A stretch of 64,000 nt of DNA, taken from NCBI RefSeq assembly GCF_003584105.1, contig NZ_QXFO01000028.1, forward strand, positions 1 through 64,000, read 5' to 3'. A model generated the notes under the pieces. That model was not told the origin of the DNA, did not search any database, and saw nothing but the letters and a program-made list of their open reading frames with translations. How positions within the stretch are numbered: the first letter of the stretch is position 1; the number at the start of each line of letters is the position of its first letter. Source of the DNA: Flagellimonas taeanensis (GTDB lineage Bacteria; Bacteroidota; Bacteroidia; Flavobacteriales; Flavobacteriaceae). Position numbers and translations under genes: made by a program. Below, piece by piece: positions 1 to 64,000 of the stretch.

Positions 1-1
1 T

Positions 2-376
2 ATGTTCTATGGGGCCACTGCCTTCAATGGGGATATCGGTGGCTGGGACACTTCCCATGTGACCAATATGTCCTTTATGTTCGTCTATGCCGCTCTCTTT
101 AACCAAGACATCAGTGGTTGGGACACTTCGAGTGTGACCAATATGCAGAGTATGTTCGAATTGGCCACTTCGTTCAACCAGGACATCAATGATTGGGACA
201 CCTCGAGTGTGACCAACATGGGCAGTATGTTTAATGGTGCTGTTGAATTCAATGGTGCCATCTTAGATTGGGACACGGGCGAGGTAACCAATATGGCCAA
301 TATGTTCAAAGGGGCCACCTCCTTTAACGGTATCTTGGATACCTGGGACGTTTCCAATGTGACCAATATGGAAAAC
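2..376 (+). repeat. Five in-frame 75-bp tandem repeats
   Basis: Five units of exactly 75 bp start at 2, 77, 152, 227 and 302, each encoding one 25-residue DUF285 unit. Units are diverged (ATGTT at the start and GTGACCAA/GTAACCAA near the end are the most constant parts), so they look old rather than freshly amplified. More units probably lie left of the window. Confidence 0.9.
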
Positions 377-583
377 ATGTTGGACAACTCGGGGATGAGT
401 GCCTTGAGCTATGGTAGTACCTTAGTAGGCTGGTCCCAGCTTCCCAATCTTCCCTCAAACATTGTTTTGGGTGCTGTTGGCCTGTCCATAGATTGTAGCC
501 ATGCCCCGAGTGTTAACGCCTATACCTTTCTCCGTGCAAACAAGAGCTGGGATATCAATGACGATAGTGGCCATTGCTTCTAA
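2..583 (+). CDS. DUF285/BspA-like surface repeat protein, C-terminal part (cut by window edge)
   Basis: This is the 3' end of a larger gene; the true start lies left of the window and the first in-frame ATG is simply inside a repeat. The 193 visible residues hold five consecutive 25-residue units of the type MF-x-x-A-x-x-FN-x-D-I-x-x-WD-T-S-x-VTNM. They are followed by a roughly 65-residue non-repeat tail with two Cys, ending at TAA. The repeat matches the DUF285 (PF03382) / bacterial surface 26-residue repeat family found in BspA-like proteins, which are surface exposed and sometimes adhesive. No T9SS sorting domain is visible in the tail. A strong terminator follows at 620-650. The next gene downstream is a full-length relative, so the two form a tandem paralogous pair. 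The function is not determined; family assignment is secure. Confidence 0.85.
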   Translation: MFYGATAFNGDIGGWDTSHVTNMSFMFVYAALFNQDISGWDTSSVTNMQSMFELATSFNQDINDWDTSSVTNMGSMFNGAVEFNGAILDWDTGEVTNMANMFKGATSFNGILDTWDVSNVTNMENMLDNSGMSALSYGSTLVGWSQLPNLPSNIVLGAVGLSIDCSHAPSVNAYTFLRANKSWDINDDSGHCF

Positions 584-619
584 GTACCTCGTGAGAAGAT
601 TATTTTTTTAAGACCAAGA

Positions 620-650
620 CCGGGAGGACCAAGTGTCCTTCCGGTTTTTT
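620..650 (+). terminator. Rho-independent terminator
   Basis: A 10-bp stem (620-629 with 635-644, one G-U pair), a 5-nt loop and six T residues (645-650) lie 37 bp after the stop codon of the first DUF285 gene. Confidence 0.85.
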
Positions 651-655
651 ATTTT

Positions 656-691
656 ATTGCAAATTGGATTGTTGGATGTTTCGATTGTTGG
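656..691 (+). repeat. 36-nt direct repeat, copy A
   Basis: Matches 828-863 with three mismatches over 36 nt. The two copies flank the palindromic element at 719-791. Built from short AT-rich words (attgcaaattggatt, cgattgttgg); no coding potential. Confidence 0.75.
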
Positions 692-718
692 GGTTTGGAT
701 TTTTTATTGGCGTTGCTT

Positions 719-791
719 GTCATTCTGAAAACGCGGAGTGTTTGAAGAATCTTTGGCTCCAGTAGGAGATTCTTCGCTTTGCTCAGAATGA
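719..791 (+). repeat. Palindromic ~70-bp dispersed element, copy 1
   Basis: Outer arms TCATTCTGA and TCAGAATGA and inner arms GAAGAATCT and GGAGATTCTTC form a long imperfect hairpin. The same element occurs at 7953-8023 in the opposite orientation with most bases conserved, including the arms and the stretch GTGTTTGAAGAATCT. It resembles REP/MITE-type non-autonomous repeats; no transposase is in the window. Confidence 0.8.
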
Positions 792-827
792 AAATGATTA
801 AGGTATTCCCTTGTTGAATTATTGTTC

Positions 828-863
828 ATTGCAAATTGGATTCTTGGATGCTTCGATTATTGG
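828..863 (+). repeat. 36-nt direct repeat, copy B
   Basis: Partner of 656-691, differing at three positions. It lies 37 nt after the end of the palindromic element. Confidence 0.75.
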
Positions 864-1026
864 AATTTGAACTTTCACCCCCTGTTCCCTTCACCTTAAA
901 CCTGTAACCCAGTCCCATCAACCCAAAGACCCCATCCGTCAATCCAGCCTTGGCATCCGTCAGATCGTGCCCGAAACATTCTCCGGAACGCCCCATCTTG
1001 CCAAGATTAACTGTAAAAAAATGATT

Positions 1027-2757
1027 ATGAAAAACATCACAAAAAAATTGGGTATCGCCATCCTCGCCATGGCCCTGCTATGGTCCTGCGGCAAGGACGA
1101 TGCACCCACACCGCCCAAGAACGCCACCCCGGTGATCGCCGCACAGGAATTCACCGCTTCTGAGGACATTGCCGATACCGTGGTAATCGGTACCGTTGTG
1201 GCCACCGATGCCGACAAGGACGCCCTCACCTTCAGTATCAAGACCAATGACAACGAGTTCTTCGAGATCACGGCCACAGGGGCCCTGAGCCTGGCACCGG
1301 GCAAGACACTGGACTTTGTCAACAAGACACAGCACACCATCACCGTGGAGGTCAGTGACGGTGAGGACAGTGCAACGGCCACCATCACCATAAAAGTGAC
1401 CCAGGCCACCGCACAGAACATTCTACCTGTTATCGGCAATTTTGAATTCACCGTGGCAGAGGACATTGCCGACACCGAAGTGATCGGTATCGTTGAGGCC
1501 TTCGATGTTGATGGGGATGAACTGACCTACGAAATAACGGACAATGCGGACGGTCTTTTTGAAATCGATGGGACCACTGGCGAACTTTCCCTTGCAACAG
1601 GCAGGAGCCTCGACTTTGAGACCGCCACACAGCACAACATCACCGTGCAGGTAAGCGATGGTGCGGGCACTGATTCGGATATAGTAACCATCAATGTCAC
1701 GGACGTGTACGAGTCCCTTGCCAGCGACCCCAACGCCTTTGTCACCACTTGGAAGACCACCGTGGCCAATGAGGAAATTGTTATCGGTACGAACATAAAC
1801 CTTACGTATGACTACACCATCGACTGGGGCGATGGCACGGTGGAAGAGATCGGCACCAGCGACAGACCTTCCCATGTCTACGCCTCGGCCGGTAACCACA
1901 CTGTGGCCATTTTGGGACAGTTTCCTGCCATCGTCATGTTTGAGAGTGCTTCGTCGGAACTTCTGCTGTCCTTGGATCAATGGGGCAGCATCCAATGGGA
2001 AAGCATGAACGGGGCCTTTGGCACATGCCAGAACATGACCTATAAAGCCACCGACATACCCGACCTTTCCCAAGTGACCGATATGTCCTATATATTCTAT
2101 AATGCAAGCTCTTTTAATGGAAACATCGGGAATTGGGACACCTCCAACGTGACCATTATGACAGGAATGTTCAACGGAGCCACATTGTTCAACCAAGACA
2201 TCAGCGGTTGGAATACTTCCAATGCGACCAATATGTCCGGAATGTTCGGTGGAGCCACTTCTTTTAATCAGGACATCAGCGATTGGGACACCTCCAATGT
2301 GACCGGTATGAACTATATGTTCTCTGAAGCCACGGCCTTCAATCAAGACATTGGCAACTGGAACACTTCCAGTGTAACAAATATGACCTTCATGTTCAAT
2401 GAGGCCACCTCCTTCAATCAGGATATTGGCGGTTGGGACACCTCCAATGTCACCTTGATGTTCGGCATGTTCAAAATTGCCACGGTCTTTGACCAAAGTA
2501 TAGGTGGCTGGGATATTGGAAATGTGACCGATATGCGAAATATGTTCGATGGTTGTGGGATGTCGGTAGCCAGTTTCAACGCAACTATAGTGGGTTGGAA
2601 TGCCTTTGTGGAACAAAATGGTGGTCCTATGGACATCACTTTAGGTGTAGATGGCCTTACCTTTTGCGCTAATGGCCTTTCCGCTGGTAACAATTTGGAG
2701 TTCAACCATGGATGGACATTTACCGGAACCTATTCAGGACAGTTAAGCTGTAATTGA
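1027..2757 (+). CDS. Surface lipoprotein with two cadherin-like domains and DUF285 repeats
   Basis: 576 residues. The start at 1027 is chosen over in-frame upstream ATGs (967, 1021) because it begins a clean lipoprotein signal: basic MKNITKK, a hydrophobic stretch, then lipobox LWS-C with the lipidated Cys at 21. The following Gly-Lys-Asp-Asp resembles the lipoprotein export signal that sends Bacteroidota lipoproteins to the cell surface. Two cadherin-like repeats (about 34-126 and 133-226) share D-x-D-x-D calcium-type motifs and the phrase TLDF/SLDF before TQH. A BspA-type region (about 234-340) contains TIDWGDGT. Six 25-residue DUF285 units (356-505) follow, then a tail with two Cys. Likely a surface adhesion or binding protein, by family; the ligand is unknown. 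It is a tandem paralogue of the truncated gene upstream and has its own terminator. Confidence 0.88.
2092..2541 (+). repeat. Six in-frame 75-bp tandem repeats
   Basis: Units start at 2092, 2167, 2242, 2317, 2392 and 2467, each 75 bp, coding for DUF285 repeats. They share phrases with the repeats at 2-376, so the two genes are possible partners for homologous recombination. Confidence 0.9.
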
Positions 2758-2788
2758 TTTCCAACAAGATAGAATAGCATGCAATACT

Positions 2789-2826
2789 AACCACCGGGAG
2801 GCTTTAGGATCTTTCGGTGGTTTTTA
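2789..2826 (+). terminator. Rho-independent terminator
   Basis: Stem AACCACCG (2789-2796) with CGGTGGTT (2815-2822), an 18-nt loop and a T-rich tail, 31 bp after the stop of the DUF285 lipoprotein. Confidence 0.75.
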
Positions 2827-2849
2827 TTTACTGATGTCTGAAATCAGAG

Positions 2850-2890
2850 GTCAGAAGTGTCACGTTGAGCGTAGTCGAAACGTCGGAAGT
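2850..2890 (+). repeat. Exact 41-bp dispersed repeat, copy 1, with an ECF41-like promoter pattern
   Basis: All 41 bases are identical to 17999-18039. Inside is TGTCACG (2858-2864), 16 nt, then CGTC (2881-2884), the arrangement reported for ECF41 sigma-factor promoters. It also contains an imperfect palindrome (ACGTT and AACGT arms). The next gene in this orientation, lpdA, begins 310 bp downstream. Confidence 0.85.
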
Positions 2891-3199
2891 ATTTCGTGCC
2901 TATTCGTGAAATTCGGTCAAAATAGACCATAGAACATGGACAATAGAGAATAGACTTTTGTTTTTGGGGTATTCGGTAACTGAGTTATTCGTCATTGCTT
3001 ATTGTACATTGTTTACTGCCCAACCCGCATCCCGAAATTTTGCTCCTTCCTTGCACTTTCACCTTTGACCCTTCAACCCAAAACCCGTAACCCGTAACCC
3101 ACAACCCGAAACTTTCCGCATCCCACTGTTCCAACGAAAAAACATTCGTATTTTTACCACTGTTTTTAAAGAACGGATTATCCTTACAAACCATACAAT

Positions 3200-4603
3200 A
3201 TGAATCAATATGATGTAGCTGTCATCGGCTCGGGCCCCGGAGGCTATGTGGCAGCGATTAGATGTGCCCAATTGGGAATGAAAACCGCAATCATTGAAAA
3301 GTACGACACCTTGGGAGGCACCTGCCTCAATGTGGGCTGTATTCCCTCCAAGGCCCTTTTGGACTCATCGCACCACTACGAGGATGCCATAAAGCACTTT
3401 GCCGAGCACGGAATCGATATTCCTGGTGAAGTTAAGGTGAACCTAAAGCAGATGATCGCCCGCAAACAGGATGTCGTGGAACAGAACACCAAGGGCATCG
3501 AGTTTTTGATGGGCAAGAACAAGATAGATGTCCTGCACGGACTCGGAAGTTTCAAGGATGCCACCCACATTGCTGTTGAAAAAGATGGAAAAACGGAGAC
3601 CATCGAGGCAAAGAACATCATCATTGCCACGGGATCCAAACCCTCTACCTTGCCGTTCATTCAACTGGACAAGGAACGCATCATCACGTCCACTGAAGCG
3701 CTTAAGCTAAAGGGAATCCCCAAACATCTGATCGTTATCGGGGGAGGGGTCATCGGTCTGGAATTGGGCCAGGTATATAAGCGCCTTGGTTCCGAAGTGA
3801 CCGTTGTGGAATATATGGACCGCATTATCCCAACGATGGATGCCGCCCTTTCCAAAGAATTGATGAAAGTGCTGAAAAAGCAAAAAATGGCCTTCAACCT
3901 GTCCCATAAAGTGAAAGCAGTGGAGCGCAAAGGAAAAGAGGTCATTGTAAAGGCAGACGACAAAAAGGGACAAGAAGTGGTATTGACCGGCGATTATTGC
4001 TTGGTCTGTGTGGGACGTAGGCCCTATACCGATGGACTGGACCTTGAAGCAGCTGGCGTGAAACTGGACGACAGGGGCAGGGTAGCGGTGAACGATCACC
4101 TACAGACCAACGTATCCAACATCTACGCAATCGGGGATGTGATCAAAGGGGCCATGTTGGCACACAAGGCCGAAGAAGAAGGCGTTTTGGTGGCCGAACT
4201 CTTGGCCGGACAAAAACCGCACATCAACTACGACCTCATTCCCGGAGTGGTCTACACCTGGCCGGAAGTGGCCGCTGTGGGCAAGACCGAAGAGCAGTTG
4301 AAGGAAGAAGGCGTGGACTATAAAGTGGGGCAGTTTCCCATGAGGGCATTGGGCCGCTCACGTGCCAGTATGGACCTGGATGGGTTTGTAAAAATATTGG
4401 CGGACAAAAAGACCGATGAGGTGTTGGGCGTCCACATGGTGGGTGCGCGTTGTGCCGATTTGATTGCTGAGGCTGTTACCGCAATGGAATTCAGGGCTTC
4501 TGCCGAGGACATTGCAAGAATGAGCCATGCACACCCGACGTATGCCGAAGCTGTCAAGGAAGCTGCCTTGGATGCAACGGACAAAAGGTCGTTGCATAGT
4601 TAG
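3200..4603 (+). CDS. lpdA: Dihydrolipoyl dehydrogenase (E3)
   Basis: 467 residues, the usual length. The flavoprotein reoxidises dihydrolipoamide of 2-oxoacid dehydrogenase complexes and the glycine cleavage system with NAD+. The N-terminal FAD site is GSGPGG (10-15). The redox-active disulfide is GGTCLNVGCIPSK with Cys42 and Cys47. A second Rossmann motif for NAD is GGGVIGLELG near 180. The second FAD motif is YAIGDV near 312. The C-terminal His-Glu pair that completes the partner active site is in HAHPTYAEAVKEA. No E1/E2 gene is adjacent; a fused E1 alpha/beta gene lies at 55186-57597, so E3 is presumably shared. It is transcribed alone and ends at a bidirectional terminator. Confidence 0.97.
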   Translation: MNQYDVAVIGSGPGGYVAAIRCAQLGMKTAIIEKYDTLGGTCLNVGCIPSKALLDSSHHYEDAIKHFAEHGIDIPGEVKVNLKQMIARKQDVVEQNTKGIEFLMGKNKIDVLHGLGSFKDATHIAVEKDGKTETIEAKNIIIATGSKPSTLPFIQLDKERIITSTEALKLKGIPKHLIVIGGGVIGLELGQVYKRLGSEVTVVEYMDRIIPTMDAALSKELMKVLKKQKMAFNLSHKVKAVERKGKEVIVKADDKKGQEVVLTGDYCLVCVGRRPYTDGLDLEAAGVKLDDRGRVAVNDHLQTNVSNIYAIGDVIKGAMLAHKAEEEGVLVAELLAGQKPHINYDLIPGVVYTWPEVAAVGKTEEQLKEEGVDYKVGQFPMRALGRSRASMDLDGFVKILADKKTDEVLGVHMVGARCADLIAEAVTAMEFRASAEDIARMSHAHPTYAEAVKEAALDATDKRSLHS

Positions 4604-4622
4604 TCAATAGATAAGAAAAAGT

Positions 4623-4660
4623 AAAAGGGCATTCGGTCTATCAAGATGGGATGCCTTTTT
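4623..4660. terminator. Bidirectional terminator between convergent lpdA and the acyltransferase gene
   Basis: AAAAGGGCAT (4623-4632) pairs with ATGCCTTTTT (4651-4660), with A and T runs at the two ends. It sits between two convergent stop codons. Confidence 0.7.
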
Positions 4661-4668
4661 TGTTGAGG

Positions 4669-5865
4669 TTAACCTCTTGCGGTGCGGAACAGTCTTTTGA
4701 GGATCAAGCCTGCCCGGGACAACAGTTCCTTCAGCACGGAAAATGAGATGTCCTTGATTTCGAGCACTTGTTTCTTCGCAGTCTCCAAAGCCCAAGCAAT
4801 GCTGGACTTGATACTCTCTTCGTATTGGCTATATTTCAAAGCCAAAAAGGTACAGACGAACATAAACAGCACAGCTCCGGGGATAACCACAGAAGGGGTC
4901 AGGGAATGGTGGAAGAACCGATAGAGCCCCAATCCCGTCAAACTTCCATAGAGAACCATATAATGGATCACATAGATGGAAAGGGTGCTGGAGCCAATAT
5001 TCAGGATGGTGCGGTTGTTTATAAGCCGTCGAAGCAACATGAACACAGCAAATACCACAAATACATTGCCCAATCGGATAAACAGGTAGTTGTTGAGTTG
5101 CAGCAAGTTGAAAAGTTCTACTCCCGTCCATTCGTAAATGGCAAGGAAGGTTGGTGACAATGCATAGCACAGAACGGCGCCAAGTCCCAACGAAATGGCA
5201 ATGGCCACTGGATAAAGGTATTTGAAATCCTTGAACCTCAAGAACAAGATAGAAATGAAAGCTCCGATGGTGGCATATCCAAGCCATGGGATGATGGTAA
5301 ATACAGAGCCGTTGGCCTTGGTGAAATAATTGGCGATGAATTCCGGTAAAAAGGAAAAGGACCACTGCTTGTAAAGTGGTTCAAACAGGAACAGGACCAA
5401 AGTAATGCCCAGCAGGACCAATGGAAACATATGCTTTCTTCTGTTGATGGTCAACAGATAGATCCCGATCAAGGCCAAAATGGAAAGCCCGATACAGTGC
5501 AGTACGTCCACAAAGTAAAAAGAAGGGTAAATTTCCCCTTTGAGCAGTCCAAAGAGATTGGAACGTAACAAATAGCCAATAAAAACGAGTTGAAGCCCGC
5601 GGCGAATACCTTTGACCACTCTTGGGTTGTCCATCCCTTTTTGGGGCATCCGCACGAGTAGGTAGGTAAAAATGAACCCGGAAACCGTAAAGAAAACAGG
5701 CGCTGTGATTCCCCGGAAATAAAGCCAAACACGGAAGGCACCATTGTTGAGGTCCCTAAAGGCCGGTTCCAAAAGCCCATCGATGAAATGTCCTTGGAGC
5801 ATCATCAATATGGCCCAGGCACGCATGGCATCTACAAAAAATAACCTGTTGGTCTTAACTGTCAT
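4669..5865 (-). CDS. Multi-pass membrane acyltransferase (acyltransferase 3 / HGSNAT-like)
   Basis: 398 residues with about ten hydrophobic segments. The N-terminus has FVDAMRAWAILMMLQGH and then RGITAPVFFTVSGF. This is the Arg-x-x-x-(5-8)-His pattern and following helix of the acyltransferase 3 / heparan-alpha-glucosaminide acetyltransferase-like superfamily, in which the His takes part in acyl transfer across the membrane. I chose the ATG at 5865 because the family homology starts there and an AGGAAGAG sequence lies just upstream on the minus strand; an in-frame ATG at 5925 would add 20 basic residues. The acceptor (surface sugar, peptidoglycan or lipid) cannot be told. It is monocistronic and convergent with lpdA. 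Confidence 0.75.
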   Translation of the reverse strand: MTVKTNRLFFVDAMRAWAILMMLQGHFIDGLLEPAFRDLNNGAFRVWLYFRGITAPVFFTVSGFIFTYLLVRMPQKGMDNPRVVKGIRRGLQLVFIGYLLRSNLFGLLKGEIYPSFYFVDVLHCIGLSILALIGIYLLTINRRKHMFPLVLLGITLVLFLFEPLYKQWSFSFLPEFIANYFTKANGSVFTIIPWLGYATIGAFISILFLRFKDFKYLYPVAIAISLGLGAVLCYALSPTFLAIYEWTGVELFNLLQLNNYLFIRLGNVFVVFAVFMLLRRLINNRTILNIGSSTLSIYVIHYMVLYGSLTGLGLYRFFHHSLTPSVVIPGAVLFMFVCTFLALKYSQYEESIKSSIAWALETAKKQVLEIKDISFSVLKELLSRAGLILKRLFRTARG

Positions 5866-5995
5866 TTGGTTCAATCTCTTCCTATATACTTGTTTTGCAA
5901 GTACTTTGGATGCTTTCCGCGCCAAAATTATACAAAATACTTACAACTCTGCCCCAATTGGGGTATTTTAGCGAAACAATCAATGATTTTTTTCT

Positions 5996-6529
5996 ATGGC
6001 AGCGATTTTGGCATTCGCCGGAAGCAATTCTTCAACATCCATCAATTTCAGGCTTGTACAATTTACCACTTCTTTGGTGGAAGGGCATGACCTTAGGTTG
6101 TTGAACATGACAAAATATCCATTTCCGATGTTCAGTGAGGATGATGAAAAAAGAAAAGGATATTCCAATGCTTTGGTGGAGTTCAAGGAGGAAATCCAGA
6201 AAGCAGATGGACTCATACTCTCCGTGAACGAGCATAACGGTAATCCATCGGCCTATTTTAAGAATGTTTTGGATTGGCTGTCCCGTTTGGACCGGAAATT
6301 TTTGGAAGGGACAAAGGTGCTCCTCATGTCCACTTCGGGAGGTAAACGAGGCGGTATGGGTTCTTTGGGTGTGATACAGAATATGTTGCCAAGGTTTGGA
6401 GCAGAAATCACCGCGACGTTTTCCCTGCCTTCGTTCCATGATACTTTTTCCGAGGACGGGATTCTGGATGAATCCTTGAAAGCAGAACACCAAAAAGCGC
6501 TACAGACTTTTTTGGATTCGTTAAAATAA
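5996..6529 (+). CDS. NADPH-dependent FMN reductase family protein
   Basis: 177 residues with a flavodoxin-like fold. The FMN phosphate loop is GSNSSTSIN near residue 9, and the family signature follows as ILSVNEHNGNPSAYFKNVLDWLSR around 75-98. The STSGGKRGG stretch near 113 also fits the flavin-binding loop. Such proteins reduce FMN, quinones, azo dyes or chromate with NAD(P)H; the physiological substrate here is unknown. Its TAA ends 6 nt before the TTG start of pabB, so the two are probably co-transcribed. It is distinct from the azoreductase at 36009. Confidence 0.85.
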   Translation: MAAILAFAGSNSSTSINFRLVQFTTSLVEGHDLRLLNMTKYPFPMFSEDDEKRKGYSNALVEFKEEIQKADGLILSVNEHNGNPSAYFKNVLDWLSRLDRKFLEGTKVLLMSTSGGKRGGMGSLGVIQNMLPRFGAEITATFSLPSFHDTFSEDGILDESLKAEHQKALQTFLDSLK

Positions 6530-6535
6530 TGGGCA

Positions 6536-7825
6536 TTGCGTACACAGCGTTCCTTTAAGACAGCATCACCTTTACAAAGTAAGAACGCCCTTTTGGAATG
6601 GTCCAAAAACTACACGGATGTGGTGTGGTTGGACAGCAACGGGCATCGGGGCAACTATTCATCCTTTGAAGCCTGTCTGGCCGTTGGGAAATCCAAGGGA
6701 TTTTTCCATTTGGAAGAACTTAGGAGCTACTTTGAACACCGGTCTGACTGGCTGTTCGGCTATTTTTCATACGATTTGAAAAACCAGTTGGAGGATTTGA
6801 TCTCCTGCAATGGGGATGGAATTGGGTTCCCTGACCTGTATTTTTTTCAGCCCCGTAAAATTATCATTTTGGATGGGGGCCAGCTCCAGTTCAACTACTT
6901 GGAAGCTGATGTGCCTGACATGGAAAAAGATTTTGCGGACATTGTCTCATTGTTGGGTGAAGATAGGACCAACAATGTCAAGACTTCCCCCATTCCCATA
7001 AAGATGCGTATCCACAAGGATGCCTATTTTGAAAAAGCGAACCGTTTTTTGGAGCACATCCATCGTGGTGATATTTATGAGGCCAATTTTTGTCAGGAGT
7101 TTTATGCCCAAGATGTACAGATAGCCCCTTTGGAGACCTATAAAAAGCTGAACTCCATATCCGAACCGCCGTTTGCGGCCTTTATGCGATTGGATGAAAG
7201 GTATTTGTTGTGTGCCTCCCCGGAGCGGTATTTGAGAAGGCAGGGCGAAAAAGTAATTTCACAGCCCATAAAGGGTACCGCACCACGGGGAAGGGATGCC
7301 GATGACGATTTGCGCATACGGGAACAACTGGCCAAAGATGAAAAGGAAAGAGCAGAGAACATCATGATTACGGATTTGGTGCGGAACGATCTTTCCAAAA
7401 ACGCCATCAAAGGAAGTGTGGAAGTTGAAGAACTCTGCAAGGTATATGGATACAAACAAGTAAACCAAATGATCTCAACCATTACTTCAAAAATCTATCC
7501 AGATATAAACCCTGTTGACCTGATAAGGGAAACCTTCCCGATGGGCAGCATGACAGGCGCACCAAAGATATCCGCAATGAAGATCATTGAAGCTTTGGAG
7601 GAGACCAAACGAGGTCTGTACAGTGGGGCAGTGGGCTATTTTGACCCTCAAGGAAATTTCGACTTCAATGTGGTGATACGGAGCATTTTGTATAACGAAA
7701 AGCACAGGTTTGTCTCCTATTCCGTGGGAAGTGCCATCACTGCAAAGTCCGACCCCGAAATGGAGTATCAGGAATGCCTGCTGAAGGCGAGGGCCATGCG
7801 AAGTGTTTTGGGCGAAGAGGTTTAA
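6536..7825 (+). CDS. pabB: Aminodeoxychorismate synthase component I (chorismate-binding enzyme)
   Basis: 429 residues with the TrpE/PabB/MenF fold. It aminates chorismate to 4-amino-4-deoxychorismate for folate synthesis, using ammonia from a PabA-type glutaminase. The motif PIKGTAPRG carries Lys246, the residue typical of PabB; anthranilate synthases have Ala there (PIAGT). Other family motifs are GDIYEANFCQ, NIMITDLVRNDLSK and the C-terminal GSMTGAPK, with Mg and chorismate ligands in the last two. No pabA or pabC is adjacent. The start is a TTG at 6536. No ATG precedes the conserved region in frame, and the ATG overlapping the upstream stop codon (6529) is in another frame, so the start is the least certain part. 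It may be translationally coupled to the FMN reductase gene. Confidence 0.88.
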   Translation: MRTQRSFKTASPLQSKNALLEWSKNYTDVVWLDSNGHRGNYSSFEACLAVGKSKGFFHLEELRSYFEHRSDWLFGYFSYDLKNQLEDLISCNGDGIGFPDLYFFQPRKIIILDGGQLQFNYLEADVPDMEKDFADIVSLLGEDRTNNVKTSPIPIKMRIHKDAYFEKANRFLEHIHRGDIYEANFCQEFYAQDVQIAPLETYKKLNSISEPPFAAFMRLDERYLLCASPERYLRRQGEKVISQPIKGTAPRGRDADDDLRIREQLAKDEKERAENIMITDLVRNDLSKNAIKGSVEVEELCKVYGYKQVNQMISTITSKIYPDINPVDLIRETFPMGSMTGAPKISAMKIIEALEETKRGLYSGAVGYFDPQGNFDFNVVIRSILYNEKHRFVSYSVGSAITAKSDPEMEYQECLLKARAMRSVLGEEV

Positions 7826-7952
7826 GGTTAGAGGTTTAGGGTTTGAAGTTTCAAGTTCAAATTTCAAAAACATAAAAACAAGAGGCCAACATTGAGCATC
7901 AAGTGTCAAATCATAAATTCCAGTGGGCAGTAAACAGTTTGCAGTGAACTTT

Positions 7953-8023
7953 GTCATTCTGAGCAACGCGAAGAATCTCTTGCAGGATGAGATTCTTCAA
8001 ACACTTCGTGTTTTCAGAATGAC
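7953..8023 (-). repeat. Palindromic ~70-bp dispersed element, copy 2
   Basis: GTCATTCTGA (7953-7962) is the inverse of TCAGAATGAC (8014-8023), and GAAGAATCTC is the inverse of GAGATTCTTC inside it. Read on the minus strand it aligns with 719-791 over almost its whole length. RNA from either strand would fold into a long hairpin. Confidence 0.85.
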
Positions 8024-8095
8024 AGGAATGGTTGTCTTTTCTCTTTGTTCTTTGTTCTTCCTACATCGGGCACCAAGCTTGAAGCACCAAATTCC

Positions 8096-8158
8096 AATAA
8101 CGAAATAACTCAGTAACTGAATAACCCATAACAGAATAACCCAATAACTCAACAACGA
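8096..8158 (+). repeat. Low-complexity run of aataacccaataact-like words
   Basis: About six diverged copies of a 10-15 nt word (aataactcagtaactgaata, acccataacagaata, acccaataactcaacaac). The same vocabulary appears at 18050-18090 and, inverted, at 31136-31180. Confidence 0.6.
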
Positions 8159-8162
8159 ATCG

Positions 8163-8170
8163 TATTTTTG
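8163..8170 (+). promoter_or_regulatory. Possible -7 element immediately before tilS
   Basis: TATTTTTG fits the Bacteroidota -7 consensus TAnnTTTG and ends 4 nt before the tilS ATG, which would give a nearly leaderless mRNA. No TTG/TTTG is found about 19 nt upstream, so this may be a chance match. Confidence 0.3.
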
Positions 8171-8174
8171 TGGT

Positions 8175-9482
8175 ATGCTGGAAAAGTTCAAAAAGCATGT
8201 GGACCTCGATTTGCCTTTCTTGAAAGGAAAGCGCTTGTTGGTGGCCTGTAGCGGGGGAGTGGACAGCGTGGTTCTGGCCCATTTGACCCAAAGGTCGGGA
8301 CTGAATATGGTATTGGCCCATTGCAATTTTGGGCTGCGTGCCGCGGAAAGTGATGGGGATGAAGATTTTGTGCGTCGTTTGGCGGAACAATTGGGTGTAG
8401 AGGTCTTGGTGAAACGTTTCGATACGGAAGCCTATGCGGAGAAGAACCGGGGTTCCATCCAAATGGCCGCAAGAGACCTGCGCTATCAATGGTTTCAAGA
8501 GGTTTTGGAAAAAGAGGGCTTTGACTTTTTGGTGACGGCCCACCACGCTGATGACAACGTGGAGACTTTTCTTATCAATCTTTCTCGTGGCACGGGCATC
8601 GAAGGCCTTTTGGGAATACCCGAAGTAAACGGAAAAACAGTCCGGCCCCTACTTGTCTTTTCACAAGAAGAAGTGATGGCATATGCCCAGGCTGAACATA
8701 TCCTATGGCGGGAGGATAGCAGCAACACCAGTAACAAATACCTTCGGAACAGGATACGGCACGAAGTAGTGCCCAAACTGAAAGAACTGCACCCTACTTT
8801 TCTTCAAAACTTCATGCGCACCCAATCCCATCTGCTCCAGACCCATACTTTGGTGGACAACCATATCCAGACCATCAAAGCAAAGCTTTTTGTGGAGAAT
8901 GGCGGAAGCATTACGATCGATATTGGGGAGTTGGAGCGTTTACAGCCCACAGCAGCTTATTTGTATGAAGTCTTTAAAGCATATGGTTTCACGGAATGGG
9001 ACGATGTACACCACCTTTTGACTGCCATGAGCGGCAAGGAAGTGGTTTCCAAGACCCATAGATTGGTGAAGGATAGGCAACATCTGATCCTTTCAGAATT
9101 GGAGAATATACCGAAAAGATCATACTTGATCTTTGAAAATGAAGAACAGCCGGATCTACCTCTCAATTTAAATCTGGAAGATGTTAATAGCATTGAAAAA
9201 TCAGGGCAGAATACCATCTTTATGGATAAGGAAAAGTTAAACTTCCCGTTGGTGTTAAGAAATTGGGAAAAAGGCGACTATTTTTATCCTTTTGGTATGC
9301 AAGGAAGAAAAAAGCTGTCCAAGTTTTTCAAGGACGAGAAGATGGATGTGGTGTCCAAGGAAAAACAATGGCTGCTTTGCTCGGACAACGATATTGTTTG
9401 GGTAGTGGGCAAAAGGGCAGACGAACGTTTCAAGGTCGAGGATTCAACCCGACAAATAGTAAAGATTACATGGGCTACATGA
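8175..9482 (+). CDS. tilS: tRNA(Ile)-lysidine synthetase
   Basis: 435 residues. It attaches lysine to C34 of the CAU-anticodon tRNA(Ile), converting its decoding from Met to Ile; the activity is essential in most bacteria. The ATP-pyrophosphatase P-loop is SGGVDS (26-31), followed by the family phrases HCNFGLR and TAHHADDNVET near 120. The C-terminal TilS domain contains RNWEKGDYFYPFGM and KKLSKFFKDEK. The start lies just upstream of the P-loop region at the expected distance. Its TGA stop overlaps the ATG of dsbD by 4 nt (ATGA), so the two genes are translationally coupled. Confidence 0.96.
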   Translation: MLEKFKKHVDLDLPFLKGKRLLVACSGGVDSVVLAHLTQRSGLNMVLAHCNFGLRAAESDGDEDFVRRLAEQLGVEVLVKRFDTEAYAEKNRGSIQMAARDLRYQWFQEVLEKEGFDFLVTAHHADDNVETFLINLSRGTGIEGLLGIPEVNGKTVRPLLVFSQEEVMAYAQAEHILWREDSSNTSNKYLRNRIRHEVVPKLKELHPTFLQNFMRTQSHLLQTHTLVDNHIQTIKAKLFVENGGSITIDIGELERLQPTAAYLYEVFKAYGFTEWDDVHHLLTAMSGKEVVSKTHRLVKDRQHLILSELENIPKRSYLIFENEEQPDLPLNLNLEDVNSIEKSGQNTIFMDKEKLNFPLVLRNWEKGDYFYPFGMQGRKKLSKFFKDEKMDVVSKEKQWLLCSDNDIVWVVGKRADERFKVEDSTRQIVKITWAT

Positions 9483-11458
9483 GAACAGCACTACTTTTTT
9501 TAGGACTTTTTTTAATCAACCTTTCCCTGTTTTCGCAAACAGATGCCAATCCGGCCGTCTGGAGTCATGAAGTCAATAAAATATCGGACACGGAATACGA
9601 ACTGGTCTTCAAGGCAAAGATCATGGACGGGTGGCACATCTATTCCCAATATACGGCCGAAGGGGGTTCCCTGCCCAGTGAATTCACTTTTGAAAAAGCC
9701 GGCGAGGACTACGAACTTATGGGCCAAGCGGAAGAAAGTGAGACCATTACCGAATACAGCGACATTTTTGAGGTAGATGAGACTTTCTTCAAGAAAGAGG
9801 CCATCTTTACCCAGAAGATCAAACTGCTCGACCCGGAGGTCAACCAGATTTCGGTGAACCTGTTTTACCAGATCTGTAAGGAAGTCTGTATCCCCTTGGA
9901 CCATCTTTTCCAGGTTTCTTTGGATGGAAGCGATTTTGTGGCAACTACCCAAGAACTGGATGGACATAGTGTGGCCTTGGGTGAATCGTTGAAGGTAGAT
10001 TTCAAGAACAAGCACCTCCTGAACCAAGGAAGTTCCGTGGACGCCGAAGGGAAGTCCAACCTTTGGATGATCTTTGGGCTTGGATTTTTGGGCGGCCTCA
10101 TCGCTTTGTTGACCCCTTGCGTGTTCCCCATGATCCCGTTGACGGTTTCTTTTTTCACCAAACAGTCGCAGAACAAGTCCAAGGGCATCGGAAACGCCGT
10201 TCTCTATGGATTTTTCATTGTGTTGATATACTTCTTGTTGAGTTTGCCCTTCCATTTGTTCAATTCGGTGGACTCGCAGATACTGAACACCATTGCCACC
10301 AATGTTTGGCTCAACGTGTTCTTCTTCGTCATTTTTGTCTTTTTTGCCTTTTCGTTTTTTGGCTATTACGAATTGACCCTGCCCAGCTCTTGGGCCAATA
10401 AAATGGACTCCGCCTCATCCAAAGTAGGAGGGGGATTGGGCATCTTCTTTATGGCGCTGACCTTGGCTATAGTGTCCTTCTCGTGCACCGGCCCTATTTT
10501 GGGAGGGCTGTTGGGAAGCACTACGCTGGCAGAGGGCAATGTAGCGACCAACCTATCGACAGGAATGGTCGGTTTTGGTCTGGCCTTGGCCCTGCCATTT
10601 GCGTTGTTTGCCATGTTTCCGGCCTGGTTGAACTCCCTGCCCAAATCGGGCGGATGGATGACCACCGTGAAAGTGGTCTTGGGCTTTTTGGAACTGGCTC
10701 TGGCCTTCAAATTCTTGTCCAATGCCGATTTGGTAGGCAATTGGGGATTATTGAAGAGAGAGATCTTCGTGGGCATCTGGATAGTGCTTTTTGTGTTGAT
10801 GACCCTGTATTTGTTTGGGCTGTTCCGCTTTGCGCATGACGGTCCAAAGAAAAAACTGACCTCCGCCCGAAAAGTCTTCGGGATATTGAGTCTGGCCTTT
10901 TCGGTGTACTTGATATTGGGCCTTTTCCAAGTGACCCATCTGAAACTGTTGAGCGGATTTCCGCCTCCGGATTTTTACAGCGTGGTCGAAACCGAAAGCG
11001 ATTGCCCCCTTGGCTTGGATTGTTTCAAGGACTTTGAGGAAGGTGTGGCCCATGCCAAAGCCGTGAACAAACCCATTCTGCTCGATTTCACGGGATGGGC
11101 CTGCGTGAATTGCCGAAAGATGGAAGAAAATGTATGGAGCCATAATACCATCTACCCCCTTTTGAAAGACGAATATGTGCTGATCTCCCTCTATGTGGAC
11201 GACAGAAAGGAACTTCCCGAAGCAGAAAGGTTCAACTTCAAATATGACTCTGGACGGATAAAGGCCATTGAGACCGTGGGACAAAAATGGGGGACTTTCC
11301 AGACCATCAACTTCAATGCCGCGTCACAGCCCTACTACGTCTTGCTTTCTCCCAATCTGGAAATTTTGAACGACGCCGTCCAATATGTGGATGTGGAAAC
11401 CTATGGGGAATGGCTAAGATCGGGCTTGGAAAAACATCACCTTTCCATGGACAAATGA
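9479..11458 (+). CDS. dsbD: Thiol:disulfide interchange protein, DsbD type
   Basis: 659 residues. It carries electrons from cytoplasmic thioredoxin across the inner membrane to periplasmic reductases. Order: signal peptide (MRTALLFLGLF... ending near FSQ), periplasmic alpha domain with the Cys133/Cys137 pair (QICKEVCIP), and a membrane domain of about eight helices. The membrane redox Cys are 214 (LTPCVFPMIPLT) and 336 (SFSCTGP). A C-terminal thioredoxin-like domain has WACVNC (Cys542, Cys545). The ATG at 9479 overlaps the tilS stop; an in-frame ATG at 9470 would add three residues. All three Cys pairs needed for the relay are present. Pairing with tilS looks like shared transcription rather than shared function. 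Confidence 0.93.
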   Translation: MRTALLFLGLFLINLSLFSQTDANPAVWSHEVNKISDTEYELVFKAKIMDGWHIYSQYTAEGGSLPSEFTFEKAGEDYELMGQAEESETITEYSDIFEVDETFFKKEAIFTQKIKLLDPEVNQISVNLFYQICKEVCIPLDHLFQVSLDGSDFVATTQELDGHSVALGESLKVDFKNKHLLNQGSSVDAEGKSNLWMIFGLGFLGGLIALLTPCVFPMIPLTVSFFTKQSQNKSKGIGNAVLYGFFIVLIYFLLSLPFHLFNSVDSQILNTIATNVWLNVFFFVIFVFFAFSFFGYYELTLPSSWANKMDSASSKVGGGLGIFFMALTLAIVSFSCTGPILGGLLGSTTLAEGNVATNLSTGMVGFGLALALPFALFAMFPAWLNSLPKSGGWMTTVKVVLGFLELALAFKFLSNADLVGNWGLLKREIFVGIWIVLFVLMTLYLFGLFRFAHDGPKKKLTSARKVFGILSLAFSVYLILGLFQVTHLKLLSGFPPPDFYSVVETESDCPLGLDCFKDFEEGVAHAKAVNKPILLDFTGWACVNCRKMEENVWSHNTIYPLLKDEYVLISLYVDDRKELPEAERFNFKYDSGRIKAIETVGQKWGTFQTINFNAASQPYYVLLSPNLEILNDAVQYVDVETYGEWLRSGLEKHHLSMDK

Positions 11459-11541
11459 TGGACAACTCCTCCCACTTTTTTTTCATGGGATCGGGAAATT
11501 AGTTTTACCTTAGGGAGGTAATCGACTTAACCTAAAGGGAA

Positions 11542-13935
11542 GTGAAAAAACTAAAAAAAGGACTTTTGGTTCTTGCAGGCTTAATCCTGTTGGCAATCAT
11601 TGGCATTGCTATTTTCTTGAATGGGCTCAAGCCCGATTATAGTGGAAAAAAGACATTGCCGGGACTGGACAGTGCGGTCAAAGTACTCTATGACACCTAT
11701 GGGATTCCCCACATCTATGCGGACAATGAAGAAGATGCACTTAAGGCATTGGGCTATGTGCACGCCCAGGACCGTTTGTGGCAAATGGAACTTTTGAGAC
11801 GGGTTGCCAAGGGTAGGCTATCCGAAGTATTTGGCAAAGACCTCTTGAAAACAGATAAGTTCTTCCTTTCCCTAGGCATTGATGACAATTCAACAGCAAC
11901 AGTGGCCAGCATGGACCTGAATAGCAAAACGGCCATTCTTTCCCAAGCCTATTTGGATGGCATCAACGAATTCATCGAGAAGGGACCAACACCCCTCGAG
12001 TTTTACCTCACAGGCCTGGATAAGGAACCTTTTTCTTTGGAAGACATACACAATGCAGTGGGCTACATGGCCTTTAGTTTTGCCATGGCACATAAGACAG
12101 ACCCTCTGCTCACCAGCATGAGGGACAAATTGGGCGAGGAGTACATGAGGGACCTTGCTATTGATTCAGACACCTCAACGGTTTGGATCAAGAACTACAA
12201 AGGATCTAACATGGATTCACTGGCTTCAAACATCATGGTAAGTGTCACGACGGCCTTGGAAAAATTGCCCATTCCGCAGTTTGAGGGGAGTAATAGTTGG
12301 GTAATTGCCCCCCAGAAGACCAAGAACGGCAAGGTGATCTTTGCCAACGATCCCCACATTGGATTTGCCCAGCCAACGGTGTGGTACGAGGCGCATATCA
12401 GCACGCCCACCTATGAAAAATACGGCTATCATTTGGCAGGGGTACCTTTTCCCTTATTGGGGCACGATAGGAATTTGGCCTATGGGCTGACGATGTTCGA
12501 AAATGATGACATTGACTTTTATTACGAAGAAACACATCCATCCGATAGTACCAAATACAAAACTGCCGATGGATGGAAGGAGTATGGATATGTGACCAAG
12601 ACCATAAAGGTAAAAGGAGAGGATGATGTACCATTCACCTACCGAAAAACGCATCACGGACCTGTGTTGAACCACATTGCCGATCAGATTTCCGGGGATA
12701 GACCCGTGTCCATGTCGTGGATATACACCAAACCCAAGAACGAGGTGATGGATGCCCTTTACGGATTGAGCCATGCTGCCAATCTGGAAGAATTCAAGAA
12801 TGCCCTGCCCAAGATCCACGCACCTGGACTGAATGTGATGTACGGCGATGCAAAGGGCAATGTGGGCTGGTGGGCCACTGCAAAACTTTATCAAATGCCG
12901 GACAGCCTGTCCACCAAGTATATTTTGGATGGCACCTCGGGAAAAGAGGAACCATTGCGCTATTTGGATTTTTCAGAAAACCCAAGTGCCGAAAACCCAC
13001 CTTGGAACTATGTCTATTCGGCCAACAACCAGCCCGACTCCATTGCAGGGATGTTATACCCGGGATATTACCTGCCCGAGAACAGGGCAAGAAGGATAGT
13101 CCAGCTTTTGGATGCCAAGGACGATTGGGACAAAGAAGCTGTTTCTGAAATGATATTGGATGTGACCTCCACGGTAAACACGCAACTGGTGACCGAACTG
13201 ATAAAACTGTTCGATGTGTCCCTCTTGACCCAGGAGCAATTGGTTCTGGTGGATTCCCTTGAGAATTGGAACGGAGAATATACGTTGACGAGCACCAGCC
13301 CAACATTGTTCCATCGTTGTGAATACTACATGGTGAAGAATACCATGGAGGACGAATTGGGGACAGAAATGTTCAACCAGTTTTTGGCCACACACATTTT
13401 CAAGCGACAGATTGCTTGGGGGGCTAAAATGGAAAGCGGAAAATGGTGGGACAATGTCCATACCAAGGACGTGGTGGAAACACGGAAGGACATAGTCATG
13501 AAATCCTTTGCCGATGCATGGGAGTCCTTGGTCAGTGATTTTGGGCCAGATCCGAGTGAATGGACTTGGGACAAAGTACATACCTTGGAACACCAACATC
13601 CTATCGGCCAAGTGGAATCCCTTCGCAGCTATTTCAATGTGGGCCCATTTCCTGTTGAGGGGACCCGGGAGGTCATCAACAACCTATCCTTTCCATACGA
13701 CAGCACAGGATTTTACAAAGTAAGTTCAGGGCCTTCCACACGAAGGATCGTTGATTTTTCGGATATTGAGAACAGTATCAGCATATTGCCCACAGGACAA
13801 TCCGGGAACCCGCTCAGCAAGCATTACAAGGACCAGGCTGAAATGTACGTAAAGGGGGAGTTCCGAAAAATGATGATGAACAGACAGGAGATTGAGGAAA
13901 AGGCCGAATCTGTGCTCACCTTCACCAAAGAGTGA
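11542..13935 (+). CDS. Penicillin acylase family Ntn-hydrolase
   Basis: 797 residues with an N-terminal membrane anchor or signal (LLVLAGLILLAIIGIAIF). Family members are made as one chain and cut autocatalytically before a catalytic Ser that becomes the N-terminus of the beta chain. Here that is Ser250 in EGSNSWVIAP, with the family Asn in FANDPHI close behind. The alpha-chain landmarks GIPHIYADNEEDALKALGYVHAQDRLWQ are clear. Targets in the family are N-acyl compounds: beta-lactam side chains, acyl-homoserine lactones or N-acyl amino acids. The sequence alone does not choose among them. It starts with GTG. It is followed by a small terminator and then comM, so it is probably transcribed alone. 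Confidence 0.9.
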   Translation: MKKLKKGLLVLAGLILLAIIGIAIFLNGLKPDYSGKKTLPGLDSAVKVLYDTYGIPHIYADNEEDALKALGYVHAQDRLWQMELLRRVAKGRLSEVFGKDLLKTDKFFLSLGIDDNSTATVASMDLNSKTAILSQAYLDGINEFIEKGPTPLEFYLTGLDKEPFSLEDIHNAVGYMAFSFAMAHKTDPLLTSMRDKLGEEYMRDLAIDSDTSTVWIKNYKGSNMDSLASNIMVSVTTALEKLPIPQFEGSNSWVIAPQKTKNGKVIFANDPHIGFAQPTVWYEAHISTPTYEKYGYHLAGVPFPLLGHDRNLAYGLTMFENDDIDFYYEETHPSDSTKYKTADGWKEYGYVTKTIKVKGEDDVPFTYRKTHHGPVLNHIADQISGDRPVSMSWIYTKPKNEVMDALYGLSHAANLEEFKNALPKIHAPGLNVMYGDAKGNVGWWATAKLYQMPDSLSTKYILDGTSGKEEPLRYLDFSENPSAENPPWNYVYSANNQPDSIAGMLYPGYYLPENRARRIVQLLDAKDDWDKEAVSEMILDVTSTVNTQLVTELIKLFDVSLLTQEQLVLVDSLENWNGEYTLTSTSPTLFHRCEYYMVKNTMEDELGTEMFNQFLATHIFKRQIAWGAKMESGKWWDNVHTKDVVETRKDIVMKSFADAWESLVSDFGPDPSEWTWDKVHTLEHQHPIGQVESLRSYFNVGPFPVEGTREVINNLSFPYDSTGFYKVSSGPSTRRIVDFSDIENSISILPTGQSGNPLSKHYKDQAEMYVKGEFRKMMMNRQEIEEKAESVLTFTKE

Positions 13936-14008
13936 TTTTTCATCCATTGGCCGAGAAGGGCTATCCATCAATTCAAACCACGCTATTGTCAATCAATGAG
14001 CTTTTGGT

Positions 14009-14030
14009 AAATAGGCTTTGCCTATTTTTT
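14009..14030 (+). terminator. Small rho-independent terminator before comM
   Basis: AAATAGGC (14009-14016), a 3-nt loop, GCCTATTT (14020-14027) and further T residues. It lies 73 bp after the penicillin-acylase stop and 25 bp before the comM ATG, so it could also influence comM expression. Confidence 0.6.
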
Positions 14031-14054
14031 GCCCTTATTTGACAAAAAATCCAA

Positions 14055-15590
14055 ATGCTGATAAAAATTTATGGTAGTGCCGTTTTTGGCATTGAAGCGA
14101 CCACTGTCGTAGTGGAAGTCAATGTGGACAAGGGCGTAGGCTATCATTTGGTGGGATTGCCCGATAACGCGATCAAGGAAAGCAATTACCGCATAGCCGC
14201 CGCTCTACAGAACAATGGGTACAAGATCCCCGGAAAAAAGATAACCATCAATATGGCCCCTGCCGACCTCAGAAAGGAAGGCTCCGCCTATGACCTCACT
14301 TTGGCGTTGGGAATTTTGACCGCTTCGGGCCAAATCAGGTCGGAGGGCATCCAAAATTATATCATTATGGGCGAATTGTCGTTGGACGGTAGCCTTCAAC
14401 CCATAAAGGGAGCCTTGCCCATAGCCATAAAAGCACAACAGGAAGGTTTCAAAGGATTTATTCTTCCAAAGGAAAATGCCGTTGAAGCTGCCATTGTAAA
14501 GGATCTCGAGGTCTACGGTGTGGAAAACATCAAGGAAGTGATGGACTTTTTTGATGAGGATATACCTTTGGAACGAACCTATGTGGATGCCCGTCAAGAG
14601 TTTTATGAACATCTCAACTTCCCGGAGTACGATTTTGCCGATGTAAAAGGCCAGGAGAGCATTAAGCGATGTATGGAAATTGCGGCGGCTGGCGGACACA
14701 ATATTATTTTGATAGGTCCACCAGGAGCGGGAAAGACCATGTTGGCCAAGCGGTTACCTTCCATTTTACCCCCAATGACCTTGCATGAGGCCTTGGAGAC
14801 CACCAAGATCCACAGTGTGGTTGGAAAGGTAAGGAACAAGGGTTTGATGAGCCAACGCCCGTTCAGAAGCCCGCACCACACCATTAGTTCTGCTGCTTTG
14901 GTCGGCGGCGGAAGTTATCCGCAGCCCGGGGAAATCTCATTATCGCACAATGGTGTACTTTTCTTGGACGAGCTTCCCGAATTTGAGCGCAGGGTCCTCG
15001 AAGTGATGCGACAGCCCATGGAAGACAGGGAGGTCACCATTGCAAGGGCCCAGTACACAGTCACCTATCCCAGTAGTTTTATGCTGGTGGCGAGCATGAA
15101 CCCAAGTCCCGGTGGCTATTTCAACGACCCCGACGCACCTGTCACATCTTCCCCTGCGGAGATGCAACGTTACTTGGGCAGGATATCCGGACCGCTGCTG
15201 GACAGGATCGACATCCATATTGAAGTGACCCCAGTGCCTTTCGAGAAACTCTCTGAAGAACGAAAAGGGGAGAGCAGCATGGACATCAGAAAAAGGGTAG
15301 AAGTGGCAAGGGACATCCAGACAGCCCGATTTTCAGCATGGGAGCATATCCATTACAATGCGCAGATGGATACCAAACACATACGACAGTTTTGCCCTTT
15401 GGACGAATCTTCCAAGGAATTGTTGAAGAACGCCATGCAACGGTTGAACCTTTCGGCACGGGCCTATGACAGGATCTTAAAAGTGTCAAGGACGATTGCC
15501 GATCTGGAAAATGAGGAAAGCATCAACCGGAACCATATTTCGGAAGCCATTCAATACAGAAGTTTGGACAGGGACGGATGGTTGGGTTGA
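14055..15590 (+). CDS. comM: ComM/YifB family Mg-chelatase-like AAA ATPase
   Basis: 511 residues, typical for the family. An N-terminal Lon-protease-like ChlI domain (1-160; GLPDNAIKES, NMAPADLRKEGSAYDL) is followed by an AAA+ domain with Walker A GPPGAGKTMLAK (near 223), Walker B GVLFLDELPEF, and a C-terminal helical domain. ComM in Vibrio is a hexameric helicase that promotes branch migration during natural transformation. In other bacteria the role is inferred from that, and I cannot tell from sequence whether this strain is transformable. No other competence gene is adjacent. The ATG start agrees with the family N-terminus (MLIKIYGSAVFGIEA). Confidence 0.93.
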   Translation: MLIKIYGSAVFGIEATTVVVEVNVDKGVGYHLVGLPDNAIKESNYRIAAALQNNGYKIPGKKITINMAPADLRKEGSAYDLTLALGILTASGQIRSEGIQNYIIMGELSLDGSLQPIKGALPIAIKAQQEGFKGFILPKENAVEAAIVKDLEVYGVENIKEVMDFFDEDIPLERTYVDARQEFYEHLNFPEYDFADVKGQESIKRCMEIAAAGGHNIILIGPPGAGKTMLAKRLPSILPPMTLHEALETTKIHSVVGKVRNKGLMSQRPFRSPHHTISSAALVGGGSYPQPGEISLSHNGVLFLDELPEFERRVLEVMRQPMEDREVTIARAQYTVTYPSSFMLVASMNPSPGGYFNDPDAPVTSSPAEMQRYLGRISGPLLDRIDIHIEVTPVPFEKLSEERKGESSMDIRKRVEVARDIQTARFSAWEHIHYNAQMDTKHIRQFCPLDESSKELLKNAMQRLNLSARAYDRILKVSRTIADLENEESINRNHISEAIQYRSLDRDGWLG

Positions 15591-15621
15591 CCCCATTTCC
15601 TGATGCATCAAAAAAATGGGG
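15591..15621. other. Nested inverted repeat after comM
   Basis: CCCCATTT (15591-15598) is complementary to AAATGGGG (15614-15621), and the loop contains the palindrome TGATGCATCA (15601-15610). There is no T run on the plus strand, so it is not an ordinary terminator. It could be an mRNA 3'-end hairpin or a protein-binding site. Confidence 0.4.
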
Positions 15622-15721
15622 CTGAAGTGATGGAATTGGCAATGGAACGGTCTTTTAGGAGAAGAAGTGTAAAAAATACGTTAAAAACACTTACTGATCT
15701 GTATTTGAGTGGTTTATGATG

Positions 15722-15729
15722 TATTTTTG
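15722..15729 (+). promoter_or_regulatory. Candidate -7 promoter element of the cupin gene
   Basis: TATTTTTG, a full match to TAnnTTTG, with TTTG 14 nt upstream (spacing shorter than usual). If used, transcription starts near 15735, which excludes the upstream ATG at 15709 and supports 15754 as the start codon. Confidence 0.4.
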
Positions 15730-15753
15730 CGCCGTTTTTCAAAATTCATAAGA

Positions 15754-16164
15754 ATGCAATGTGTGGAATTAAACCCAGTGGGCAACTTTGACCCATGGGA
15801 GCAGGAGAAGATAGATGAGTTGCTACATCAACATATAACAAGTTCTTTAAGTAATAGATTGGTATTCGAGAACGAGAGTGTCAAGCTTTGGGACCTTCAT
15901 CTGGCCCCAGGCGAACGCATTCCCTTCAGGAGGCACAACACCAACTTTGGCTGGGTTTGCACCACGGGCGGATTGGCCCTTACCCGGTACGGAAATGGTA
16001 AAATAAACATGATAAAGCTGAATCCCGGAGACACCGAATATTTTGAGTACAGGGGCAAAAACTACGTGAACGACCTTGAAAACATCGGTGAGCATCCTAT
16101 CATTATCAATATCCTTGAATATAAGGAGACCAAAAAGGACAGCAGGTTCCAGTTTAGTGACTAG
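15754..16164 (+). CDS. Small cupin-fold protein
   Basis: 136 residues. A single cupin-like barrel is suggested by VKLWDLHLAPGERIPFRRHNT, then GNGKINMIKLNPGDTEYFEYRGKNYVNDLENIG. The G-x-I-P-x-R-x-H-x-T and later P-G-D features resemble cupin motifs, but the second His is missing, so metal binding is doubtful. The start at 15754 is preferred to 15709 because of the -7 element between them and the unconvincing extra residues. The stop codon TAG shares CTAG with the stop of the convergent minus-strand gene. Function unknown; a small-molecule-binding or regulatory role is typical of lone cupins. Confidence 0.7.
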   Translation: MQCVELNPVGNFDPWEQEKIDELLHQHITSSLSNRLVFENESVKLWDLHLAPGERIPFRRHNTNFGWVCTTGGLALTRYGNGKINMIKLNPGDTEYFEYRGKNYVNDLENIGEHPIIINILEYKETKKDSRFQFSD

Positions 16165-16619
16165 ATGGCCTTGATGTTTGCCTTGAGTCCGGAGATGATC
16201 CCAAGAATGTTCTGTACGGTATCTTCCAAGTAATAGGCAATGGCCAAGTGGGGAATTCGAATAGTGGTAAATCCATTTTTGAACGAATGCATGGCATCTT
16301 CAAGATCGCTTATGGCCTGTTCGTGGGTGATCCTACTGTAGTCCCGGTCTATTTCAATGTTCAGTTTCACCCTTGAAATGGCAATATCGACCGATTTTTT
16401 ACCGTCCCACCATTCCAACATCGGATAGGCACCAGCATCCTTCAATGCGTAAAAGAGATGGATGGCTTCTGGGGGAGTATCGTTATCAAGGATGACTTTT
16501 TTGATAAGTCGTGTATGTCTTTCGCAAAGTTGAACACCGAGGGAATCCATGGATGCCCTGTATTGAAGATGATCAATACTTTTGCCACAATCCTTACAGG
16601 TCATAAGTGTGTTTGTCAA
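16161..16619 (-). CDS. Zinc-ribbon plus DUF559/Vsr-like PD-(D/E)XK nuclease-fold protein
   Basis: 152 residues. The N-terminus has a Cys2-Cys-His cluster (Cys8, Cys11, Cys32, His35) suggesting a zinc ribbon. The rest resembles small DUF559/Vsr-type endonuclease domains: VDIAI with Asp78, then NIEID with Glu89 and Asp91, then a His (ITHEQAISDLEDAM) and GFTTIRIPH. In that fold the Asp and the E-x-D pair bind catalytic metal. Function is inferred from this pattern only; the core is short and could be inactive. No methylase, integrase or repair gene is beside it. It is convergent with the cupin gene, overlapping by 3 nt at the stop codons, and divergent from the NRAMP-like gene. Confidence 0.6.
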   Translation of the reverse strand: MTNTLMTCKDCGKSIDHLQYRASMDSLGVQLCERHTRLIKKVILDNDTPPEAIHLFYALKDAGAYPMLEWWDGKKSVDIAISRVKLNIEIDRDYSRITHEQAISDLEDAMHSFKNGFTTIRIPHLAIAYYLEDTVQNILGIISGLKANIKAI

Positions 16620-16709
16620 GTTTAAGTTTTGTAGTACGATTTGGTATTCATAATAACTTTCACTTTTAGAAATTCGTATAATCGGTCGATATAAAACATC
16701 CCATTTTTA

Positions 16710-16740
16710 GACGAAATACATTTTTTTGGATGAAATACAT
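16710..16740 (+). promoter_or_regulatory. Direct repeat GA(C/T)GAAATACAT upstream of the oxoprolinase operon
   Basis: GACGAAATACAT (16710-16721) and GATGAAATACAT (16729-16740) are 19 nt apart start to start, about two helical turns, and lie 49-79 bp before the permease ATG. It could be an operator for a regulator binding one face of the DNA; no regulator gene is adjacent. Confidence 0.35.
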
Positions 16741-16788
16741 GGTTTGTCCCAATATCCTGTTAAATTCATTGCGCAAACCAACTGAACA

Positions 16789-17985
16789 ATGTTTAAAAAA
16801 ATCGGACCTGGAGTATTGGTCGCAGCGGCCTTTGTGGGACCGGGAACCATAGCCATGTGCACCTTGGCCGGGGCACGTTTCGGGTATGCTCTGATATGGG
16901 CCTTGGTAGTCTCCATTTTGGCGACCATCGTGCTACAGGGAATGGCGGGTAGGATAGGGGTGGTAACCCAAAGTGGACTGGTGGATGTGATGCGCCAGGA
17001 ACTGAAAGTGCCTTGGATAAGGAAAACGGTCATCACCGTGGTTTTGGCCGCCATACTCATCGGCAACGCTGCTTATGAGGCCGGAAACATCGGTGGCGCC
17101 ACTTTGGGGTTGGAACAACTAGTCGGCCAAGAATGGACAAAACCATACTTGCCTATACTGATCGGGTTTTTCATATTCCTGTTGCTCTGGTTCAGCAGTT
17201 ATAAGGCCTTGGAACGCATTTTTGTGGGTTTGGTGGGCATCATGGGGGCTAGCTTTGTCGTTTGCGCCATCATTGTCAAACCTTCCGTCGCGGAAATCGT
17301 GAAAGGGATGTTCGTGCCCAGACTGCCCGAAGGAAGTTTGTTCACCGTCATCGCCTTGGTAGGCACCACGGTGGTGCCCTACAATCTTTTTTTGCATACC
17401 TCTTTGGTGAAGGAGAAATGGAAGTCCGTGAGCGGGATAAAGGAGGTCAAATGGGACACGATTGTATCCATTGCCTTGGGAGGAATCGTATCCCTGGCCA
17501 TTTTGGTGACAGCATCTGCGGCTCCCATTGCAGATGTGAACCAAGTTTTGGACATGGCAAAGGGGTTGGAACCCTTGTTCGGCAAAATGGCTGTTTACTT
17601 TATGTCCGTTGGACTATTGGCTGCGGGAGTCACTTCGGCCATCACCGCGCCATTGGCGGCGGCCTATGTGGCCAGTAGTTGTTTTGGATGGTCTGGGGGC
17701 ATGCAGGACAAGCGATTCAAGTGGACCTGGGCCTTTGTGCTTTTCTGTGGGGTCATCTCCTTGTCGTTTGACATCAAACCCATCGAGGTGATACAATTTG
17801 CCCAAGTGGCCAATGGTCTGTTGTTGCCCATTATGGCGATGTTGCTGCTTTGGGTGGTGAACAAGAGGTCCGTCATGGGACAATATCAGAACACAATGTT
17901 GCAGAATGCTTTCGGACTGGCCATTGTATTGTTCAGTATTTTTCTGGGAATGAAAAGCATCCTTAAAGTAATGGGAGTGTTTTAA
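16789..17985 (+). CDS. NRAMP-family permease of the YcsG type, without canonical metal-binding residues
   Basis: 398 residues, about eleven transmembrane helices, clearly NRAMP by alignment: IGPGVLVAAAF at helix 1 and VGTTVVPYNLFLHTSLV at helix 6. In true Mn/Fe transporters helix 1 reads DPGN and helix 6 has Met-Pro-(H/Y)-N. Here these are Gly17-Pro-Gly-Thr20 and Val196-Pro-Tyr-Asn199, so the Asp, Asn and Met metal ligands are all replaced. It heads an operon with pxpA-pxpB-pxpC, as the NRAMP-like ycsG does beside the same genes in Bacillus subtilis. I infer transport of 5-oxoproline or a related organic substrate rather than divalent metal; metal transport is not excluded. A 114-bp gap with a 41-bp repeat separates it from pxpA. 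Confidence 0.8.
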   Translation: MFKKIGPGVLVAAAFVGPGTIAMCTLAGARFGYALIWALVVSILATIVLQGMAGRIGVVTQSGLVDVMRQELKVPWIRKTVITVVLAAILIGNAAYEAGNIGGATLGLEQLVGQEWTKPYLPILIGFFIFLLLWFSSYKALERIFVGLVGIMGASFVVCAIIVKPSVAEIVKGMFVPRLPEGSLFTVIALVGTTVVPYNLFLHTSLVKEKWKSVSGIKEVKWDTIVSIALGGIVSLAILVTASAAPIADVNQVLDMAKGLEPLFGKMAVYFMSVGLLAAGVTSAITAPLAAAYVASSCFGWSGGMQDKRFKWTWAFVLFCGVISLSFDIKPIEVIQFAQVANGLLLPIMAMLLLWVVNKRSVMGQYQNTMLQNAFGLAIVLFSIFLGMKSILKVMGVF

Positions 17986-17998
17986 TATGAAGTCAAAT

Positions 17999-18039
17999 GT
18001 CAGAAGTGTCACGTTGAGCGTAGTCGAAACGTCGGAAGT
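17999..18039 (+). repeat. Exact 41-bp dispersed repeat, copy 2, with an ECF41-like promoter pattern
   Basis: Identical to 2850-2890. TGTCACG at 18007-18013, 16 nt, CGTC at 18030-18033. It lies 61 bp before the pxpA start and in the direction of the operon, so if it is read as a promoter it would drive pxpABC independently of the permease. Confidence 0.85.
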
Positions 18040-18099
18040 CAGAAGCCTAAAACCAATAACATAATAACCCAATAATTAAGTAACATATCAACCTAGCAA

Positions 18100-18843
18100 A
18101 TGAAAACATGGCAAGTGGACATCAACTGTGACGTAGGGGAGGGAATTGGCAATGAGAGCGATGTTTTCCCCTACATCAGCTCGTGTAATATTGCCTGTGG
18201 CGGACACGCGGGCGATGTCCAGAGCATGTGGGAAGTCATCCTATTGGCCCAAAAGTACCGTGTGAAAATAGGTGCCCATCCATCGTACCCCGACAAGGCC
18301 AATTTTGGAAGGGAAGTGATGGATATTCCTGCGGATGTGCTTATACAAAGCATAAAAAATCAATTGGGCACATTTTATGGTGTCCTAAAAAAGGAAGATG
18401 CCCAACTGCACCATATCAAGGCACATGGCGCATTGTATAACCAAACGGCAAGAGATGTTGGTGCGGCCGATGTCTATTTGGAGGCCATCAAAGAATATCG
18501 GGATACGGCCATTGTTTACGCCCCATTCGGGTCAGTGGCGGCAAACAGGGCCGAAAGCATGGGTTTTGAGGTATGGCACGAAGCCTTCGCGGATAGAAAC
18601 TACAATCCAGACTTGAGTTTGGTGTCCAGAAAAAGCGATAAAGCCCTTATTGAAGACCCCAAAAAGGTTTTGGACCACATATTGCCCATAATAAAAAAAG
18701 GAACTGTTGCCACAGTGGATGGAAAAACCCGAAAAATAGAGGTAAAAACCCTTTGCGTGCATGGGGATACTCCTTCGGCATTGGAAATATTGATGTATCT
18801 TTCACGGGAATTACCCAAACATCAGGTGAACCTAGAAAAGTGA
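18100..18843 (+). CDS. pxpA: 5-oxoprolinase subunit A (LamB/YcsF family)
   Basis: 247 residues. With PxpB and PxpC it forms the ATP-dependent bacterial 5-oxoprolinase, which opens 5-oxoproline (pyroglutamate, a spontaneous damage product of glutamine and glutamate) to glutamate. The LamB/YcsF signature is at the N-terminus: DINCDVGEGIGNE followed by SSCNIACGGHAGD with the conserved His. Later landmarks are HPSYPDKANFGR, HIKAHGALYN and CVHGDTPSA near the C-terminus. The stop TGA overlaps the GTG start of pxpB by 3 nt. This is the complete standard subunit set in one operon. Confidence 0.95.
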   Translation: MKTWQVDINCDVGEGIGNESDVFPYISSCNIACGGHAGDVQSMWEVILLAQKYRVKIGAHPSYPDKANFGREVMDIPADVLIQSIKNQLGTFYGVLKKEDAQLHHIKAHGALYNQTARDVGAADVYLEAIKEYRDTAIVYAPFGSVAANRAESMGFEVWHEAFADRNYNPDLSLVSRKSDKALIEDPKKVLDHILPIIKKGTVATVDGKTRKIEVKTLCVHGDTPSALEILMYLSRELPKHQVNLEK

Positions 18844-19574
18844 AAAGTTACCCCATCACCATCAAACCATTTGGAGAACGGGCCGTCTTGATCGAATGGC
18901 CCAACAAAGTTGAAGAATCCATTCTGGCAGACATCCTCGATTTCATGGATGCCTTTAAGCAGCGCAAATTACAAGGTTGGGAGATGTCCGTGGCCTATAA
19001 TTCCTTGACCATGGTCTATAATGAAGACCATTTGGATTTCGAAGAGGTCAAAAAACTCATTTTGGACTGCCATGCAGAACAAGTAAGCCCAACCATCAAA
19101 AGGAAACGACATTTGTGGACCATTCCGGTGTGCTATGACCTGGAATTCGGAATCGATATCGAAGAAGTTTCCAAAACTTTGGGGCTGTCCGTAGACGAAC
19201 TCATCCATCAGCATACGTCCCATCAATATGTGGTCTATGGCATCGGATTTTTGCCAGGTTTCATGTACTTGGGAGGGCTCCCAACATCCCTTGAAATTCC
19301 AAGAAGGGCCGAACCTCGGTTGGAGGTGGCCAAAGGTTCCGTGGGATTGGCGGCAAAACAAACGGGCATTTACCCACAGGACTCCCCAGGAGGCTGGAAC
19401 ATCATCGGGAATTGCCCGGTCACCTTGTTCGACCCCAATGCCAAGGAGCCTTGTTTTGTAAAGGTCGGGGACAAAATCCAGTTTGAAAAAATATCGAAGG
19501 CAGCATACGAGTTGCACAAAATAGAAGGGGAAGTGGGCATTTATAAACCAGAAAAAGTAGAGTTGGATGCTTAA
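18840..19574 (+). CDS. pxpB: 5-oxoprolinase subunit B (KipI/allophanate hydrolase subunit 1 family)
   Basis: 244 residues from a GTG at 18840 that overlaps the pxpA stop (GTGA). In-frame upstream codons back to an ATG at 18753 lie inside pxpA and do not resemble the family. The conserved start is YPITIKPFGERAVLIEW. Later family phrases are HTSHQYVVYGIGFLPGFMYLGGLP, IPRRAEPRLEVAKGSVGLAAKQTGIYP and SPGGWNIIG, the usual KipI/AHS1 landmarks. In B. subtilis the homologue KipI was first described as an inhibitor of the sporulation kinase KinA, but the general role is 5-oxoprolinase. It overlaps pxpC by 8 nt. Confidence 0.94.
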   Translation: MKSYPITIKPFGERAVLIEWPNKVEESILADILDFMDAFKQRKLQGWEMSVAYNSLTMVYNEDHLDFEEVKKLILDCHAEQVSPTIKRKRHLWTIPVCYDLEFGIDIEEVSKTLGLSVDELIHQHTSHQYVVYGIGFLPGFMYLGGLPTSLEIPRRAEPRLEVAKGSVGLAAKQTGIYPQDSPGGWNIIGNCPVTLFDPNAKEPCFVKVGDKIQFEKISKAAYELHKIEGEVGIYKPEKVELDA

Positions 19575-20406
19575 AGTGTTGAAATCCGGTTTTTTTGTGA
19601 CCATTCAAGATTTGGGGAGATTTGGATACCGTGACATCGGCGTCCCTATTTCGGGAGCCATGGATGTGTTGTCGGTAAAAAAGGCCAACCTTTTGCTGGA
19701 GAACGACCCCAATGCCGCGGTCATGGAGATTACCATGACGGGGCCTACGCTCCTATTTGATGAGCCTACCTATATCTGTCTGTCCGGGGCCCATATTGCT
19801 GCCACCCTGAACAACCAGCCCATAGAAAACTACCAAGTGGTGAAAGCCAGCAAAGGCGATATTCTGTCCTACGGCAGATTGGATGATGGTTTTAGAAGTT
19901 ATTTGGCCGTAAAGGGTGGTTTCCAGACGGATGTGGTCTTGGGGAGCCGTTCACAATTTGTTCCCGTGACCAAGAAAAAAAGGCTCAAGGACGGTGATGA
20001 GGTGAAATACGGCAAAATGCTTTCGTACAGTCCCATTATTTCTGAGGTCAAGATCGAGGAACACTTCCATAAGAACTATTTGGAAGTGTACAAGGGCCCT
20101 GAGTTTTCTATCCTGTCCGATGCCCAACTGACCGAAATTTTTACAAAGACGTTCACCGTTTCCAAGGAAAACAATAGGATGGCCTACCAACTTTCGGAGA
20201 CCATAACCGGGCATTCCCATTCCATGCTCACCTCAGGCACTTTGCCGGGCACGGTGCAGTTTACCCCAGCCGGAAAGCTGATCGTTCTGATGAAGGATGG
20301 CCAGACTACCGGAGGGTATCCACGCATCTTGCAACTTTCAGAAGATTCGATATGTACCTTGGCCCAGAAAAAGTTGGGGGATAAGCTTACCTTCAAGCTG
20401 GTTTAA
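19567..20406 (+). CDS. pxpC: 5-oxoprolinase subunit C (KipA/allophanate hydrolase subunit 2 family)
   Basis: 279 residues. N-terminal LKSGFFVTIQDLGRFGYRDIGVPISGAMD is the AHS2/biotin-dependent carboxyltransferase-like signature. GSRSQFVP and the C-terminal TPAGKLIVLMKDGQTTGGYPRI are also family hallmarks. It is the last gene of the permease-pxpABC operon. It ends 61 bp before the ilv leader peptide, with no terminator hairpin in between, so readthrough into the ilv leader region is possible. Confidence 0.94.
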   Translation: MLKVLKSGFFVTIQDLGRFGYRDIGVPISGAMDVLSVKKANLLLENDPNAAVMEITMTGPTLLFDEPTYICLSGAHIAATLNNQPIENYQVVKASKGDILSYGRLDDGFRSYLAVKGGFQTDVVLGSRSQFVPVTKKKRLKDGDEVKYGKMLSYSPIISEVKIEEHFHKNYLEVYKGPEFSILSDAQLTEIFTKTFTVSKENNRMAYQLSETITGHSHSMLTSGTLPGTVQFTPAGKLIVLMKDGQTTGGYPRILQLSEDSICTLAQKKLGDKLTFKLV

Positions 20407-20467
20407 AATTTGGGTTATTTTTTGTTCAAATGAAGGAATCGACCCATTTTTTTCGTAACATTGAAGC

Positions 20468-20524
20468 ATGAAAAGAAATAATTTCGTCATCAGCGTGGTC
20501 ATTATTGTTCCAGATCTGGAATGA
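20468..20524 (+). CDS. ilv leader peptide (attenuation peptide)
   Basis: An 18-codon frame, ATG to TGA, reading MKRNNFVISVVIIVPDLE. Eight of 18 residues are Val, Ile or Leu, six of them between codons 7 and 14 (V-I-S-V-V-I-I-V), with the Leu at codon 17. It lies in the spacer before ilvD, directly followed by mutually exclusive RNA hairpins ending in a T run. This is the arrangement of ribosome-mediated attenuators of branched-chain operons in enterobacteria: shortage of charged tRNA stalls the ribosome here and favours the antiterminator. I predict the peptide has no function beyond being translated. Too short for ordinary gene callers. The start is preceded by TTGAAGC, a weak ribosome-binding context typical of this phylum. 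Confidence 0.85.
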   Translation: MKRNNFVISVVIIVPDLE

Positions 20525-20559
20525 TACAGTCGTGCTGTTAATGAAAAGGGCCTGTATCA
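20508..20559 (+). promoter_or_regulatory. ilv attenuator: pause hairpin and antiterminator
   Basis: The last leader codons contain the palindrome TTCCAGATCTGGAA (20508-20521; 5-bp stem, GATC loop). Immediately after it, TGATACAG (20522-20529), which begins with the leader stop codon, is complementary to CTGTATCA (20552-20559), the upper part of the left terminator arm. Pairing of these blocks the terminator. A ribosome finishing the peptide covers 20522-20529 and lets the terminator form; a ribosome stalled at the Val/Ile codons leaves it free. The 8-bp pairing is seen directly; the regulatory consequence is inferred. Confidence 0.78.
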
Positions 20560-20585
20560 AAAGCTGATACAGGCCCTTTTTCTTT
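20544..20585 (+). terminator. ilv attenuator terminator
   Basis: AAAAGGGCCTGTATCA (20544-20559) pairs perfectly with TGATACAGGCCCTTTT (20565-20580): 16 bp with a 5-nt loop, continuing into TCTTT. It lies 195 bp upstream of ilvD and downstream of the leader peptide, so it is a premature (attenuator) terminator rather than the end of pxpC. Confidence 0.92.
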
Positions 20586-20717
20586 ACCGGTAAAAATAAT
20601 TGAATGTTGGATTTTAAAATGGTTTAAGTGGTTGATTTACAGTGATTAAAGTTTATTATGTTCCAAATGGATTTAAACAGCCCTTTTCTGTTAAAAATCT
20701 AAGGCTTTTTAAACATC

Positions 20718-20725
20718 TATCTTTG
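20718..20725 (+). promoter_or_regulatory. Possible second ilv promoter downstream of the attenuator
   Basis: TATCTTTG, a full TAnnTTTG match, 51 bp before the ilvD ATG and after the attenuator terminator. No good TTG-type -33 element is found at 17-23 nt. If active it would give attenuation-independent basal expression. Confidence 0.3.
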
Positions 20726-20775
20726 GTTTGCAGAGATAAATTCAGTAGAACGCTGCATTAGAATGAAATTTGATA

Positions 20776-22452
20776 ATGGAATTGAACAAGTTTAGCAAGA
20801 ACGTGACCCAAGACCCTACGCTGCCGGCCGCCCAGGCCATGTTGCATGCCATAGGGCTTACAGACGAAGATTTACAAAAACCATTGATAGGGATTGCCAG
20901 TACGGGATATGAAGGCAATCCATGCAACATGCACCTCAACAAACTGGCGGTGGATGTGAAAAAAGGGGTAGAGTCCACCAACATGGTAGGACTCATCTTC
21001 AACACCATTGGGGTGAGTGATGGGATTTCCAATGGTACACCGGGGATGAGATATTCCCTTCCGTCAAGGGACATCATTGCGGATTCCATTGAAACCGTGA
21101 TGCAAGCCATGAGTTATGACGGTTTGGTGACCGTGGTGGGCTGTGATAAGAACATGCCTGGCGCTTTGATGGCCCAGTTACGTTTGAACAGGCCTTCGAT
21201 CTTGGTCTATGGAGGTACCATAGCCCCAGGGTGCCACAACAATAAAAAATTGGACATCATTTCCGCTTTTGAAGCCTACGGACAGCGGGTAGCGGGAACC
21301 ATTGATGAAACAGAATTCAAGGAAGTGATCCACAAGGCATGTCCGGGAGCTGGGGCCTGTGGCGGAATGTACACGGCCAATACCATGGCATCTGCCATTG
21401 AGGCCATGGGCATGTCCATGCCGTTCAATTCGTCCATTCCGGCAGAAAATGCTGCCAAAGGAGCTGATTGCGAGTCCGCGGGTTCTGCCCTGTTGCATTT
21501 GTTGAAAGAAGACATCAAACCAAGGGACATCGTGACCAAGAAATCCCTTGAGAATGCATTTCGATTGGTGACAGTCCTTGGGGGTTCCACCAACGCCGTG
21601 CTCCACTTTATGGCCATTGCGCATGCTGCCGAGGTAGATTTTACTTTGGAGGATGTGACCAGGATCAGCGATAACACCCCTTTGTTGGCCGATTTGAAAC
21701 CCAGCGGGAAATATGTAATGGAAGACCTGCACAAAGTGGGTGGGGTGCCAGCGGTCCTAAAATACATGTTGAAAAAAGGAATGCTTCACGGTGACTGTAT
21801 CACTGTCACCGGAAAAACATTGGCCGAAAACCTATTGGACGCTCCAGATTTGACGGAAGGACAGGATATCATCAGAACTTTGGAACAGCCCATCAAGGAA
21901 ACGGGCCATATCAGAATATTGTTCGGCAACTTGGCCTCCGAAGGTGCCGTGGCCAAAATCACCGGAAAGGAAGGATTGAGCTTTACAGGAACCGCAAGGG
22001 TCTTTAACAGTGAGACCGAAGTGAACCATGGCATCCACAATGGAAAAGTGCAGAAAGGTGATGTGGTGGTCATTCGTTACGAAGGACCCAAAGGTGCGCC
22101 CGGTATGCCTGAAATGCTAAAACCGACCTCGGCCATCATGGGAGCGGGTCTCGGAAAGGACGTGGCCCTGATCACCGATGGAAGGTTTTCTGGAGGATCG
22201 CACGGCTTTGTGGTGGGACACGTTTCCCCCGAAGCACAAGTTGGTGGCGGAATCGCATTGGTCAAGGATGGGGACACCATCACCATAGATGCCGTGAAGA
22301 ACACCATCAACATGGACATTTCAGATGAGGAGCTGGAAAAGCGAAGAAAAGAGTGGAAACAGCCAGAATTGAAAGTAAAATCAGGCAGTTTGTACAAATA
22401 TGCCAAGACGGTTTCATCGGCATCCAAAGGATGTGTAACGGATTTGATATAA
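20776..22452 (+). CDS. ilvD: Dihydroxy-acid dehydratase
   Basis: 558 residues. The Fe-S enzyme dehydrates 2,3-dihydroxy-isovalerate and -methylvalerate to the 2-oxo acids of valine and isoleucine. Cluster-binding Cys motifs are [17 protein letters not shown] and [15 protein letters not shown]. The C-terminal family motif [20 protein letters not shown] is intact. The ATG at 20776 is used; a TTG two codons earlier is possible but unneeded. First structural gene of ilvD-ilvB-methyltransferase-ilvN-ilvC-ilvA, under the attenuator at 20468-20585. A 48-bp gap separates it from ilvB. Confidence 0.97.
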
Positions 22453-22500
22453 CAACAAGCTCCAGAAGAGCATAGCGGGACAATCCCAAAATATAGGCTT

Positions 22501-24234
22501 ATGGAAACATTAAAAGCGGAAAAGAAGGACGCGAAAAAAAAGACAGCGATACGTATCACCGGAGCTGAGGCCATCATCCATTGTTTGTTGGCAGAGGGTG
22601 TGGATTTGATATATGGATACCCGGGAGGTGCCATCATGCCCGTGTATGACGAATTGTACAAGTTTCAGGATAAGCTGACCCATATCCTTACCCGACATGA
22701 GCAAGGGGCTACCCATGCTGCACAGGGGTATGCTCGCGTAAGTGGAAAAGTAGGTGTGGCCATGGCCACATCCGGTCCAGGTGCCACAAATTTGGTTACT
22801 GGTATCGCCGATGCCCAGATAGATTCCACCCCACTGGTGTGTATCACCGGACAGGTGGCAAGACATTTGTTGGGCTCCGATGCCTTTCAGGAAACGGACA
22901 TTGTGGGCATTTCTACCCCAGTGACCAAATGGAACTACCAAATTACCCGTGCAGAAGAAATCCCTGAGATCATGGCAAAGGCATTCTATATAGCTAGGTC
23001 AGGACGACCAGGTCCTGTGTTGGTGGACATTACCAAGAATGCCCAATTCGATGAATTGGATTTTGTGTATGAAAAATGCACAGGGGTGAGAAGCTACAAA
23101 CCAGCTCCTAAGCCGGACGTGAACGCCATTGAAAAAGCAGCGGAATTGATCAACAACGCCAAAAAGCCCTACATCGTTTTTGGACAAGGGATTATTTTGG
23201 GCGAGGCCGAAGAAGAACTCAAGGCATTGGTGGAAAAAGCGGGAATCCCAGCAGCTTGGACCATTTTGGGTCTTTCTGCCATGGACACCGACCATCCATT
23301 GAATGTGGGTATGGTGGGCATGCATGGAAATTATGGCCCCAATGTCCTGACCAATGAATGCGATGTCCTGGTTGCCATCGGAATGCGTTTTGACGATCGG
23401 GTGACCGGAAACCTTGCAACCTATGCCAAGCAGGCCAAAATCATCCATTTTGAGATAGACCCCGCCGAAGTGAACAAAAATGTGCCCGTGGACGTTGCAG
23501 TTTTGGGCAATGCCAAGCAAACCTTGGGATTCTTGTTGCCCTTGGTCAACAAGAATGAGCACAAGGAGTGGGTGGCCGAGTTTGAGAAAAAGCGACAAAT
23601 AGAATACGATACCGTAATCGACAAGGATATCTATCCCACTAAGCCGGGCCTTACCATGGGTGAGGTGATTGAACAGATCAATGTGGCTTCTGGGCATAAG
23701 GCGGTCATTGTTTCCGATGTGGGACAGCACCAGATGATTGCCTGTAGATACGCTAAATTCAAACAAACAAAGAGCAACATCACCTCTGGTGGCTTGGGAA
23801 CCATGGGATTTGCCCTTCCGGCGGCCATCGGTGCCAAAATGGGAGCCATGGATAGGGAAGTGGTGGCCATCATCGGTGATGGTGGGTACCAGATGACCAT
23901 TCAGGAGCTAGGGGTCATTTTCCAGCACAATTTGCCCGTAAAGATTGTGGTCCTCAACAACGATCACTTGGGTATGGTGCGCCAATGGCAGGAACTTTTC
24001 TTCGAAAGACGTTATGCCTCCACGGTAATGACCAATCCTGATTTTGTGAAAATAGCCGAAGGCTATCACATCAAGGCCAGAAGGGTAGTGGAGCGCTCCG
24101 ATTTGAAGGATGCTGTGGAAGAAATGATGGCCTCCAAAGATCCTTATTTCTTGGAAGTCAGGGTAGAGAAGGAAGATAACGTGTTCCCAATGGTTCCGAC
24201 GGGAGCTTCCATCTCCGATATCTTATTGAAGTAA
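22501..24234 (+). CDS. ilvB: Acetolactate synthase, large (catalytic) subunit
   Basis: 577 residues. The ThDP enzyme condenses two pyruvates to acetolactate, or pyruvate with 2-oxobutyrate to acetohydroxybutyrate, the first common step of valine and isoleucine synthesis. The activating Glu is in LTRHEQGATHAAQGYAR near residue 62. The C-terminal ThDP/Mg motif runs GDGGYQMTIQEL to NNDHLGMVRQWQ. FAD-domain phrases such as GMRFDDRVTGN are present. The N-terminus has a short Lys/Ala/Glu-rich extension before the family domain. Its regulatory subunit ilvN is not directly next: a methyltransferase gene lies between them, starting 2 nt after this stop. Confidence 0.97.
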   Translation: METLKAEKKDAKKKTAIRITGAEAIIHCLLAEGVDLIYGYPGGAIMPVYDELYKFQDKLTHILTRHEQGATHAAQGYARVSGKVGVAMATSGPGATNLVTGIADAQIDSTPLVCITGQVARHLLGSDAFQETDIVGISTPVTKWNYQITRAEEIPEIMAKAFYIARSGRPGPVLVDITKNAQFDELDFVYEKCTGVRSYKPAPKPDVNAIEKAAELINNAKKPYIVFGQGIILGEAEEELKALVEKAGIPAAWTILGLSAMDTDHPLNVGMVGMHGNYGPNVLTNECDVLVAIGMRFDDRVTGNLATYAKQAKIIHFEIDPAEVNKNVPVDVAVLGNAKQTLGFLLPLVNKNEHKEWVAEFEKKRQIEYDTVIDKDIYPTKPGLTMGEVIEQINVASGHKAVIVSDVGQHQMIACRYAKFKQTKSNITSGGLGTMGFALPAAIGAKMGAMDREVVAIIGDGGYQMTIQELGVIFQHNLPVKIVVLNNDHLGMVRQWQELFFERRYASTVMTNPDFVKIAEGYHIKARRVVERSDLKDAVEEMMASKDPYFLEVRVEKEDNVFPMVPTGASISDILLK

Positions 24235-24236
24235 GA

Positions 24237-24818
24237 ATGGACCAGGCCAATATTTTAAAAATGCCGTCAAGGTATTCGGCATTGCTTGAGAAGTCAAGGG
24301 AAATAGGCTTTGGCATGTCTTCTGACGTGTATATTGGTACCCTTTTGAAAACTTTGGTGGCCTCCAAACCCAATGGAAACTTTTTGGAGTTGGGCACGGG
24401 AATCGGATTGTCTTTGGCTTGGATGGTCGAAGGCATGGATGGAAATTCTAAAATTATCAGTGTCGATAACGATTCGGAACTCATTCAGATTGCCAATGCC
24501 TTTTTTCATGGTGAATCTAGGTTGGTATTGGTTTGTACCGATGGTGGAGAATGGCTGGAATCGTACAACGGAGCCGCTTTTGATTTGATTTTTGCAGATG
24601 CTTGGCCCGGAAAGTATAGTCATTTGGATAAAGCATTGGAATTGCTGAAAACGGGTGGGTTTTATGTGATTGATGATATGCTAAAACAACCCAATTGGCC
24701 ATCAGGACACGAAGAAAAAGCCAAGGAATTGGTTCGAATATTGGAAAAGAGAGAAGATATAACACTTACAAAGATGGATTGGTCCACTGGACTTATCGTT
24801 GCAGTTAAAATAAAATAG
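24237..24818 (+). CDS. Class I SAM-dependent methyltransferase inserted between ilvB and ilvN
   Basis: 193 residues, Rossmann methyltransferase of the O-methyltransferase/COMT-like type. SAM motif I is NFLELGTGIGLSLAW (about 48-62), the acidic ribose-binding residue is in IISVDNDSE, and motif IV is FDLIFADAWPGKY. GGFYVIDDMLKQPNW follows, as in small-molecule O-methyltransferases. It starts 2 nt after ilvB and ends 1 nt before ilvN, so it must be co-transcribed and probably coupled. No methylation step belongs to branched-chain synthesis, so its substrate is unknown; a linked 2-oxo or hydroxy acid is only a guess. The gene looks more AT-rich than its neighbours by eye, which could indicate a later insertion. 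Confidence 0.82.
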   Translation: MDQANILKMPSRYSALLEKSREIGFGMSSDVYIGTLLKTLVASKPNGNFLELGTGIGLSLAWMVEGMDGNSKIISVDNDSELIQIANAFFHGESRLVLVCTDGGEWLESYNGAAFDLIFADAWPGKYSHLDKALELLKTGGFYVIDDMLKQPNWPSGHEEKAKELVRILEKREDITLTKMDWSTGLIVAVKIK

Positions 24819-24819
24819 C

Positions 24820-25347
24820 ATGGAAAAACAATGGTTTACCATTTCGGTATACTCCGAAAATCATGTGGGATTGCTCAACAGGATATCAGGAATATTCTTG
24901 AAGAGACACATTAACATAGAAAGTTTAAACGTTTCAAAATCAGAGATTGAAGGCGTTTCAAAATTCACGATTGTAATTTATTCCACAGAAGACTGGGCCA
25001 TAAAAATCGTCAATCAGATTGAAAAGCAGGTGGAGGTCATCAAAGCGTATTACCACACCGATGATGAGACCATTTATCAAGAGTCGGCCTTGTTCAAAAT
25101 CGCATCGAACCTACTGTTCGATGAACGCCAGATCCAGAACATCATCAAAGATAGCAACTCCCAGATCGTCACAGTAAGCCGTGAGTTCTTCGTGCTGGCC
25201 AAAACAGGCCGTAGGCATGAAATCGATGAGATGCACGATGCGCTTGAACCTTATGGCATCATGCAGTTCGTTCGTTCGGGGCGCATTGCCGTAACAAAAG
25301 CGGCCATGCCGATATCCGAAATATTGACAGAATTTCAAGAAAACTAA
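24820..25347 (+). CDS. ilvN: Acetolactate synthase, small (regulatory) subunit
   Basis: 175 residues. An N-terminal ACT domain (about 4-80) has FTISVYSENHVGLLNRISGIFLKRHINIESL, the pattern that binds valine and activates the catalytic subunit. The C-terminal ALS_ss_C-like domain spans about 90-170. It gives valine feedback on IlvB. The start follows the methyltransferase stop by a single base. The Asn/Gly positions of the ACT valine site (H-V-G-L-L-N) are kept, so feedback sensitivity is expected. Confidence 0.95.
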   Translation: MEKQWFTISVYSENHVGLLNRISGIFLKRHINIESLNVSKSEIEGVSKFTIVIYSTEDWAIKIVNQIEKQVEVIKAYYHTDDETIYQESALFKIASNLLFDERQIQNIIKDSNSQIVTVSREFFVLAKTGRRHEIDEMHDALEPYGIMQFVRSGRIAVTKAAMPISEILTEFQEN

Positions 25348-25371
25348 ATAGCATAAAATCAAATCATAAAA

Positions 25372-26847
25372 ATGGCAAATTACTTTAGTACACTATCGCT
25401 TCGTGAGCAATTGACCCAATTGGGAAAATGTAGGTTTATGGACCCCAGCGAATTTGCTGATGGTGTTTCAGCTTTAAAAGGGAAGAAAATTGTGATCATA
25501 GGCTGTGGGGCCCAAGGGTTGAACCAAGGCCTCAATATGCGTGATTCCGGATTGGATGTATCGTATACCTTGAGGGAAGCCGCAATCAAGGAAAAAAGGC
25601 AATCCTTTAAAAATGCATCGGAGAACAACTTTGTTGTGGGCACCTACGAGGAATTGATCCCGACCGCCGACATGGTCATCAACCTGACCCCGGACAAGCA
25701 GCACACGAAAGTGGTAGGGGCTGTAATGCCGTTGATGAAAAAAGGAGCTACTTTGTCCTATTCCCACGGGTTCAATATCGTGGAGGAAGGGATGCAGGTC
25801 CGGGAGGATATCACTGTGATCATGGTGGCTCCAAAAAGTCCGGGTTCCGAAGTGCGCGAAGAGTACAAAAGAGGTTTCGGTGTACCAACCTTGATCGCCG
25901 TTCATCCTGAGAACGATCCTGAGGGAAAAGGGTTGGAGCAAGCCAAGGCCTATGCAGCGGCTACTGGCGGTGATAAGGCCGGGGTGTTGGAATCTTCATT
26001 CGTGGCCGAGGTAAAATCGGATTTGATGGGGGAGCAGACCATTCTTTGCGGTCTGTTGCAGACAGGTTCCATTCTTTCTTTCAACAAGATGGTTGAGAAA
26101 GGGGTTGATGCCGGATATGCCTCCAAATTGATACAATACGGATGGGAGACCATCACCGAAGGATTGAAACAAGGGGGCATCACCAATATGATGGACCGTT
26201 TGTCCAACCCTGCCAAGATAAAGGCCTTTGATTTGGCCGAAGAATTGAAAGTGATCATGAGACCCTTGTTCCAAAAGCACATGGACGACATCATGAGTGG
26301 TCATTTCTCCAAGACCATGATGGAAGATTGGGACAATGGCGATAAAAATCTATTGGACTGGCGTGCCGCTACTGGCGAAACTGCTTTCGAAAAGACTCCT
26401 GCCGGCAATGTGTCCATTTCCGAGCAAGAATACTACGACAACGGTGTGTTGATGGTTGCATTTGTAAAATCCGGGGTTGAATTGGCCTATGAGACCATGA
26501 CCGAATCAGGGATCATCGGCGAATCCGCTTACTACGAATCGCTTCACGAGACTCCATTGATCGCTAACACCATTGCTAGGAAGAAGTTGTTCGAGATGAA
26601 CCGTGTCATTTCTGATACCGCTGAGTATGGTTGCTACTTGTTTGACCATGCCTGTAAGCCTTTGTTGACGGATTTCATGAAAAAAGTGGAAACCGACGTG
26701 ATTGGCAAGAAGTTCGGAGAAGGAAAGGACAACGGTGTGGACAACATCAAACTTATCGCCGTCAACAAGGCCATCCGTACCCATGATGTGGAAGTAGTGG
26801 GAGCAAGACTCCGTGCATCCATGACAGCTATGAAGCCTATAGCATAA
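25372..26847 (+). CDS. ilvC: Ketol-acid reductoisomerase, class II (long form)
   Basis: 491 residues, matching the long class II form seen in enterobacteria and plants rather than the ~330-residue class I form. It isomerises and reduces acetolactate or acetohydroxybutyrate with NADPH and Mg. The Rossmann motif is [27 protein letters not shown]. Downstream catalytic residues lie in [28 protein letters not shown] and the duplicated C-terminal knotted domain ([20 protein letters not shown]). The Arg after the first beta strand region favours NADPH. It is 24 bp after ilvN and 15 bp before ilvA. Confidence 0.97.
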
Positions 26848-26862
26848 ATTGTATTTGGCCCC

Positions 26863-28131
26863 ATGAGCAAAGAAACTGTGGAAACGTATTTTCCGCAAAT
26901 AGCGGATATTCATCAAGCGGCAAAAATCATCGCCCAAGTGGCGGAAGAAACTCCTTTGCAGCAAAGTATCCGTTATTCCAAGGCTTATGGGGCCAATATA
27001 TTTCTTAAGCGGGAAGACCTTCATCGAGTCAGAAGCTATAAGATCCGTGGGGCCTATAACAAGATATCTTCTTTGTCCAAGGAACAATTGGACAGGGGCG
27101 TGGTCTGTGCCAGCGCGGGAAACCATGCCCAGGGTGTGGCATTTGCCTGCAGCCATTTGAAGGTAAAGGGTACCATTTACATGCCTGTTGTTACACCAAA
27201 ACAAAAAATCGACCAGACCAAGATGTTTGGCGGAGATTGGGTGAAAGTGGTTCTGGAAGGGGACACTTTTGACGATTCCAACAGGGCGGCCCAAAAATAT
27301 TGTGAACACGAAGAAAAGACCTTTGTCCATCCGTTTGATGATGAAAAGATCATTGAAGGGCAGGCAACAGTAGGCTTGGAAATCCTTGAACAAAGCGATG
27401 TTCCCATCGACTACCTTTTTGTGGCCGTGGGTGGTGGAGGCTTGGCCTCTGGACTGTGTGGTGCTTTTCAAGCGTTGTCGCCGAAGACCAAGATCATTGG
27501 AGTGGAACCTGAAGGGGCGCCTTCCATGAAAAGGTCCATTGCAGAAGGAAATTTGGTGCAGTTGGGAACCATTGACAAGTTTGTTGATGGAGCAGCCGTA
27601 CAACAAGTGGGACGATTGACCTATACCATTTGTAGGGACCATTTGTATAAAATGGAAACCGTGCCCGAAGGAAAGGTATGCCAGACCATTTTGGACCTAT
27701 ATAACCGTGATGCCATCGTAGTGGAACCCGCCGGGGCATTGACCATTGCTGCCCTTGATAATTTTGCGGAGGAAATCAAGGGAAAGAATGTGGTCTGTGT
27801 GGTGAGTGGTAGCAACAACGACATTACCCGAACAGCCGAGATCAAGGAGCGGGCATTGCTGTATGCCAATCTTAAGCACTATTTTATAGTGCGGTTTCCG
27901 CAGCGACCTGGGGCATTGAAGGAGTTTGTGGCCGATATTTTGGGACCGGATGATGACATCACCCATTTTGAATATTCCAAAAAGTCGAGCAGGGAAAATG
28001 CACCTGCAGTAGTGGGAATAGAACTGAAGTCTGCCGACGACCTGGAACCATTGATCCATCGTATGAAGGCCAATAACTTTTTTGGGGACTATCTCAACGA
28101 TAAGCCTGATTTGTTCCAATATTTGGTGTGA
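26863..28131 (+). CDS. ilvA: Threonine dehydratase (deaminase)
   Basis: 422 residues. The PLP enzyme converts threonine to 2-oxobutyrate, the isoleucine precursor. The Schiff-base Lys is in VRSYKIRGAYN near residue 58, the phosphate-binding Gly loop is VAVGGGGLASGL, and SAGNHAQGVAF is also present. It ends in one ACT-like domain (HYFIVRFPQRPGALKEF), as in the shorter IlvA class; E. coli IlvA has two. It closes the ilv operon. Its presence here while a citramalate-synthase-like gene sits in the leu operon suggests two routes to 2-oxobutyrate. No clear terminator follows within 160 bp. Confidence 0.94.
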   Translation: MSKETVETYFPQIADIHQAAKIIAQVAEETPLQQSIRYSKAYGANIFLKREDLHRVRSYKIRGAYNKISSLSKEQLDRGVVCASAGNHAQGVAFACSHLKVKGTIYMPVVTPKQKIDQTKMFGGDWVKVVLEGDTFDDSNRAAQKYCEHEEKTFVHPFDDEKIIEGQATVGLEILEQSDVPIDYLFVAVGGGGLASGLCGAFQALSPKTKIIGVEPEGAPSMKRSIAEGNLVQLGTIDKFVDGAAVQQVGRLTYTICRDHLYKMETVPEGKVCQTILDLYNRDAIVVEPAGALTIAALDNFAEEIKGKNVVCVVSGSNNDITRTAEIKERALLYANLKHYFIVRFPQRPGALKEFVADILGPDDDITHFEYSKKSSRENAPAVVGIELKSADDLEPLIHRMKANNFFGDYLNDKPDLFQYLV

Positions 28132-28232
28132 TTTCCACAACAATTTTTCTGTATGTTTTGATATTGGGTCGGCTAAATCGTTTTTGTGTTGAAACCCATG
28201 TAGAACCAAAGCTTTCCCAAATGTTTTTATGT

Positions 28233-28240
28233 TAGCTTTG
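28233..28240 (+). promoter_or_regulatory. Candidate -7 element of gapN
   Basis: TAGCTTTG matches TAnnTTTG, 54 bp before the gapN ATG. No convincing -33 TTG at normal spacing. Confidence 0.35.
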
Positions 28241-28294
28241 TAGAGGCCCACCGACCATTTTTTTGAGAACACTAATTCTATAAACGAAAAATTT

Positions 28295-29887
28295 ATGTCA
28301 ACAACCAAGACCGTGATACCGGAAGCGTTTCAAATCAAGGAAGAAATCCATCAAAAGACCTATTTGGTCAACGGAGAGCTGCGCAAATGGAACGGAGCAA
28401 CAACTCCTGTGGTCTCCACGATATCATCTACCAAGGAATATGTGCCAACAGTTTTGGGCAGTATCCCGGATATGGGTGAGACCGAGGCTTTGGAAGCTTT
28501 GGATTCGGCAATGGCAGCCTATGATAAGGGAAAAGGGGTTTGGCCCACCATGAAGGTCAAGGACCGCATTGAATGCATGGTGTCCTTTGTGAAAAAGATG
28601 GAGAAGAAAAGAGAGGAAGTGGTCAAGCTTCTGATGTGGGAAATAGGAAAGTCCAAAACGGATTCGTACAAAGAGTTCGATCGTACCGTTGAGTATATTT
28701 ATGATACGATCGAGGAATACAAGCAATTGGACCGCAACAGTGCCAAGTTTGACAAGCATGATGGGGTGTATGCCCATATCCGTAGGGGTCCTCTGGGCGT
28801 GGTTTTGTGCCTTGGTCCCTATAATTATCCCTTGAACGAGACTTTTGCTTTGCTCATTCCGGCCATCATCATGGGGAACACGACCATTTTTAAGCCGGCC
28901 AAGTATGGGGTTTTGCTTATCACGCCTCTTTTGGAGGCATTTCAGAGCAGTTTTCCCAAAGGAGCTGTCAATATACTCTTTGGTCGTGGAAGGGCCGTGG
29001 CGGCGCCTATAATGAAGACGGGGAAGGTTGATGTCCTGGCCTTGATTGGCAACAGTAAATCGGCCAATGCATTGCAGGACCAACATCCAAAGAGCAACCG
29101 ACTTCGTCTGGTCTTGGGCTTGGAGGCCAAGAACCCGGCCATTGTGCTCCCCGATGCCGATTTGGACCTGACCATAAACGAATGTATTGCAGGGACTTTG
29201 TCCTTTAATGGGCAACGCTGTACGGCGCTCAAAGTGGTGTATGTCCACGAAGATATCAAGGATGAATTCTTGAGACGTTTTTCGGAAAAAGTAGATGCCC
29301 TGAAATTTGGTAATCCATGGGACGATGGAGTGAGCCTTACTCCGCTGCCAGAACCGGACAAACCTGCCTATATCCAAGAACTTTTGGACGATGCAAAGGC
29401 CAAGGGGGCCAAGGTCATCAACAAGAAGGGCGGAAAGCATTTTGACAATTACATATGGCCTGCGGTGCTCTATCCGGTATCGAAGGATATGAGGGTGTAT
29501 GAAGAGGAGCAGTTTGGGCCGATCATTCCTGTGCTTTCCTTCAAGGATATTGAAGAGCCCTTGGATGATATGGCGGAATCCAACTACGGACAACAGGTGA
29601 GTCTGTTCGGCAAGGACGTCTATACGTTGTCACCATTGATCGATACGTTGGCCAACTTGGTGTGCCGAGTGAACCTGAACAGCTCTTGCCAACGAGGCCC
29701 GGACGTCTATCCGTTCACGGGAAGAAAGGATTCGGCACAATCCACATTGAGTGTGCACGATGCTTTGAGGTCCTTTTCCATCCGAACCTTTGTGGCGTTC
29801 AAGGACAATGAACTGAACACCCAAACCGTGGAGCAATTGATGGAGGCCAAGGTAAGCAACTTCTTGAGCACGGATTATATTCTGTAG
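28295..29887 (+). CDS. gapN: NADP-dependent (non-phosphorylating) glyceraldehyde-3-phosphate dehydrogenase-type aldehyde dehydrogenase
   Basis: 530 residues. An aldehyde dehydrogenase that probably oxidises glyceraldehyde 3-phosphate directly to 3-phosphoglycerate, making NADPH without [13 protein letters not shown] and FKPAKYG form the oxyanion and cofactor region. The general-base Glu lies in [19 protein letters not shown], and the catalytic Cys in [13 protein letters not shown] near residue 308. The C-terminal [19 protein letters not shown] follows the GapN pattern N-x-x-x-x-RGPD-x-x-PF. Substrate assignment is by family resemblance; the LELGGK motif is altered to LGLEAK. It lies between the convergent ilv and leu operons and ends at a strong terminator. 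Confidence 0.82.
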
Positions 29888-29910
29888 AAAAGTGATGACT
29901 ACTGAAAAAT

Positions 29911-29938
29911 AAAAAGCCCCGAAGAATCGGGGCTTTTT
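29911..29938. terminator. Strong bidirectional terminator between gapN and leuB
   Basis: AAAAAGCCCCGA (29911-29922) and TCGGGGCTTTTT (29927-29938): 12-bp perfect stem, 4-nt loop, T run on both strands. It serves gapN on the plus strand and can serve the leu operon on the minus strand. Confidence 0.93.
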
Positions 29939-29967
29939 GATTACTATTATTTAGGAAAAAATCCGTC

Positions 29968-30037
29968 AACCTGAACTTATTTCAGGTTCTCACAATTTCA
30001 ATAATAACAAGATAAGATTCTGAAATAAATTCAGAAT
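29968..30037. repeat. Two small adjacent hairpins related to the TCATTCTGA element
   Basis: AACCTGAA/TTCAGGTT (29968-29975, 29981-29988) and ATTCTGAA/TTCAGAAT (30017-30024, 30030-30037). The second, ending TCAGAATGAC, shares the outer arm of the palindromic elements at 719-791 and 7953-8023 and may be a remnant of one. Confidence 0.6.
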
Positions 30038-30073
30038 GACGAATCCCTATATTTTTGAGACGGATCAGGCAAT

Positions 30074-31132
30074 TTAAATGTTTTTGGCCAGCCAGTCCCC
30101 AACTTCGCTGGTTTTGTATGCTTTCCCGCCATCGGCAAGATCTTCGGTCACTACACCTTCGGCCAATGATTTGTTTACCACTTCACGGATGGCTTCGGCC
30201 TCGTCCTTTAAACCAAAAGCAGTCTCGAACATCATGGCTGCAGAAAGTACGGTGGCCAGTGGGTTGGCGATGTCCTTTCCGGCCGCTTGTGGATAAGATC
30301 CGTGGATAGGCTCGAACAAAGAGGTCTTTTCGCCCAAGGAAGCCGACGGCATCAACCCCATGGAACCTGATATCACGGATGCTTCATCAGTAAGGATGTC
30401 CCCAAATAGGTTTTCGGTGATCAATACGTCATAGGAGCTGGGCCATTGCACCAAACGCATGGCCACTGCATCCACAAACTCATAGGAAACCTGTACCTCT
30501 GGATATTCCTTTTCCAAATTCTGTACAGTTTCCCTCCATAGACGTGATGTTTCCAATACGTTCGCTTTGTCCACGCAACACAGTTTTTTAGATCGTTGCA
30601 TGGCCATTTCAAAACCTTTTCGAGCCAAACGTTCTACTTCGGCACGGGTGTAAGTGCAGGTGTCGTATGCGGTATTGTCATTGTCTTCCCGGCCTCTTTT
30701 TCCAAAATAGATACCTCCGGTCAATTCGCGCAAAAAGACCAAATCGGTCCCTTCAATGCGTTCCCTTTTTAAGGGTGATTTATCGATCAAGGATGGAAAG
30801 GTGAACGTTGGGCGGACATTGGCGAACAATCCCAGTTTTTGGCGCATTTTCAACAAACCTTGCTCGGGACGGACCTTGGCGGATGGATCGTTGTCGAAAC
30901 GTGGGTGTCCGATGGCCCCGAACAATACGGCATCTGCGGCCACGCATACTTCATGGGTTGCATCGGGGTAGGGTTCTCCAACGGCATCTATGGCGGCAGC
31001 TCCGGTAAGGGCCGGTGTCCAGTTGATTTCATGGCCGAACTTTGCAGCTACGGCATCGGATACTTTTACAGCTTGGTCGATCACTTCCGGGCCAATTCCA
31101 TCCCCGGCCAAAAGGGCTATGTTTAGTTTCAT
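30074..31132 (-). CDS. leuB: 3-isopropylmalate dehydrogenase
   Basis: 352 residues. The NAD+ enzyme oxidises and decarboxylates 3-isopropylmalate to 2-oxoisocaproate; it can also handle 3-methylmalate in the citramalate route to isoleucine. Family landmarks are [11 protein letters not shown] at the N-terminus, the substrate-binding Arg cluster in [12 protein letters not shown] and [21 protein letters not shown], and the metal-binding Asp in [13 protein letters not shown] with GSLG-type [31 protein letters not shown] completes the NAD site. Last gene of leuC-leuD-cimA-leuB. A 112-bp spacer of low-complexity repeats separates it from the synthase. Confidence 0.96.
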
Positions 31133-31244
31133 TTATCTGTGGTTATTGTGTTATTAAGTTACAGGGTTATTTGGTTATTCCAATCAGTCTTTTGTCTTTA
31201 CTCTTTTTTCTTTTTGCTCTTGTGTTTGAACTTGTGCCTTGAAC
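31133..31244 (-). repeat. Low-complexity spacer inside the leu operon
   Basis: Read on the minus strand it is a chain of related words (caaggcacaagttcaaacacaag, aataaccaaataaccctg, aataacacaataacc). The vocabulary is the same as at 7826-7950, 8096-8158 and 18050-18090. No terminator hairpin is seen, so transcription probably continues into leuB. Confidence 0.6.
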
Positions 31245-32762
31245 TTATACTAGGTTGAGCATTTTTTCCGTAGCCTTTATGGCAGATACCGTTTGGTCGG
31301 AATCCAAGCCACGGGTGATGAAATCCTTCTCCTTGGTCTGCCAGGTGATTATGGTCTCGCAAAGGGCATCAGAATTGCTCCCTGGAGGTATGCGCACGGC
31401 ATAGTCCACCAATTTGGGAAGCTCACGATTCTCTTTTTTGTACACTTTCTTCAGGGCGTTGATAAAGGCATCAAACTGACCATCGCCTTGGGAACTTTCC
31501 TCGTACAGCTTTCCTTCAATCTCAATGGAAAGGGTAGTGGAGGGTTTTAGACCTTTGGAGTGGGTCAGTACGTAGGATTTCACAAAAACCCTTTGTTGGT
31601 ACAAGTTGCTATCCAATACATCTGAAATGATGTAGGGCAGATCTTCCTTGGTGACCCGTTCTTTTTTGTCGCCCAGTTCAATGATGCGTTCGGTGACCTT
31701 CTTCAGTTCATCATCGTTCAAGGTAATGCCAAGCTCCTGCAGATTCTTTTGGATATTGGCTTTTCCTGAAGTCTTTCCTAGGGCATATTTTCGCTTTCTG
31801 CCAAAACGCTCTGGTAACAAATCGTTAAAGTAAAGATTCTTTTTACTGTCTCCATCTGCGTGTATTCCAGCGGTTTGTGTGAAAACATTGTCTCCAACAA
31901 TAGGTTTATTGTCAGGTATGCCGAAACCGGTAAACGCCGACACCAGTTTACTCACCTTATACAGTGAGGATTCCTTGACACCAATGTTGATTTCCGGTAA
32001 AAAATCATTGATCACGGCCACTACGCTGGCCAATGGGGCGTTTCCTGCCCTTTCACCCATACCGTTGACGGTCAGGTGTAATCCATGTGCTCCCGCTTTT
32101 ACCGCTTCCATGACATTGGCGACACTGAGGTCATAATCATTGTGCCCGTGAAAATCAAAATGGGAGTTGGGGTACCTGTCAATGATTTCTTTGAAAAACG
32201 CACCTGTCTCCGTATGTGTGAGCACTCCCAAAGTGTCGGGCAGTAAAATCCGCTTGATAGGTTGCTGGGTCAGAAAGTCCAAAAACTGAAAAACATACGC
32301 CTTGGAATTTCGCATCCCGTTGCTCCAATCCTCTAGGTACACATTGGTTTCGATACCGAGTTCTTGGGCTTTGAAAATAGCATTTTCAATTTCCTTAAAA
32401 TGCTGTTCTGGAGTCTTTTTGAGTTGATGTGTTAAATGATTGATTGAGCCTTTGGTGAGTAGGTTCTGTACCTTTGCACCTGCCTCAATCATCCAATTCA
32501 AGGAAACACCATTGTCCACAAAAGTGAGCACTTCCACCTTGGAAAGGTACCCTTCCGAAGCGGCCCATTCCGTAATGTTTTTAACGGCTTTCAGCTCTCC
32601 CTCGGAGACGCGGGCTGAGGCCACTTCAATCCGGTCTACCTTAAGTTCTTCCAATAACAGCTTGGCCAAAGTGAGCTTCTCGGAAGCTGAAAAGGAGACC
32701 CCAGAGGTTTGTTCACCATCCCTAAGGGTGGTGTCCATGATTTCAATGGTACGTTTTTTCAT
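31245..32762 (-). CDS. cimA: Alpha-isopropylmalate synthase family enzyme, probably (R)-citramalate synthase
   Basis: 505 residues: catalytic TIM barrel (about 1-290) with TLRDGEQTSGVSF (Arg14, Asp15), metal motif FHGHNDYDLS, GERAGN, and a C-terminal regulatory domain. It stands in the place usually given to leuA. However, the residues described as shaping the pyruvate pocket of Leptospira CimA (Leu81, Leu104, Tyr144, with Glu146) align without gaps to Leu79, Leu102, Tyr142 and Glu144 here, and phrases such as ASARVS, NLLTKGS and NVYLEDWSNG match that enzyme as I remember it. I therefore favour pyruvate plus acetyl-CoA to citramalate, feeding LeuCD and LeuB toward 2-oxobutyrate. LeuA activity remains possible, since no other LeuA is in the window. 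The regulatory domain keeps KLVDY and a Phe-Asp at the Leptospira isoleucine-site Tyr-Asp. Confidence 0.75.
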   Translation of the reverse strand: MKKRTIEIMDTTLRDGEQTSGVSFSASEKLTLAKLLLEELKVDRIEVASARVSEGELKAVKNITEWAASEGYLSKVEVLTFVDNGVSLNWMIEAGAKVQNLLTKGSINHLTHQLKKTPEQHFKEIENAIFKAQELGIETNVYLEDWSNGMRNSKAYVFQFLDFLTQQPIKRILLPDTLGVLTHTETGAFFKEIIDRYPNSHFDFHGHNDYDLSVANVMEAVKAGAHGLHLTVNGMGERAGNAPLASVVAVINDFLPEINIGVKESSLYKVSKLVSAFTGFGIPDNKPIVGDNVFTQTAGIHADGDSKKNLYFNDLLPERFGRKRKYALGKTSGKANIQKNLQELGITLNDDELKKVTERIIELGDKKERVTKEDLPYIISDVLDSNLYQQRVFVKSYVLTHSKGLKPSTTLSIEIEGKLYEESSQGDGQFDAFINALKKVYKKENRELPKLVDYAVRIPPGSNSDALCETIITWQTKEKDFITRGLDSDQTVSAIKATEKMLNLV

Positions 32763-32782
32763 TCTCTATATGGGTACCCAAT

Positions 32783-33379
32783 TTAAAGGGGGGTGTTCTC
32801 GGCAAATGCCTCTATGTCTTTTTTGATGTTCAGCAAATAGTCAATATCATCAAAACCATTGAGCATGTTCTGTTTTTTGTACCCGTTGATCTCAAAGCTT
32901 TCGCTTTCGCCGGTGGCCAAAATGGTAATGGTCTGCTCGGACAGGTCTATTTTCAGTTCCGTTTTGGGGTCGGCCTCAATGGTGGTAAAGATCTTATCCA
33001 GAAAACCAGCACTCACCTGAACGGGAAGCACACCCACATTCAGACAGTTGTTGCGAAAAATGTCTGCAAAAAAGCTGGACACCACGCATCGAAACCCATA
33101 ATCGTAAACGGCCCATGCGGCGTGTTCCCTAGAGGAACCGGAACCAAAGTTTTTGCCACCCACCAGGATTTTTCCGGAGTAGATGGGGTTGTTCAGTACA
33201 AAATGCTCCTTTGGCGTGCCATCGGAATTATATCGCCAATCGCGGAACAGGTTATCGCCAAATCCTTTTCGCTCCGTGGCTTTTAGGAATCGGGCAGGGA
33301 TGATCTGGTCGGTATCCACGTTTTCTATGGGCAATGGTACCGCCGAACTTGTCAATATGTTGAATTTATCGTATGCCAT
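32783..33379 (-). CDS. leuD: 3-isopropylmalate dehydratase, small subunit
   Basis: 198 residues, aconitase swivel domain that pairs with LeuC. Family landmarks are [13 protein letters not shown] near the N-terminus and [43 protein letters not shown] in the middle. It isomerises 2- to 3-isopropylmalate and, with citramalate, the analogous step. It starts 92 bp after the leuC stop and ends 20 bp before the synthase start. The spacer to leuC is filled with short repeated words. Confidence 0.95.
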
Positions 33380-33471
33380 TTTTCTTTCAATTATCAGTTA
33401 TCAAAGTTCAATTAACAATGGATTTTTTATCGCTAGCTAATTGTTCACTGGTCATTGTTCATTGTAAATTG
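33380..33471 (-). repeat. Low-complexity spacer between leuC and leuD
   Basis: Chain of near-identical words, on the plus strand attgttcactggtcattg then ttcattgtaaattg, and ttatcagttatcaaagttca. The same word family (cattgttcattg...) occurs at 821-840 and 2990-3016. No hairpin terminator is seen. Confidence 0.6.
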
Positions 33472-34881
33472 TTATGCAAATGCTTCTTCCATGAGTTCCC
33501 TTGGGTCGGTAACCTTCCCGGTCACTGCTGCAGCGGCTGCTACCAACGGACTTGCCAATAGGGTTCTGGCACCTGGGCCTTGTCTTCCTTCAAAGTTTCT
33601 GTTGGACGTGCTCACCGCATATTTTCCTGCGGGGATTTTATCGTCGTTCATGGCTAAACAAGCAGAACAACCGGGTTCCCTGAGTTCAAATCCAGCTTCT
33701 TGTAGGATGTCCAAGATTCCCTCTTCTTTGATGGCTTCTTCCACCCTGTGCGAACCGGGTACCAGCCAAGCGGTCACATTTTCCGCTTTCTTTCTTCCCT
33801 TGATGATGGAGGCAAATGCCCTGAAATCCTCGATCCTACCATTGGTGCAGCTTCCTAGGAACACAAAGTCGATGGGTTTGCCAATCATGGCATCCCCTTC
33901 GTGGAACGCCATATATTCCAATGATTTTTTGTAGGTGGCCACACCGCCTTCCACGGCTTCTGCGAGTGGAATATCGTTTTTGATGCCCATGCCCATACCC
34001 GGGTTGGTTCCGTAGGTAATCATGGGCTCTATTTCGGAAGCCTCAAAAGTAAGTTCCTTGTCAAAAACGGCATCACTGTCAGAATACAGGGTTTTCCAGT
34101 ATGCCATGGCGTTGTCCCAATCAGCTCCTTTGGGTGTGTATTCGCGACCTTTGATGTATTCGAAGGTCTTCTCATCGGGAGCGATCATACCGCCACGGGC
34201 ACCCATCTCGATACTGAGGTTGCAAACGGTCATACGGCCTTCCATGGACATGTTCTTGAACACATCTCCTGCATATTCCACAAAATAGCCGGTGGCACCG
34301 GAAGTGGTCAATTTGGAGATGATGAACAAAGCAACATCCTTGGGTGTAACGGCCTTGCTCAGGCTTCCGTTGATGTTGATGCGCATTTTCTTGGGCTTTG
34401 GCTGCATGATGCACTGCGTGGAAAGCACCATTTCCACCTCGCTGGTCCCTATTCCAAAGGCAATGGCACCAAAAGCTCCGTGTGTTGATGTGTGTGAGTC
34501 CCCGCACACGATGGTCGCGCCGGGAGCTGTGATTCCATTTTCCGGACCAATGACATGGACAATACCATTTTTCTCATGTCCAAGACCCCAATAAGGGATG
34601 TTGTGCGCTGCGGCATTTTCTTCCAAGGCCCTTAATTGGTTGGCGGATAGTTGGTCCTTTACGGGCAAATGTTGGTTCAGGGTAGGGGTGTTGTGATCGG
34701 CGGTCGCAAACGTCCGCTCGGGATACAGCACCTTGATGCCCCTGTTCTTCAATCCTAAAAAAGCCACGGGACTGGTGACCTCGTGCACCAAATGCCTGTC
34801 TATGAACAGCACATCGGGGCCATTTTCAATATGTTTTACCACATGGGAGTCCCACACTTTGTCAAATAGTGTCTTGCTCAT
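33472..34881 (-). CDS. leuC: 3-isopropylmalate dehydratase, large subunit
   Basis: 469 residues, aconitase superfamily with a 4Fe-4S cluster. Cluster Cys lie in FLGSCTNGR and [11 protein letters not shown]. Other landmarks are [27 protein letters not shown] and [16 protein letters not shown]. With LeuD it carries out the isomerase step in leucine synthesis and probably also in the citramalate route. First gene of the minus-strand leuC-leuD-cimA-leuB operon. The 259-bp region upstream is shared with the divergent sigma-factor gene; I found no leucine-rich leader peptide with a terminator there, in contrast to the ilv operon. Confidence 0.96.
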
Positions 34882-34999
34882 TGTATCAATCTAATTTTGT
34901 AAGCTTTCAAAGTTAAGGTTTGAATGCAAATCTATTTTTTAAAGCCCATTAAAATTACGATGTCCAACGGCTGTTTCAATGAAATATTCGAAATGTTAA

Positions 35000-35032
35000 C
35001 AAATGCATTGGTCCAGATCTAAATTATCACAA
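35000..35032 (-). promoter_or_regulatory. Candidate leuC promoter
   Basis: On the minus strand TTG (35030-35032), 22 nt, then TGCATTTG (35000-35007), one mismatch from TAnnTTTG. It predicts a 5' leader of about 115 nt. Weak evidence. Confidence 0.3.
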
Positions 35033-35096
35033 CTGAAGAGTTTGTTCCCCATTTTTAGGTATAATTTGGATTTATGTATAAAAAAGAGATCGATGC

Positions 35097-35123
35097 TGTC
35101 ACGTTTTATACCACTATCTTGTT
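35097..35123 (+). promoter_or_regulatory. ECF41-type promoter of the sigma-factor gene
   Basis: TGTCACG (35097-35103), 16 nt, TGTT (35120-35123). The motif reported for group ECF41 is TGTCACA-N16-CGTC. The predicted transcription start is about 10 nt before the ATG at 35141. An inverted repeat (ACGTTTTAT at 35101-35109 and ATAAAACGT at 35131-35139) overlaps it and runs up to the start codon. Confidence 0.72.
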
Positions 35124-35140
35124 TTAAGATATAAAACGTT

Positions 35141-35965
35141 ATGGAAAACATTCATAAAACCTTGACGACCTATGCCTATAACATCTCAGGCTCGATGGAG
35201 GATGCCAAGGACGTGGTTCAGGATGTCATTGAAAAGCATATAGGGGCCGATAGATCACATATTGAGGATGAACGGAATTATTTGATCAAATCTGTTGTCA
35301 ACCATGCCATAAACCTGAAAAAAAGAAAATCCTATAAGTCCGTATATGGAGAATGGCTTCCTGACCCGGTAGACCTGAATCAGGCCGATAGCCATGTTAT
35401 AAAAGAACAAACAGCTTCATATTCCCTTTTGGTGCTGATGGAGAAACTGAACGCATTGGAACGCGCCGTATTTATCTTAAAAGAAGGTTTTGCCTATAAG
35501 CACAAAGAGATTGCGGATGTATTGGATATCCAGACCGATCATTCGAGGCAGTTGTTCCTTCGGGCAAAGAAATCACTGAAGAAGACGAGTTATATTGAAA
35601 AAAGAACAGAACCAGAGATTTTGAAAGCCTATATAAACGCCATTTCGAATGCGGATCTGGACAAACTCGAATCATTGTTGGTAGAAGATATTGAGCTCAT
35701 GGCCGACGGGGGCAGTACGGTTAAGGTCATCACAGGAAGTCTGGTCGGGGCCAACAGTACAGCAAAGCTGCTCCAAAATGTCTATGGACTGTTCTTGCAG
35801 GACAAAAAATACTTTATCACCGAGATCAATCATCAACCTGCTGTCGTCTTCCATGAAAATGATAAGGTCTATAACTGCCAAATCTTGGTTTGCGAGAACC
35901 ATCGCATTGCCAGCCTGTACTCCATTGTGGATCCCCAAAAATTAAAACTGCTAAAAGTCCGGTGA
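35141..35965 (+). CDS. ECF41-type sigma factor with fused SnoaL-like regulatory domain
   Basis: 274 residues. Sigma region 2 is at 10-60 with the DAKDVVQDVI core (21-30). A linker has WLPDP (72-76), corresponding to the WLPEP signature of ECF41/SigJ-like factors. Region 4 (about 95-150) is the -35-reading helix-turn-helix. A C-terminal SnoaL/NTF2-like domain (about 155-270) includes the DGG motif (189-191) of ECF41. In this group no anti-sigma factor is used; the C-terminal domain itself controls activity, both positively and negatively. The matching promoter motif lies in front of this gene and in front of the next (azoR), so autoregulation and direct control of the neighbour are expected. 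No ligand or stress signal can be read from sequence. Confidence 0.85.
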   Translation: MENIHKTLTTYAYNISGSMEDAKDVVQDVIEKHIGADRSHIEDERNYLIKSVVNHAINLKKRKSYKSVYGEWLPDPVDLNQADSHVIKEQTASYSLLVLMEKLNALERAVFILKEGFAYKHKEIADVLDIQTDHSRQLFLRAKKSLKKTSYIEKRTEPEILKAYINAISNADLDKLESLLVEDIELMADGGSTVKVITGSLVGANSTAKLLQNVYGLFLQDKKYFITEINHQPAVVFHENDKVYNCQILVCENHRIASLYSIVDPQKLKLLKVR

Positions 35966-35967
35966 CT

Positions 35968-35994
35968 TGTCACGTTTTTTTCATTGAGATTGTC
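35968..35994 (+). promoter_or_regulatory. ECF41-type promoter of azoR
   Basis: TGTCACG (35968-35974), 16 nt, TGTC (35991-35994), starting 3 nt after the sigma-factor stop and ending 15 nt before the azoR ATG. It differs from the reported TGTCACA-N16-CGTC at two positions and shares TGTCACGTTTT with the promoter at 35097. Confidence 0.78.
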
Positions 35995-36008
35995 TTCAAT
36001 AAAAAAAC

Positions 36009-36599
36009 ATGATGCAGACTTTATTAAGGATTGACAGTAGTCTCAGGAAAGAAGGCTCGTATAGCCGCATGTATGGGGACATTTTTGTTCAAATGTGGAA
36101 AGAAAGGAACCCAGGCTCAAAAATCAATTACAGAGACCTCAACAAGGATCGGATACCCCATTTGACGCAAGAGGTCACACAGGCCTTTTTTGGCAGAGCC
36201 GAAGATGATGGGTTACTAGAGATTTCGGACATGCTTTGTGAAGAGATATGGGGAAGTGATGCGGTGCTGCTGACCTGTCCGATGTACAATTTTGGAATTC
36301 CTTCTACACTGAAATCCTATTTTGACCATGTCATCAGGGTCAATCGAACTTTTCGATATCATGGCGACCAAGGTTATGAGGGGCTATTGAAAAACAAAAA
36401 AGCCTATGTGATCACTTCCATGGGAGGGAAAAAGACCGATCTGGAAACATCCGAACCTTTTGAGCAGTACCTACAACAATTATTGGGGTTTATGGGAATC
36501 GAGGATATTAAGATGGTATCCATAAACGGGACCGCATCGGAAGATTTCATTTTAGGCCAAGAAATACATTACATAAACCAAGTAAAACAAATGATATGA
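36009..36599 (+). CDS. azoR: FMN-dependent NADH-azoreductase / quinone reductase
   Basis: 196 residues, flavodoxin-like fold of the AzoR/AcpD family. N-terminal RIDSSLRKEGSYSR binds the FMN phosphate; LLTCPMYNFGIPSTLKSYFDHVIRVNRTF is the family core; VITSMGG lies near 137. Members reduce quinones and azo compounds by two electrons and protect against thiol-reactive quinones. ATG at 36009 or 36012; the promoter implies a very short leader. It overlaps the NTF2-like gene by 4 nt (ATGA). Placement under an ECF41-type promoter fits the common pairing of these sigma factors with oxidoreductase genes. Confidence 0.9.
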   Translation: MMQTLLRIDSSLRKEGSYSRMYGDIFVQMWKERNPGSKINYRDLNKDRIPHLTQEVTQAFFGRAEDDGLLEISDMLCEEIWGSDAVLLTCPMYNFGIPSTLKSYFDHVIRVNRTFRYHGDQGYEGLLKNKKAYVITSMGGKKTDLETSEPFEQYLQQLLGFMGIEDIKMVSINGTASEDFILGQEIHYINQVKQMI

Positions 36600-36967
36600 A
36601 TCAAACAATCCAAATAGAACAAGCCGTAAAAGATTTTATTAAGGCCGGGGATACGAACGATATCCAACTACTGGATCGGGTGTTGCACAAAGATTATCAA
36701 AATGTGCAAGATGGTTTTTTCGATAAGCCAGGCCTATACCAGTTCTCCAAGGAGGAATATAGACGATTGGTAGGGGAGAAAACGTTTGGAGGTGTACCCC
36801 GAACAATCACCGTCCATTCCATCGAAGAATACGGAAGCCATTTAGCTGTGATGAACGTTACTTTGGAAAGTGAAGCGCTGTTGTTCAATTCTGTGATCGT
36901 GGTCGTCAGGAAAAGGTCGGATTGGCAGATATTGAACAACTTTCCAAAGATTGTTGGAAAAGGATAA
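36596..36967 (+). CDS. NTF2/SnoaL-like small protein
   Basis: 123 residues with the cone-shaped NTF2-like pattern: an N-terminal helix with IEQAVKDFIKAGDTNDIQLLDRVLHKDYQNVQDG, a middle strand region with FSKEEYRRLVGEKTFGGVPRTITVHSIEEYG, and a final ALLFNSVIVVVRKRSDWQILNNFPKIV. This resembles the putative lumazine-binding/SnoaL-like group. It is translationally coupled to azoR. The fold is the same as that of the regulatory domain of the sigma factor two genes upstream, though I see no close sequence identity. Function unknown; ligand binding or a small-molecule reaction linked to AzoR is plausible. Confidence 0.75.
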   Translation: MNQTIQIEQAVKDFIKAGDTNDIQLLDRVLHKDYQNVQDGFFDKPGLYQFSKEEYRRLVGEKTFGGVPRTITVHSIEEYGSHLAVMNVTLESEALLFNSVIVVVRKRSDWQILNNFPKIVGKG

Positions 36968-36997
36968 GGCCTATTTTTGGGGATGCACCGGGTATGC

Positions 36998-39103
36998 TCA
37001 ACTGATATAATTCCAAATCGTCTTTTGGGCCATCATTCGGGTAAAGGCCCGGAGCACTGGTGCATTCTCCTCTTTTTCCAATTTGGGGTCGTTTTTCAGC
37101 AATTGCAAGACATGATACCGAGCGGTCTGTAAAATTTGGTTGTCCTTGACGATGTCCGCAATCTTTAAGCTGAGCAGCCCACTTTGTTGCGTGCCCATCA
37201 AATCGCCTGGCCCTCGCAGCTTTAGGTCAACCTCGGCAATCTCAAACCCATCGTTGGTGCTGGTCATGGTTTGCAAACGCGTTTTGGCATCTTCGGACAA
37301 TTTATGGCCTGTCATCAAAATACAAAAACTTTGTTCGGCACCTCGGCCCACACGCCCACGAAGCTGGTGCAATTGGGAAAGCCCGAAGCGTTCCGCACTT
37401 TCAATGATCATCACCGAGGCATTGGGCACGTTCACCCCGACCTCGATGACCGTAGTGGCCACCATGATTTGGGTCTCACCTTTTACAAAGCGCTCCATTT
37501 CATAGTCCTTGTCCGCAGGTTTCATTTGTCCGTGCACAATGGAAATTTGAAACTCCGGTTGTGGAAAGTCCCTGGCAATGCTCTCATAGCCATCCATCAG
37601 ATCTTTATAATCCATAGCCTCCGATTCTTGGATCAGCGGATATACGATGTACACCTGCCGTCCTTTTTTGATTTCCTCTTTGAGGAACCCAAACACTTTT
37701 AGACGATTATTGTCAAACCGATGTACGGTGGTCACGGGTTTACGACCGGGTGGGAGTTCGTCGATTACGGAAACATCCAAATCCCCGTACAGACTCATGG
37801 CCAAGGTTCGGGGAATAGGGGTTGCCGTCATCACCAACACATGTGGAGGGATATCATTTTTATGCCACAATTTGGAACGCTGCGCCACCCCGAAGCGATG
37901 TTGTTCGTCCACAATGGCCAGTCCTAGGTTGTGGAACTGGACCTTATCCTCCAAAACGGCATGGGTGCCCACCAAAATGTTCAGGTTCCCGTTTTCCAGC
38001 TGATTGTGCAGCAGGGTCCGTTCCGATTTTTTTGTGGAACCCGTCAACAAGGCAATCTTGATGTCCATTTGCCCCAAAAGTTCCTTGAGTCCATTGTAAT
38101 GTTGGGTAGCCAAGATTTCCGTGGGGGCCATCAAGCAGGCTTGGAATCCGTTGTCGATGGCCAATAGCATGCACATCAGGGCCACAATGGTTTTTCCGGA
38201 CCCCACATCGCCCTGTAACAAGCGGTTCATTTGAGCATTACTGCCCATGTCGTTGCGGATTTCCTTGATCACCCGTTTTTGGGCTTCCGTGAGTTCAAAG
38301 GGGAGATGGTTTTGAAAGAACGTGGTGAAATGTTCCCCCACATTTTCAAAAGGCAGCCCCTTGATCTTTTGTTTGCGGAGCATTTTTTTGGAAATCAATT
38401 GCATCTGCACAAAAAACAGTTCCTCAAATTTTAATCGGAACTGTGCCCGCGCCAACAACTCTTGGTTTTTTGGAAAATGGATGTTGAACAGCGCCTCCGC
38501 CTTTGGGATCAGCCGCAACTCTTCAAGAATGTCTTTGGATAATGATTCAGGAAAATAGCCTTTGGATTCCAATAAAAGCTGTTGCGCCATTTTGGAAACG
38601 ACCCTGTTGGTAATGCCCGAAGCGCTCAGCTTTTCGGTGGATGGGTAGATGGGCTGCATGGCAATTTTCAGCCCTTGTTGATGATGGTGCAACAGTTCCA
38701 TTTCCGGGTGCGGTATGGAAAAAGTGCTGCCGTATTGCGAAACCCGACCGAACACCACGTAGGGTTCGTTGATTTTTAAATTTTCCTTGATCCATTTATG
38801 GCCGCGGAACCAAACGAGTTCCATTTGTCCCGTTTCGTCCACAAAGGTGGCCACGAGGCGTTTTCCACGTTTTTGTTCCACCATTTTGAGGTGGATGATC
38901 TTCCCGACCACCTGCACATCGGCACCACTGGGCTGCAATTGGTTGATCTTGTAATAACTGGTGCGGTCCAAGTAACGATTGGGAAAGAGATGGAGCAGGT
39001 CCCGATAGGTCTCAATGCCCAGTTCGGCCTTCAGGACATCGGCCCGGTTGGGACCGACACCTTTGAGATAGGCTATGGGAGTTTGTAGAAAATTGGGATT
39101 CAT
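36998..39103 (-). CDS. recG: ATP-dependent DNA helicase RecG
   Basis: 701 residues. Branch-migrating helicase that remodels stalled forks and Holliday junctions. Domain order: N-terminal wedge with an OB fold (about 50-170; VVGKIIHLKMVEQKRGKR...), helicase domain with Walker A LLQGDVGSGKTIVAL, DEAH-type box IVDEQHRFG, TATPIPRTLAMSLYGD, then the second RecA domain with VIEVGVNVPNASVM and QLRGRVGRG. The TRG motif follows. The start at 39103 begins the conserved N-terminus (MNPNFLQTPIAYLKGVG); an ATG at 39151 would extend into the divergent M1 peptidase start. Ends in tail-to-tail position with the NTF2-like gene. Confidence 0.97.
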   Translation of the reverse strand: MNPNFLQTPIAYLKGVGPNRADVLKAELGIETYRDLLHLFPNRYLDRTSYYKINQLQPSGADVQVVGKIIHLKMVEQKRGKRLVATFVDETGQMELVWFRGHKWIKENLKINEPYVVFGRVSQYGSTFSIPHPEMELLHHHQQGLKIAMQPIYPSTEKLSASGITNRVVSKMAQQLLLESKGYFPESLSKDILEELRLIPKAEALFNIHFPKNQELLARAQFRLKFEELFFVQMQLISKKMLRKQKIKGLPFENVGEHFTTFFQNHLPFELTEAQKRVIKEIRNDMGSNAQMNRLLQGDVGSGKTIVALMCMLLAIDNGFQACLMAPTEILATQHYNGLKELLGQMDIKIALLTGSTKKSERTLLHNQLENGNLNILVGTHAVLEDKVQFHNLGLAIVDEQHRFGVAQRSKLWHKNDIPPHVLVMTATPIPRTLAMSLYGDLDVSVIDELPPGRKPVTTVHRFDNNRLKVFGFLKEEIKKGRQVYIVYPLIQESEAMDYKDLMDGYESIARDFPQPEFQISIVHGQMKPADKDYEMERFVKGETQIMVATTVIEVGVNVPNASVMIIESAERFGLSQLHQLRGRVGRGAEQSFCILMTGHKLSEDAKTRLQTMTSTNDGFEIAEVDLKLRGPGDLMGTQQSGLLSLKIADIVKDNQILQTARYHVLQLLKNDPKLEKEENAPVLRAFTRMMAQKTIWNYIS

Positions 39104-39149
39104 CGAACTAAAATATGTAATTTGGAAGGACTTTTGATAGGATGATGGC

Positions 39150-41264
39150 ATGAAGCTGAACCCGATTCTTATTTTTTTCCTATTTGTGCAATTCCTGAGC
39201 GCCCAGGTTCAGGACAAGGTGGATTTTAAATTTTGCGGAGCCGACATTTACATTCAACCTTCTGAAAAAAAAATATCTGGAAGATATAGTATTGAATTTT
39301 TGGCTCTTGAAAACGTAGAATCAATTTTTTTGGATGCTCATGATATGACTTTTGATAATATTGAATTAACCAGATACCAGACTCATAAAAGTGTTGAGGT
39401 TAATTTTGATGAAGTCATAACTGCAAATAAAATCATGATTAATGCACAATTCCAAGAAGGAGAATATTATACATTAACTTTTGAATACAGAGTAAGTCCA
39501 AAACAGACTGTTTATTTTTTGGGCTGGGACGATGAAATCGTAGGAAATGAACAAATCTGGACACAAGGACAGGGAAAATATACCAGTCATTGGTTGCCCA
39601 GTTTAGATGATATGACCGAAAAGACGACTTTTGATTTAAACTTTGTCCTTCAAGAAAGTTATCCAGTAATCTCAAATGGAAAACTAGAAAAAAAAGATAC
39701 TCTACCAGATTCGAAGGCCTTTTTCTGGCAGTTTGACATGAAAAAACCCATGAGCAGCTACTTGCTAGGCTTTGTGATTGGAGATTTTGATAAAAAGGAG
39801 CTCAAATCTTCGTCCGGAGTACCCATTGAACTGTATTACGAGCCCAAGGACAGTTTAAAAGTAGAGCCCACCTACCGCTACACCCAGCATATTTTTGATT
39901 TTTTGGAAAAGGAAATTGGAGTACCCTATCCGTGGCAGAACTACAAACAGGTGCCCGTTCAGGATTTTTTGTACGCGGGTATGGAAAACACCACCTGTAC
40001 CATTTTTTCCAACCAATACGTGATCGATTCCACGGCTTTTGTGGACAAAAATTACGTGAATGTCAACGCGCATGAACTGGCCCACCAATGGTTTGGGAAT
40101 CTGGTCACCGAAACCAGTAGCGAGCACCACTGGTTGCACGAGGGTTTTGCTACGTATTATGCCTATTTGGCCGAAAAGAATTTATTTGGTGAAGACCATT
40201 TCTATTGGCATTTGCTGGGAACGGCTGAAGCCTTGAAAAGCATTTCGGAGGACGACCAAGGGGAGGCACTCAGAAACCCAGGTGCGGGCAGCCTCACGTT
40301 TTATGAAAAAGGGGCGTGGGCCTTGGCAATGTTGCATGAAAGGGTGGGGGACTCCAATTTCAAGCGAGGAATCCGCAACTATCTCCAAAAATACGCCTAT
40401 CAAAATGTGACCATCCCCGATTTTATGCAGGAAATGGAAAACGTTTCAGGCATGGACCTTTCCGAGTTTGAACGGGAATGGTTGGAAGATCCCAATTTCC
40501 GATATGCCGAAGTCCAATCGTTTTTGATGCAAAAGAATACCTCCATCAAGCGTTTTTTTGAATTGAAGGAACAAATAGGTGAACAAGCGGAAACTGCGGA
40601 AAATCATTTGAAGGACATCTGGGACTCCTTGGGCTCCAGCCAACTGAAACAACATTTGGTCTTGGCGTATGCGAACCATTTTTCGCCCGGGTTCCTATCG
40701 GTCATTCTCCGCACGGGCGACCTCAAAGTAAGGCAGGCCGTTATTCTTTCCCTGGAAAAGATACCTGCGGAACTACAACAGGAAACCGAGAGCCTTCTCC
40801 TGGACCAGAGCTACACGACGATCGAAAGTGCATTGTATAAACTCTGGGGAGATTTTCCCGACAATAGGGAAAAATACCTTGACGATACCGAAGAATTGGA
40901 GGGGTTTCCCAACAAGAACCTTCGGGTGTTGTGGTTGACCTTGGCGTTGGTGACCCCTGGCTACAATCCGGGAATGAAACCTTCCTATTTTGAGGAATTG
41001 AACGGGTACACAGGGCCCGAACACCATTTTGAGACCCGCTTGTTGGTGTTCCAATATTTGAATACCATAGGGGGCTACAGCGATGAGACACTAAAGAATT
41101 TGGTGGAGGCATGTGGCCACCATGTATGGCATTTTAAAAAATCAGCTAGGGATATTTTGAAGGAATTTTTGAAGAACAAAGAAGGTTTGGCCCGGGTAAA
41201 GGCAATTTATCCTTTGCTGAACCAACAAGAAAAGCAATATTTGGACAAAACATTGGGAGAATGA
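39150..41264 (+). CDS. M1 family zinc metallopeptidase (aminopeptidase)
   Basis: 704 residues with signal peptide (MKLNPILIFFLFVQFLSA). Zinc site HELAH at 308-312 with the third ligand Glu331 in LHEGFATYYA. The aminopeptidase exopeptidase loop GMENT (a GAMEN variant) precedes it. After the peptidase domain comes an alpha-helical/ARM-type C-terminal region. Probably periplasmic or outer-membrane associated, digesting peptides for nutrition. About 39240-39720 is visibly more AT-rich (long A runs, many ATA/AAT codons) than the rest of the gene, so the N-terminal domain may have a different recent history. It overlaps the patatin gene by 4 nt (ATGA). Confidence 0.93.
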   Translation: MKLNPILIFFLFVQFLSAQVQDKVDFKFCGADIYIQPSEKKISGRYSIEFLALENVESIFLDAHDMTFDNIELTRYQTHKSVEVNFDEVITANKIMINAQFQEGEYYTLTFEYRVSPKQTVYFLGWDDEIVGNEQIWTQGQGKYTSHWLPSLDDMTEKTTFDLNFVLQESYPVISNGKLEKKDTLPDSKAFFWQFDMKKPMSSYLLGFVIGDFDKKELKSSSGVPIELYYEPKDSLKVEPTYRYTQHIFDFLEKEIGVPYPWQNYKQVPVQDFLYAGMENTTCTIFSNQYVIDSTAFVDKNYVNVNAHELAHQWFGNLVTETSSEHHWLHEGFATYYAYLAEKNLFGEDHFYWHLLGTAEALKSISEDDQGEALRNPGAGSLTFYEKGAWALAMLHERVGDSNFKRGIRNYLQKYAYQNVTIPDFMQEMENVSGMDLSEFEREWLEDPNFRYAEVQSFLMQKNTSIKRFFELKEQIGEQAETAENHLKDIWDSLGSSQLKQHLVLAYANHFSPGFLSVILRTGDLKVRQAVILSLEKIPAELQQETESLLLDQSYTTIESALYKLWGDFPDNREKYLDDTEELEGFPNKNLRVLWLTLALVTPGYNPGMKPSYFEELNGYTGPEHHFETRLLVFQYLNTIGGYSDETLKNLVEACGHHVWHFKKSARDILKEFLKNKEGLARVKAIYPLLNQQEKQYLDKTLGE

Positions 41265-42175
41265 GGGCATTGGTCATTTCAGGTGGGGGGAGCAAAGGTG
41301 CTTTTGCAGGGGGTGTGGCCCAATTTCTGATTCAGGAAGCCCAACACAAGTACGATCTTTTTGTGGGTACTTCAACAGGAAGTCTCCTGATTTCCCATCT
41401 TGCCCTCAACAAATTGGATAAGATCAAGGAAATCTACTCCTCGGTGAATCAGGACAGTATTTTCAACAACTGTCCGTTTGTCATCAAAAAAAAACACGGG
41501 GTCGAAATCATAGCCATCAACCACTGGAACGTGGTGAAAAATTTCATCCGTGGGAAAAAGACCTTTGGCGAGAGTGAGAACCTGCGAAAGCTGATACGGC
41601 AGTCCATTACGATGGAAGAGTTCAACGAGCTCAAGGAAAGCCATGCGGATGTGGTGGTGACGGTGTCCAACCTCTCACTGAACCAAGTGGAATACAAATC
41701 CGTGAACGACTGTACTTACGACGAATTCTGTGATTGGATCTGGATTTCTTCCAATTACACCCCTTTTATGAGTTTGGTGAAGAAAGATGGCTGCGAATAT
41801 GCCGATGGTGGCCTAGGCAGTCTGGTGCCCATCGAGGAGGCTTTGAGCCGTGGTGCGACGGAAGTGGATGTGGTGGTGCTGCACACCGAGGTGAACTATC
41901 TTAACCGGATGTCTTCCAAAAACCCCTTCGACCTCATTACTACCATTTTCAGTTTCATGCTGGATAGGATCGAGAACCAGAACATCCGTATCGGAAAGCT
42001 GGTGGCCAATCAAAAGAATGCCATCATCAATTTTTATTACACGCCCACTGTTCTTACTACCAACTCTTTGATATTCAATAAAGAACGAATGACCTTATGG
42101 TGGAAGCGCGGCTATCTATATGCCAAGAACAAGAACGAGGAAACCAGTCCTATCGACCCTGAACATCAGGAATAA
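41261..42175 (+). CDS. Patatin-like phospholipase family protein
   Basis: 304 residues. N-terminal glycine-rich oxyanion loop SGGGSKGAFAGG (7-18), nucleophile elbow GTSTG (near 38) and the Asp of the catalytic dyad in ADGGLGSLVPIEEAL (near 186) are all intact, so the protein should be an active acyl hydrolase. No signal peptide is evident, which suggests a cytoplasmic or peripheral enzyme acting on phospholipids. Translationally coupled to the M1 peptidase gene; there is no obvious functional link. Ends 23 bp from the convergent gene at 42199. Confidence 0.92.
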   Translation: MRALVISGGGSKGAFAGGVAQFLIQEAQHKYDLFVGTSTGSLLISHLALNKLDKIKEIYSSVNQDSIFNNCPFVIKKKHGVEIIAINHWNVVKNFIRGKKTFGESENLRKLIRQSITMEEFNELKESHADVVVTVSNLSLNQVEYKSVNDCTYDEFCDWIWISSNYTPFMSLVKKDGCEYADGGLGSLVPIEEALSRGATEVDVVVLHTEVNYLNRMSSKNPFDLITTIFSFMLDRIENQNIRIGKLVANQKNAIINFYYTPTVLTTNSLIFNKERMTLWWKRGYLYAKNKNEETSPIDPEHQE

Positions 42176-42198
42176 ATTCCAGACCTTTTAAAGGTGGA

Positions 42199-42720
42199 TC
42201 AGTTCCAAAGGTCTCCCACCTCTTTTTTCACATAGGCCAATGCGGTATTGGAAGGTGATTGCTTTTCCATGGTCTGGTTGAGGATATCCTCCCGAAGCTT
42301 GTCAGGAGAGTCGGTCTCGCTCATCCCGGCAGATCGGATGATTTGGATGGTGGCGTTTTTAGCCGTTTTGATAATGTTCCAGCATTCATCGGACATGTAG
42401 ATCTGTTGTGAAAGATTGTGCTCGAACTCGGTCTCAATCTGTTTGATCAACAAATTCTCATAATCACTTTTGCTCTTGCTTTTTGGCGCCACTCTTACCA
42501 CAAGACTGTTCAAGGCGATACGTTCCAAAAAAAGGGCCATTCGCTCATAGGCCTGTAACCGAACCGGAAGGGTGTCTTTTTGGGAGTCCTTGTGCAATAG
42601 GAAGCGTCTTCGGCCTTCTTCGTTTCGAGTGTGCAGCCTGAAGAAATAGAATGCGATTGCGCCGGTCACAACGGCAGGCAGTAAATAGGCAAAAAGCTGA
42701 AGGATATCATCTCCACTCAT
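42199..42720 (-). CDS. Conserved membrane-anchored protein of unknown function
   Basis: 173 residues. One transmembrane helix at the N-terminus (ILQLFAYLLPAVVTGAIAFYFF, about 6-27), then a basic stretch (RLHTRNEEGRRR) and a mainly helical cytoplasmic domain. That domain includes LPVRLQAYERMALFLERI, LLIKQIETEFEHNLSQQIYMSDECWNIIKTAKN and a C-terminal ALAYVKKEVGDLW. The whole looks like a Bacteroidota-restricted family, which I do not recognise by function. It follows the OmpA-like gene by 74 bp on the same strand and may be in its transcription unit. Confidence 0.6.
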   Translation of the reverse strand: MSGDDILQLFAYLLPAVVTGAIAFYFFRLHTRNEEGRRRFLLHKDSQKDTLPVRLQAYERMALFLERIALNSLVVRVAPKSKSKSDYENLLIKQIETEFEHNLSQQIYMSDECWNIIKTAKNATIQIIRSAGMSETDSPDKLREDILNQTMEKQSPSNTALAYVKKEVGDLWN

Positions 42721-42794
42721 AGGATAGTTTGGTTTTTTATTGATTTTACATTACCATGAACGCACCAAAATCCCAAAAAGTATTTCAAACTGCC

Positions 42795-43568
42795 TTATTG
42801 TGCCGCTTTTGCACTTTCCTTGGCCTTAGCATAAAAACCCTTGTAATCGGGCTGTAGTCTTATGTTGATGCCTTCCTTGAAGTTGCCATCCTTGACCACA
42901 ATGTTTATTTGGTCCGAAGGGATCTGCAGCACACCGACCAACTCTTTGGCAACGGCCGCTGCTTGGTCAAAAGTAGGCCCGAACTCCCCGGTAATGTTGA
43001 GACCTTCCACTTGGGTCCTGAAGGATGGATTGGACTTGATGACCTTGGCCACATTGACCAACCAGGCCTTTCCTGCTTCCGTAAGCTTTGTGGAAGTATC
43101 CGAACCAAAAAGGACGTCCAGTTTGTTGGAAATGACGATGCCCCCTTCGGCAACATTGACATTGGCATTTTCGCCCAAGGTCTGTTTTATTCTAGTAAGG
43201 GAAACAATGGCCGTGGAATCGTTGGCGGAAATCATGTCGTTGATACCGCTGAGTTGTCGTTCTTTTCGGGCAAGGGCAGCCATGGCCCTGTTCACGTTTT
43301 CCGAGTTCTGCTTGGAGAGCTCGGAGAAATTGCTCAAGTTGCCCAAAAGAGTGGCGTTTGCATCGCGTAGCCCAATGTTTTCGGTTTCCAGGGTCTCGGC
43401 TTTGGCATTGCTGGAAGAAATTTCCCGCTTGGCCTTGGCCAGTTCCTGTTCCACCTCGGATATTTTTGATTTCAGGTTGTCAATCTCGGCAATGAGCTCA
43501 CTTTTTTTCTGAGCGAACACTCCTGTGGAAAGAACAAGCAATAGTATAATGGGTAATTTAGTTTTCAT
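42795..43568 (-). CDS. Periplasmic coiled-coil protein with degenerate OmpA-like domain
   Basis: 257 residues. Signal peptide (MKTKLPIILLLVLSTGVFAQ), then a long coiled coil (about 22-115; SELIAEIDNLKSKISEVEQELAKAKREI and so on), then an OmpA-like domain (about 140-245). In that domain the peptidoglycan-binding Asp and Arg are gone: where OmpA proteins read G-H-T-D-x-x...N-x-x-L-S-x-x-R-A this has EGLNITGEFGPTFDQAAAVAKEL. Architecture parallels the OmpA lipoprotein at 51250-52122, so it is probably a diverged paralogue that no longer holds peptidoglycan. It ends in a Lys/Ala-rich tail. Located 26 bp downstream of the FMN glutamate-synthase-like gene. Confidence 0.7.
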   Translation of the reverse strand: MKTKLPIILLLVLSTGVFAQKKSELIAEIDNLKSKISEVEQELAKAKREISSSNAKAETLETENIGLRDANATLLGNLSNFSELSKQNSENVNRAMAALARKERQLSGINDMISANDSTAIVSLTRIKQTLGENANVNVAEGGIVISNKLDVLFGSDTSTKLTEAGKAWLVNVAKVIKSNPSFRTQVEGLNITGEFGPTFDQAAAVAKELVGVLQIPSDQINIVVKDGNFKEGINIRLQPDYKGFYAKAKESAKAAQ

Positions 43569-43594
43569 AAAAGGTAAAATATTTGGGGACTAAG

Positions 43595-45169
43595 TTATAA
43601 TGTTTTTTCATAAGTTGGTTTACCGCCCAGATGCTGGCAATCATAAAGCTCCTGCATGGAATGGAACCCTACTTGCTCTTTCTGGTATTTGTAGACCGTT
43701 CTTAAATTGCTGCTAAGATAGTCATCGTCCACGTTCACTTGGATATCTTCCATATGAAATTGGCAGGGATGCTCATAACCCGCCGCATGGGTAATCTCCA
43801 ACAGTTCCTTTCTGAACGTTTTGAAGTATTGGGCCAACCTGTCCGATTTCAAGGGTACGTTGATCCCGTTCTGAAGCCATTTGTTCTGGGTGGCCACGCC
43901 CGAAGGGCACCTGTTGGTATGGCAAACCTGTGCTTGTATGCAGCCTATGCTCATCATGGCCTCCCGGGCCACATTGATACAGTCCGCTCCCATGGCAAAG
44001 GCCATGGCCGCTTTGGCTGGAAAGCCCAATTTACCACTGCCGATGAACACGATGCGGTCCGTGAGCCCCCTGTCCAAAAAGATTTTATAGATTGAGGTGA
44101 AGCCGTAGGTCCAGGGTAAGGAAACATGGTCCGCAAAACTGGGAGGGGCCGCACCGGTTCCTCCTTCGCCACCGTCAATGGTGATGAAGTCGGGTCCTTT
44201 GCCCTTCTTTTTCATCAGATCGGCCAGTTCTTCCCATTGCTCCACTTTCCCAACGGCTCCTTTGATGCCCACAGGAAGTCCTGTTTCTTCTGCAATGGCT
44301 TCAATAAGGTCCAAAAGTTCGGGAATATTGCTGAATGCCTTGTGGGTAGGAGGGGAGATGACGTCCTTTCCGATTTCCACCCCACGGATCTTGGCAAGCT
44401 CCTTGGTGATTTTGGCCCCTGGTAGCACACCGCCCTTTCCAGGTTTGGCCCCTTGCGACAATTTGATTTCCACGGCCTTGATGCAGGGATTTTCATCCAC
44501 CAAGATCTTCATTTTTTCCATGGAAAAGTTTCCTTCCTTGTTCCTGACTCCAAAATAACCCGTCCCAAAGTGAAAGATCACATCCCCACCTTTTCTGTGG
44601 TATGGGGAAAGTCCACCTTCGCCTGTATTGTGGTAAGCCTGGCATTTTTCCACTCCCTTGTTGAGGGATTCCACCGCCGCAGCGGATAGGGAACCAAAAC
44701 TCATGGCGGATACATTGATCACCGATGCGGGCCTATAGGGTTTTCTGCGTTTGTTGTAGGCCCCCATCACCTTGGCGCAGGGCAGAAAATAAGGATTGGC
44801 AATGTTGGGGTGTTTTTCAGGGACCTGAAACCCGATCATGGCATTCTTGACAAAAATGTGCTGGTGGGCATAGATGTCCCTGTCCGTTCCAAAACCTTCG
44901 TAATTGTTTTCCTTTTTGGCAGAGGCGTATATCCAACTGCGTTCAATGCGGTTGAATGGCAGCTCTTCACGATTGTTGGCCACAAAATATTGGCGCATTT
45001 CAGGTCCGATGCTTTCCAGCCAATACCGTAGATGGCCCACTACAGGAAAATTATGGCTGATGGTATGTGCCTTTTGAAAGAAGATGTCGCGAATGGCGAC
45101 AATCATTAAAAAGATAAGAATCCATCCCCACCAAGAGATCGATGACAAAAAATCCAAGATTGCTTCCAT
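43595..45169 (-). CDS. FMN-binding glutamate synthase family protein, membrane anchored
   Basis: 524 residues. An N-terminal transmembrane helix (ISWWGWILIFLMIVAI, about 11-26) is followed by a GltS-type TIM barrel (about 90-490). Conserved phrases: VSAMSFGSLSAAAVESLNKG, GGLSPYHRKGGDVIFHFGTGYFG, LSQGAKPGKGGVLPG, TIDGGEGGTGAAP and the cysteine motif CHTNRCPSGVATQ. This resembles the FMN/Fe-S domain of glutamate synthase, but without the glutaminase domain and with a membrane anchor. Stand-alone members of this family are common and their reaction is not established; I do not claim glutamate synthesis. Confidence 0.85.
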   Translation of the reverse strand: MEAILDFLSSISWWGWILIFLMIVAIRDIFFQKAHTISHNFPVVGHLRYWLESIGPEMRQYFVANNREELPFNRIERSWIYASAKKENNYEGFGTDRDIYAHQHIFVKNAMIGFQVPEKHPNIANPYFLPCAKVMGAYNKRRKPYRPASVINVSAMSFGSLSAAAVESLNKGVEKCQAYHNTGEGGLSPYHRKGGDVIFHFGTGYFGVRNKEGNFSMEKMKILVDENPCIKAVEIKLSQGAKPGKGGVLPGAKITKELAKIRGVEIGKDVISPPTHKAFSNIPELLDLIEAIAEETGLPVGIKGAVGKVEQWEELADLMKKKGKGPDFITIDGGEGGTGAAPPSFADHVSLPWTYGFTSIYKIFLDRGLTDRIVFIGSGKLGFPAKAAMAFAMGADCINVAREAMMSIGCIQAQVCHTNRCPSGVATQNKWLQNGINVPLKSDRLAQYFKTFRKELLEITHAAGYEHPCQFHMEDIQVNVDDDYLSSNLRTVYKYQKEQVGFHSMQELYDCQHLGGKPTYEKTL

Positions 45170-45278
45170 GCAAAATTTTCAGGTACAGGTTACAAATATC
45201 AAGCCCTACAACCCAAAATCCAAATAAATCTCGTTAAAGGGTATGGAATGTTTTTACTGCAAACACAGGTGTTTTAGC

Positions 45279-46565
45279 CTACTTGGCCCTGTCCAGATAA
45301 TCCAGCGCAATTTCCGTCATGGCCTTTACGCCGAGCAATAACCCACTATCATCAATCTTAAAATCGGGTGTGTGGTGCGGAAAGTGGTCATTAGGTCCGG
45401 CATTGGGGTCTTTTCCTCCCAAAATGAAGAAGAATCCGGGTATTTTTTCCTGATAAAACGAAAAATCCTCTGCTCCGGTGATGGCCTTGATCAAATGTAC
45501 ATTGTCATCTCCGGCGACTTCTTTCAGGCTGGGAAGGGAGGCTTCGGTCAGGGCAAGGTCATTGTAAGTGATGGGAACACCCTTGTCAATTTCCACGGTG
45601 GCTTCGGCCCGGTATGCCTTGGCAATGGTGGAGGCCATTTCCTTCATCCGCTCGTTGATCTGTTTTTGCATGTCGTAGTCCAACGTGCGGATGGTGCCGA
45701 TCAGCTCCGCACTTTCTGGGATGATGTTGTTCCGAACACCGCCACTCATCTTTCCAACGGTAATGACCGCTGCTTCCTTGGTGAGTTCCATTTCACGGCT
45801 TATGATGGATTGGAAACCGTCCACGATTTTGGCGGCCACAAAAATAGGGTCCACACCGCCCCAAGGAGCGGAGCCGTGCGTCTGTTTTCCTTTGATGTTC
45901 ACCACAAAACGCTGCGCTGCAGCCATGGCACCTCCTGGTTTATAGGCAATTTGCCCCACAGGAAGGTAAGAACCGATATGGAGCCCATAAATGGCATCTA
46001 CCTTTGGGTTTTCCAGGACACCTTGCTTCACCATGAGCTCGGCACCACCTTCCTCGCCAGGAGGAGGGCCCTCCTCGGCAGGTTGGAAAACGAATTTTAT
46101 CGTACCGCGGATTTTGTCCTTGTTTTTGGAAAGTACCTCGGCGACTCCCATCATAATGGCGATGTGGGTATCGTGACCACAGGCGTGCATGACACCGACC
46201 TCTTGGCCTAAATATTCTGAGGTTACCATGGACTTGAAGGGAAGGTCATTTCTTTCAGTGACAGGAAGCGCATCAATATCCGCCCTGAGGGCCACCACTT
46301 TTCCCGGACGGTTGCCTTTCAGTAAGCCCACAACGCCTGTATGGGCCACTCCTGTCTGCACTTCAATACCCAGAGCTCTTAAGTGCTCGGCTATCTTTTC
46401 TGCGGTATTGAACTCTCTGTTGCTCAGTTCTGGATGTTGGTGGATGTCCCGACGCCATTCGATCACTTTGGATTCCACTGCTGCAATATCTTTTTCCAGA
46501 CCGTGGTTTTGGGCTTGTATGGAAAAGCTGATCAAAAGAAAGGTGTACGAAATAAAAATTTTCAT
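45279..46565 (-). CDS. Secreted M20 family amidohydrolase / peptidase
   Basis: 428 residues with a signal peptide (MKIFISYTFLLISFSIQAQ). The dinuclear metal site of the M20D group is clear: HACGHDTHIAIMMG (near 120), PAEEGPPPGEEGGAE with the catalytic Glu, GLHIGSYLPVG and C-terminal GAEDFSFY. A dimerisation domain lies near 200-310. Relatives remove N-acyl groups from amino acids (hippurate, N-acetyl-cysteine, IAA conjugates). The export signal suggests a periplasmic scavenging role. It follows the DsrE-like gene by 11 bp, probably one operon. Confidence 0.92.
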   Translation of the reverse strand: MKIFISYTFLLISFSIQAQNHGLEKDIAAVESKVIEWRRDIHQHPELSNREFNTAEKIAEHLRALGIEVQTGVAHTGVVGLLKGNRPGKVVALRADIDALPVTERNDLPFKSMVTSEYLGQEVGVMHACGHDTHIAIMMGVAEVLSKNKDKIRGTIKFVFQPAEEGPPPGEEGGAELMVKQGVLENPKVDAIYGLHIGSYLPVGQIAYKPGGAMAAAQRFVVNIKGKQTHGSAPWGGVDPIFVAAKIVDGFQSIISREMELTKEAAVITVGKMSGGVRNNIIPESAELIGTIRTLDYDMQKQINERMKEMASTIAKAYRAEATVEIDKGVPITYNDLALTEASLPSLKEVAGDDNVHLIKAITGAEDFSFYQEKIPGFFFILGGKDPNAGPNDHFPHHTPDFKIDDSGLLLGVKAMTEIALDYLDRAK

Positions 46566-46576
46566 AAATCACTGTT

Positions 46577-47116
46577 TTATAGTTTGATAAGTCGGTATCC
46601 TTCATTCTGTAGTTGAATGCTCGCCGTCATGGCGGACAATGCAATCTTTACGCCGGGTATCAAATCTTCCTTTGGAAAATTCCTAGAGAATGAGGATTGG
46701 CCACAATAGATGATCTCTACATCAGCATCCAACAGGGCCTTGACAAGGCCTAAATTGGGATTGGGGACACCAAACCTGGCACGGTATGCCTCGTCGTGGG
46801 TAATGTCCTTTGAGGCTTGGTTGTGGACGATAATGGCGACTTTAAGCTGTGCTTTGGGCACTCCGCTTTGGGCATGCATATTAAGGAACCGGGCGGCTGT
46901 TTCCAGTTTCTTGTTGATTTCGTCATGGGAAGTTGGACTGTCCATGACATCAAAGACCACCTTGAATTCTTGGGAGGTATCGGTTTTGAAGTCGGGGTTT
47001 TCAATGTTCCAGACCTCACCATAAGTTTCTATGATGGGCCCCGCCTTTTTTTCTTGTGAAAGGCCCGAAAGGCAATAAAGAATCAAAAAGACTAGTGGAA
47101 AGTAATGACGGTTCAT
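46577..47116 (-). CDS. Secreted DsrE/F-like protein
   Basis: 179 residues. Signal peptide (MNRHYFPLVFLILYCLSGLSQ), then a DsrE/F-like alpha/beta domain: VVFDVMDS, LNMHAQSGVPKAQLKVAIIVHNQA, ALLDADVEIIYCGQSSFSRNF and a C-terminal GVKIALSAMTASIQLQNEGYRLIKL. One conserved Cys in YCGQS corresponds to the reactive Cys position of the family. Cytoplasmic DsrE relays persulfide sulfur; periplasmic members of this type are poorly characterised. First gene of a pair with the M20 amidohydrolase. Confidence 0.8.
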   Translation of the reverse strand: MNRHYFPLVFLILYCLSGLSQEKKAGPIIETYGEVWNIENPDFKTDTSQEFKVVFDVMDSPTSHDEINKKLETAARFLNMHAQSGVPKAQLKVAIIVHNQASKDITHDEAYRARFGVPNPNLGLVKALLDADVEIIYCGQSSFSRNFPKEDLIPGVKIALSAMTASIQLQNEGYRLIKL

Positions 47117-47258
47117 ATAGGGTCAATAAGGGTTGAGGCTTAAATATATTTAAAAATGGAGAACAAACGCTTCCAGTGTTTATAAATATTGAAAGGATGA
47201 TTTTAGCAAAAGGCCATTATTGGTTAATTTCACGCCTACTTTTTAAAGACCCTGGCAA

Positions 47259-49589
47259 TTGAGTACTTTTTTGGATGAATTGAACGATGCGCAGCGTGCC
47301 CCAGTCCTTCACAAGGACGGTCCGTTGATGGTGATTGCGGGGGCCGGCTCTGGAAAGACCCGTGTGCTGACCTACCGCATTGCCCATTTGATGGAGCAAG
47401 GGGTGGACTCCTTCAATATTCTGGCCCTTACTTTTACCAACAAGGCTGCCCGCGAAATGAAAAAGCGGATTGCCACCATTGTGGGCAATTCCGAAGCGAA
47501 AAACCTTTGGATGGGGACATTCCATTCTGTTTTTGCCAAATTGCTCCGATTTGATGGGGACAAATTGGGCTTCCCCAGTAATTTTACGATCTACGATACC
47601 CAGGATTCCCAACGATTGATTGCTTCCATTATCAAAGAAATGGGGCTGGACAAGGATATTTACAAGTACAAGCAAGTCCAGAACCGTATATCTTCCTACA
47701 AGAACAGTTTGATCACCGTCAAGGCCTATCTGCAAAACCCTGAACTGGTGGAGGCGGATGCCATGGCCAAACGACCACGCATGGGGGAAATCTATCAAAA
47801 CTATGTAGATCGTTGTTTCAAGGCAGGTGCGATGGATTTTGACGACCTGCTGCTGCGCACCAACGAATTGTTGACCCGTTTTCCGGATGTGTTGATGAAG
47901 TATCAGGACAGGTTCCGATATATTTTGGTGGATGAGTACCAAGATACCAACCATTCGCAATACCTCATTGTCAAAGCCTTGTCCGATCGATACCAGAACA
48001 TTTGTGTGGTAGGCGACGATGCGCAGAGCATCTATTCGTTCCGTGGAGCCAATATTAGCAATATCCTGAATTTTCAACGAGATTATGATGATGTGGCCGT
48101 GTATCGATTGGAACAGAACTACCGATCTACCAAAAATATCGTCAACGCTGCGAATTCCATCATTGCCAACAACAAGAACCAGTTGGAAAAAAATGTATGG
48201 ACCTCCAATGACGATGGTGGACAGATCATTATACACCGAAGTGTGACCGATGCGGAGGAAGGTCGATATGTGGCGGGTTCCATTTTTGAGAACAAGATGC
48301 AACACCAGCTCCAAAACGGGGATTTTGCCGTGCTCTATCGTACCAATTCGCAATCAAGGGCCATTGAAGATGCCCTGCGGAAGCGGGACATTCCGTATCG
48401 GATCTATGGAGGACTCTCTTTTTATCAGCGTAAAGAGATCAAAGATGTGTTGGCCTACCTGCGGTTGGTCATTAACCCAAAGGACGAGGAAGCATTGAAA
48501 AGGGTCATCAATTTTCCTGCACGGGGCATTGGACAGACCACTATTGACAGGCTTGTTGTGGCGGCCAACCAATACGGACGTTCCGTTTTTGAAGTGATGG
48601 AGCATTTGGACAAGCTCAATCTCAATATCAATGCAGGGACTAAACGTAAGTTAGATGACTTTGTCACCATGATCAAGAGTTTCCAGATCATGAACGAAGG
48701 GGGGGATGCTTTCACGCTTTCGGAGCATGTGGCCAAAAAAACGGGTCTGTTGTTGGAGTTCAAAAAAGATGGTACGCCCGAGGGCATTGCCAAAATGGAA
48801 AACATTGAAGAGCTCTTGAACGGGATCAAGGATTTTGTGGAAGGCCAAAAGGAACTGGCGGATGCCACGGGGAGCCTGACCGAGTTTTTGGAGGATGTGG
48901 CATTGGCCACTGACATGGACAAGGAGGTGGGCGATGATGACCGTGTGGCCCTGATGACCATCCATTTGGCGAAGGGTTTGGAGTTCCCCTATGTTTATGT
49001 AGTGGGGATGGAAGAAGACCTGTTCCCATCGGCCATGAGCATGAACACCCGTAGCGAACTGGAAGAGGAGCGAAGGCTGTTCTACGTGGCCCTTACCCGT
49101 GCAGAAAAGCAGGCCTACCTTACCTACACGCAGAACCGGTACCGATGGGGCAAGCTCATTGATGCCGAACCAAGCCGGTTTTTGGAAGAAATCGATGAAA
49201 AATATGTAGAAAACCTTACCCCGATCAACGATGGGTATCGATATAAGTCCTTGATCAATGCAGATATCTTTGGAGAGGTGGACAAGAGCAAACTGCGCCA
49301 AGTGAAACCTCAGAACGGTACACCGCCATCGGTGCAACACCCCAACGAAAACCAATTGCGAAAGTTGAGGAAGTTAAAACCGGAACTTTCGGCACCAACG
49401 AAAAGTGGGAGCGACATCGATCCCGGGTTGGTAGAAGGGGCCTTGGTGAACCACACTCGGTTTGGAAGGGGTAAAATACTTAGTATCGAAGGTGTGGGAA
49501 GTGACAAAAAGGCCGAGATCTTGTTTGACCAAGGTGGAGTCAAAAAGCTATTGCTCCGCTTTGCCAAGTTGGAGGTATTGGACAGTTAG
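47259..49589 (+). CDS. pcrA: UvrD/PcrA-type ATP-dependent 3'-5' DNA helicase
   Basis: 776 residues, SF1A helicase. Q motif LNDAQRAPV, Walker A GAGSGKTR (near 30), motif II VDEYQDTN, motif III GDDAQSIYSFRGA, motif IV YRTNSQSRAIE, VALMTIHLAKGLEFPYV and the final YVALTRAEKQAYLTY. The C-terminus carries the linker and Tudor-like segment (VNHTRFGRGKILSIEGVG) known to contact RNA polymerase in PcrA. Roles: nucleotide excision and mismatch repair, clearing replication forks. The start is a TTG at 47259, fixed by the family N-terminus. Its TAG overlaps the convergent gene's stop by 3 nt. Confidence 0.95.
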   Translation: MSTFLDELNDAQRAPVLHKDGPLMVIAGAGSGKTRVLTYRIAHLMEQGVDSFNILALTFTNKAAREMKKRIATIVGNSEAKNLWMGTFHSVFAKLLRFDGDKLGFPSNFTIYDTQDSQRLIASIIKEMGLDKDIYKYKQVQNRISSYKNSLITVKAYLQNPELVEADAMAKRPRMGEIYQNYVDRCFKAGAMDFDDLLLRTNELLTRFPDVLMKYQDRFRYILVDEYQDTNHSQYLIVKALSDRYQNICVVGDDAQSIYSFRGANISNILNFQRDYDDVAVYRLEQNYRSTKNIVNAANSIIANNKNQLEKNVWTSNDDGGQIIIHRSVTDAEEGRYVAGSIFENKMQHQLQNGDFAVLYRTNSQSRAIEDALRKRDIPYRIYGGLSFYQRKEIKDVLAYLRLVINPKDEEALKRVINFPARGIGQTTIDRLVVAANQYGRSVFEVMEHLDKLNLNINAGTKRKLDDFVTMIKSFQIMNEGGDAFTLSEHVAKKTGLLLEFKKDGTPEGIAKMENIEELLNGIKDFVEGQKELADATGSLTEFLEDVALATDMDKEVGDDDRVALMTIHLAKGLEFPYVYVVGMEEDLFPSAMSMNTRSELEEERRLFYVALTRAEKQAYLTYTQNRYRWGKLIDAEPSRFLEEIDEKYVENLTPINDGYRYKSLINADIFGEVDKSKLRQVKPQNGTPPSVQHPNENQLRKLRKLKPELSAPTKSGSDIDPGLVEGALVNHTRFGRGKILSIEGVGSDKKAEILFDQGGVKKLLLRFAKLEVLDS

Positions 49590-50347
49590 TCATTACGCTG
49601 TTCACGGATGTACCTTTTTCCATTGAAGGCCAAGGAGTGCTGTATGATGGAGTTGCTCCTTATCTCAGGGAACAATATGCGTGATCCATTCATTTCTATC
49701 TTAAAACCCAACGAATCGGAAAACTTGGGATTTTTTTGGATTTGGGCGATGGAGATGGAACTTTCATTATTGGGAAAGGCAGGGACCTCTTCTAGATAAC
49801 CGCTCTTCAAAATATACGCATTTAGGCGTGAATAATGACTGTCGCCTGAATTGATATAGCCATGTAGTATATATAGATTTTCTCCTTTTAATGATTTTAC
49901 TTGATGAATCCCATCATAAGTTACAGGCGTGTCGTAAAGTGAACTGGGTTGAATAGAGCTTCCTGTATTGTACAATGCGATGTTTTTGATTCGGTTCCCC
50001 GTGGCATCCATTTTGGTGTGCCAAGAGAAGATGCCCAATTTTTTATCCTTGGATAGTGTAAAAGTGAAATCATGTTTTTTTTGGGCATATATTTCATCTA
50101 TTTCGGTCAGCAGATTGGAGGTGCGTATGCCCTCTACTGTTCTCCGTATGCTTTCGTTCAATAGAATGGTTTCTTCAGAGGAGGAGCGTTTGTCCATGGT
50201 TGTTAACTTATGGAAAAGACTGTCAAGGGACGCGACCACTTCTTTTCCTGTTTTAGGACTGCTTTCTTGTTTAGGCAGCATGTTTCGACAACTTATTAGA
50301 GAAAGACCCATCAAAGTGGTCAACAAAAAGGAATGCTTAACAGTCAT
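49586..50347 (-). CDS. Hypothetical lipoprotein
   Basis: 253 residues. I chose the ATG at 50347: it begins MTVKHSFLLTTLMGLSLIS-C, a lipoprotein signal with Cys20, whereas the in-frame ATG at 50413 adds residues without signal character. The mature part starts with an SPKTGKEV linker and an all-helical segment with TILLNESIRRTVEGIRTSNLLTEIDEIY. It continues as a beta-rich domain (GIFSWHTKMDATGNRIKNIALYNTG, HGYINSGDSHYSRLNAYIL). I do not recognise the family. Likely outer-membrane or periplasmic. Confidence 0.6.
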   Translation of the reverse strand: MTVKHSFLLTTLMGLSLISCRNMLPKQESSPKTGKEVVASLDSLFHKLTTMDKRSSSEETILLNESIRRTVEGIRTSNLLTEIDEIYAQKKHDFTFTLSKDKKLGIFSWHTKMDATGNRIKNIALYNTGSSIQPSSLYDTPVTYDGIHQVKSLKGENLYILHGYINSGDSHYSRLNAYILKSGYLEEVPAFPNNESSISIAQIQKNPKFSDSLGFKIEMNGSRILFPEIRSNSIIQHSLAFNGKRYIREQRND

Positions 50348-50577
50348 CTGACATGGGGCATGTTTGTACATAGACACAAAGTTGAATGTTTTATTCTGGA
50401 TTTTATCAATCAATTTACCAATGGCCCATTTAGATTGACCAATGGGCCGTTTGGTACCATAGATGCAATGATGGGGCGGTGGTTGGGTGCATTAAAGAAT
50501 ATTTAACGCATCACCACTTTTAAGCATAATATTTGTTAATTTGTTGGAAGGGAGACATACGGTCTTCCGTATTGGAC

Positions 50578-51198
50578 ATGGCAGAACTTATACGACTTTA
50601 CGAAGAAAACCCAAACCCGCGACAGGTGGAAAAGATAGTGGAGGTGCTCAGAAGGGGCGGACTTGTGATCTATCCCACCGATACCGTATATGGTTTGGGG
50701 TGTGACATTACCAATTCCAAAGCCCTACAACGCATTGCACGGATAAAGGGAATTAAGTTGGAAAAGGCGAACTGGTCCTTCGTGTGTGCAGATTTAAGCA
50801 ACTTGTCCGATTATGTGAGACAGATAGATTCCTCCACCTTCAAGATTTTGAAAAGAACCCTTCCGGGGCCGTATACTTTCATTCTTCCGGGAAACAATAA
50901 CCTTCCCAAGGATTTCAAAAAGAAGAAAACGGTGGGCATCCGTGTCCCGGACAATGCAATAGCACAGGCTTTGGTGACCGGATTGGGAAACCCTATTGTT
51001 TCCACTTCCATTCGCGATGAGGACGATATTTTGGAATATACCACCGATCCTGAACTCATTTTTGAGAAATGGCAGAACTTGGTAGACATTGTCATTGATG
51101 GGGGTTACGGGGGCAATGTGGCTTCTACGGTGATCGACCTTTCGGAAGGTGAACCACTGGTCGTTAGGGAAGGAAAGGGAAGCTTGGAAATATTCTAG
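50578..51198 (+). CDS. Sua5/YciO/YrdC family protein (threonylcarbamoyl-AMP synthase-like)
   Basis: 206 residues. One YrdC-type domain: GGLVIYPTDTVYGLGCDI, then RIARIKGI (K-R-x-x-x-x-P region of the family altered), LPGPYTFILPG, KKTVGIRVPD and the C-terminal STVIDLSEGEPLVVREGKG. TsaC/Sua5 makes threonylcarbamoyl-AMP for tRNA t6A; YciO-type paralogues share the fold with unclear activity. This sequence looks closer to YciO in length and in lacking the KRP-type motif, so I do not assign tsaC. The ATG at 50578 is preferred to an upstream one at 50533 because homology begins there. Confidence 0.82.
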   Translation: MAELIRLYEENPNPRQVEKIVEVLRRGGLVIYPTDTVYGLGCDITNSKALQRIARIKGIKLEKANWSFVCADLSNLSDYVRQIDSSTFKILKRTLPGPYTFILPGNNNLPKDFKKKKTVGIRVPDNAIAQALVTGLGNPIVSTSIRDEDDILEYTTDPELIFEKWQNLVDIVIDGGYGGNVASTVIDLSEGEPLVVREGKGSLEIF

Positions 51199-51204
51199 AA
51201 ACAA

Positions 51205-51229
51205 AAAAGCGGCCTTTTGGGCCGCTTTT
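51205..51229. terminator. Bidirectional terminator between the Sua5-like and OmpA genes
   Basis: AAAAGCGGCC (51205-51214) with GGCCGCTTTT (51220-51229): 10-bp perfect stem, 5-nt loop, flanked by A and T runs. It serves both convergent genes. Confidence 0.92.
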
Positions 51230-51249
51230 CTTATATGTATTTTACTGGA

Positions 51250-52122
51250 TTATTTGCCAGTACCTCCGATAGTTGGATCTTTCATTCCTTCCTCGATCAT
51301 GTTATAGAACTGATCGATTTTTGGAAGTACAACGATACGGGTCCTTCTGTTCTTTGCCCTGTTGGCAGATGTATCATTGTCAACGAGTGGGATGTAGTAG
51401 CTACGTCCGGCAGCAGTCATTCTGGCAGGATCTACTCCAAAGTCATTTTGAAGAATCCTGACCACAGATGTTGCCCTCTTCACACTCAAATCCCAGTTAT
51501 CGGCAAGTTCTGAAGTTTTGATCGGCACATTGTCCGTATGCCCTTCTACCATGAACTCAAAATCAGGCTTGTTGTTCACCACTTTGGCCACTTTGCCCAA
51601 TACTTCTTTAGCTGCATTGGTCACATTGTAGCTTCCGCTTCGGAACAATAGTTTGTCGGAAATGGAAACAAATACAACTCCTTTTTCCACGCTGATCTCG
51701 ATATCCTCATCATCCAAGTTGCCAAGCACACCTTTCAAGCTTTGTACCAAAGCAAGGTTTACAGAGTCCCTACGGGTAACGGCATCTTGCAATTTTCTGA
51801 TGGTAAGGTCTTTTTCTTTAAGACTCTCCAAAGATTTTTCAAGGTTTTCAGCACCTTTGGTGGTAAGGGTTGTCAAGTTGCCCATGTTATTGATGAGCTC
51901 TTGGTTGTTGGCTTTCAAGAAAGCGTTTTGGTCTTCAAGGGTCTTCAACCTTGAACTTGCGGTTGCTTTTTCTTCCAGACAGTCGTTAAGTTTTACTGTA
52001 GCTGAATTCAATAGGTCTTGGGTTTCTTTATGCTTGGCCTCCAGTTCAGCATATTTTTTTTGTGATACACATGAAGACAATAGAACTGTCAGTGCCAGTG
52101 TTCCTAGAAAAGCTTTTTTCAT
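51250..52122 (-). CDS. OmpA family peptidoglycan-associated lipoprotein
   Basis: 290 residues. Lipoprotein signal MKKAFLGTLALTVLLSS-C (Cys18), a coiled coil (about 25-130) and a C-terminal OmpA domain (about 160-270). The peptidoglycan-binding residues are intact: VEGHTDNVPI and NWDLSVKRATSVVRIL supply the Asp and Arg that grip diaminopimelate. NKRARNRRTRIVVLP-like ending (ANRAKNRRTRI) is also typical. Likely tethers the outer membrane to the cell wall. A -7 match (TAATTTTG, minus strand 52178-52185) lies 56 bp upstream. The protein at 42795-43568 has the same layout but a degenerate OmpA domain. Confidence 0.9.
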   Translation of the reverse strand: MKKAFLGTLALTVLLSSCVSQKKYAELEAKHKETQDLLNSATVKLNDCLEEKATASSRLKTLEDQNAFLKANNQELINNMGNLTTLTTKGAENLEKSLESLKEKDLTIRKLQDAVTRRDSVNLALVQSLKGVLGNLDDEDIEISVEKGVVFVSISDKLLFRSGSYNVTNAAKEVLGKVAKVVNNKPDFEFMVEGHTDNVPIKTSELADNWDLSVKRATSVVRILQNDFGVDPARMTAAGRSYYIPLVDNDTSANRAKNRRTRIVVLPKIDQFYNMIEEGMKDPTIGGTGK

Positions 52123-52177
52123 AGTTCAGAATATAATTTAAGGATTGTTAGATATATCAATGTAAATCAATGTTGGC

Positions 52178-52185
52178 CAAAATTA
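52178..52185 (-). promoter_or_regulatory. Candidate -7 element of the OmpA gene
   Basis: TAATTTTG on the minus strand matches TAnnTTTG, 56 bp before the start codon. No clear -33 element at standard spacing. Confidence 0.35.
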
Positions 52186-52218
52186 GAGAAAAAGCAAGGT
52201 TTCCATATTTCGGCATCG

Positions 52219-53220
52219 TTAATCTTTTACTAAAATGTTAAAATTCTTTACTTGATGTACGAAATAGGACCAAACTATGGATGTCACGATATGGTACTTT
52301 AATATAAAATTAGCTTTTTCCCGCTTTCTGTACATCTTCCTAAAGTTACCATAAAAACTGATATGGGCATGTAGAATGGCCAGACAATGATTGATTTTCA
52401 GTTGGAAAACGAACCTGGCGGCAGCAATACCGTCCAATATCAACCGCAAGAAGACAATGGGCAAAGCTTTTTTTCGGGGAAGGTTCTTGGTGATGGAATA
52501 TAGGGAGTTCCTAAAGTTGAGAAAAGTCTTTTTCGGGTTCATATTGGAGAGGGTGGAGCCCCCCAAATGGTATATGTGGCTCTGTCCCACATAATACACT
52601 TTGTGTCCGGCATTTTGGGCCCGCCAGCAAAGGTCTATCTCCTCTTGATGGGCAAAATAGTCTTCATCGAACCCGCCCAGCGACCTGAAGGTCTCACTTT
52701 TGATGAACATACAGGCACCCGTGGCCCAGAATATTTCCCTGACATCATCATATTGCCCATGGTCCTTTTCGATGGACTGGAAAATCCTGCCCCGGCAGAA
52801 CGGATAGCCCAATGCATCCAAGAACCCGCCTGCGGCACCGGCATATTCAAAATGGTCCCGTTGTTTCAGGTCCAATATCTTGGGCTGGATGATGGAAACC
52901 CCTGGTATGGTTTCAAAGCCTTTCTTGATGGGTCCCAACCAATTCGGTGTGACCTCTACGTCAGAGTTCAGGAGGCAAAAGATATCGGCTTCAATGTTTC
53001 TCAGCCCATCGTTGTAGCCTTTGGCGAAACCTCCATTGGAAGTGTTCCGTACAATGCCGATAGAAGGATAATTCGCCTCCAAAAAAGGAACGGAACCATC
53101 GGTGCTGGCGTTGTCCACCACATAAATATCGGCACCCTCGGAGTGTTCCATGACGGAGGGCAGGAACCTTTTGAGCAAGGCTTCCCCATTCCAGTTGAGT
53201 ATGACTACGGCGACTTTCAA
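52219..53220 (-). CDS. Family 2 glycosyltransferase
   Basis: 333 residues, GT-A fold. VILNWNGEALLKRFLPSV at the N-terminus, VDNASTDGSVPFLE, the DxD-like metal motif in LNSDVEVTP (near 87), then GACMFIKSETFRSLGGFDEDYFAHQEEIDLCWRAQNAGHKVYYV as acceptor site, and LGGSTL. This is the rhamnosyl/galactofuranosyl-transferase-like branch of GT2 that builds surface polysaccharides. The C-terminus has hydrophobic or amphipathic stretches that may touch the membrane. It follows the HsdR-N-like gene by 12 bp. No polysaccharide cluster surrounds it. Confidence 0.9.
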   Translation of the reverse strand: MKVAVVILNWNGEALLKRFLPSVMEHSEGADIYVVDNASTDGSVPFLEANYPSIGIVRNTSNGGFAKGYNDGLRNIEADIFCLLNSDVEVTPNWLGPIKKGFETIPGVSIIQPKILDLKQRDHFEYAGAAGGFLDALGYPFCRGRIFQSIEKDHGQYDDVREIFWATGACMFIKSETFRSLGGFDEDYFAHQEEIDLCWRAQNAGHKVYYVGQSHIYHLGGSTLSNMNPKKTFLNFRNSLYSITKNLPRKKALPIVFLRLILDGIAAARFVFQLKINHCLAILHAHISFYGNFRKMYRKREKANFILKYHIVTSIVWSYFVHQVKNFNILVKD

Positions 53221-53232
53221 AACGGTGGCAAA

Positions 53233-53679
53233 TTAACGGCTAAAATCAGGAATTTCCTTTAAAAAGCTGTATTTTTCATTCTCATGGTCCATTTCGCAAC
53301 AGTAGTGCTCCAGGCCGTTGGTCACCATCAAGTAGGTTGATTTTAATTGATAATTGTAACGGGCAATCTGGTCAAAAACGGTTTGTTCCACTTTGACCTC
53401 TGGTGCCTTGCACTCCACTAATAGAAAAATGGAGCCGTCAGGATTGAAGACCACCACATCGTAACGTCTTTTCAGCCCGTTCACCATGAGTTGTTTTTCT
53501 ACATTGATAAGGCTCTTTGGAAAGTTTTTAGTGAACACCAGATAGTGCAGCACGTGTTGCCTTACCCATTCCTCAGGTTGCAGCACCACAAATTTTTTAC
53601 GGATACCATCAAAGATGTACTGTCTATTTTGGCTATTTTTGATTCGGAAGGTATAGTTGGGAAAGTTCAATGCTTGCAT
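53233..53679 (-). CDS. Orphan HsdR N-terminal-type PD-(D/E)XK protein
   Basis: 148 residues, resembling only the nuclease domain of type I restriction HsdR subunits. The core is RRYDVVVF (Asp74) and FLLVECKAPEV (Glu89, Lys91), the D-(x)-E-x-K of the fold, preceded by EEWVRQHVLHYLV and followed by QIARYNYQLKSTYLMVTNG. No helicase, specificity or methylase subunit is nearby, so it is not a restriction enzyme by itself. Such short proteins are widespread in Bacteroidota; role unknown. It is divergent from holA (26-bp gap) and upstream of a glycosyltransferase gene. Confidence 0.82.
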   Translation of the reverse strand: MQALNFPNYTFRIKNSQNRQYIFDGIRKKFVVLQPEEWVRQHVLHYLVFTKNFPKSLINVEKQLMVNGLKRRYDVVVFNPDGSIFLLVECKAPEVKVEQTVFDQIARYNYQLKSTYLMVTNGLEHYCCEMDHENEKYSFLKEIPDFSR

Positions 53680-53705
53680 TCCACAAAATTGATGATTTTT
53701 TCTGA

Positions 53706-54707
53706 ATGGACAGGGTAAAAGAGATTGTAGCGGAAATAAACAAAGGGGTTCCCAAACCCATTTACTTTTTGATGGGGGAAGAGCCCTATTACATTGATAA
53801 GATTTCCCAATACATTGCCGAGAATGTGCTGACGGAAGATGAAAAAGGATTCAACCAAATGGTGCTCTATGGAAAGGACACCAGTGTTGAAGAAGTGGTC
53901 TCCAATGCCAAAAGGTATCCCATGATGGCCAATCACCAGGTCGTTATCGTAAAGGAAGCCCAACATCTTTCCCGCACCATCGAGAATTTTCTTTCCTATG
54001 CGGAAAACCCACAGCCTACAACGGTACTGGTCATTTGTTTCAAATACAAGAAACTGGACAAACGAAAGAAACTGTATAAGGCCATCCAGAAAAACGGGGT
54101 GCTTTTTGAAAGCAACAAGTTGTACGAGAACCAAGTGGCAGATTGGGTGCGAAAGACACTCGCCGGAAAAAATTATAGCATATCGCCCAAATCCTGTGTA
54201 ATGCTTGTGGAATTTTTGGGTACCGATTTGAGCAAGATCAGCAATGAACTGGACAAATTGGCCCTAGTGGTGCCGCCGACTGCTGAGATTACGCCGGAGC
54301 TGATAGAAAAGCATATAGGCATCAGTAAGGACTTCAACAATTTTGAGCTGAAAAAGGCAATAGGGGAAAGGGATGTGAAGAAAGTCTCCCGGATCATCGA
54401 TTATTTTTCGCAAAACCCGAAAGACAATCCTTTTGTGGTCACGGTCACTCTTTTGAACACCTTTTTTATCCAGCTATTGCAATATCATGGCCTGAACGAC
54501 CATTCTCCGGGGAATGTGGCCAAAGTACTAGGGATAAACCCTTATTTTGTGAATGAGTTTTCCGTAGCGGCCAAAAATTATCCCATGAAAAGGGTCAGTG
54601 GCATCATTTCAAGCCTCAGAAACTTGGATTTGAAAGGAAAAGGTGTCGGTGCCAACAACATGGACCAATCCGATCTACTGAAGGAACTGTTGGCGGAATT
54701 TGTTTGA
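53706..54707 (+). CDS. holA: DNA polymerase III subunit delta
   Basis: 333 residues, clamp-loader subunit that opens the beta sliding clamp. N-terminal PIYFLMGEEPYYIDKI is the family beginning; VVIVKEAQHL, LVICFKYKKLDKRKKLYKAI and the collar-domain region LKKAIGERDVKKVSRIIDYF follow. As usual for delta the P-loop is not functional. It ends 1 nt before the stop of the convergent DoxX gene. Confidence 0.93.
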   Translation: MDRVKEIVAEINKGVPKPIYFLMGEEPYYIDKISQYIAENVLTEDEKGFNQMVLYGKDTSVEEVVSNAKRYPMMANHQVVIVKEAQHLSRTIENFLSYAENPQPTTVLVICFKYKKLDKRKKLYKAIQKNGVLFESNKLYENQVADWVRKTLAGKNYSISPKSCVMLVEFLGTDLSKISNELDKLALVVPPTAEITPELIEKHIGISKDFNNFELKKAIGERDVKKVSRIIDYFSQNPKDNPFVVTVTLLNTFFIQLLQYHGLNDHSPGNVAKVLGINPYFVNEFSVAAKNYPMKRVSGIISSLRNLDLKGKGVGANNMDQSDLLKELLAEFV

Positions 54708-54708
54708 A

Positions 54709-55086
54709 CTAGCTTTTGTCCACACTGTACTTTCCGGGGCCCAATAGCATGACCACCACGAAAACGGTGAGATAGAGCAAGGCCATTTCTTTTCTTCCAA
54801 AAGGATCGGCACCGTGTATGACGAACCCGGCAACGAGCATAGTGATTGCAGTAGGTATGGCGGCCCATCTCGTTTTAAAGCCAATAATGATCAGAAGAGG
54901 GCAGATGAACTCCCCGATAACGGCCAAGAATAGGGTAGGAGCCTGTCCAATGCCGAAGGGATCTGCAAATTCGGTATTTCCATTGATAAGGTTCATGAGT
55001 TTAGGGTAGCCATGGGTCAGCATAAATGCTGAAGGAACGATTCTTAAAAGTGCCAAGCCCAAATGTACCAACGTATTATTTTTCAT
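54709..55086 (-). CDS. DoxX family membrane protein
   Basis: 125 residues with four predicted helices. Conserved features: LGLALLRIVPSAFMLTHGYPKLMNL, FLAVIGEFICPLLIIIGFKTRWAAIPTA, and a short C-terminal tail after VVVMLLGPGKYSVD. DoxX relatives take part in quinone-linked oxidation of thiosulfate or in redox-protection complexes, but most, like this, are uncharacterised. Same strand as the E1 gene upstream, with a 99-bp gap. Confidence 0.88.
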   Translation of the reverse strand: MKNNTLVHLGLALLRIVPSAFMLTHGYPKLMNLINGNTEFADPFGIGQAPTLFLAVIGEFICPLLIIIGFKTRWAAIPTAITMLVAGFVIHGADPFGRKEMALLYLTVFVVVMLLGPGKYSVDKS

Positions 55087-55185
55087 CCACGGGGAATTTT
55101 AGTTGTCGTGAAAATAAAAATTATGTTTCGAATAACACAACATTAATTGACGAAAAGTGGTTTTGAATTGACGGATAAGGGAAAA

Positions 55186-57597
55186 CTACCTTAATTGAGG
55201 ATAGGATTCCGGATCAGCCTCGTGCATGATTTCGTATACTTTTTCAAAGATATCCTCTGCATTGGGTTTGGAGAAATAATCCCCGTCCGAAGCGTATGCG
55301 GGTCGGTGTGCTTTTGCGGTCAAAGTCTGTGGGGCACTGTCCAGATATTGATAGCCTCCCTGTTTTTCCATGATTTCCTGTAGCAGATATGCTGAACATC
55401 CACCTGGGACATCCTCATCTATAATGAGCAGCCTGTTCGTCTTTTGAAGGCTTTTCACCACATCGTGTTCCAAATCGAACGGCAATAGGGACTGTGCATC
55501 AATGACCTCTGCGTCGATTCCAACTTCCATAAGTTCCTGCGCCACTCTTTCCACAATGCGTAAGGTAGACCCGTAGGACAGAAGGGTAATGTCAGTTCCC
55601 TCTTTCAGGGTTTCCACTTTTCCAATGGGGGTAAGGAACTCCCCAAGGTTGGCAGGTATTTTCTCCTTTAAGCGATATCCGTTCAGACTTTCGATGACCA
55701 GTGCTGGTTCGTCGCTCTTCATCAATGTGTTGTAGAACCCAGCTGCTTGTGTCATGTTCCTTGGGGTCAAGATGTACATTCCCCTCAACAAATGGATGAG
55801 TCCACCCATTGGTGATCCGGAATGCCAGATGCCTTCCAATCGGTGCCCTCGTGTACGGACAATGAGCGGTGCCTTTTGCTTGCCAACAGTTCGGTAGGTC
55901 AAAGTGGCCAAGTCATCGCTCAAGGTTTGGATGGCATATAGTATGTAGTCCAGATATTGTATCTCTGCGATGGGCCTCAATCCCCGAAGGGCCATTCCAA
56001 TTCCTTGTCCTATAATAGTGGTTTCCCGGATTCCTGTGTCGGCAATACGCAGTTCACCGTATTTTTTTTGGAGGCCCTCCAGTCCTTGGTTCACGTCGCC
56101 AATGTTTCCGGTATCCTCGCCAAAGATCAATGCTTCCGGGTATTTTCCAAAGAGCACATCAAAGTTGTCCCGAAGAATGATCCTGCCGTCCACTTCCTCC
56201 GCATCATTGGAATAGGAGGGTGGCAAAGCTTTTACATTGGTGGCCCTATTGTCCAGTTCACTGTACAGATGGGAACTGAATTTATATTCGCTTTCTTCTA
56301 AAAACCGGTCTACCCACGTTTGCAATTCTTTTTTCTCAGGGGTTGTTTCCCCAATCAGATACCTGAGCGCTTTTCGGGACTTGGCGGCCAGATCTTTTTT
56401 TAGGGGCTCTTCAATGGCGATAAGGTCATTTTTGGTCTTTAGGATAAAGGTGCGGTTGGGGCTGCTGTTCGCGGCCTTGTCCAACAAGTGGACGAGCTGT
56501 TTCTTAGCTTCCAAATGGGGTTTTAGGAACTCTGCCCATGCATCCTTTTTGGAGGCCCTGACCTTATGCTTTATTTCCCTGTCGAGTTTTTTGAGGTCTT
56601 CTTCCGTACTGATGCCATTTTCCAATATCCATTCCCTGAACCTCTTGTTGCAATCGTTTTCACGTTCCCATTCCAAACGCTCGGCAGATTTGTAACGCTC
56701 ATGGGAACCGGAAGTGGAATGTCCCTGTGGTTGTGTAAGTTCCGTTACGTGGATGAGCACGGGCACGTGACCTTCTCGCGCTATGTCCGACGCATTTTCA
56801 AAAGTATGGATAAGGGCAGTGTAGTCCCACCCCTTTACTTTTAGGATTTCATACCCATCATTTTCTCCATCCCGTTGCAATCCGCTGAGTGCTTCGGAGA
56901 TATCACCTTTGGTGGTGTGGTATTCGGCCGGGACCGAAATCCCGTATTCATCGTCCCAAATACAGATGACCATAGGTACTTGCATCACCCCGGCGGCGTT
57001 CAAGGTTTCAAAGAAATGCCCCTCACTTGTGCTGGCATTGCCAATGGTGCCCCAAGCGACTTCATTTCCATTGTTGGAAAAGTTGGTCTGGTCCAGTCCA
57101 TCTACATTCCTGTATATTTTAGAAGCTTGCGCCAACCCAAGCAAACGGGGCATTTGGCCCGCCGTACAAGAGATATCGGCACTGCTGTTCTTTTGCTTGG
57201 TAAGGTTTTTCCAAGTACCGTCCTCGTTCAGGCTATGGGTGATGAAATGTCCGCCCATTTGCCTTCCTGCACTCATGGGTTCCTTTTCTAGGTCGGTAGT
57301 GGCGTAAAGTCCATGGAAAAATTCCTTGGGGCTTAAATAACCAAGGGCCATCATAAAGGTCTGGTCCCGGTAGTATCCACTCCTGAAATCCCCATCTTGA
57401 AAGGCTCTGGCCATGGCCAGTTGCGGGAGTTCCTTTCCATCGCCAAAAATCCCAAATTTTGCCTTTCCCGAGAGTACTTCACGCCTCCCTAGAAGACTAC
57501 ACTCCCTGCTCATCACGGCAATCTCATAATCTTGGAGGATCTGCGATCTGAAATCTTCAAAGGAAATGTCGTTGCTTGTACTTGGGTCGGGTTTCAT
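55186..57597 (-). CDS. 2-oxoacid dehydrogenase E1, fused alpha and beta subunits (branched-chain type)
   Basis: 803 residues: E1 alpha region (about 20-400) followed by E1 beta (about 450-800; FGEDTGNIGDVNQGLEGL, GIGMALRGLRPIAEIQYLDY, RTRGHRLEGIWHSGSPMGG). It decarboxylates 2-oxo acids with ThDP and passes the acyl group to a lipoyl E2; E3 could be LpdA at 3200. The ThDP motif is unusual: GNASTSEG at 186-193 and WDDEYGIS at 214-221. Compared with human branched-chain E1 alpha metal ligands (Glu193, Asn222, Tyr224 as I recall them) the acid and amide positions are exchanged (Asn187, Asp216, Tyr218). Substrate class is inferred from similarity; pyruvate cannot be excluded. Confidence 0.85.
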   Translation of the reverse strand: MKPDPSTSNDISFEDFRSQILQDYEIAVMSRECSLLGRREVLSGKAKFGIFGDGKELPQLAMARAFQDGDFRSGYYRDQTFMMALGYLSPKEFFHGLYATTDLEKEPMSAGRQMGGHFITHSLNEDGTWKNLTKQKNSSADISCTAGQMPRLLGLAQASKIYRNVDGLDQTNFSNNGNEVAWGTIGNASTSEGHFFETLNAAGVMQVPMVICIWDDEYGISVPAEYHTTKGDISEALSGLQRDGENDGYEILKVKGWDYTALIHTFENASDIAREGHVPVLIHVTELTQPQGHSTSGSHERYKSAERLEWERENDCNKRFREWILENGISTEEDLKKLDREIKHKVRASKKDAWAEFLKPHLEAKKQLVHLLDKAANSSPNRTFILKTKNDLIAIEEPLKKDLAAKSRKALRYLIGETTPEKKELQTWVDRFLEESEYKFSSHLYSELDNRATNVKALPPSYSNDAEEVDGRIILRDNFDVLFGKYPEALIFGEDTGNIGDVNQGLEGLQKKYGELRIADTGIRETTIIGQGIGMALRGLRPIAEIQYLDYILYAIQTLSDDLATLTYRTVGKQKAPLIVRTRGHRLEGIWHSGSPMGGLIHLLRGMYILTPRNMTQAAGFYNTLMKSDEPALVIESLNGYRLKEKIPANLGEFLTPIGKVETLKEGTDITLLSYGSTLRIVERVAQELMEVGIDAEVIDAQSLLPFDLEHDVVKSLQKTNRLLIIDEDVPGGCSAYLLQEIMEKQGGYQYLDSAPQTLTAKAHRPAYASDGDYFSKPNAEDIFEKVYEIMHEADPESYPQLR

Positions 57598-57756
57598 GTG
57601 CCGTTGCAGGTTTTTGCGAAAGTACTAAAATACAATCAAATCAGCAACAGCAAGGCAAGTTAATAAAATATCAATTTGACAAAAAATAAATCAAAATAAA
57701 ACGTAATAATCAGAAAAACATGCTTTTTGCTTCATGTAATTGTGAATGTGATAAAA

Positions 57757-60594
57757 TCAGAACCATTTCCTGGTAAATAGCCCGGTGAGTGTCCGAGGAC
57801 TAATGGTGACCACAAATCGTATCCGCTGGCCATAATTGTCTTGCCCAATTTCCCAACCTCTATTGGAATAGATGGGAAAGTAAAGCTCAAAATAATCGGT
57901 GACCAAGTTGAGACGTACCCCCGAGTCGTATAAAAAACGGGTGCTGTCTCCCTTGCTCTTGATGAACCCTAAGTCCCCGTACGCTTCCACCCATCTCCAT
58001 ATGTTGGTACTGGCATTGGTGGTCGCTATCCAATCGTTGGCGAAGGGATTTTCCAATTTGGATTTGAACCCTCCTTCTGAAATGATGATCTGCTGACTGT
58101 AGATCCCGGAACTTTCGGAACGACCCAAATAGGAAAGATCGTACATATAATCGGTAGGGCGGTCAAGGGCAAAGCTGAAAAAGTCGGATTCGGTCTTGTT
58201 CCTCAAGAATTTTCCGGCGTAGAACCTAAGGTTGAACTGCCGGTTGCTGTGGAACAATTTTCTATACTCCATTTCAAAGGCCAGTTTGGTGAAATCGCTG
58301 GAATGTTGTGCATCCACAAACCACGAAGTGTAGTTGAGGATGTTATTGTCCACATCCACAAACCGGACGTTCATTACATTATAATCCGGATTTGTATCGA
58401 TTTCCCCAATCAGATTATCATCAATGTTCCTAAAAACGTTTCTATACCTGAACGTCAAATACTGCCTGCGGTTGGACAGGAGATCATTGGGCCGCCATCC
58501 AAAACTTATGGCAGGAGTCAGTGTTGAAAAGCGAGAATTCTGCTGGAAATGGGAGGTGGATCCCGAAATGGAGTAATCGGTATAGAACAGTCCTGTTTTT
58601 TTATGGTATTTGCGGTACTTGAAACTGGCCTTGCCCACCAAGGTACGCTCCAAAAAGGAATAGGTAGGCGAAATGTCATACTGGAAAGGCCGTTCCAGAA
58701 ACGTTTTGTTGTAGAGGCGCATCCCTGGTGTCACCCCATCATAAATATTGAAATTGGCAATAGGGACATAGAAGATCTGATTGTAATAGGGGTCTTCGGT
58801 ATCCTTGAAAAACTGGAATTTCAATTTTTTGTTGCTGGAGAAGAAACCGTTCAGGGTCTTCCAATTGTCTCTCTGGTTGAATTCCGGGATTTTTTGGTCA
58901 TAGTTGAGCACCAATCGGTCCTCACCGTTTCGGGGTATGGTGACCGTTTTTGTCGTATCGATATCGGTGAACCAATATTGGGAAACCACGGAATCATTTT
59001 GAAGGCCAAAAAGGGAGATGGGGACATTGGTTCCCTTCTTGTTCTTAAGTACCAACGTGATGGAATCATCGGTCTTTCGTAATTTTTTGATCTTGAAATC
59101 AATCTTTTTGTCCGTGGATACATACTCATCAAAAAACCAATCGATGTCCTTATCCGCATATTTTTCCAGGGTCTCCCTAAAATCTTGCGCTGTGACACCC
59201 TGTTTCAACCGATGGTTTTGGTAAAAATCAAGGATGCTACTGTCCACTTTTGTTTCATTCAAGTAGGCCGATAGATAGGACATTCCAAGTCCGGCCTTAT
59301 AGCCATTGGCTATCTTTTCGTTGAATTTGATAAGGGAATCGTTCCTTGTGGTCAAGGCCTGGTCTATGTTCTTTCGGGCAGACAGCATGCTGAAGAGGGC
59401 ATATTGCTCATTGAAGTCCATTTGGGCCAAATGGAAGTTTTTGACGCCCCAGATCCTGGAGAGTTTACCGATAAGTTTCTGATCGGGATAGTGTTCTTCC
59501 ACATATTTGATCATGAGGTAATATCCAATGGCATCATTGACCCATCGTTCCTGTCTAGGGTCCAAGTAGAGGGTTTCCTCCAGATAATTGCGGATGGCCG
59601 TTTTCAGGAACTTCATCTCAAACTGGAACTGCTCTTCGTAGGGCCTTATAAAAGAGGGGAGCTGTCCTATGCCATACAAAGGGGACTTATTGTAGTCAAA
59701 ATCACTTACCAAAAGGTTTTCATGTGGATATTCCCCCAAATTCTCATAGAGGAACCGGGCTATTCTATCAATGGAAATCCCTTGTGATATTTCATCATAC
59801 TTATTGGACTCAATATCGGTGATCACGGTTAGGGGAGCGGTGACATGTTTGGTAAAGGTCTCTTCCAAGGTAAGTATGATCTCACAGCTTTTCCTATTGT
59901 CCCCAAAGAGTTGGGTATGCTGCCCACCAGGAAACCTTGAAACGTTGGATTGCCTGTAATTGGAGGCCAAGAACAACTTTTCGGGATAGGTCATGTTGAT
60001 GGAGGTCTGTACAACGTCCGTGTAGATATCGTCCAGGTTCATGTTGTCGTACAATCTCCAATCCTCGCCATCAAAAACGGCGGGGGTAAGATACCAATCC
60101 TTCAGGTTGTACCCGCCATTCGGGGTGTAACCGTAGGAGGTGAATTTTGACGAGGGAAGTTTTACGGTATAGGTAAAAAACAGTTGTATGGATTCCCCGG
60201 GGCGTAGGATTTCAGCCAGGTTTACGGCAATAAGATCCCTGTTTTCGACCCTTTTCCAATCCAATCCTCCGTAGTTGTCATCCACCAGGGTCTTGATGGT
60301 GGTCTGTCCCCTTTCCCTATCCTTGGCCAAATGGAGACCCCTGTTGAACTCTTCTGCAAAACGCTTGGCAAGGGCCGTGTTCTTGTTGGAATAAGCATGG
60401 TTCCAGTCGTTGAAATAGAGCGTGGTGAGCCCTTTGTCGGAACGGTTCACATAAGTGAAATGCTGGCGTATCCTGATTTGCTGCGTCCGGCCATCCAAGG
60501 TGGCCACGATCTCATTTTTATGCTGTCCCCAAACAGGGGCGCACAGGATGAGCAACAGCAAAGGAAACCGTAAAAGGAACCGTTGGATAATCAA
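57757..60594 (-). CDS. M1-peptidase-fold ectodomain without zinc ligands fused to an outer-membrane beta-barrel
   Basis: 945 residues with signal peptide (MIIQRFLLRFPLLLLILCAPVWG). Residues about 25-520 resemble the M1 aminopeptidase fold: an N-terminal beta domain, then SPLYGIGQLPSFIRPYEEQF and RWVNDAIGYYLMIKYVEEHYP near 350, which corresponds to the W-x-x-E-G helix of M1 enzymes. The HExxH of the family is absent (KTAIRNYLEE lies there) and the third Glu ligand is also lost. After about 620 the sequence alternates polar and hydrophobic residues with many Tyr, Phe and Arg, as in a barrel, and ends in TRKWF, a classical C-terminal aromatic signature. Probably a surface or periplasmic binding module on a barrel rather than a protease. 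It follows the LOG-family gene by 11 bp. Confidence 0.75.
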   Translation of the reverse strand: MIIQRFLLRFPLLLLILCAPVWGQHKNEIVATLDGRTQQIRIRQHFTYVNRSDKGLTTLYFNDWNHAYSNKNTALAKRFAEEFNRGLHLAKDRERGQTTIKTLVDDNYGGLDWKRVENRDLIAVNLAEILRPGESIQLFFTYTVKLPSSKFTSYGYTPNGGYNLKDWYLTPAVFDGEDWRLYDNMNLDDIYTDVVQTSINMTYPEKLFLASNYRQSNVSRFPGGQHTQLFGDNRKSCEIILTLEETFTKHVTAPLTVITDIESNKYDEISQGISIDRIARFLYENLGEYPHENLLVSDFDYNKSPLYGIGQLPSFIRPYEEQFQFEMKFLKTAIRNYLEETLYLDPRQERWVNDAIGYYLMIKYVEEHYPDQKLIGKLSRIWGVKNFHLAQMDFNEQYALFSMLSARKNIDQALTTRNDSLIKFNEKIANGYKAGLGMSYLSAYLNETKVDSSILDFYQNHRLKQGVTAQDFRETLEKYADKDIDWFFDEYVSTDKKIDFKIKKLRKTDDSITLVLKNKKGTNVPISLFGLQNDSVVSQYWFTDIDTTKTVTIPRNGEDRLVLNYDQKIPEFNQRDNWKTLNGFFSSNKKLKFQFFKDTEDPYYNQIFYVPIANFNIYDGVTPGMRLYNKTFLERPFQYDISPTYSFLERTLVGKASFKYRKYHKKTGLFYTDYSISGSTSHFQQNSRFSTLTPAISFGWRPNDLLSNRRQYLTFRYRNVFRNIDDNLIGEIDTNPDYNVMNVRFVDVDNNILNYTSWFVDAQHSSDFTKLAFEMEYRKLFHSNRQFNLRFYAGKFLRNKTESDFFSFALDRPTDYMYDLSYLGRSESSGIYSQQIIISEGGFKSKLENPFANDWIATTNASTNIWRWVEAYGDLGFIKSKGDSTRFLYDSGVRLNLVTDYFELYFPIYSNRGWEIGQDNYGQRIRFVVTISPRTLTGLFTRKWF

Positions 60595-60605
60595 ATGGAT
60601 ATGGA

Positions 60606-61292
60606 TTAAAAGTTGGGACTAAGATTGCGGCCTTTGTAGAAGGCATCGATGATCTCCACCACCTCGTCCTCGGTGTCCACCAATTGGATAAGGTCCAGAT
60701 CTCTGGGGCTAATGTTTCCAGCCTTCAGCATGGTGTTCTTGATCCAATCGAGAAGGCCTTTCCAAAAATCGGTGCCCACCAATATAATGGGAAAGGTATG
60801 TATTTTATGGGTCTGGATCAGGGTAATGGCTTCAAAAAGTTCATCCAAGGTGCCGAAGCCCCCCGGCATCACCACAAAACCTTGTGAATATTTGACGAAC
60901 ATGACCTTACGGACAAAAAAATAATCAAAATCCAGGCTTTTGTCCTCATCGATGAACGGATTGTCGTGCTGCTCAAAAGGAAGGTCGATGTTCAGCCCCA
61001 CGGATGTTCCCCCGGCCAGATTGGCCCCTTTGTTTCCTGCTTCCATAATTCCAGGGCCACCACCGGTGATGACGCCATAACCCGCTTCGGCAATTCGTTG
61101 GGCAATCTTCACAGCAAGATCGTAATAGTGGTTGCCTTCCCGTACCCGTGCAGAACCAAAAATGGATACGCAGGGACCTATGACACTCATTTTCTCAAAT
61201 CCGTTGACAAATTCGCCCATAATCTTGAATATGGCCCACGAATCGTTCGTCTTGATTTCATTCCATCCCTTGGAGTGTTGTTCTTTTCTCAT
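60606..61292 (-). CDS. LOG/TIGR00730-family Rossmann-fold protein
   Basis: 228 residues. Signature motifs are GGGPGIMEAGNKGA near 79 and PGGFGTLDELFE near 145, with the catalytic Arg/Glu of cytokinin-riboside monophosphate phosphoribohydrolases implied by them. Bacterial members cleave nucleoside 5'-monophosphates to base and ribose 5-phosphate; in most bacteria the biological substrate is unknown. An N-terminal extension with WNEIKTNDSWAIFKIMGEFVNGFEKM precedes the Rossmann domain, as in the longer PpnN-like subgroup. Sits 18 bp downstream of uvrA. Confidence 0.92.
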   Translation of the reverse strand: MRKEQHSKGWNEIKTNDSWAIFKIMGEFVNGFEKMSVIGPCVSIFGSARVREGNHYYDLAVKIAQRIAEAGYGVITGGGPGIMEAGNKGANLAGGTSVGLNIDLPFEQHDNPFIDEDKSLDFDYFFVRKVMFVKYSQGFVVMPGGFGTLDELFEAITLIQTHKIHTFPIILVGTDFWKGLLDWIKNTMLKAGNISPRDLDLIQLVDTEDEVVEIIDAFYKGRNLSPNF

Positions 61293-61310
61293 TTGTTCAA
61301 GTTATATTTT

Positions 61311-64000
61311 TTAGACCGCCTTGGCAATCTTTTCTTTTGTGTTTTCCAGTTCCTTCTTCAAAAACTTGGCCGTATAGCTTTTTTTGTCCTTGGCCACTTC
61401 CTCTGGGGTTCCTATGGCGACCACCATACCGCCGCCCCGGCCTCCTTCGTAGCCAATGTCTATGATATGGTCCATCATTTTGATGACATCCATGTTGTGC
61501 TCTATCACCAAGATGGTATTTCCTTTGTCCACCAACTGGTTGAGCACTTCCATAAGCACCCTGATATCTTCAAAATGCAGCCCTGTGGTAGGTTCGTCCA
61601 AGATGTAAAAGGTGTTTCCAGTGTCGCGTTTGGAAAGTTCTGTGGCCAGCTTCACCCGTTGTGCCTCACCTCCGGAAAGGGTGGTGGACTGCTGTCCCAA
61701 TGAGATATAGCCCAATCCGACATCTTTGATGGTCTTCAATTTTCGATGGATTTTAGGGATATTCTCAAAGAAATCGACCGCTTCGTTGATGGTCATTTCC
61801 AGTACATCGGAAATGGATTTTCCTTTGTATCGGATTTCTAGGGTCTCCCTGTTGAACCGTTTGCCATTGCAGGTCTCACATTCGACATACACATCGGGAA
61901 GAAAGTTCATTTCGATGACCTTCAATCCACCGCCCTGGCAAGTTTCGCAACGCCCTCCGGCCACATTGAAGCTAAAACGTCCAGGTTTGTACCCGCGGAT
62001 GGTCGCTTCGGTGGTCTTGGCAAACAGGGTCCGGATCTCGCTGAAAACCCCGGTGTAGGTCGCCGGGTTAGATCGCGGTGTTCGTCCAATGGGGGACTGG
62101 TTGATGTCGATGACCTTGTCGATATGCTGTAGTCCGGTAATTTTTTTATAGGGCATTGGTTTTTTTACGCCGTTGAAATAATGGGCGTTCATGATAGGGT
62201 AGAGGGTCTCGTTCACCAAGGTGGACTTTCCGCTGCCCGATACGCCCGTTACGCCGATGAGTTTTCCCAAAGGGAACTCCACGGTGACATCCTTCAGGTT
62301 GTTTCCCGAACAGCCCGAAAGGACAATTTTTTTGCCCGTTCCCTTTCTTCTCGTTTGGGGCACTGGGATTTCCAGTTCGCCCGTGATGTATTGGGCGGTC
62401 AAGGTGTGATGGTCCTTCAGTTCGGATGGTTTTCCTTCAGAAATGATTTCCCCGCCATGTTTTCCGGCCTTTGGACCGATATCGATCACATGGTCGGCAC
62501 GTTCGATCATGTCCCGATCATGTTCCACAACAATCACGGAATTCCCAATGTCCCTGAGCGATTCCAAGGAATGGATCAAGCGTTCGTTGTCCCTTTGGTG
62601 AAGACCGATACTGGGCTCGTCCAAAATATAGAGCACGCCCACCAATTGGGAGCCTATCTGCGTGGCCAAGCGGATACGCTGTGCCTCGCCTCCGGATAGG
62701 GATTTGGAGCTTCGGTTCAGGGAAAGATAATCCAGTCCCACATCCAACAAAAAACCGATCCGGGCCTTGATCTCCTTGATGATTTCCTCCGCGATTATCT
62801 TTTGGTTGCCCTCAAGGGTCTCTTCCAAATTCTTGAAAAAAGTGGCCAGTTCGGTAATGTCCATTTGGGCCAGTTCGGCAATGTTCTTTTCACCCACTTT
62901 AAAATAGAGGGATTCCTTGCGCAAACGGGCACCTTCGCAGGTGGGACACTTCACTTTGTCCATGTAGTCCTTCGCCCATCGTTTTATGGACGTGGAGCTA
63001 GCTTCTTCAAATTGGGTCTTGATGAAGTTGGAAATACCCTCATAATCAATCTTGTACTGCCTTTTTACGCCTAGGGATTTGGAATCGACCTCAAAACTTT
63101 CCTTCCCCCCGTTGAGGATAACGTTCATGGCCTCCTCTGGGATTTTTTCGATGGCGTCCGATAGGTCAAAACCATACCGCTGCCCAATGGTCTCCAACTG
63201 TTTGAAGGCCCAGGATTTCTTGTATTCGCCAAGCGGGGCAAGTCCACCCGCCTTGATGGACAATTTGGGGTTGGGGATGATCTTCCGTTCGTTCACCTCG
63301 TAGATATGGCCCAGACCACTGCAATCGGGGCACATGCCCTTGGGCGAGTTGAACGAAAAGGTGTTGGGTTCCGGTGTGGGATACGAAATACCCGTGGAGG
63401 GACACATCAGGTCACGGCTAAAATAACGGGGTACTTTCTCTCCCTCTTCCAATACCATCAATACGTTTTCGCCACTGTACATGGCCGTGTTGATGGTTTC
63501 CGAAAGGCGTTTGTGGAAATCTTCACTGTCCGATACCATGAGCCGGTCGATCACGATCTCGATGTCGTGGGTCTTGTAGCGGTCCACTTTCATGCCCTTG
63601 GTGATGTCCATGATCTCACCGTCCACCCGCACTTTTACGAAACCTTGCTTTGCAATCTGTTCAAAAAGCTCGCGGTAATGGCCTTTTCTCGATTTGATTA
63701 CCGGGGCCAGCACATTTATTTTTTTATCGAGGTAGGATTCAATGATAAGCTCCTTGATCTGCTCATCGCTATAGCTCACCATTTTCTCGCCCGTGTTGTA
63801 GCTGTAGGCATCCCCGGCACGTGCAAACAACAGTCGGAGAAAATCGTACACCTCCGTGATGGTGCCCACGGTGGACCGTGGCGATTTGGAGGTGGTCTTC
63901 TGCTCTATGGCGATCACGGGTGAAAGACCATCTATCTTATCCACATCGGGGCGTTCCAGCCCGCCCAAGAACTGTCGGGCATAGGCCGAAAAAGTCTCAA
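61311..64000 (-). CDS. uvrA: Excinuclease ABC subunit UvrA (N-terminus beyond window edge)
   Basis: About 896 codons are visible and the frame stays open to the window end; the first Walker A motif lies outside. Features in order: YARQFLGGLERPDVD at the edge, TTSKSPRSTVGTITEVYDFLRLLFAR, an insertion domain with CPTCEGARL zinc-binding Cys, LSGGEAQRIRLATQIGS signature, VVEHDRDMIERADHVIDIGP, the second ABC domain with Walker A GVSGSGKSTLVNETL, a second zinc module (CETCQGGGL, CETCNGKR), LSGGEAQRVKLATELSK, and a Lys-rich C-terminus. UvrA with UvrB finds bulky DNA lesions for excision repair. Transcribed toward the LOG and barrel genes with very short gaps, so one operon is likely. Confidence 0.97.
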   Translation of the reverse strand, partial: ETFSAYARQFLGGLERPDVDKIDGLSPVIAIEQKTTSKSPRSTVGTITEVYDFLRLLFARAGDAYSYNTGEKMVSYSDEQIKELIIESYLDKKINVLAPVIKSRKGHYRELFEQIAKQGFVKVRVDGEIMDITKGMKVDRYKTHDIEIVIDRLMVSDSEDFHKRLSETINTAMYSGENVLMVLEEGEKVPRYFSRDLMCPSTGISYPTPEPNTFSFNSPKGMCPDCSGLGHIYEVNERKIIPNPKLSIKAGGLAPLGEYKKSWAFKQLETIGQRYGFDLSDAIEKIPEEAMNVILNGGKESFEVDSKSLGVKRQYKIDYEGISNFIKTQFEEASSTSIKRWAKDYMDKVKCPTCEGARLRKESLYFKVGEKNIAELAQMDITELATFFKNLEETLEGNQKIIAEEIIKEIKARIGFLLDVGLDYLSLNRSSKSLSGGEAQRIRLATQIGSQLVGVLYILDEPSIGLHQRDNERLIHSLESLRDIGNSVIVVEHDRDMIERADHVIDIGPKAGKHGGEIISEGKPSELKDHHTLTAQYITGELEIPVPQTRRKGTGKKIVLSGCSGNNLKDVTVEFPLGKLIGVTGVSGSGKSTLVNETLYPIMNAHYFNGVKKPMPYKKITGLQHIDKVIDINQSPIGRTPRSNPATYTGVFSEIRTLFAKTTEATIRGYKPGRFSFNVAGGRCETCQGGGLKVIEMNFLPDVYVECETCNGKRFNRETLEIRYKGKSISDVLEMTINEAVDFFENIPKIHRKLKTIKDVGLGYISLGQQSTTLSGGEAQRVKLATELSKRDTGNTFYILDEPTTGLHFEDIRVLMEVLNQLVDKGNTILVIEHNMDVIKMMDHIIDIGYEGGRGGGMVVAIGTPEEVAKDKKSYTAKFLKKELENTKEKIAKAV

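Follow-up and report, generated by a model that had tools for sequence, protein, structure and literature searches.

A candidate Val/Ile-reading leader-peptide attenuator upstream of the ilv operon in a marine flavobacterium, with serial copies in related genomes

What does a tiny Val/Ile-rich reading frame, together with three competing RNA folds, do just 5′ of the ilv (isoleucine/valine synthesis) genes of a marine flavobacterium? Enterobacterial ilv, his and trp operons carry leader-peptide attenuators, in which the peptide holds the amino acids of the pathway and the RNA adopts mutually exclusive folds. A first-pass annotation of a 64,000-nucleotide stretch of Flagellimonas taeanensis DNA (the window) had claimed such an attenuator for positions 20468–20585, with a frame, a palindrome, two antiterminator arms and a 16-bp terminator, and direct reading found every one of these parts at the positions given for it. 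The leader peptide frame MKRNNFVISVVIIVPDLE (20468–20524; this and the following features lie on the plus strand) has its ATG at 20468–20470, 18 codons and a TGA at 20522–20524; eight of its 18 residues are V, I or L, as annotated, one of the eight being Leu. The palindrome TTCCAGATCTGGAA occupies 20508–20521. The antiterminator 5′ arm TGATACAG (20522–20529) has the leader stop codon as its first bases, and its 3′ arm CTGTATCA (20552–20559) is shared with the 5′ arm of the terminator. This intrinsic terminator (20544–20585) consists of a perfect 16-bp stem (20544–20559/20565–20580) with a loop at 20560–20564, followed by TCTTT as a U-rich 3′ end. It lies between the leader and the first gene of the operon, ilvD (20776–22452; TIGR00110, 753.6 bits against a cut-off of 618.15), and the operon continues from 22501 to 28131 with ilvB (22501–24234), an open reading frame (24237–24818), ilvN (24820–25347), ilvC (25372–26847) and ilvA (26863–28131). 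The frame between ilvB and ilvN encodes 193 amino acids and has no NCBIfam match at E ≤ 1e-5.

The whole element (20468–20585) folds at −46.6 kcal/mol (z = −7.0), a value equalled by none of 200 shuffles, and the antiterminator state of 20505–20562 at −16.6 (z = −2.9), equalled by 2 of 200. A generic promoter and terminator scan, which is of E. coli type and uninformative here, did not list the terminator at 20544–20585, in our view because most of the U run is taken up by the perfect stem, which leaves a short tail.

We compared the region with its counterparts in relatives, starting from the best 80 of 584 matches in an IlvD search; with the window these gave 81 loci. Upstream of ilvD, many of the 80 loci carry an element like that of the window (type A), and others a sister element (type B) whose terminator differs, commonly reading GCCTTCC...GGAAGGC, and whose leader is another one, for instance MKKQVINIISIIRIVIISRSQGML. 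By lists made partly by eye, type A is present in 32 of the 81 loci, type B in 23, both in 8 and either in 47. A covariance model built from 30 type A sequences (R1) finds one strong site in its own genome, 5′ of ilvD, the next best other site having an E value of 1.5e-3. Among 299 Flavobacteriaceae genomes, R1 reaches at least 56 bits in 51, the own genome included; the other 248 have no match at that score, and some of these carry the sister element. At E ≤ 0.001 it matches in 121 of the 299, the weak matches among these including opposite strands and, in our view, plain terminators. G229, the only listed genome of the same genus, has no R1 match at E ≤ 0.001. Apart from the window we fetched 29 strong R1 loci, and every one of them has ilvD 3′ of the element in the same orientation, at 166–305 nt in 24 and at about 1050 nt in five with ilvE between; the ilvE family assignment was made in loci related to these five. 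The type B model (R2) was built from 19 elements, with L008, L012–L015, L030, L046 and L067 excluded at the outset and the pattern passing over sites in L020, L031, L070, L074 and L081. It matches 91 of the 299 genomes at E ≤ 1e-5, and ilvD is within reach in 29 of 30 fetched loci; in the 30th, L144, the sequence ends soon after the element. In a phylum sample of 296 genomes at E ≤ 1e-7, R1 was detected in five, own included, all Flavobacteriaceae, and R2 in nine, one of which belongs to another family. The leader frame, antiterminator and terminator thus recur before ilvD or ilvE–ilvD across Flavobacteriaceae, which is the conservation expected under the annotation. In the own genome, we also inspected an R2 match at C26 (L169), in which no leader was evident on reading.

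We next asked which residues the leader holds. From the matches, 80 of 87 entered the type A set (seven weak, opposite-strand or type B matches were dropped, including L039 at 48 bits), of which 72 were distinct, and 51 'solo' leaders were chosen by the absence of an upstream terminator pattern, although by eye at least L016, L054, L092, L124 and L131 among them are second leaders of a series. Residues were counted in the 33 of these 51 that have exactly 18 codons, window included, a choice that itself explains why frame 0 is free of stops. I or V stands at codon 11 in 30 of the 33, at codon 13 in 31 and at codon 14 in 29; Pro stands at codon 15 in 25, and the stop is TGA in all 33. Together the 33 leaders hold 216 I and V codons, compared with 81 ± 8 after base shuffling and a maximum of 103 in 500 shuffles. 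Leu, tested as a sensed residue, appears in at most five of the 33 leaders at any of codons 7–14, and we therefore conclude that the peptide reads Val and Ile: of the proposed Val/Ile/Leu leader, the Val and Ile part is borne out and the Leu part is not conserved. By composition and conservation, then, this is a short frame with codons for the amino acids made by the operon. GTC accounts for 61% of 137 Val codons in type A leaders (51 loci) as against 11% in 80 ilvD genes, and for 14% of the Val codons of the window's ilv genes. Slow decoding or pairing constraints may account for this preference; we cannot say whether either does.

We then examined whether the antiterminator is maintained. 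Its pairing surpasses 95% of shuffles in 53 of 59 type A elements (59 of the 72 could be placed and 13 were left out) and in 34 of 52 type B elements (52 of 61 distinct ones). In 36 of 45 leaders, the stop codon and the arm share their first base. Compensatory changes, which the annotation had looked to in the 20522–20529/20552–20559 helix, did not appear: within type A none of the eight pairs is changed on both sides, and in 30 sequences the changes are one-sided, mostly to G–U. True partners in type B pair at −10.6, swapped partners at −9.3 and shuffled ones at −5.9, true partners being barely better than swapped because the arms are alike. The type B helix has another sequence than that of type A, which indicates replacement rather than pairwise compensation. 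The antiterminator nonetheless excludes the terminator, and the claim that the two are mutually exclusive is supported by the fold z-scores, by pairing relative to shuffles and by conservation.

The comparison also revealed a structure that the first-pass annotation lacks, a covarying protector hairpin in which codons 8–15 pair with the region 3′ of the stop. In the window it is predicted at 20491–20537, with an inner helix at 20503–20512/20517–20526 and an outer helix at 20491–20498/20530–20537; its tip is the palindrome described above, and the predicted fold ties up UGAUA of the antiterminator arm. Between codon 6 and the terminator the RNA tends towards a single long hairpin (z < −2 in 31 of 33 leaders). 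Outer strands pair with their own partners at −8.8 and with swapped ones at −5.8, and none of 5,000 permutations was as low, either for the full set or for a 23-sequence subset without ten close relatives; taken singly, no more than 18 of 33 true outer partners rank in the top 10% of swaps. Two-sided changes are seen in 16 of 23 protector pairs (shuffles 12.1 ± 1.4; slid controls 11–14), and 75% of alignment cells are paired compared with 31–53% in slid controls, with the eight outer pairs (5–60 to 12–53) unpaired in 14–21 of 33 rows of the fixed alignment. RNAalifold, unaided, returned nine pairs of the inner helix, five with two-sided changes, and their 3′ side holds UGAU of the antiterminator arm. 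In the 30-sequence set, four of the five tip pairs (TTCC/GGAA) are changed on both sides. This number of two-sided pairs, all in the tip, does not exceed the shuffles, 264 of 500 reaching it, whereas 38 cells are changed compared with 12.5 in shuffles, and for changed cells and covariation score none of 500 shuffles was as high. The 18 nt 5′ of the antiterminator arm beat 95% of shuffles in 38 of 59 elements, and adjacent control stretches were near zero. Sequence comparison and folding thus describe a protector that overlaps the regulatory codons and cannot coexist with the antiterminator, and with it the classical set of protector, antiterminator and terminator is complete.

To place the 5′ end of the leader transcript, we looked for promoter boxes in the 51 leaders. 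A TAnnNTTG box has its last base 4 nt upstream of the start codon in 21 and 5 nt upstream in 12, and the remaining seven matches are spread over six distances, none with more than two. The combination of TAnnNTTG and ATG is not rare by itself, with three in the window and 2.9 expected. In the window, TAACATTG (20456–20463) is the probable −7 box of a leader promoter, P1, with its G 4 nt before the leader ATG. For Flavobacterium psychrophilum, the part of the published study available to us gives a sigma-A box at −12 to −5 and states that leaderless mRNAs are only 5.5% of those examined (PMC9723704). Box spacing and this offset together put the transcript start at the leader start codon or one nucleotide upstream of it, so that the leader mRNA is probably leaderless, starting at the A of the ATG at 20468. 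The locus would then offer a candidate leaderless leader peptide in bacteria that use few Shine–Dalgarno sites. Leaderless trpL in Sinorhizobium and leaderless Cys leaders in mycobacteria are known. As in those systems, the attenuator mRNA here would start at the leader AUG, in another phylum and for other amino acids.

We conclude that the element is in all likelihood (a probability of about 0.88) a classical four-segment, ribosome-mediated transcription attenuator that senses charged Val- and Ile-tRNA. The comparative evidence upholds the annotation in this respect: frame, arm and terminator are conserved, the protector covaries, and the element is associated with ilvD. From the arrangement we infer the leaderless start, ribosome stalling and the regulation itself. 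RNA polymerase would start at P1, with the A of the leader AUG as the probable first nucleotide, and the ribosome would load on the leaderless 5′ end. When Val- or Ile-tRNA is scarce, it would stall within codons 7–14 and hold the 5′ side of the protector open. The arm UGAUACAG, which begins 15 nt past the first base of codon 14, would then be free to pair with CUGUAUCA, blocking the terminator and allowing readthrough into ilvD–ilvB–ilvN–ilvC–ilvA. With the usual ribosome footprint, a ribosome on codon 14 or earlier leaves the arm free and one on the stop codon covers it. If the tRNAs are charged, the ribosome would go on to the stop codon; since the arm opens with these three bases, it would be covered and the 16-bp terminator would form. 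Without translation of the leader, part of the arm would be held in the protector, and the terminator would likewise form. This layout resembles the enterobacterial ilv, his and trp attenuators in its leader of pathway residues, its mutually exclusive protector, antiterminator and terminator, and its site before a biosynthetic operon. It differs from them in being probably leaderless, in an antiterminator arm that starts at the leader stop codon itself, in a second promoter-like array that follows it, and in the two or three copies in series found in other lineages.

That second array bears on how much of the operon the attenuator controls. A yTGn5CAr motif lies 86–88 nt upstream of TAnnTTnR in 52 of the 81 loci (window and best 80 of 584 IlvD matches), against a background mean of about 0.2 per offset; the highest other offset, 104, scored 8. 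The window's copies are TTGATTTACAG (20632–20642) and TATCTTTG (20718–20725), the latter being the probable −7 box of a promoter directly 5′ of ilvD. We read this conserved array between terminator and ilvD as a putative, regulated second promoter, P2. The array accompanies 35 of the 47 attenuator-bearing loci and 17 of the 34 others, by attenuator lists that are pattern-based with L012–L015, L020, L034 and L039 added by eye; in L096 and L099 it seems, by eye, to stand before ilvE. Since it lies 3′ of the terminator, the attenuator in the window can act only on P1 transcripts, and transcripts from P2 would escape it. The annotated control of the ilv operon therefore probably does not extend to all ilv transcription. 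A stronger version grants that the attenuator is genuine and lets P2 supply most ilv transcription, under a DNA-binding regulator bound to the array upstream of the −7 box; this leaves the attenuator a minor, starvation-induced share, or a short RNA or peptide with its main action elsewhere. The version gains from the conserved spacing and from the loci that have the array without an attenuator. Set against it, P2 is itself putative, with another offset that also scored, and in other lineages attenuators stand directly before the first gene, about 30 nt from ilvD in L196 and L198 and from ilvE in L181 and L182, leaving no room for P2. The element can thus be an operon's own switch, and we regard P2-dominated transcription as unlikely.

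We further observed that attenuators of relatives can follow one another. At least 28 of the 299 family genomes carry an R2 match and then a separate R1 match within 1 kb on the same strand, at least 27 of them within 155 nt, and such a series is present in at least 22 of the 51 genomes that R1 matches strongly. Labels in this count are assigned by model, with R1 partners scoring from 85 down to 37 bits; the two elements in G030 overlap by 2 nt, and in G287 the downstream one scores higher with R2. In several serial loci inspected by eye, the second leader begins a few tens of nucleotides past the first terminator. L181 and L182 have three Ile/Val leaders in a row before ilvE, L186 has two, and L202, from another family of the phylum, has two in succession upstream of ilvE, with an ilvD-like frame further on. 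L022 is another locus with two leaders. The window carries a single attenuator. In Aquimarina (L071, L074 and L080), two consecutive type B-like attenuators lie upstream of ilvD; the distal attenuator of L074 has its stop, TAA, inside the antiterminator arm (GTAAAGGG/CCCTTTAC).

The same design appears with other codons. The own genome has a His leader, MSNNNVHHHHFYTCPQAR (HHHH), with a terminator directly before hisG; it matches R2 at 44.1 bits (L167 1501–1623, equal to contig C27 191151–191273, minus strand). Poly-Asn leaders (NNNNFNNP) of similar layout are present once each in 25 of the 299 Flavobacteriaceae genomes (L204–L228; also L171–L179 and L190). In 24 of these 25 loci, gatA lies downstream on the same strand, and the remaining stretch has no gatA match. 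GatA was named by a TIGR00132 match in L171, to a partial sequence and below cut-off, and the own genome gave two gatA matches, both below cut-off. The poly-Asn leader is possibly an Asn-tRNA sensor that controls the Asp-tRNA(Asn) amidotransferase. Codon identity that tracks the downstream gene, His before hisG and Asn before gatA, argues against a ligand- or tRNA-binding RNA such as a riboswitch or T-box with an incidental frame. A structured leader and terminator before an amino-acid operon would suit such an RNA, but conservation at the ilv element falls on the Val/Ile codons and none of the Rfam covariance models (T-box, other leader families) reached its gathering threshold anywhere in the window, which makes this reading very improbable. 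Hardly credible at all is that the hairpin merely terminates the upstream pxp genes and the short frame arose by chance: a pxpC-like gene (match below family cut-offs) does end at 20406 on the same strand, but the element accompanies ilvD or ilvE–ilvD, is intact in L047 and L048 although the next upstream gene there is divergent, and conserves frame composition, stop position and protector.

On balance we favour, with some reservation, the view that a single modular attenuator design, often leaderless and composed of regulatory codons, a protector, an antiterminator arm placed at the stop codon and a terminator, serves several tRNA species in Flavobacteriaceae and some relatives and is stacked in two or three copies before ilv genes. 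If so, stacked copies would confront RNA polymerase with repeated tests of Val/Ile-tRNA charging, giving a steeper or multi-input switch, and the poly-Asn version would respond to Asn-tRNA and thereby, via gatA, set the production of that tRNA. The logic of serial attenuators, whether steepness or response to more than one amino acid, would be directly measurable.

A Bacteroidetes trp leader RNA exists in Rfam. In F. psychrophilum, of the same family as the window's host, strong clues have been reported for leader peptide attenuation before amino-acid biosynthesis operons, which are not specified, and the same paper describes structured 5′ elements in other genera, pheA and hisG being among the genes they precede (PMC9723704); the section available to us has no structural model, and the accessible main text has no word beginning 'ilv'. 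A map of B. thetaiotaomicron contains sORFs reminiscent of attenuating leaders (PMC7366714), PMC4833913 is also relevant to attenuation in Bacteroidetes or Flavobacteria, and an ilvD motif has been described in Veillonella (PMC8632094), each as far as the accessible portions go. Attenuation before flavobacterial amino-acid operons had thus already been suggested (PMC9723704). To this the present comparison would add the full classical set with an apparently leaderless start, a stop-codon arm and serial copies in relatives, that is, a covariation-supported model for a branched-chain operon in a phylum for which the open-licence papers searched, in their accessible parts, only hint at attenuation. 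The ilvBNC attenuator of Corynebacterium glutamicum likewise combines a branched-chain operon, a leader peptide and a three-hairpin model, in another phylum, and is likened here by its description in the available text (PMC11857589). That of Staphylococcus aureus also serves branched-chain synthesis, with a peptide that is Leu-rich there and Val/Ile-rich here (PMC5794164, in part). Two short ORFs likewise share one leader in the tandem attenuators of Salmonella mgtCBR, whereas the flavobacterial repeats are of the same amino-acid kind, number up to three and precede ilv genes (PMC3641672, accessible portion). Beyond mgtCBR and mentions of the phrase, the open-licence literature, as far as accessible, yielded no tandem ribosome-mediated attenuators, and, judged by title, no work related to an Asn/gatA leader.

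Finally, we looked at the leu genes of the window. No R1 or R2 element was found there among the own-genome matches, and on reading, 34860–35160 upstream of leuC held no branched-chain leader. Upstream of leuC on the minus strand (34908–34967), a TTGGACATC motif stands 52 nt before a TAACTTTG box and resembles part of the P2 array of ilvD, a pair of motifs that suggests a shared regulator.
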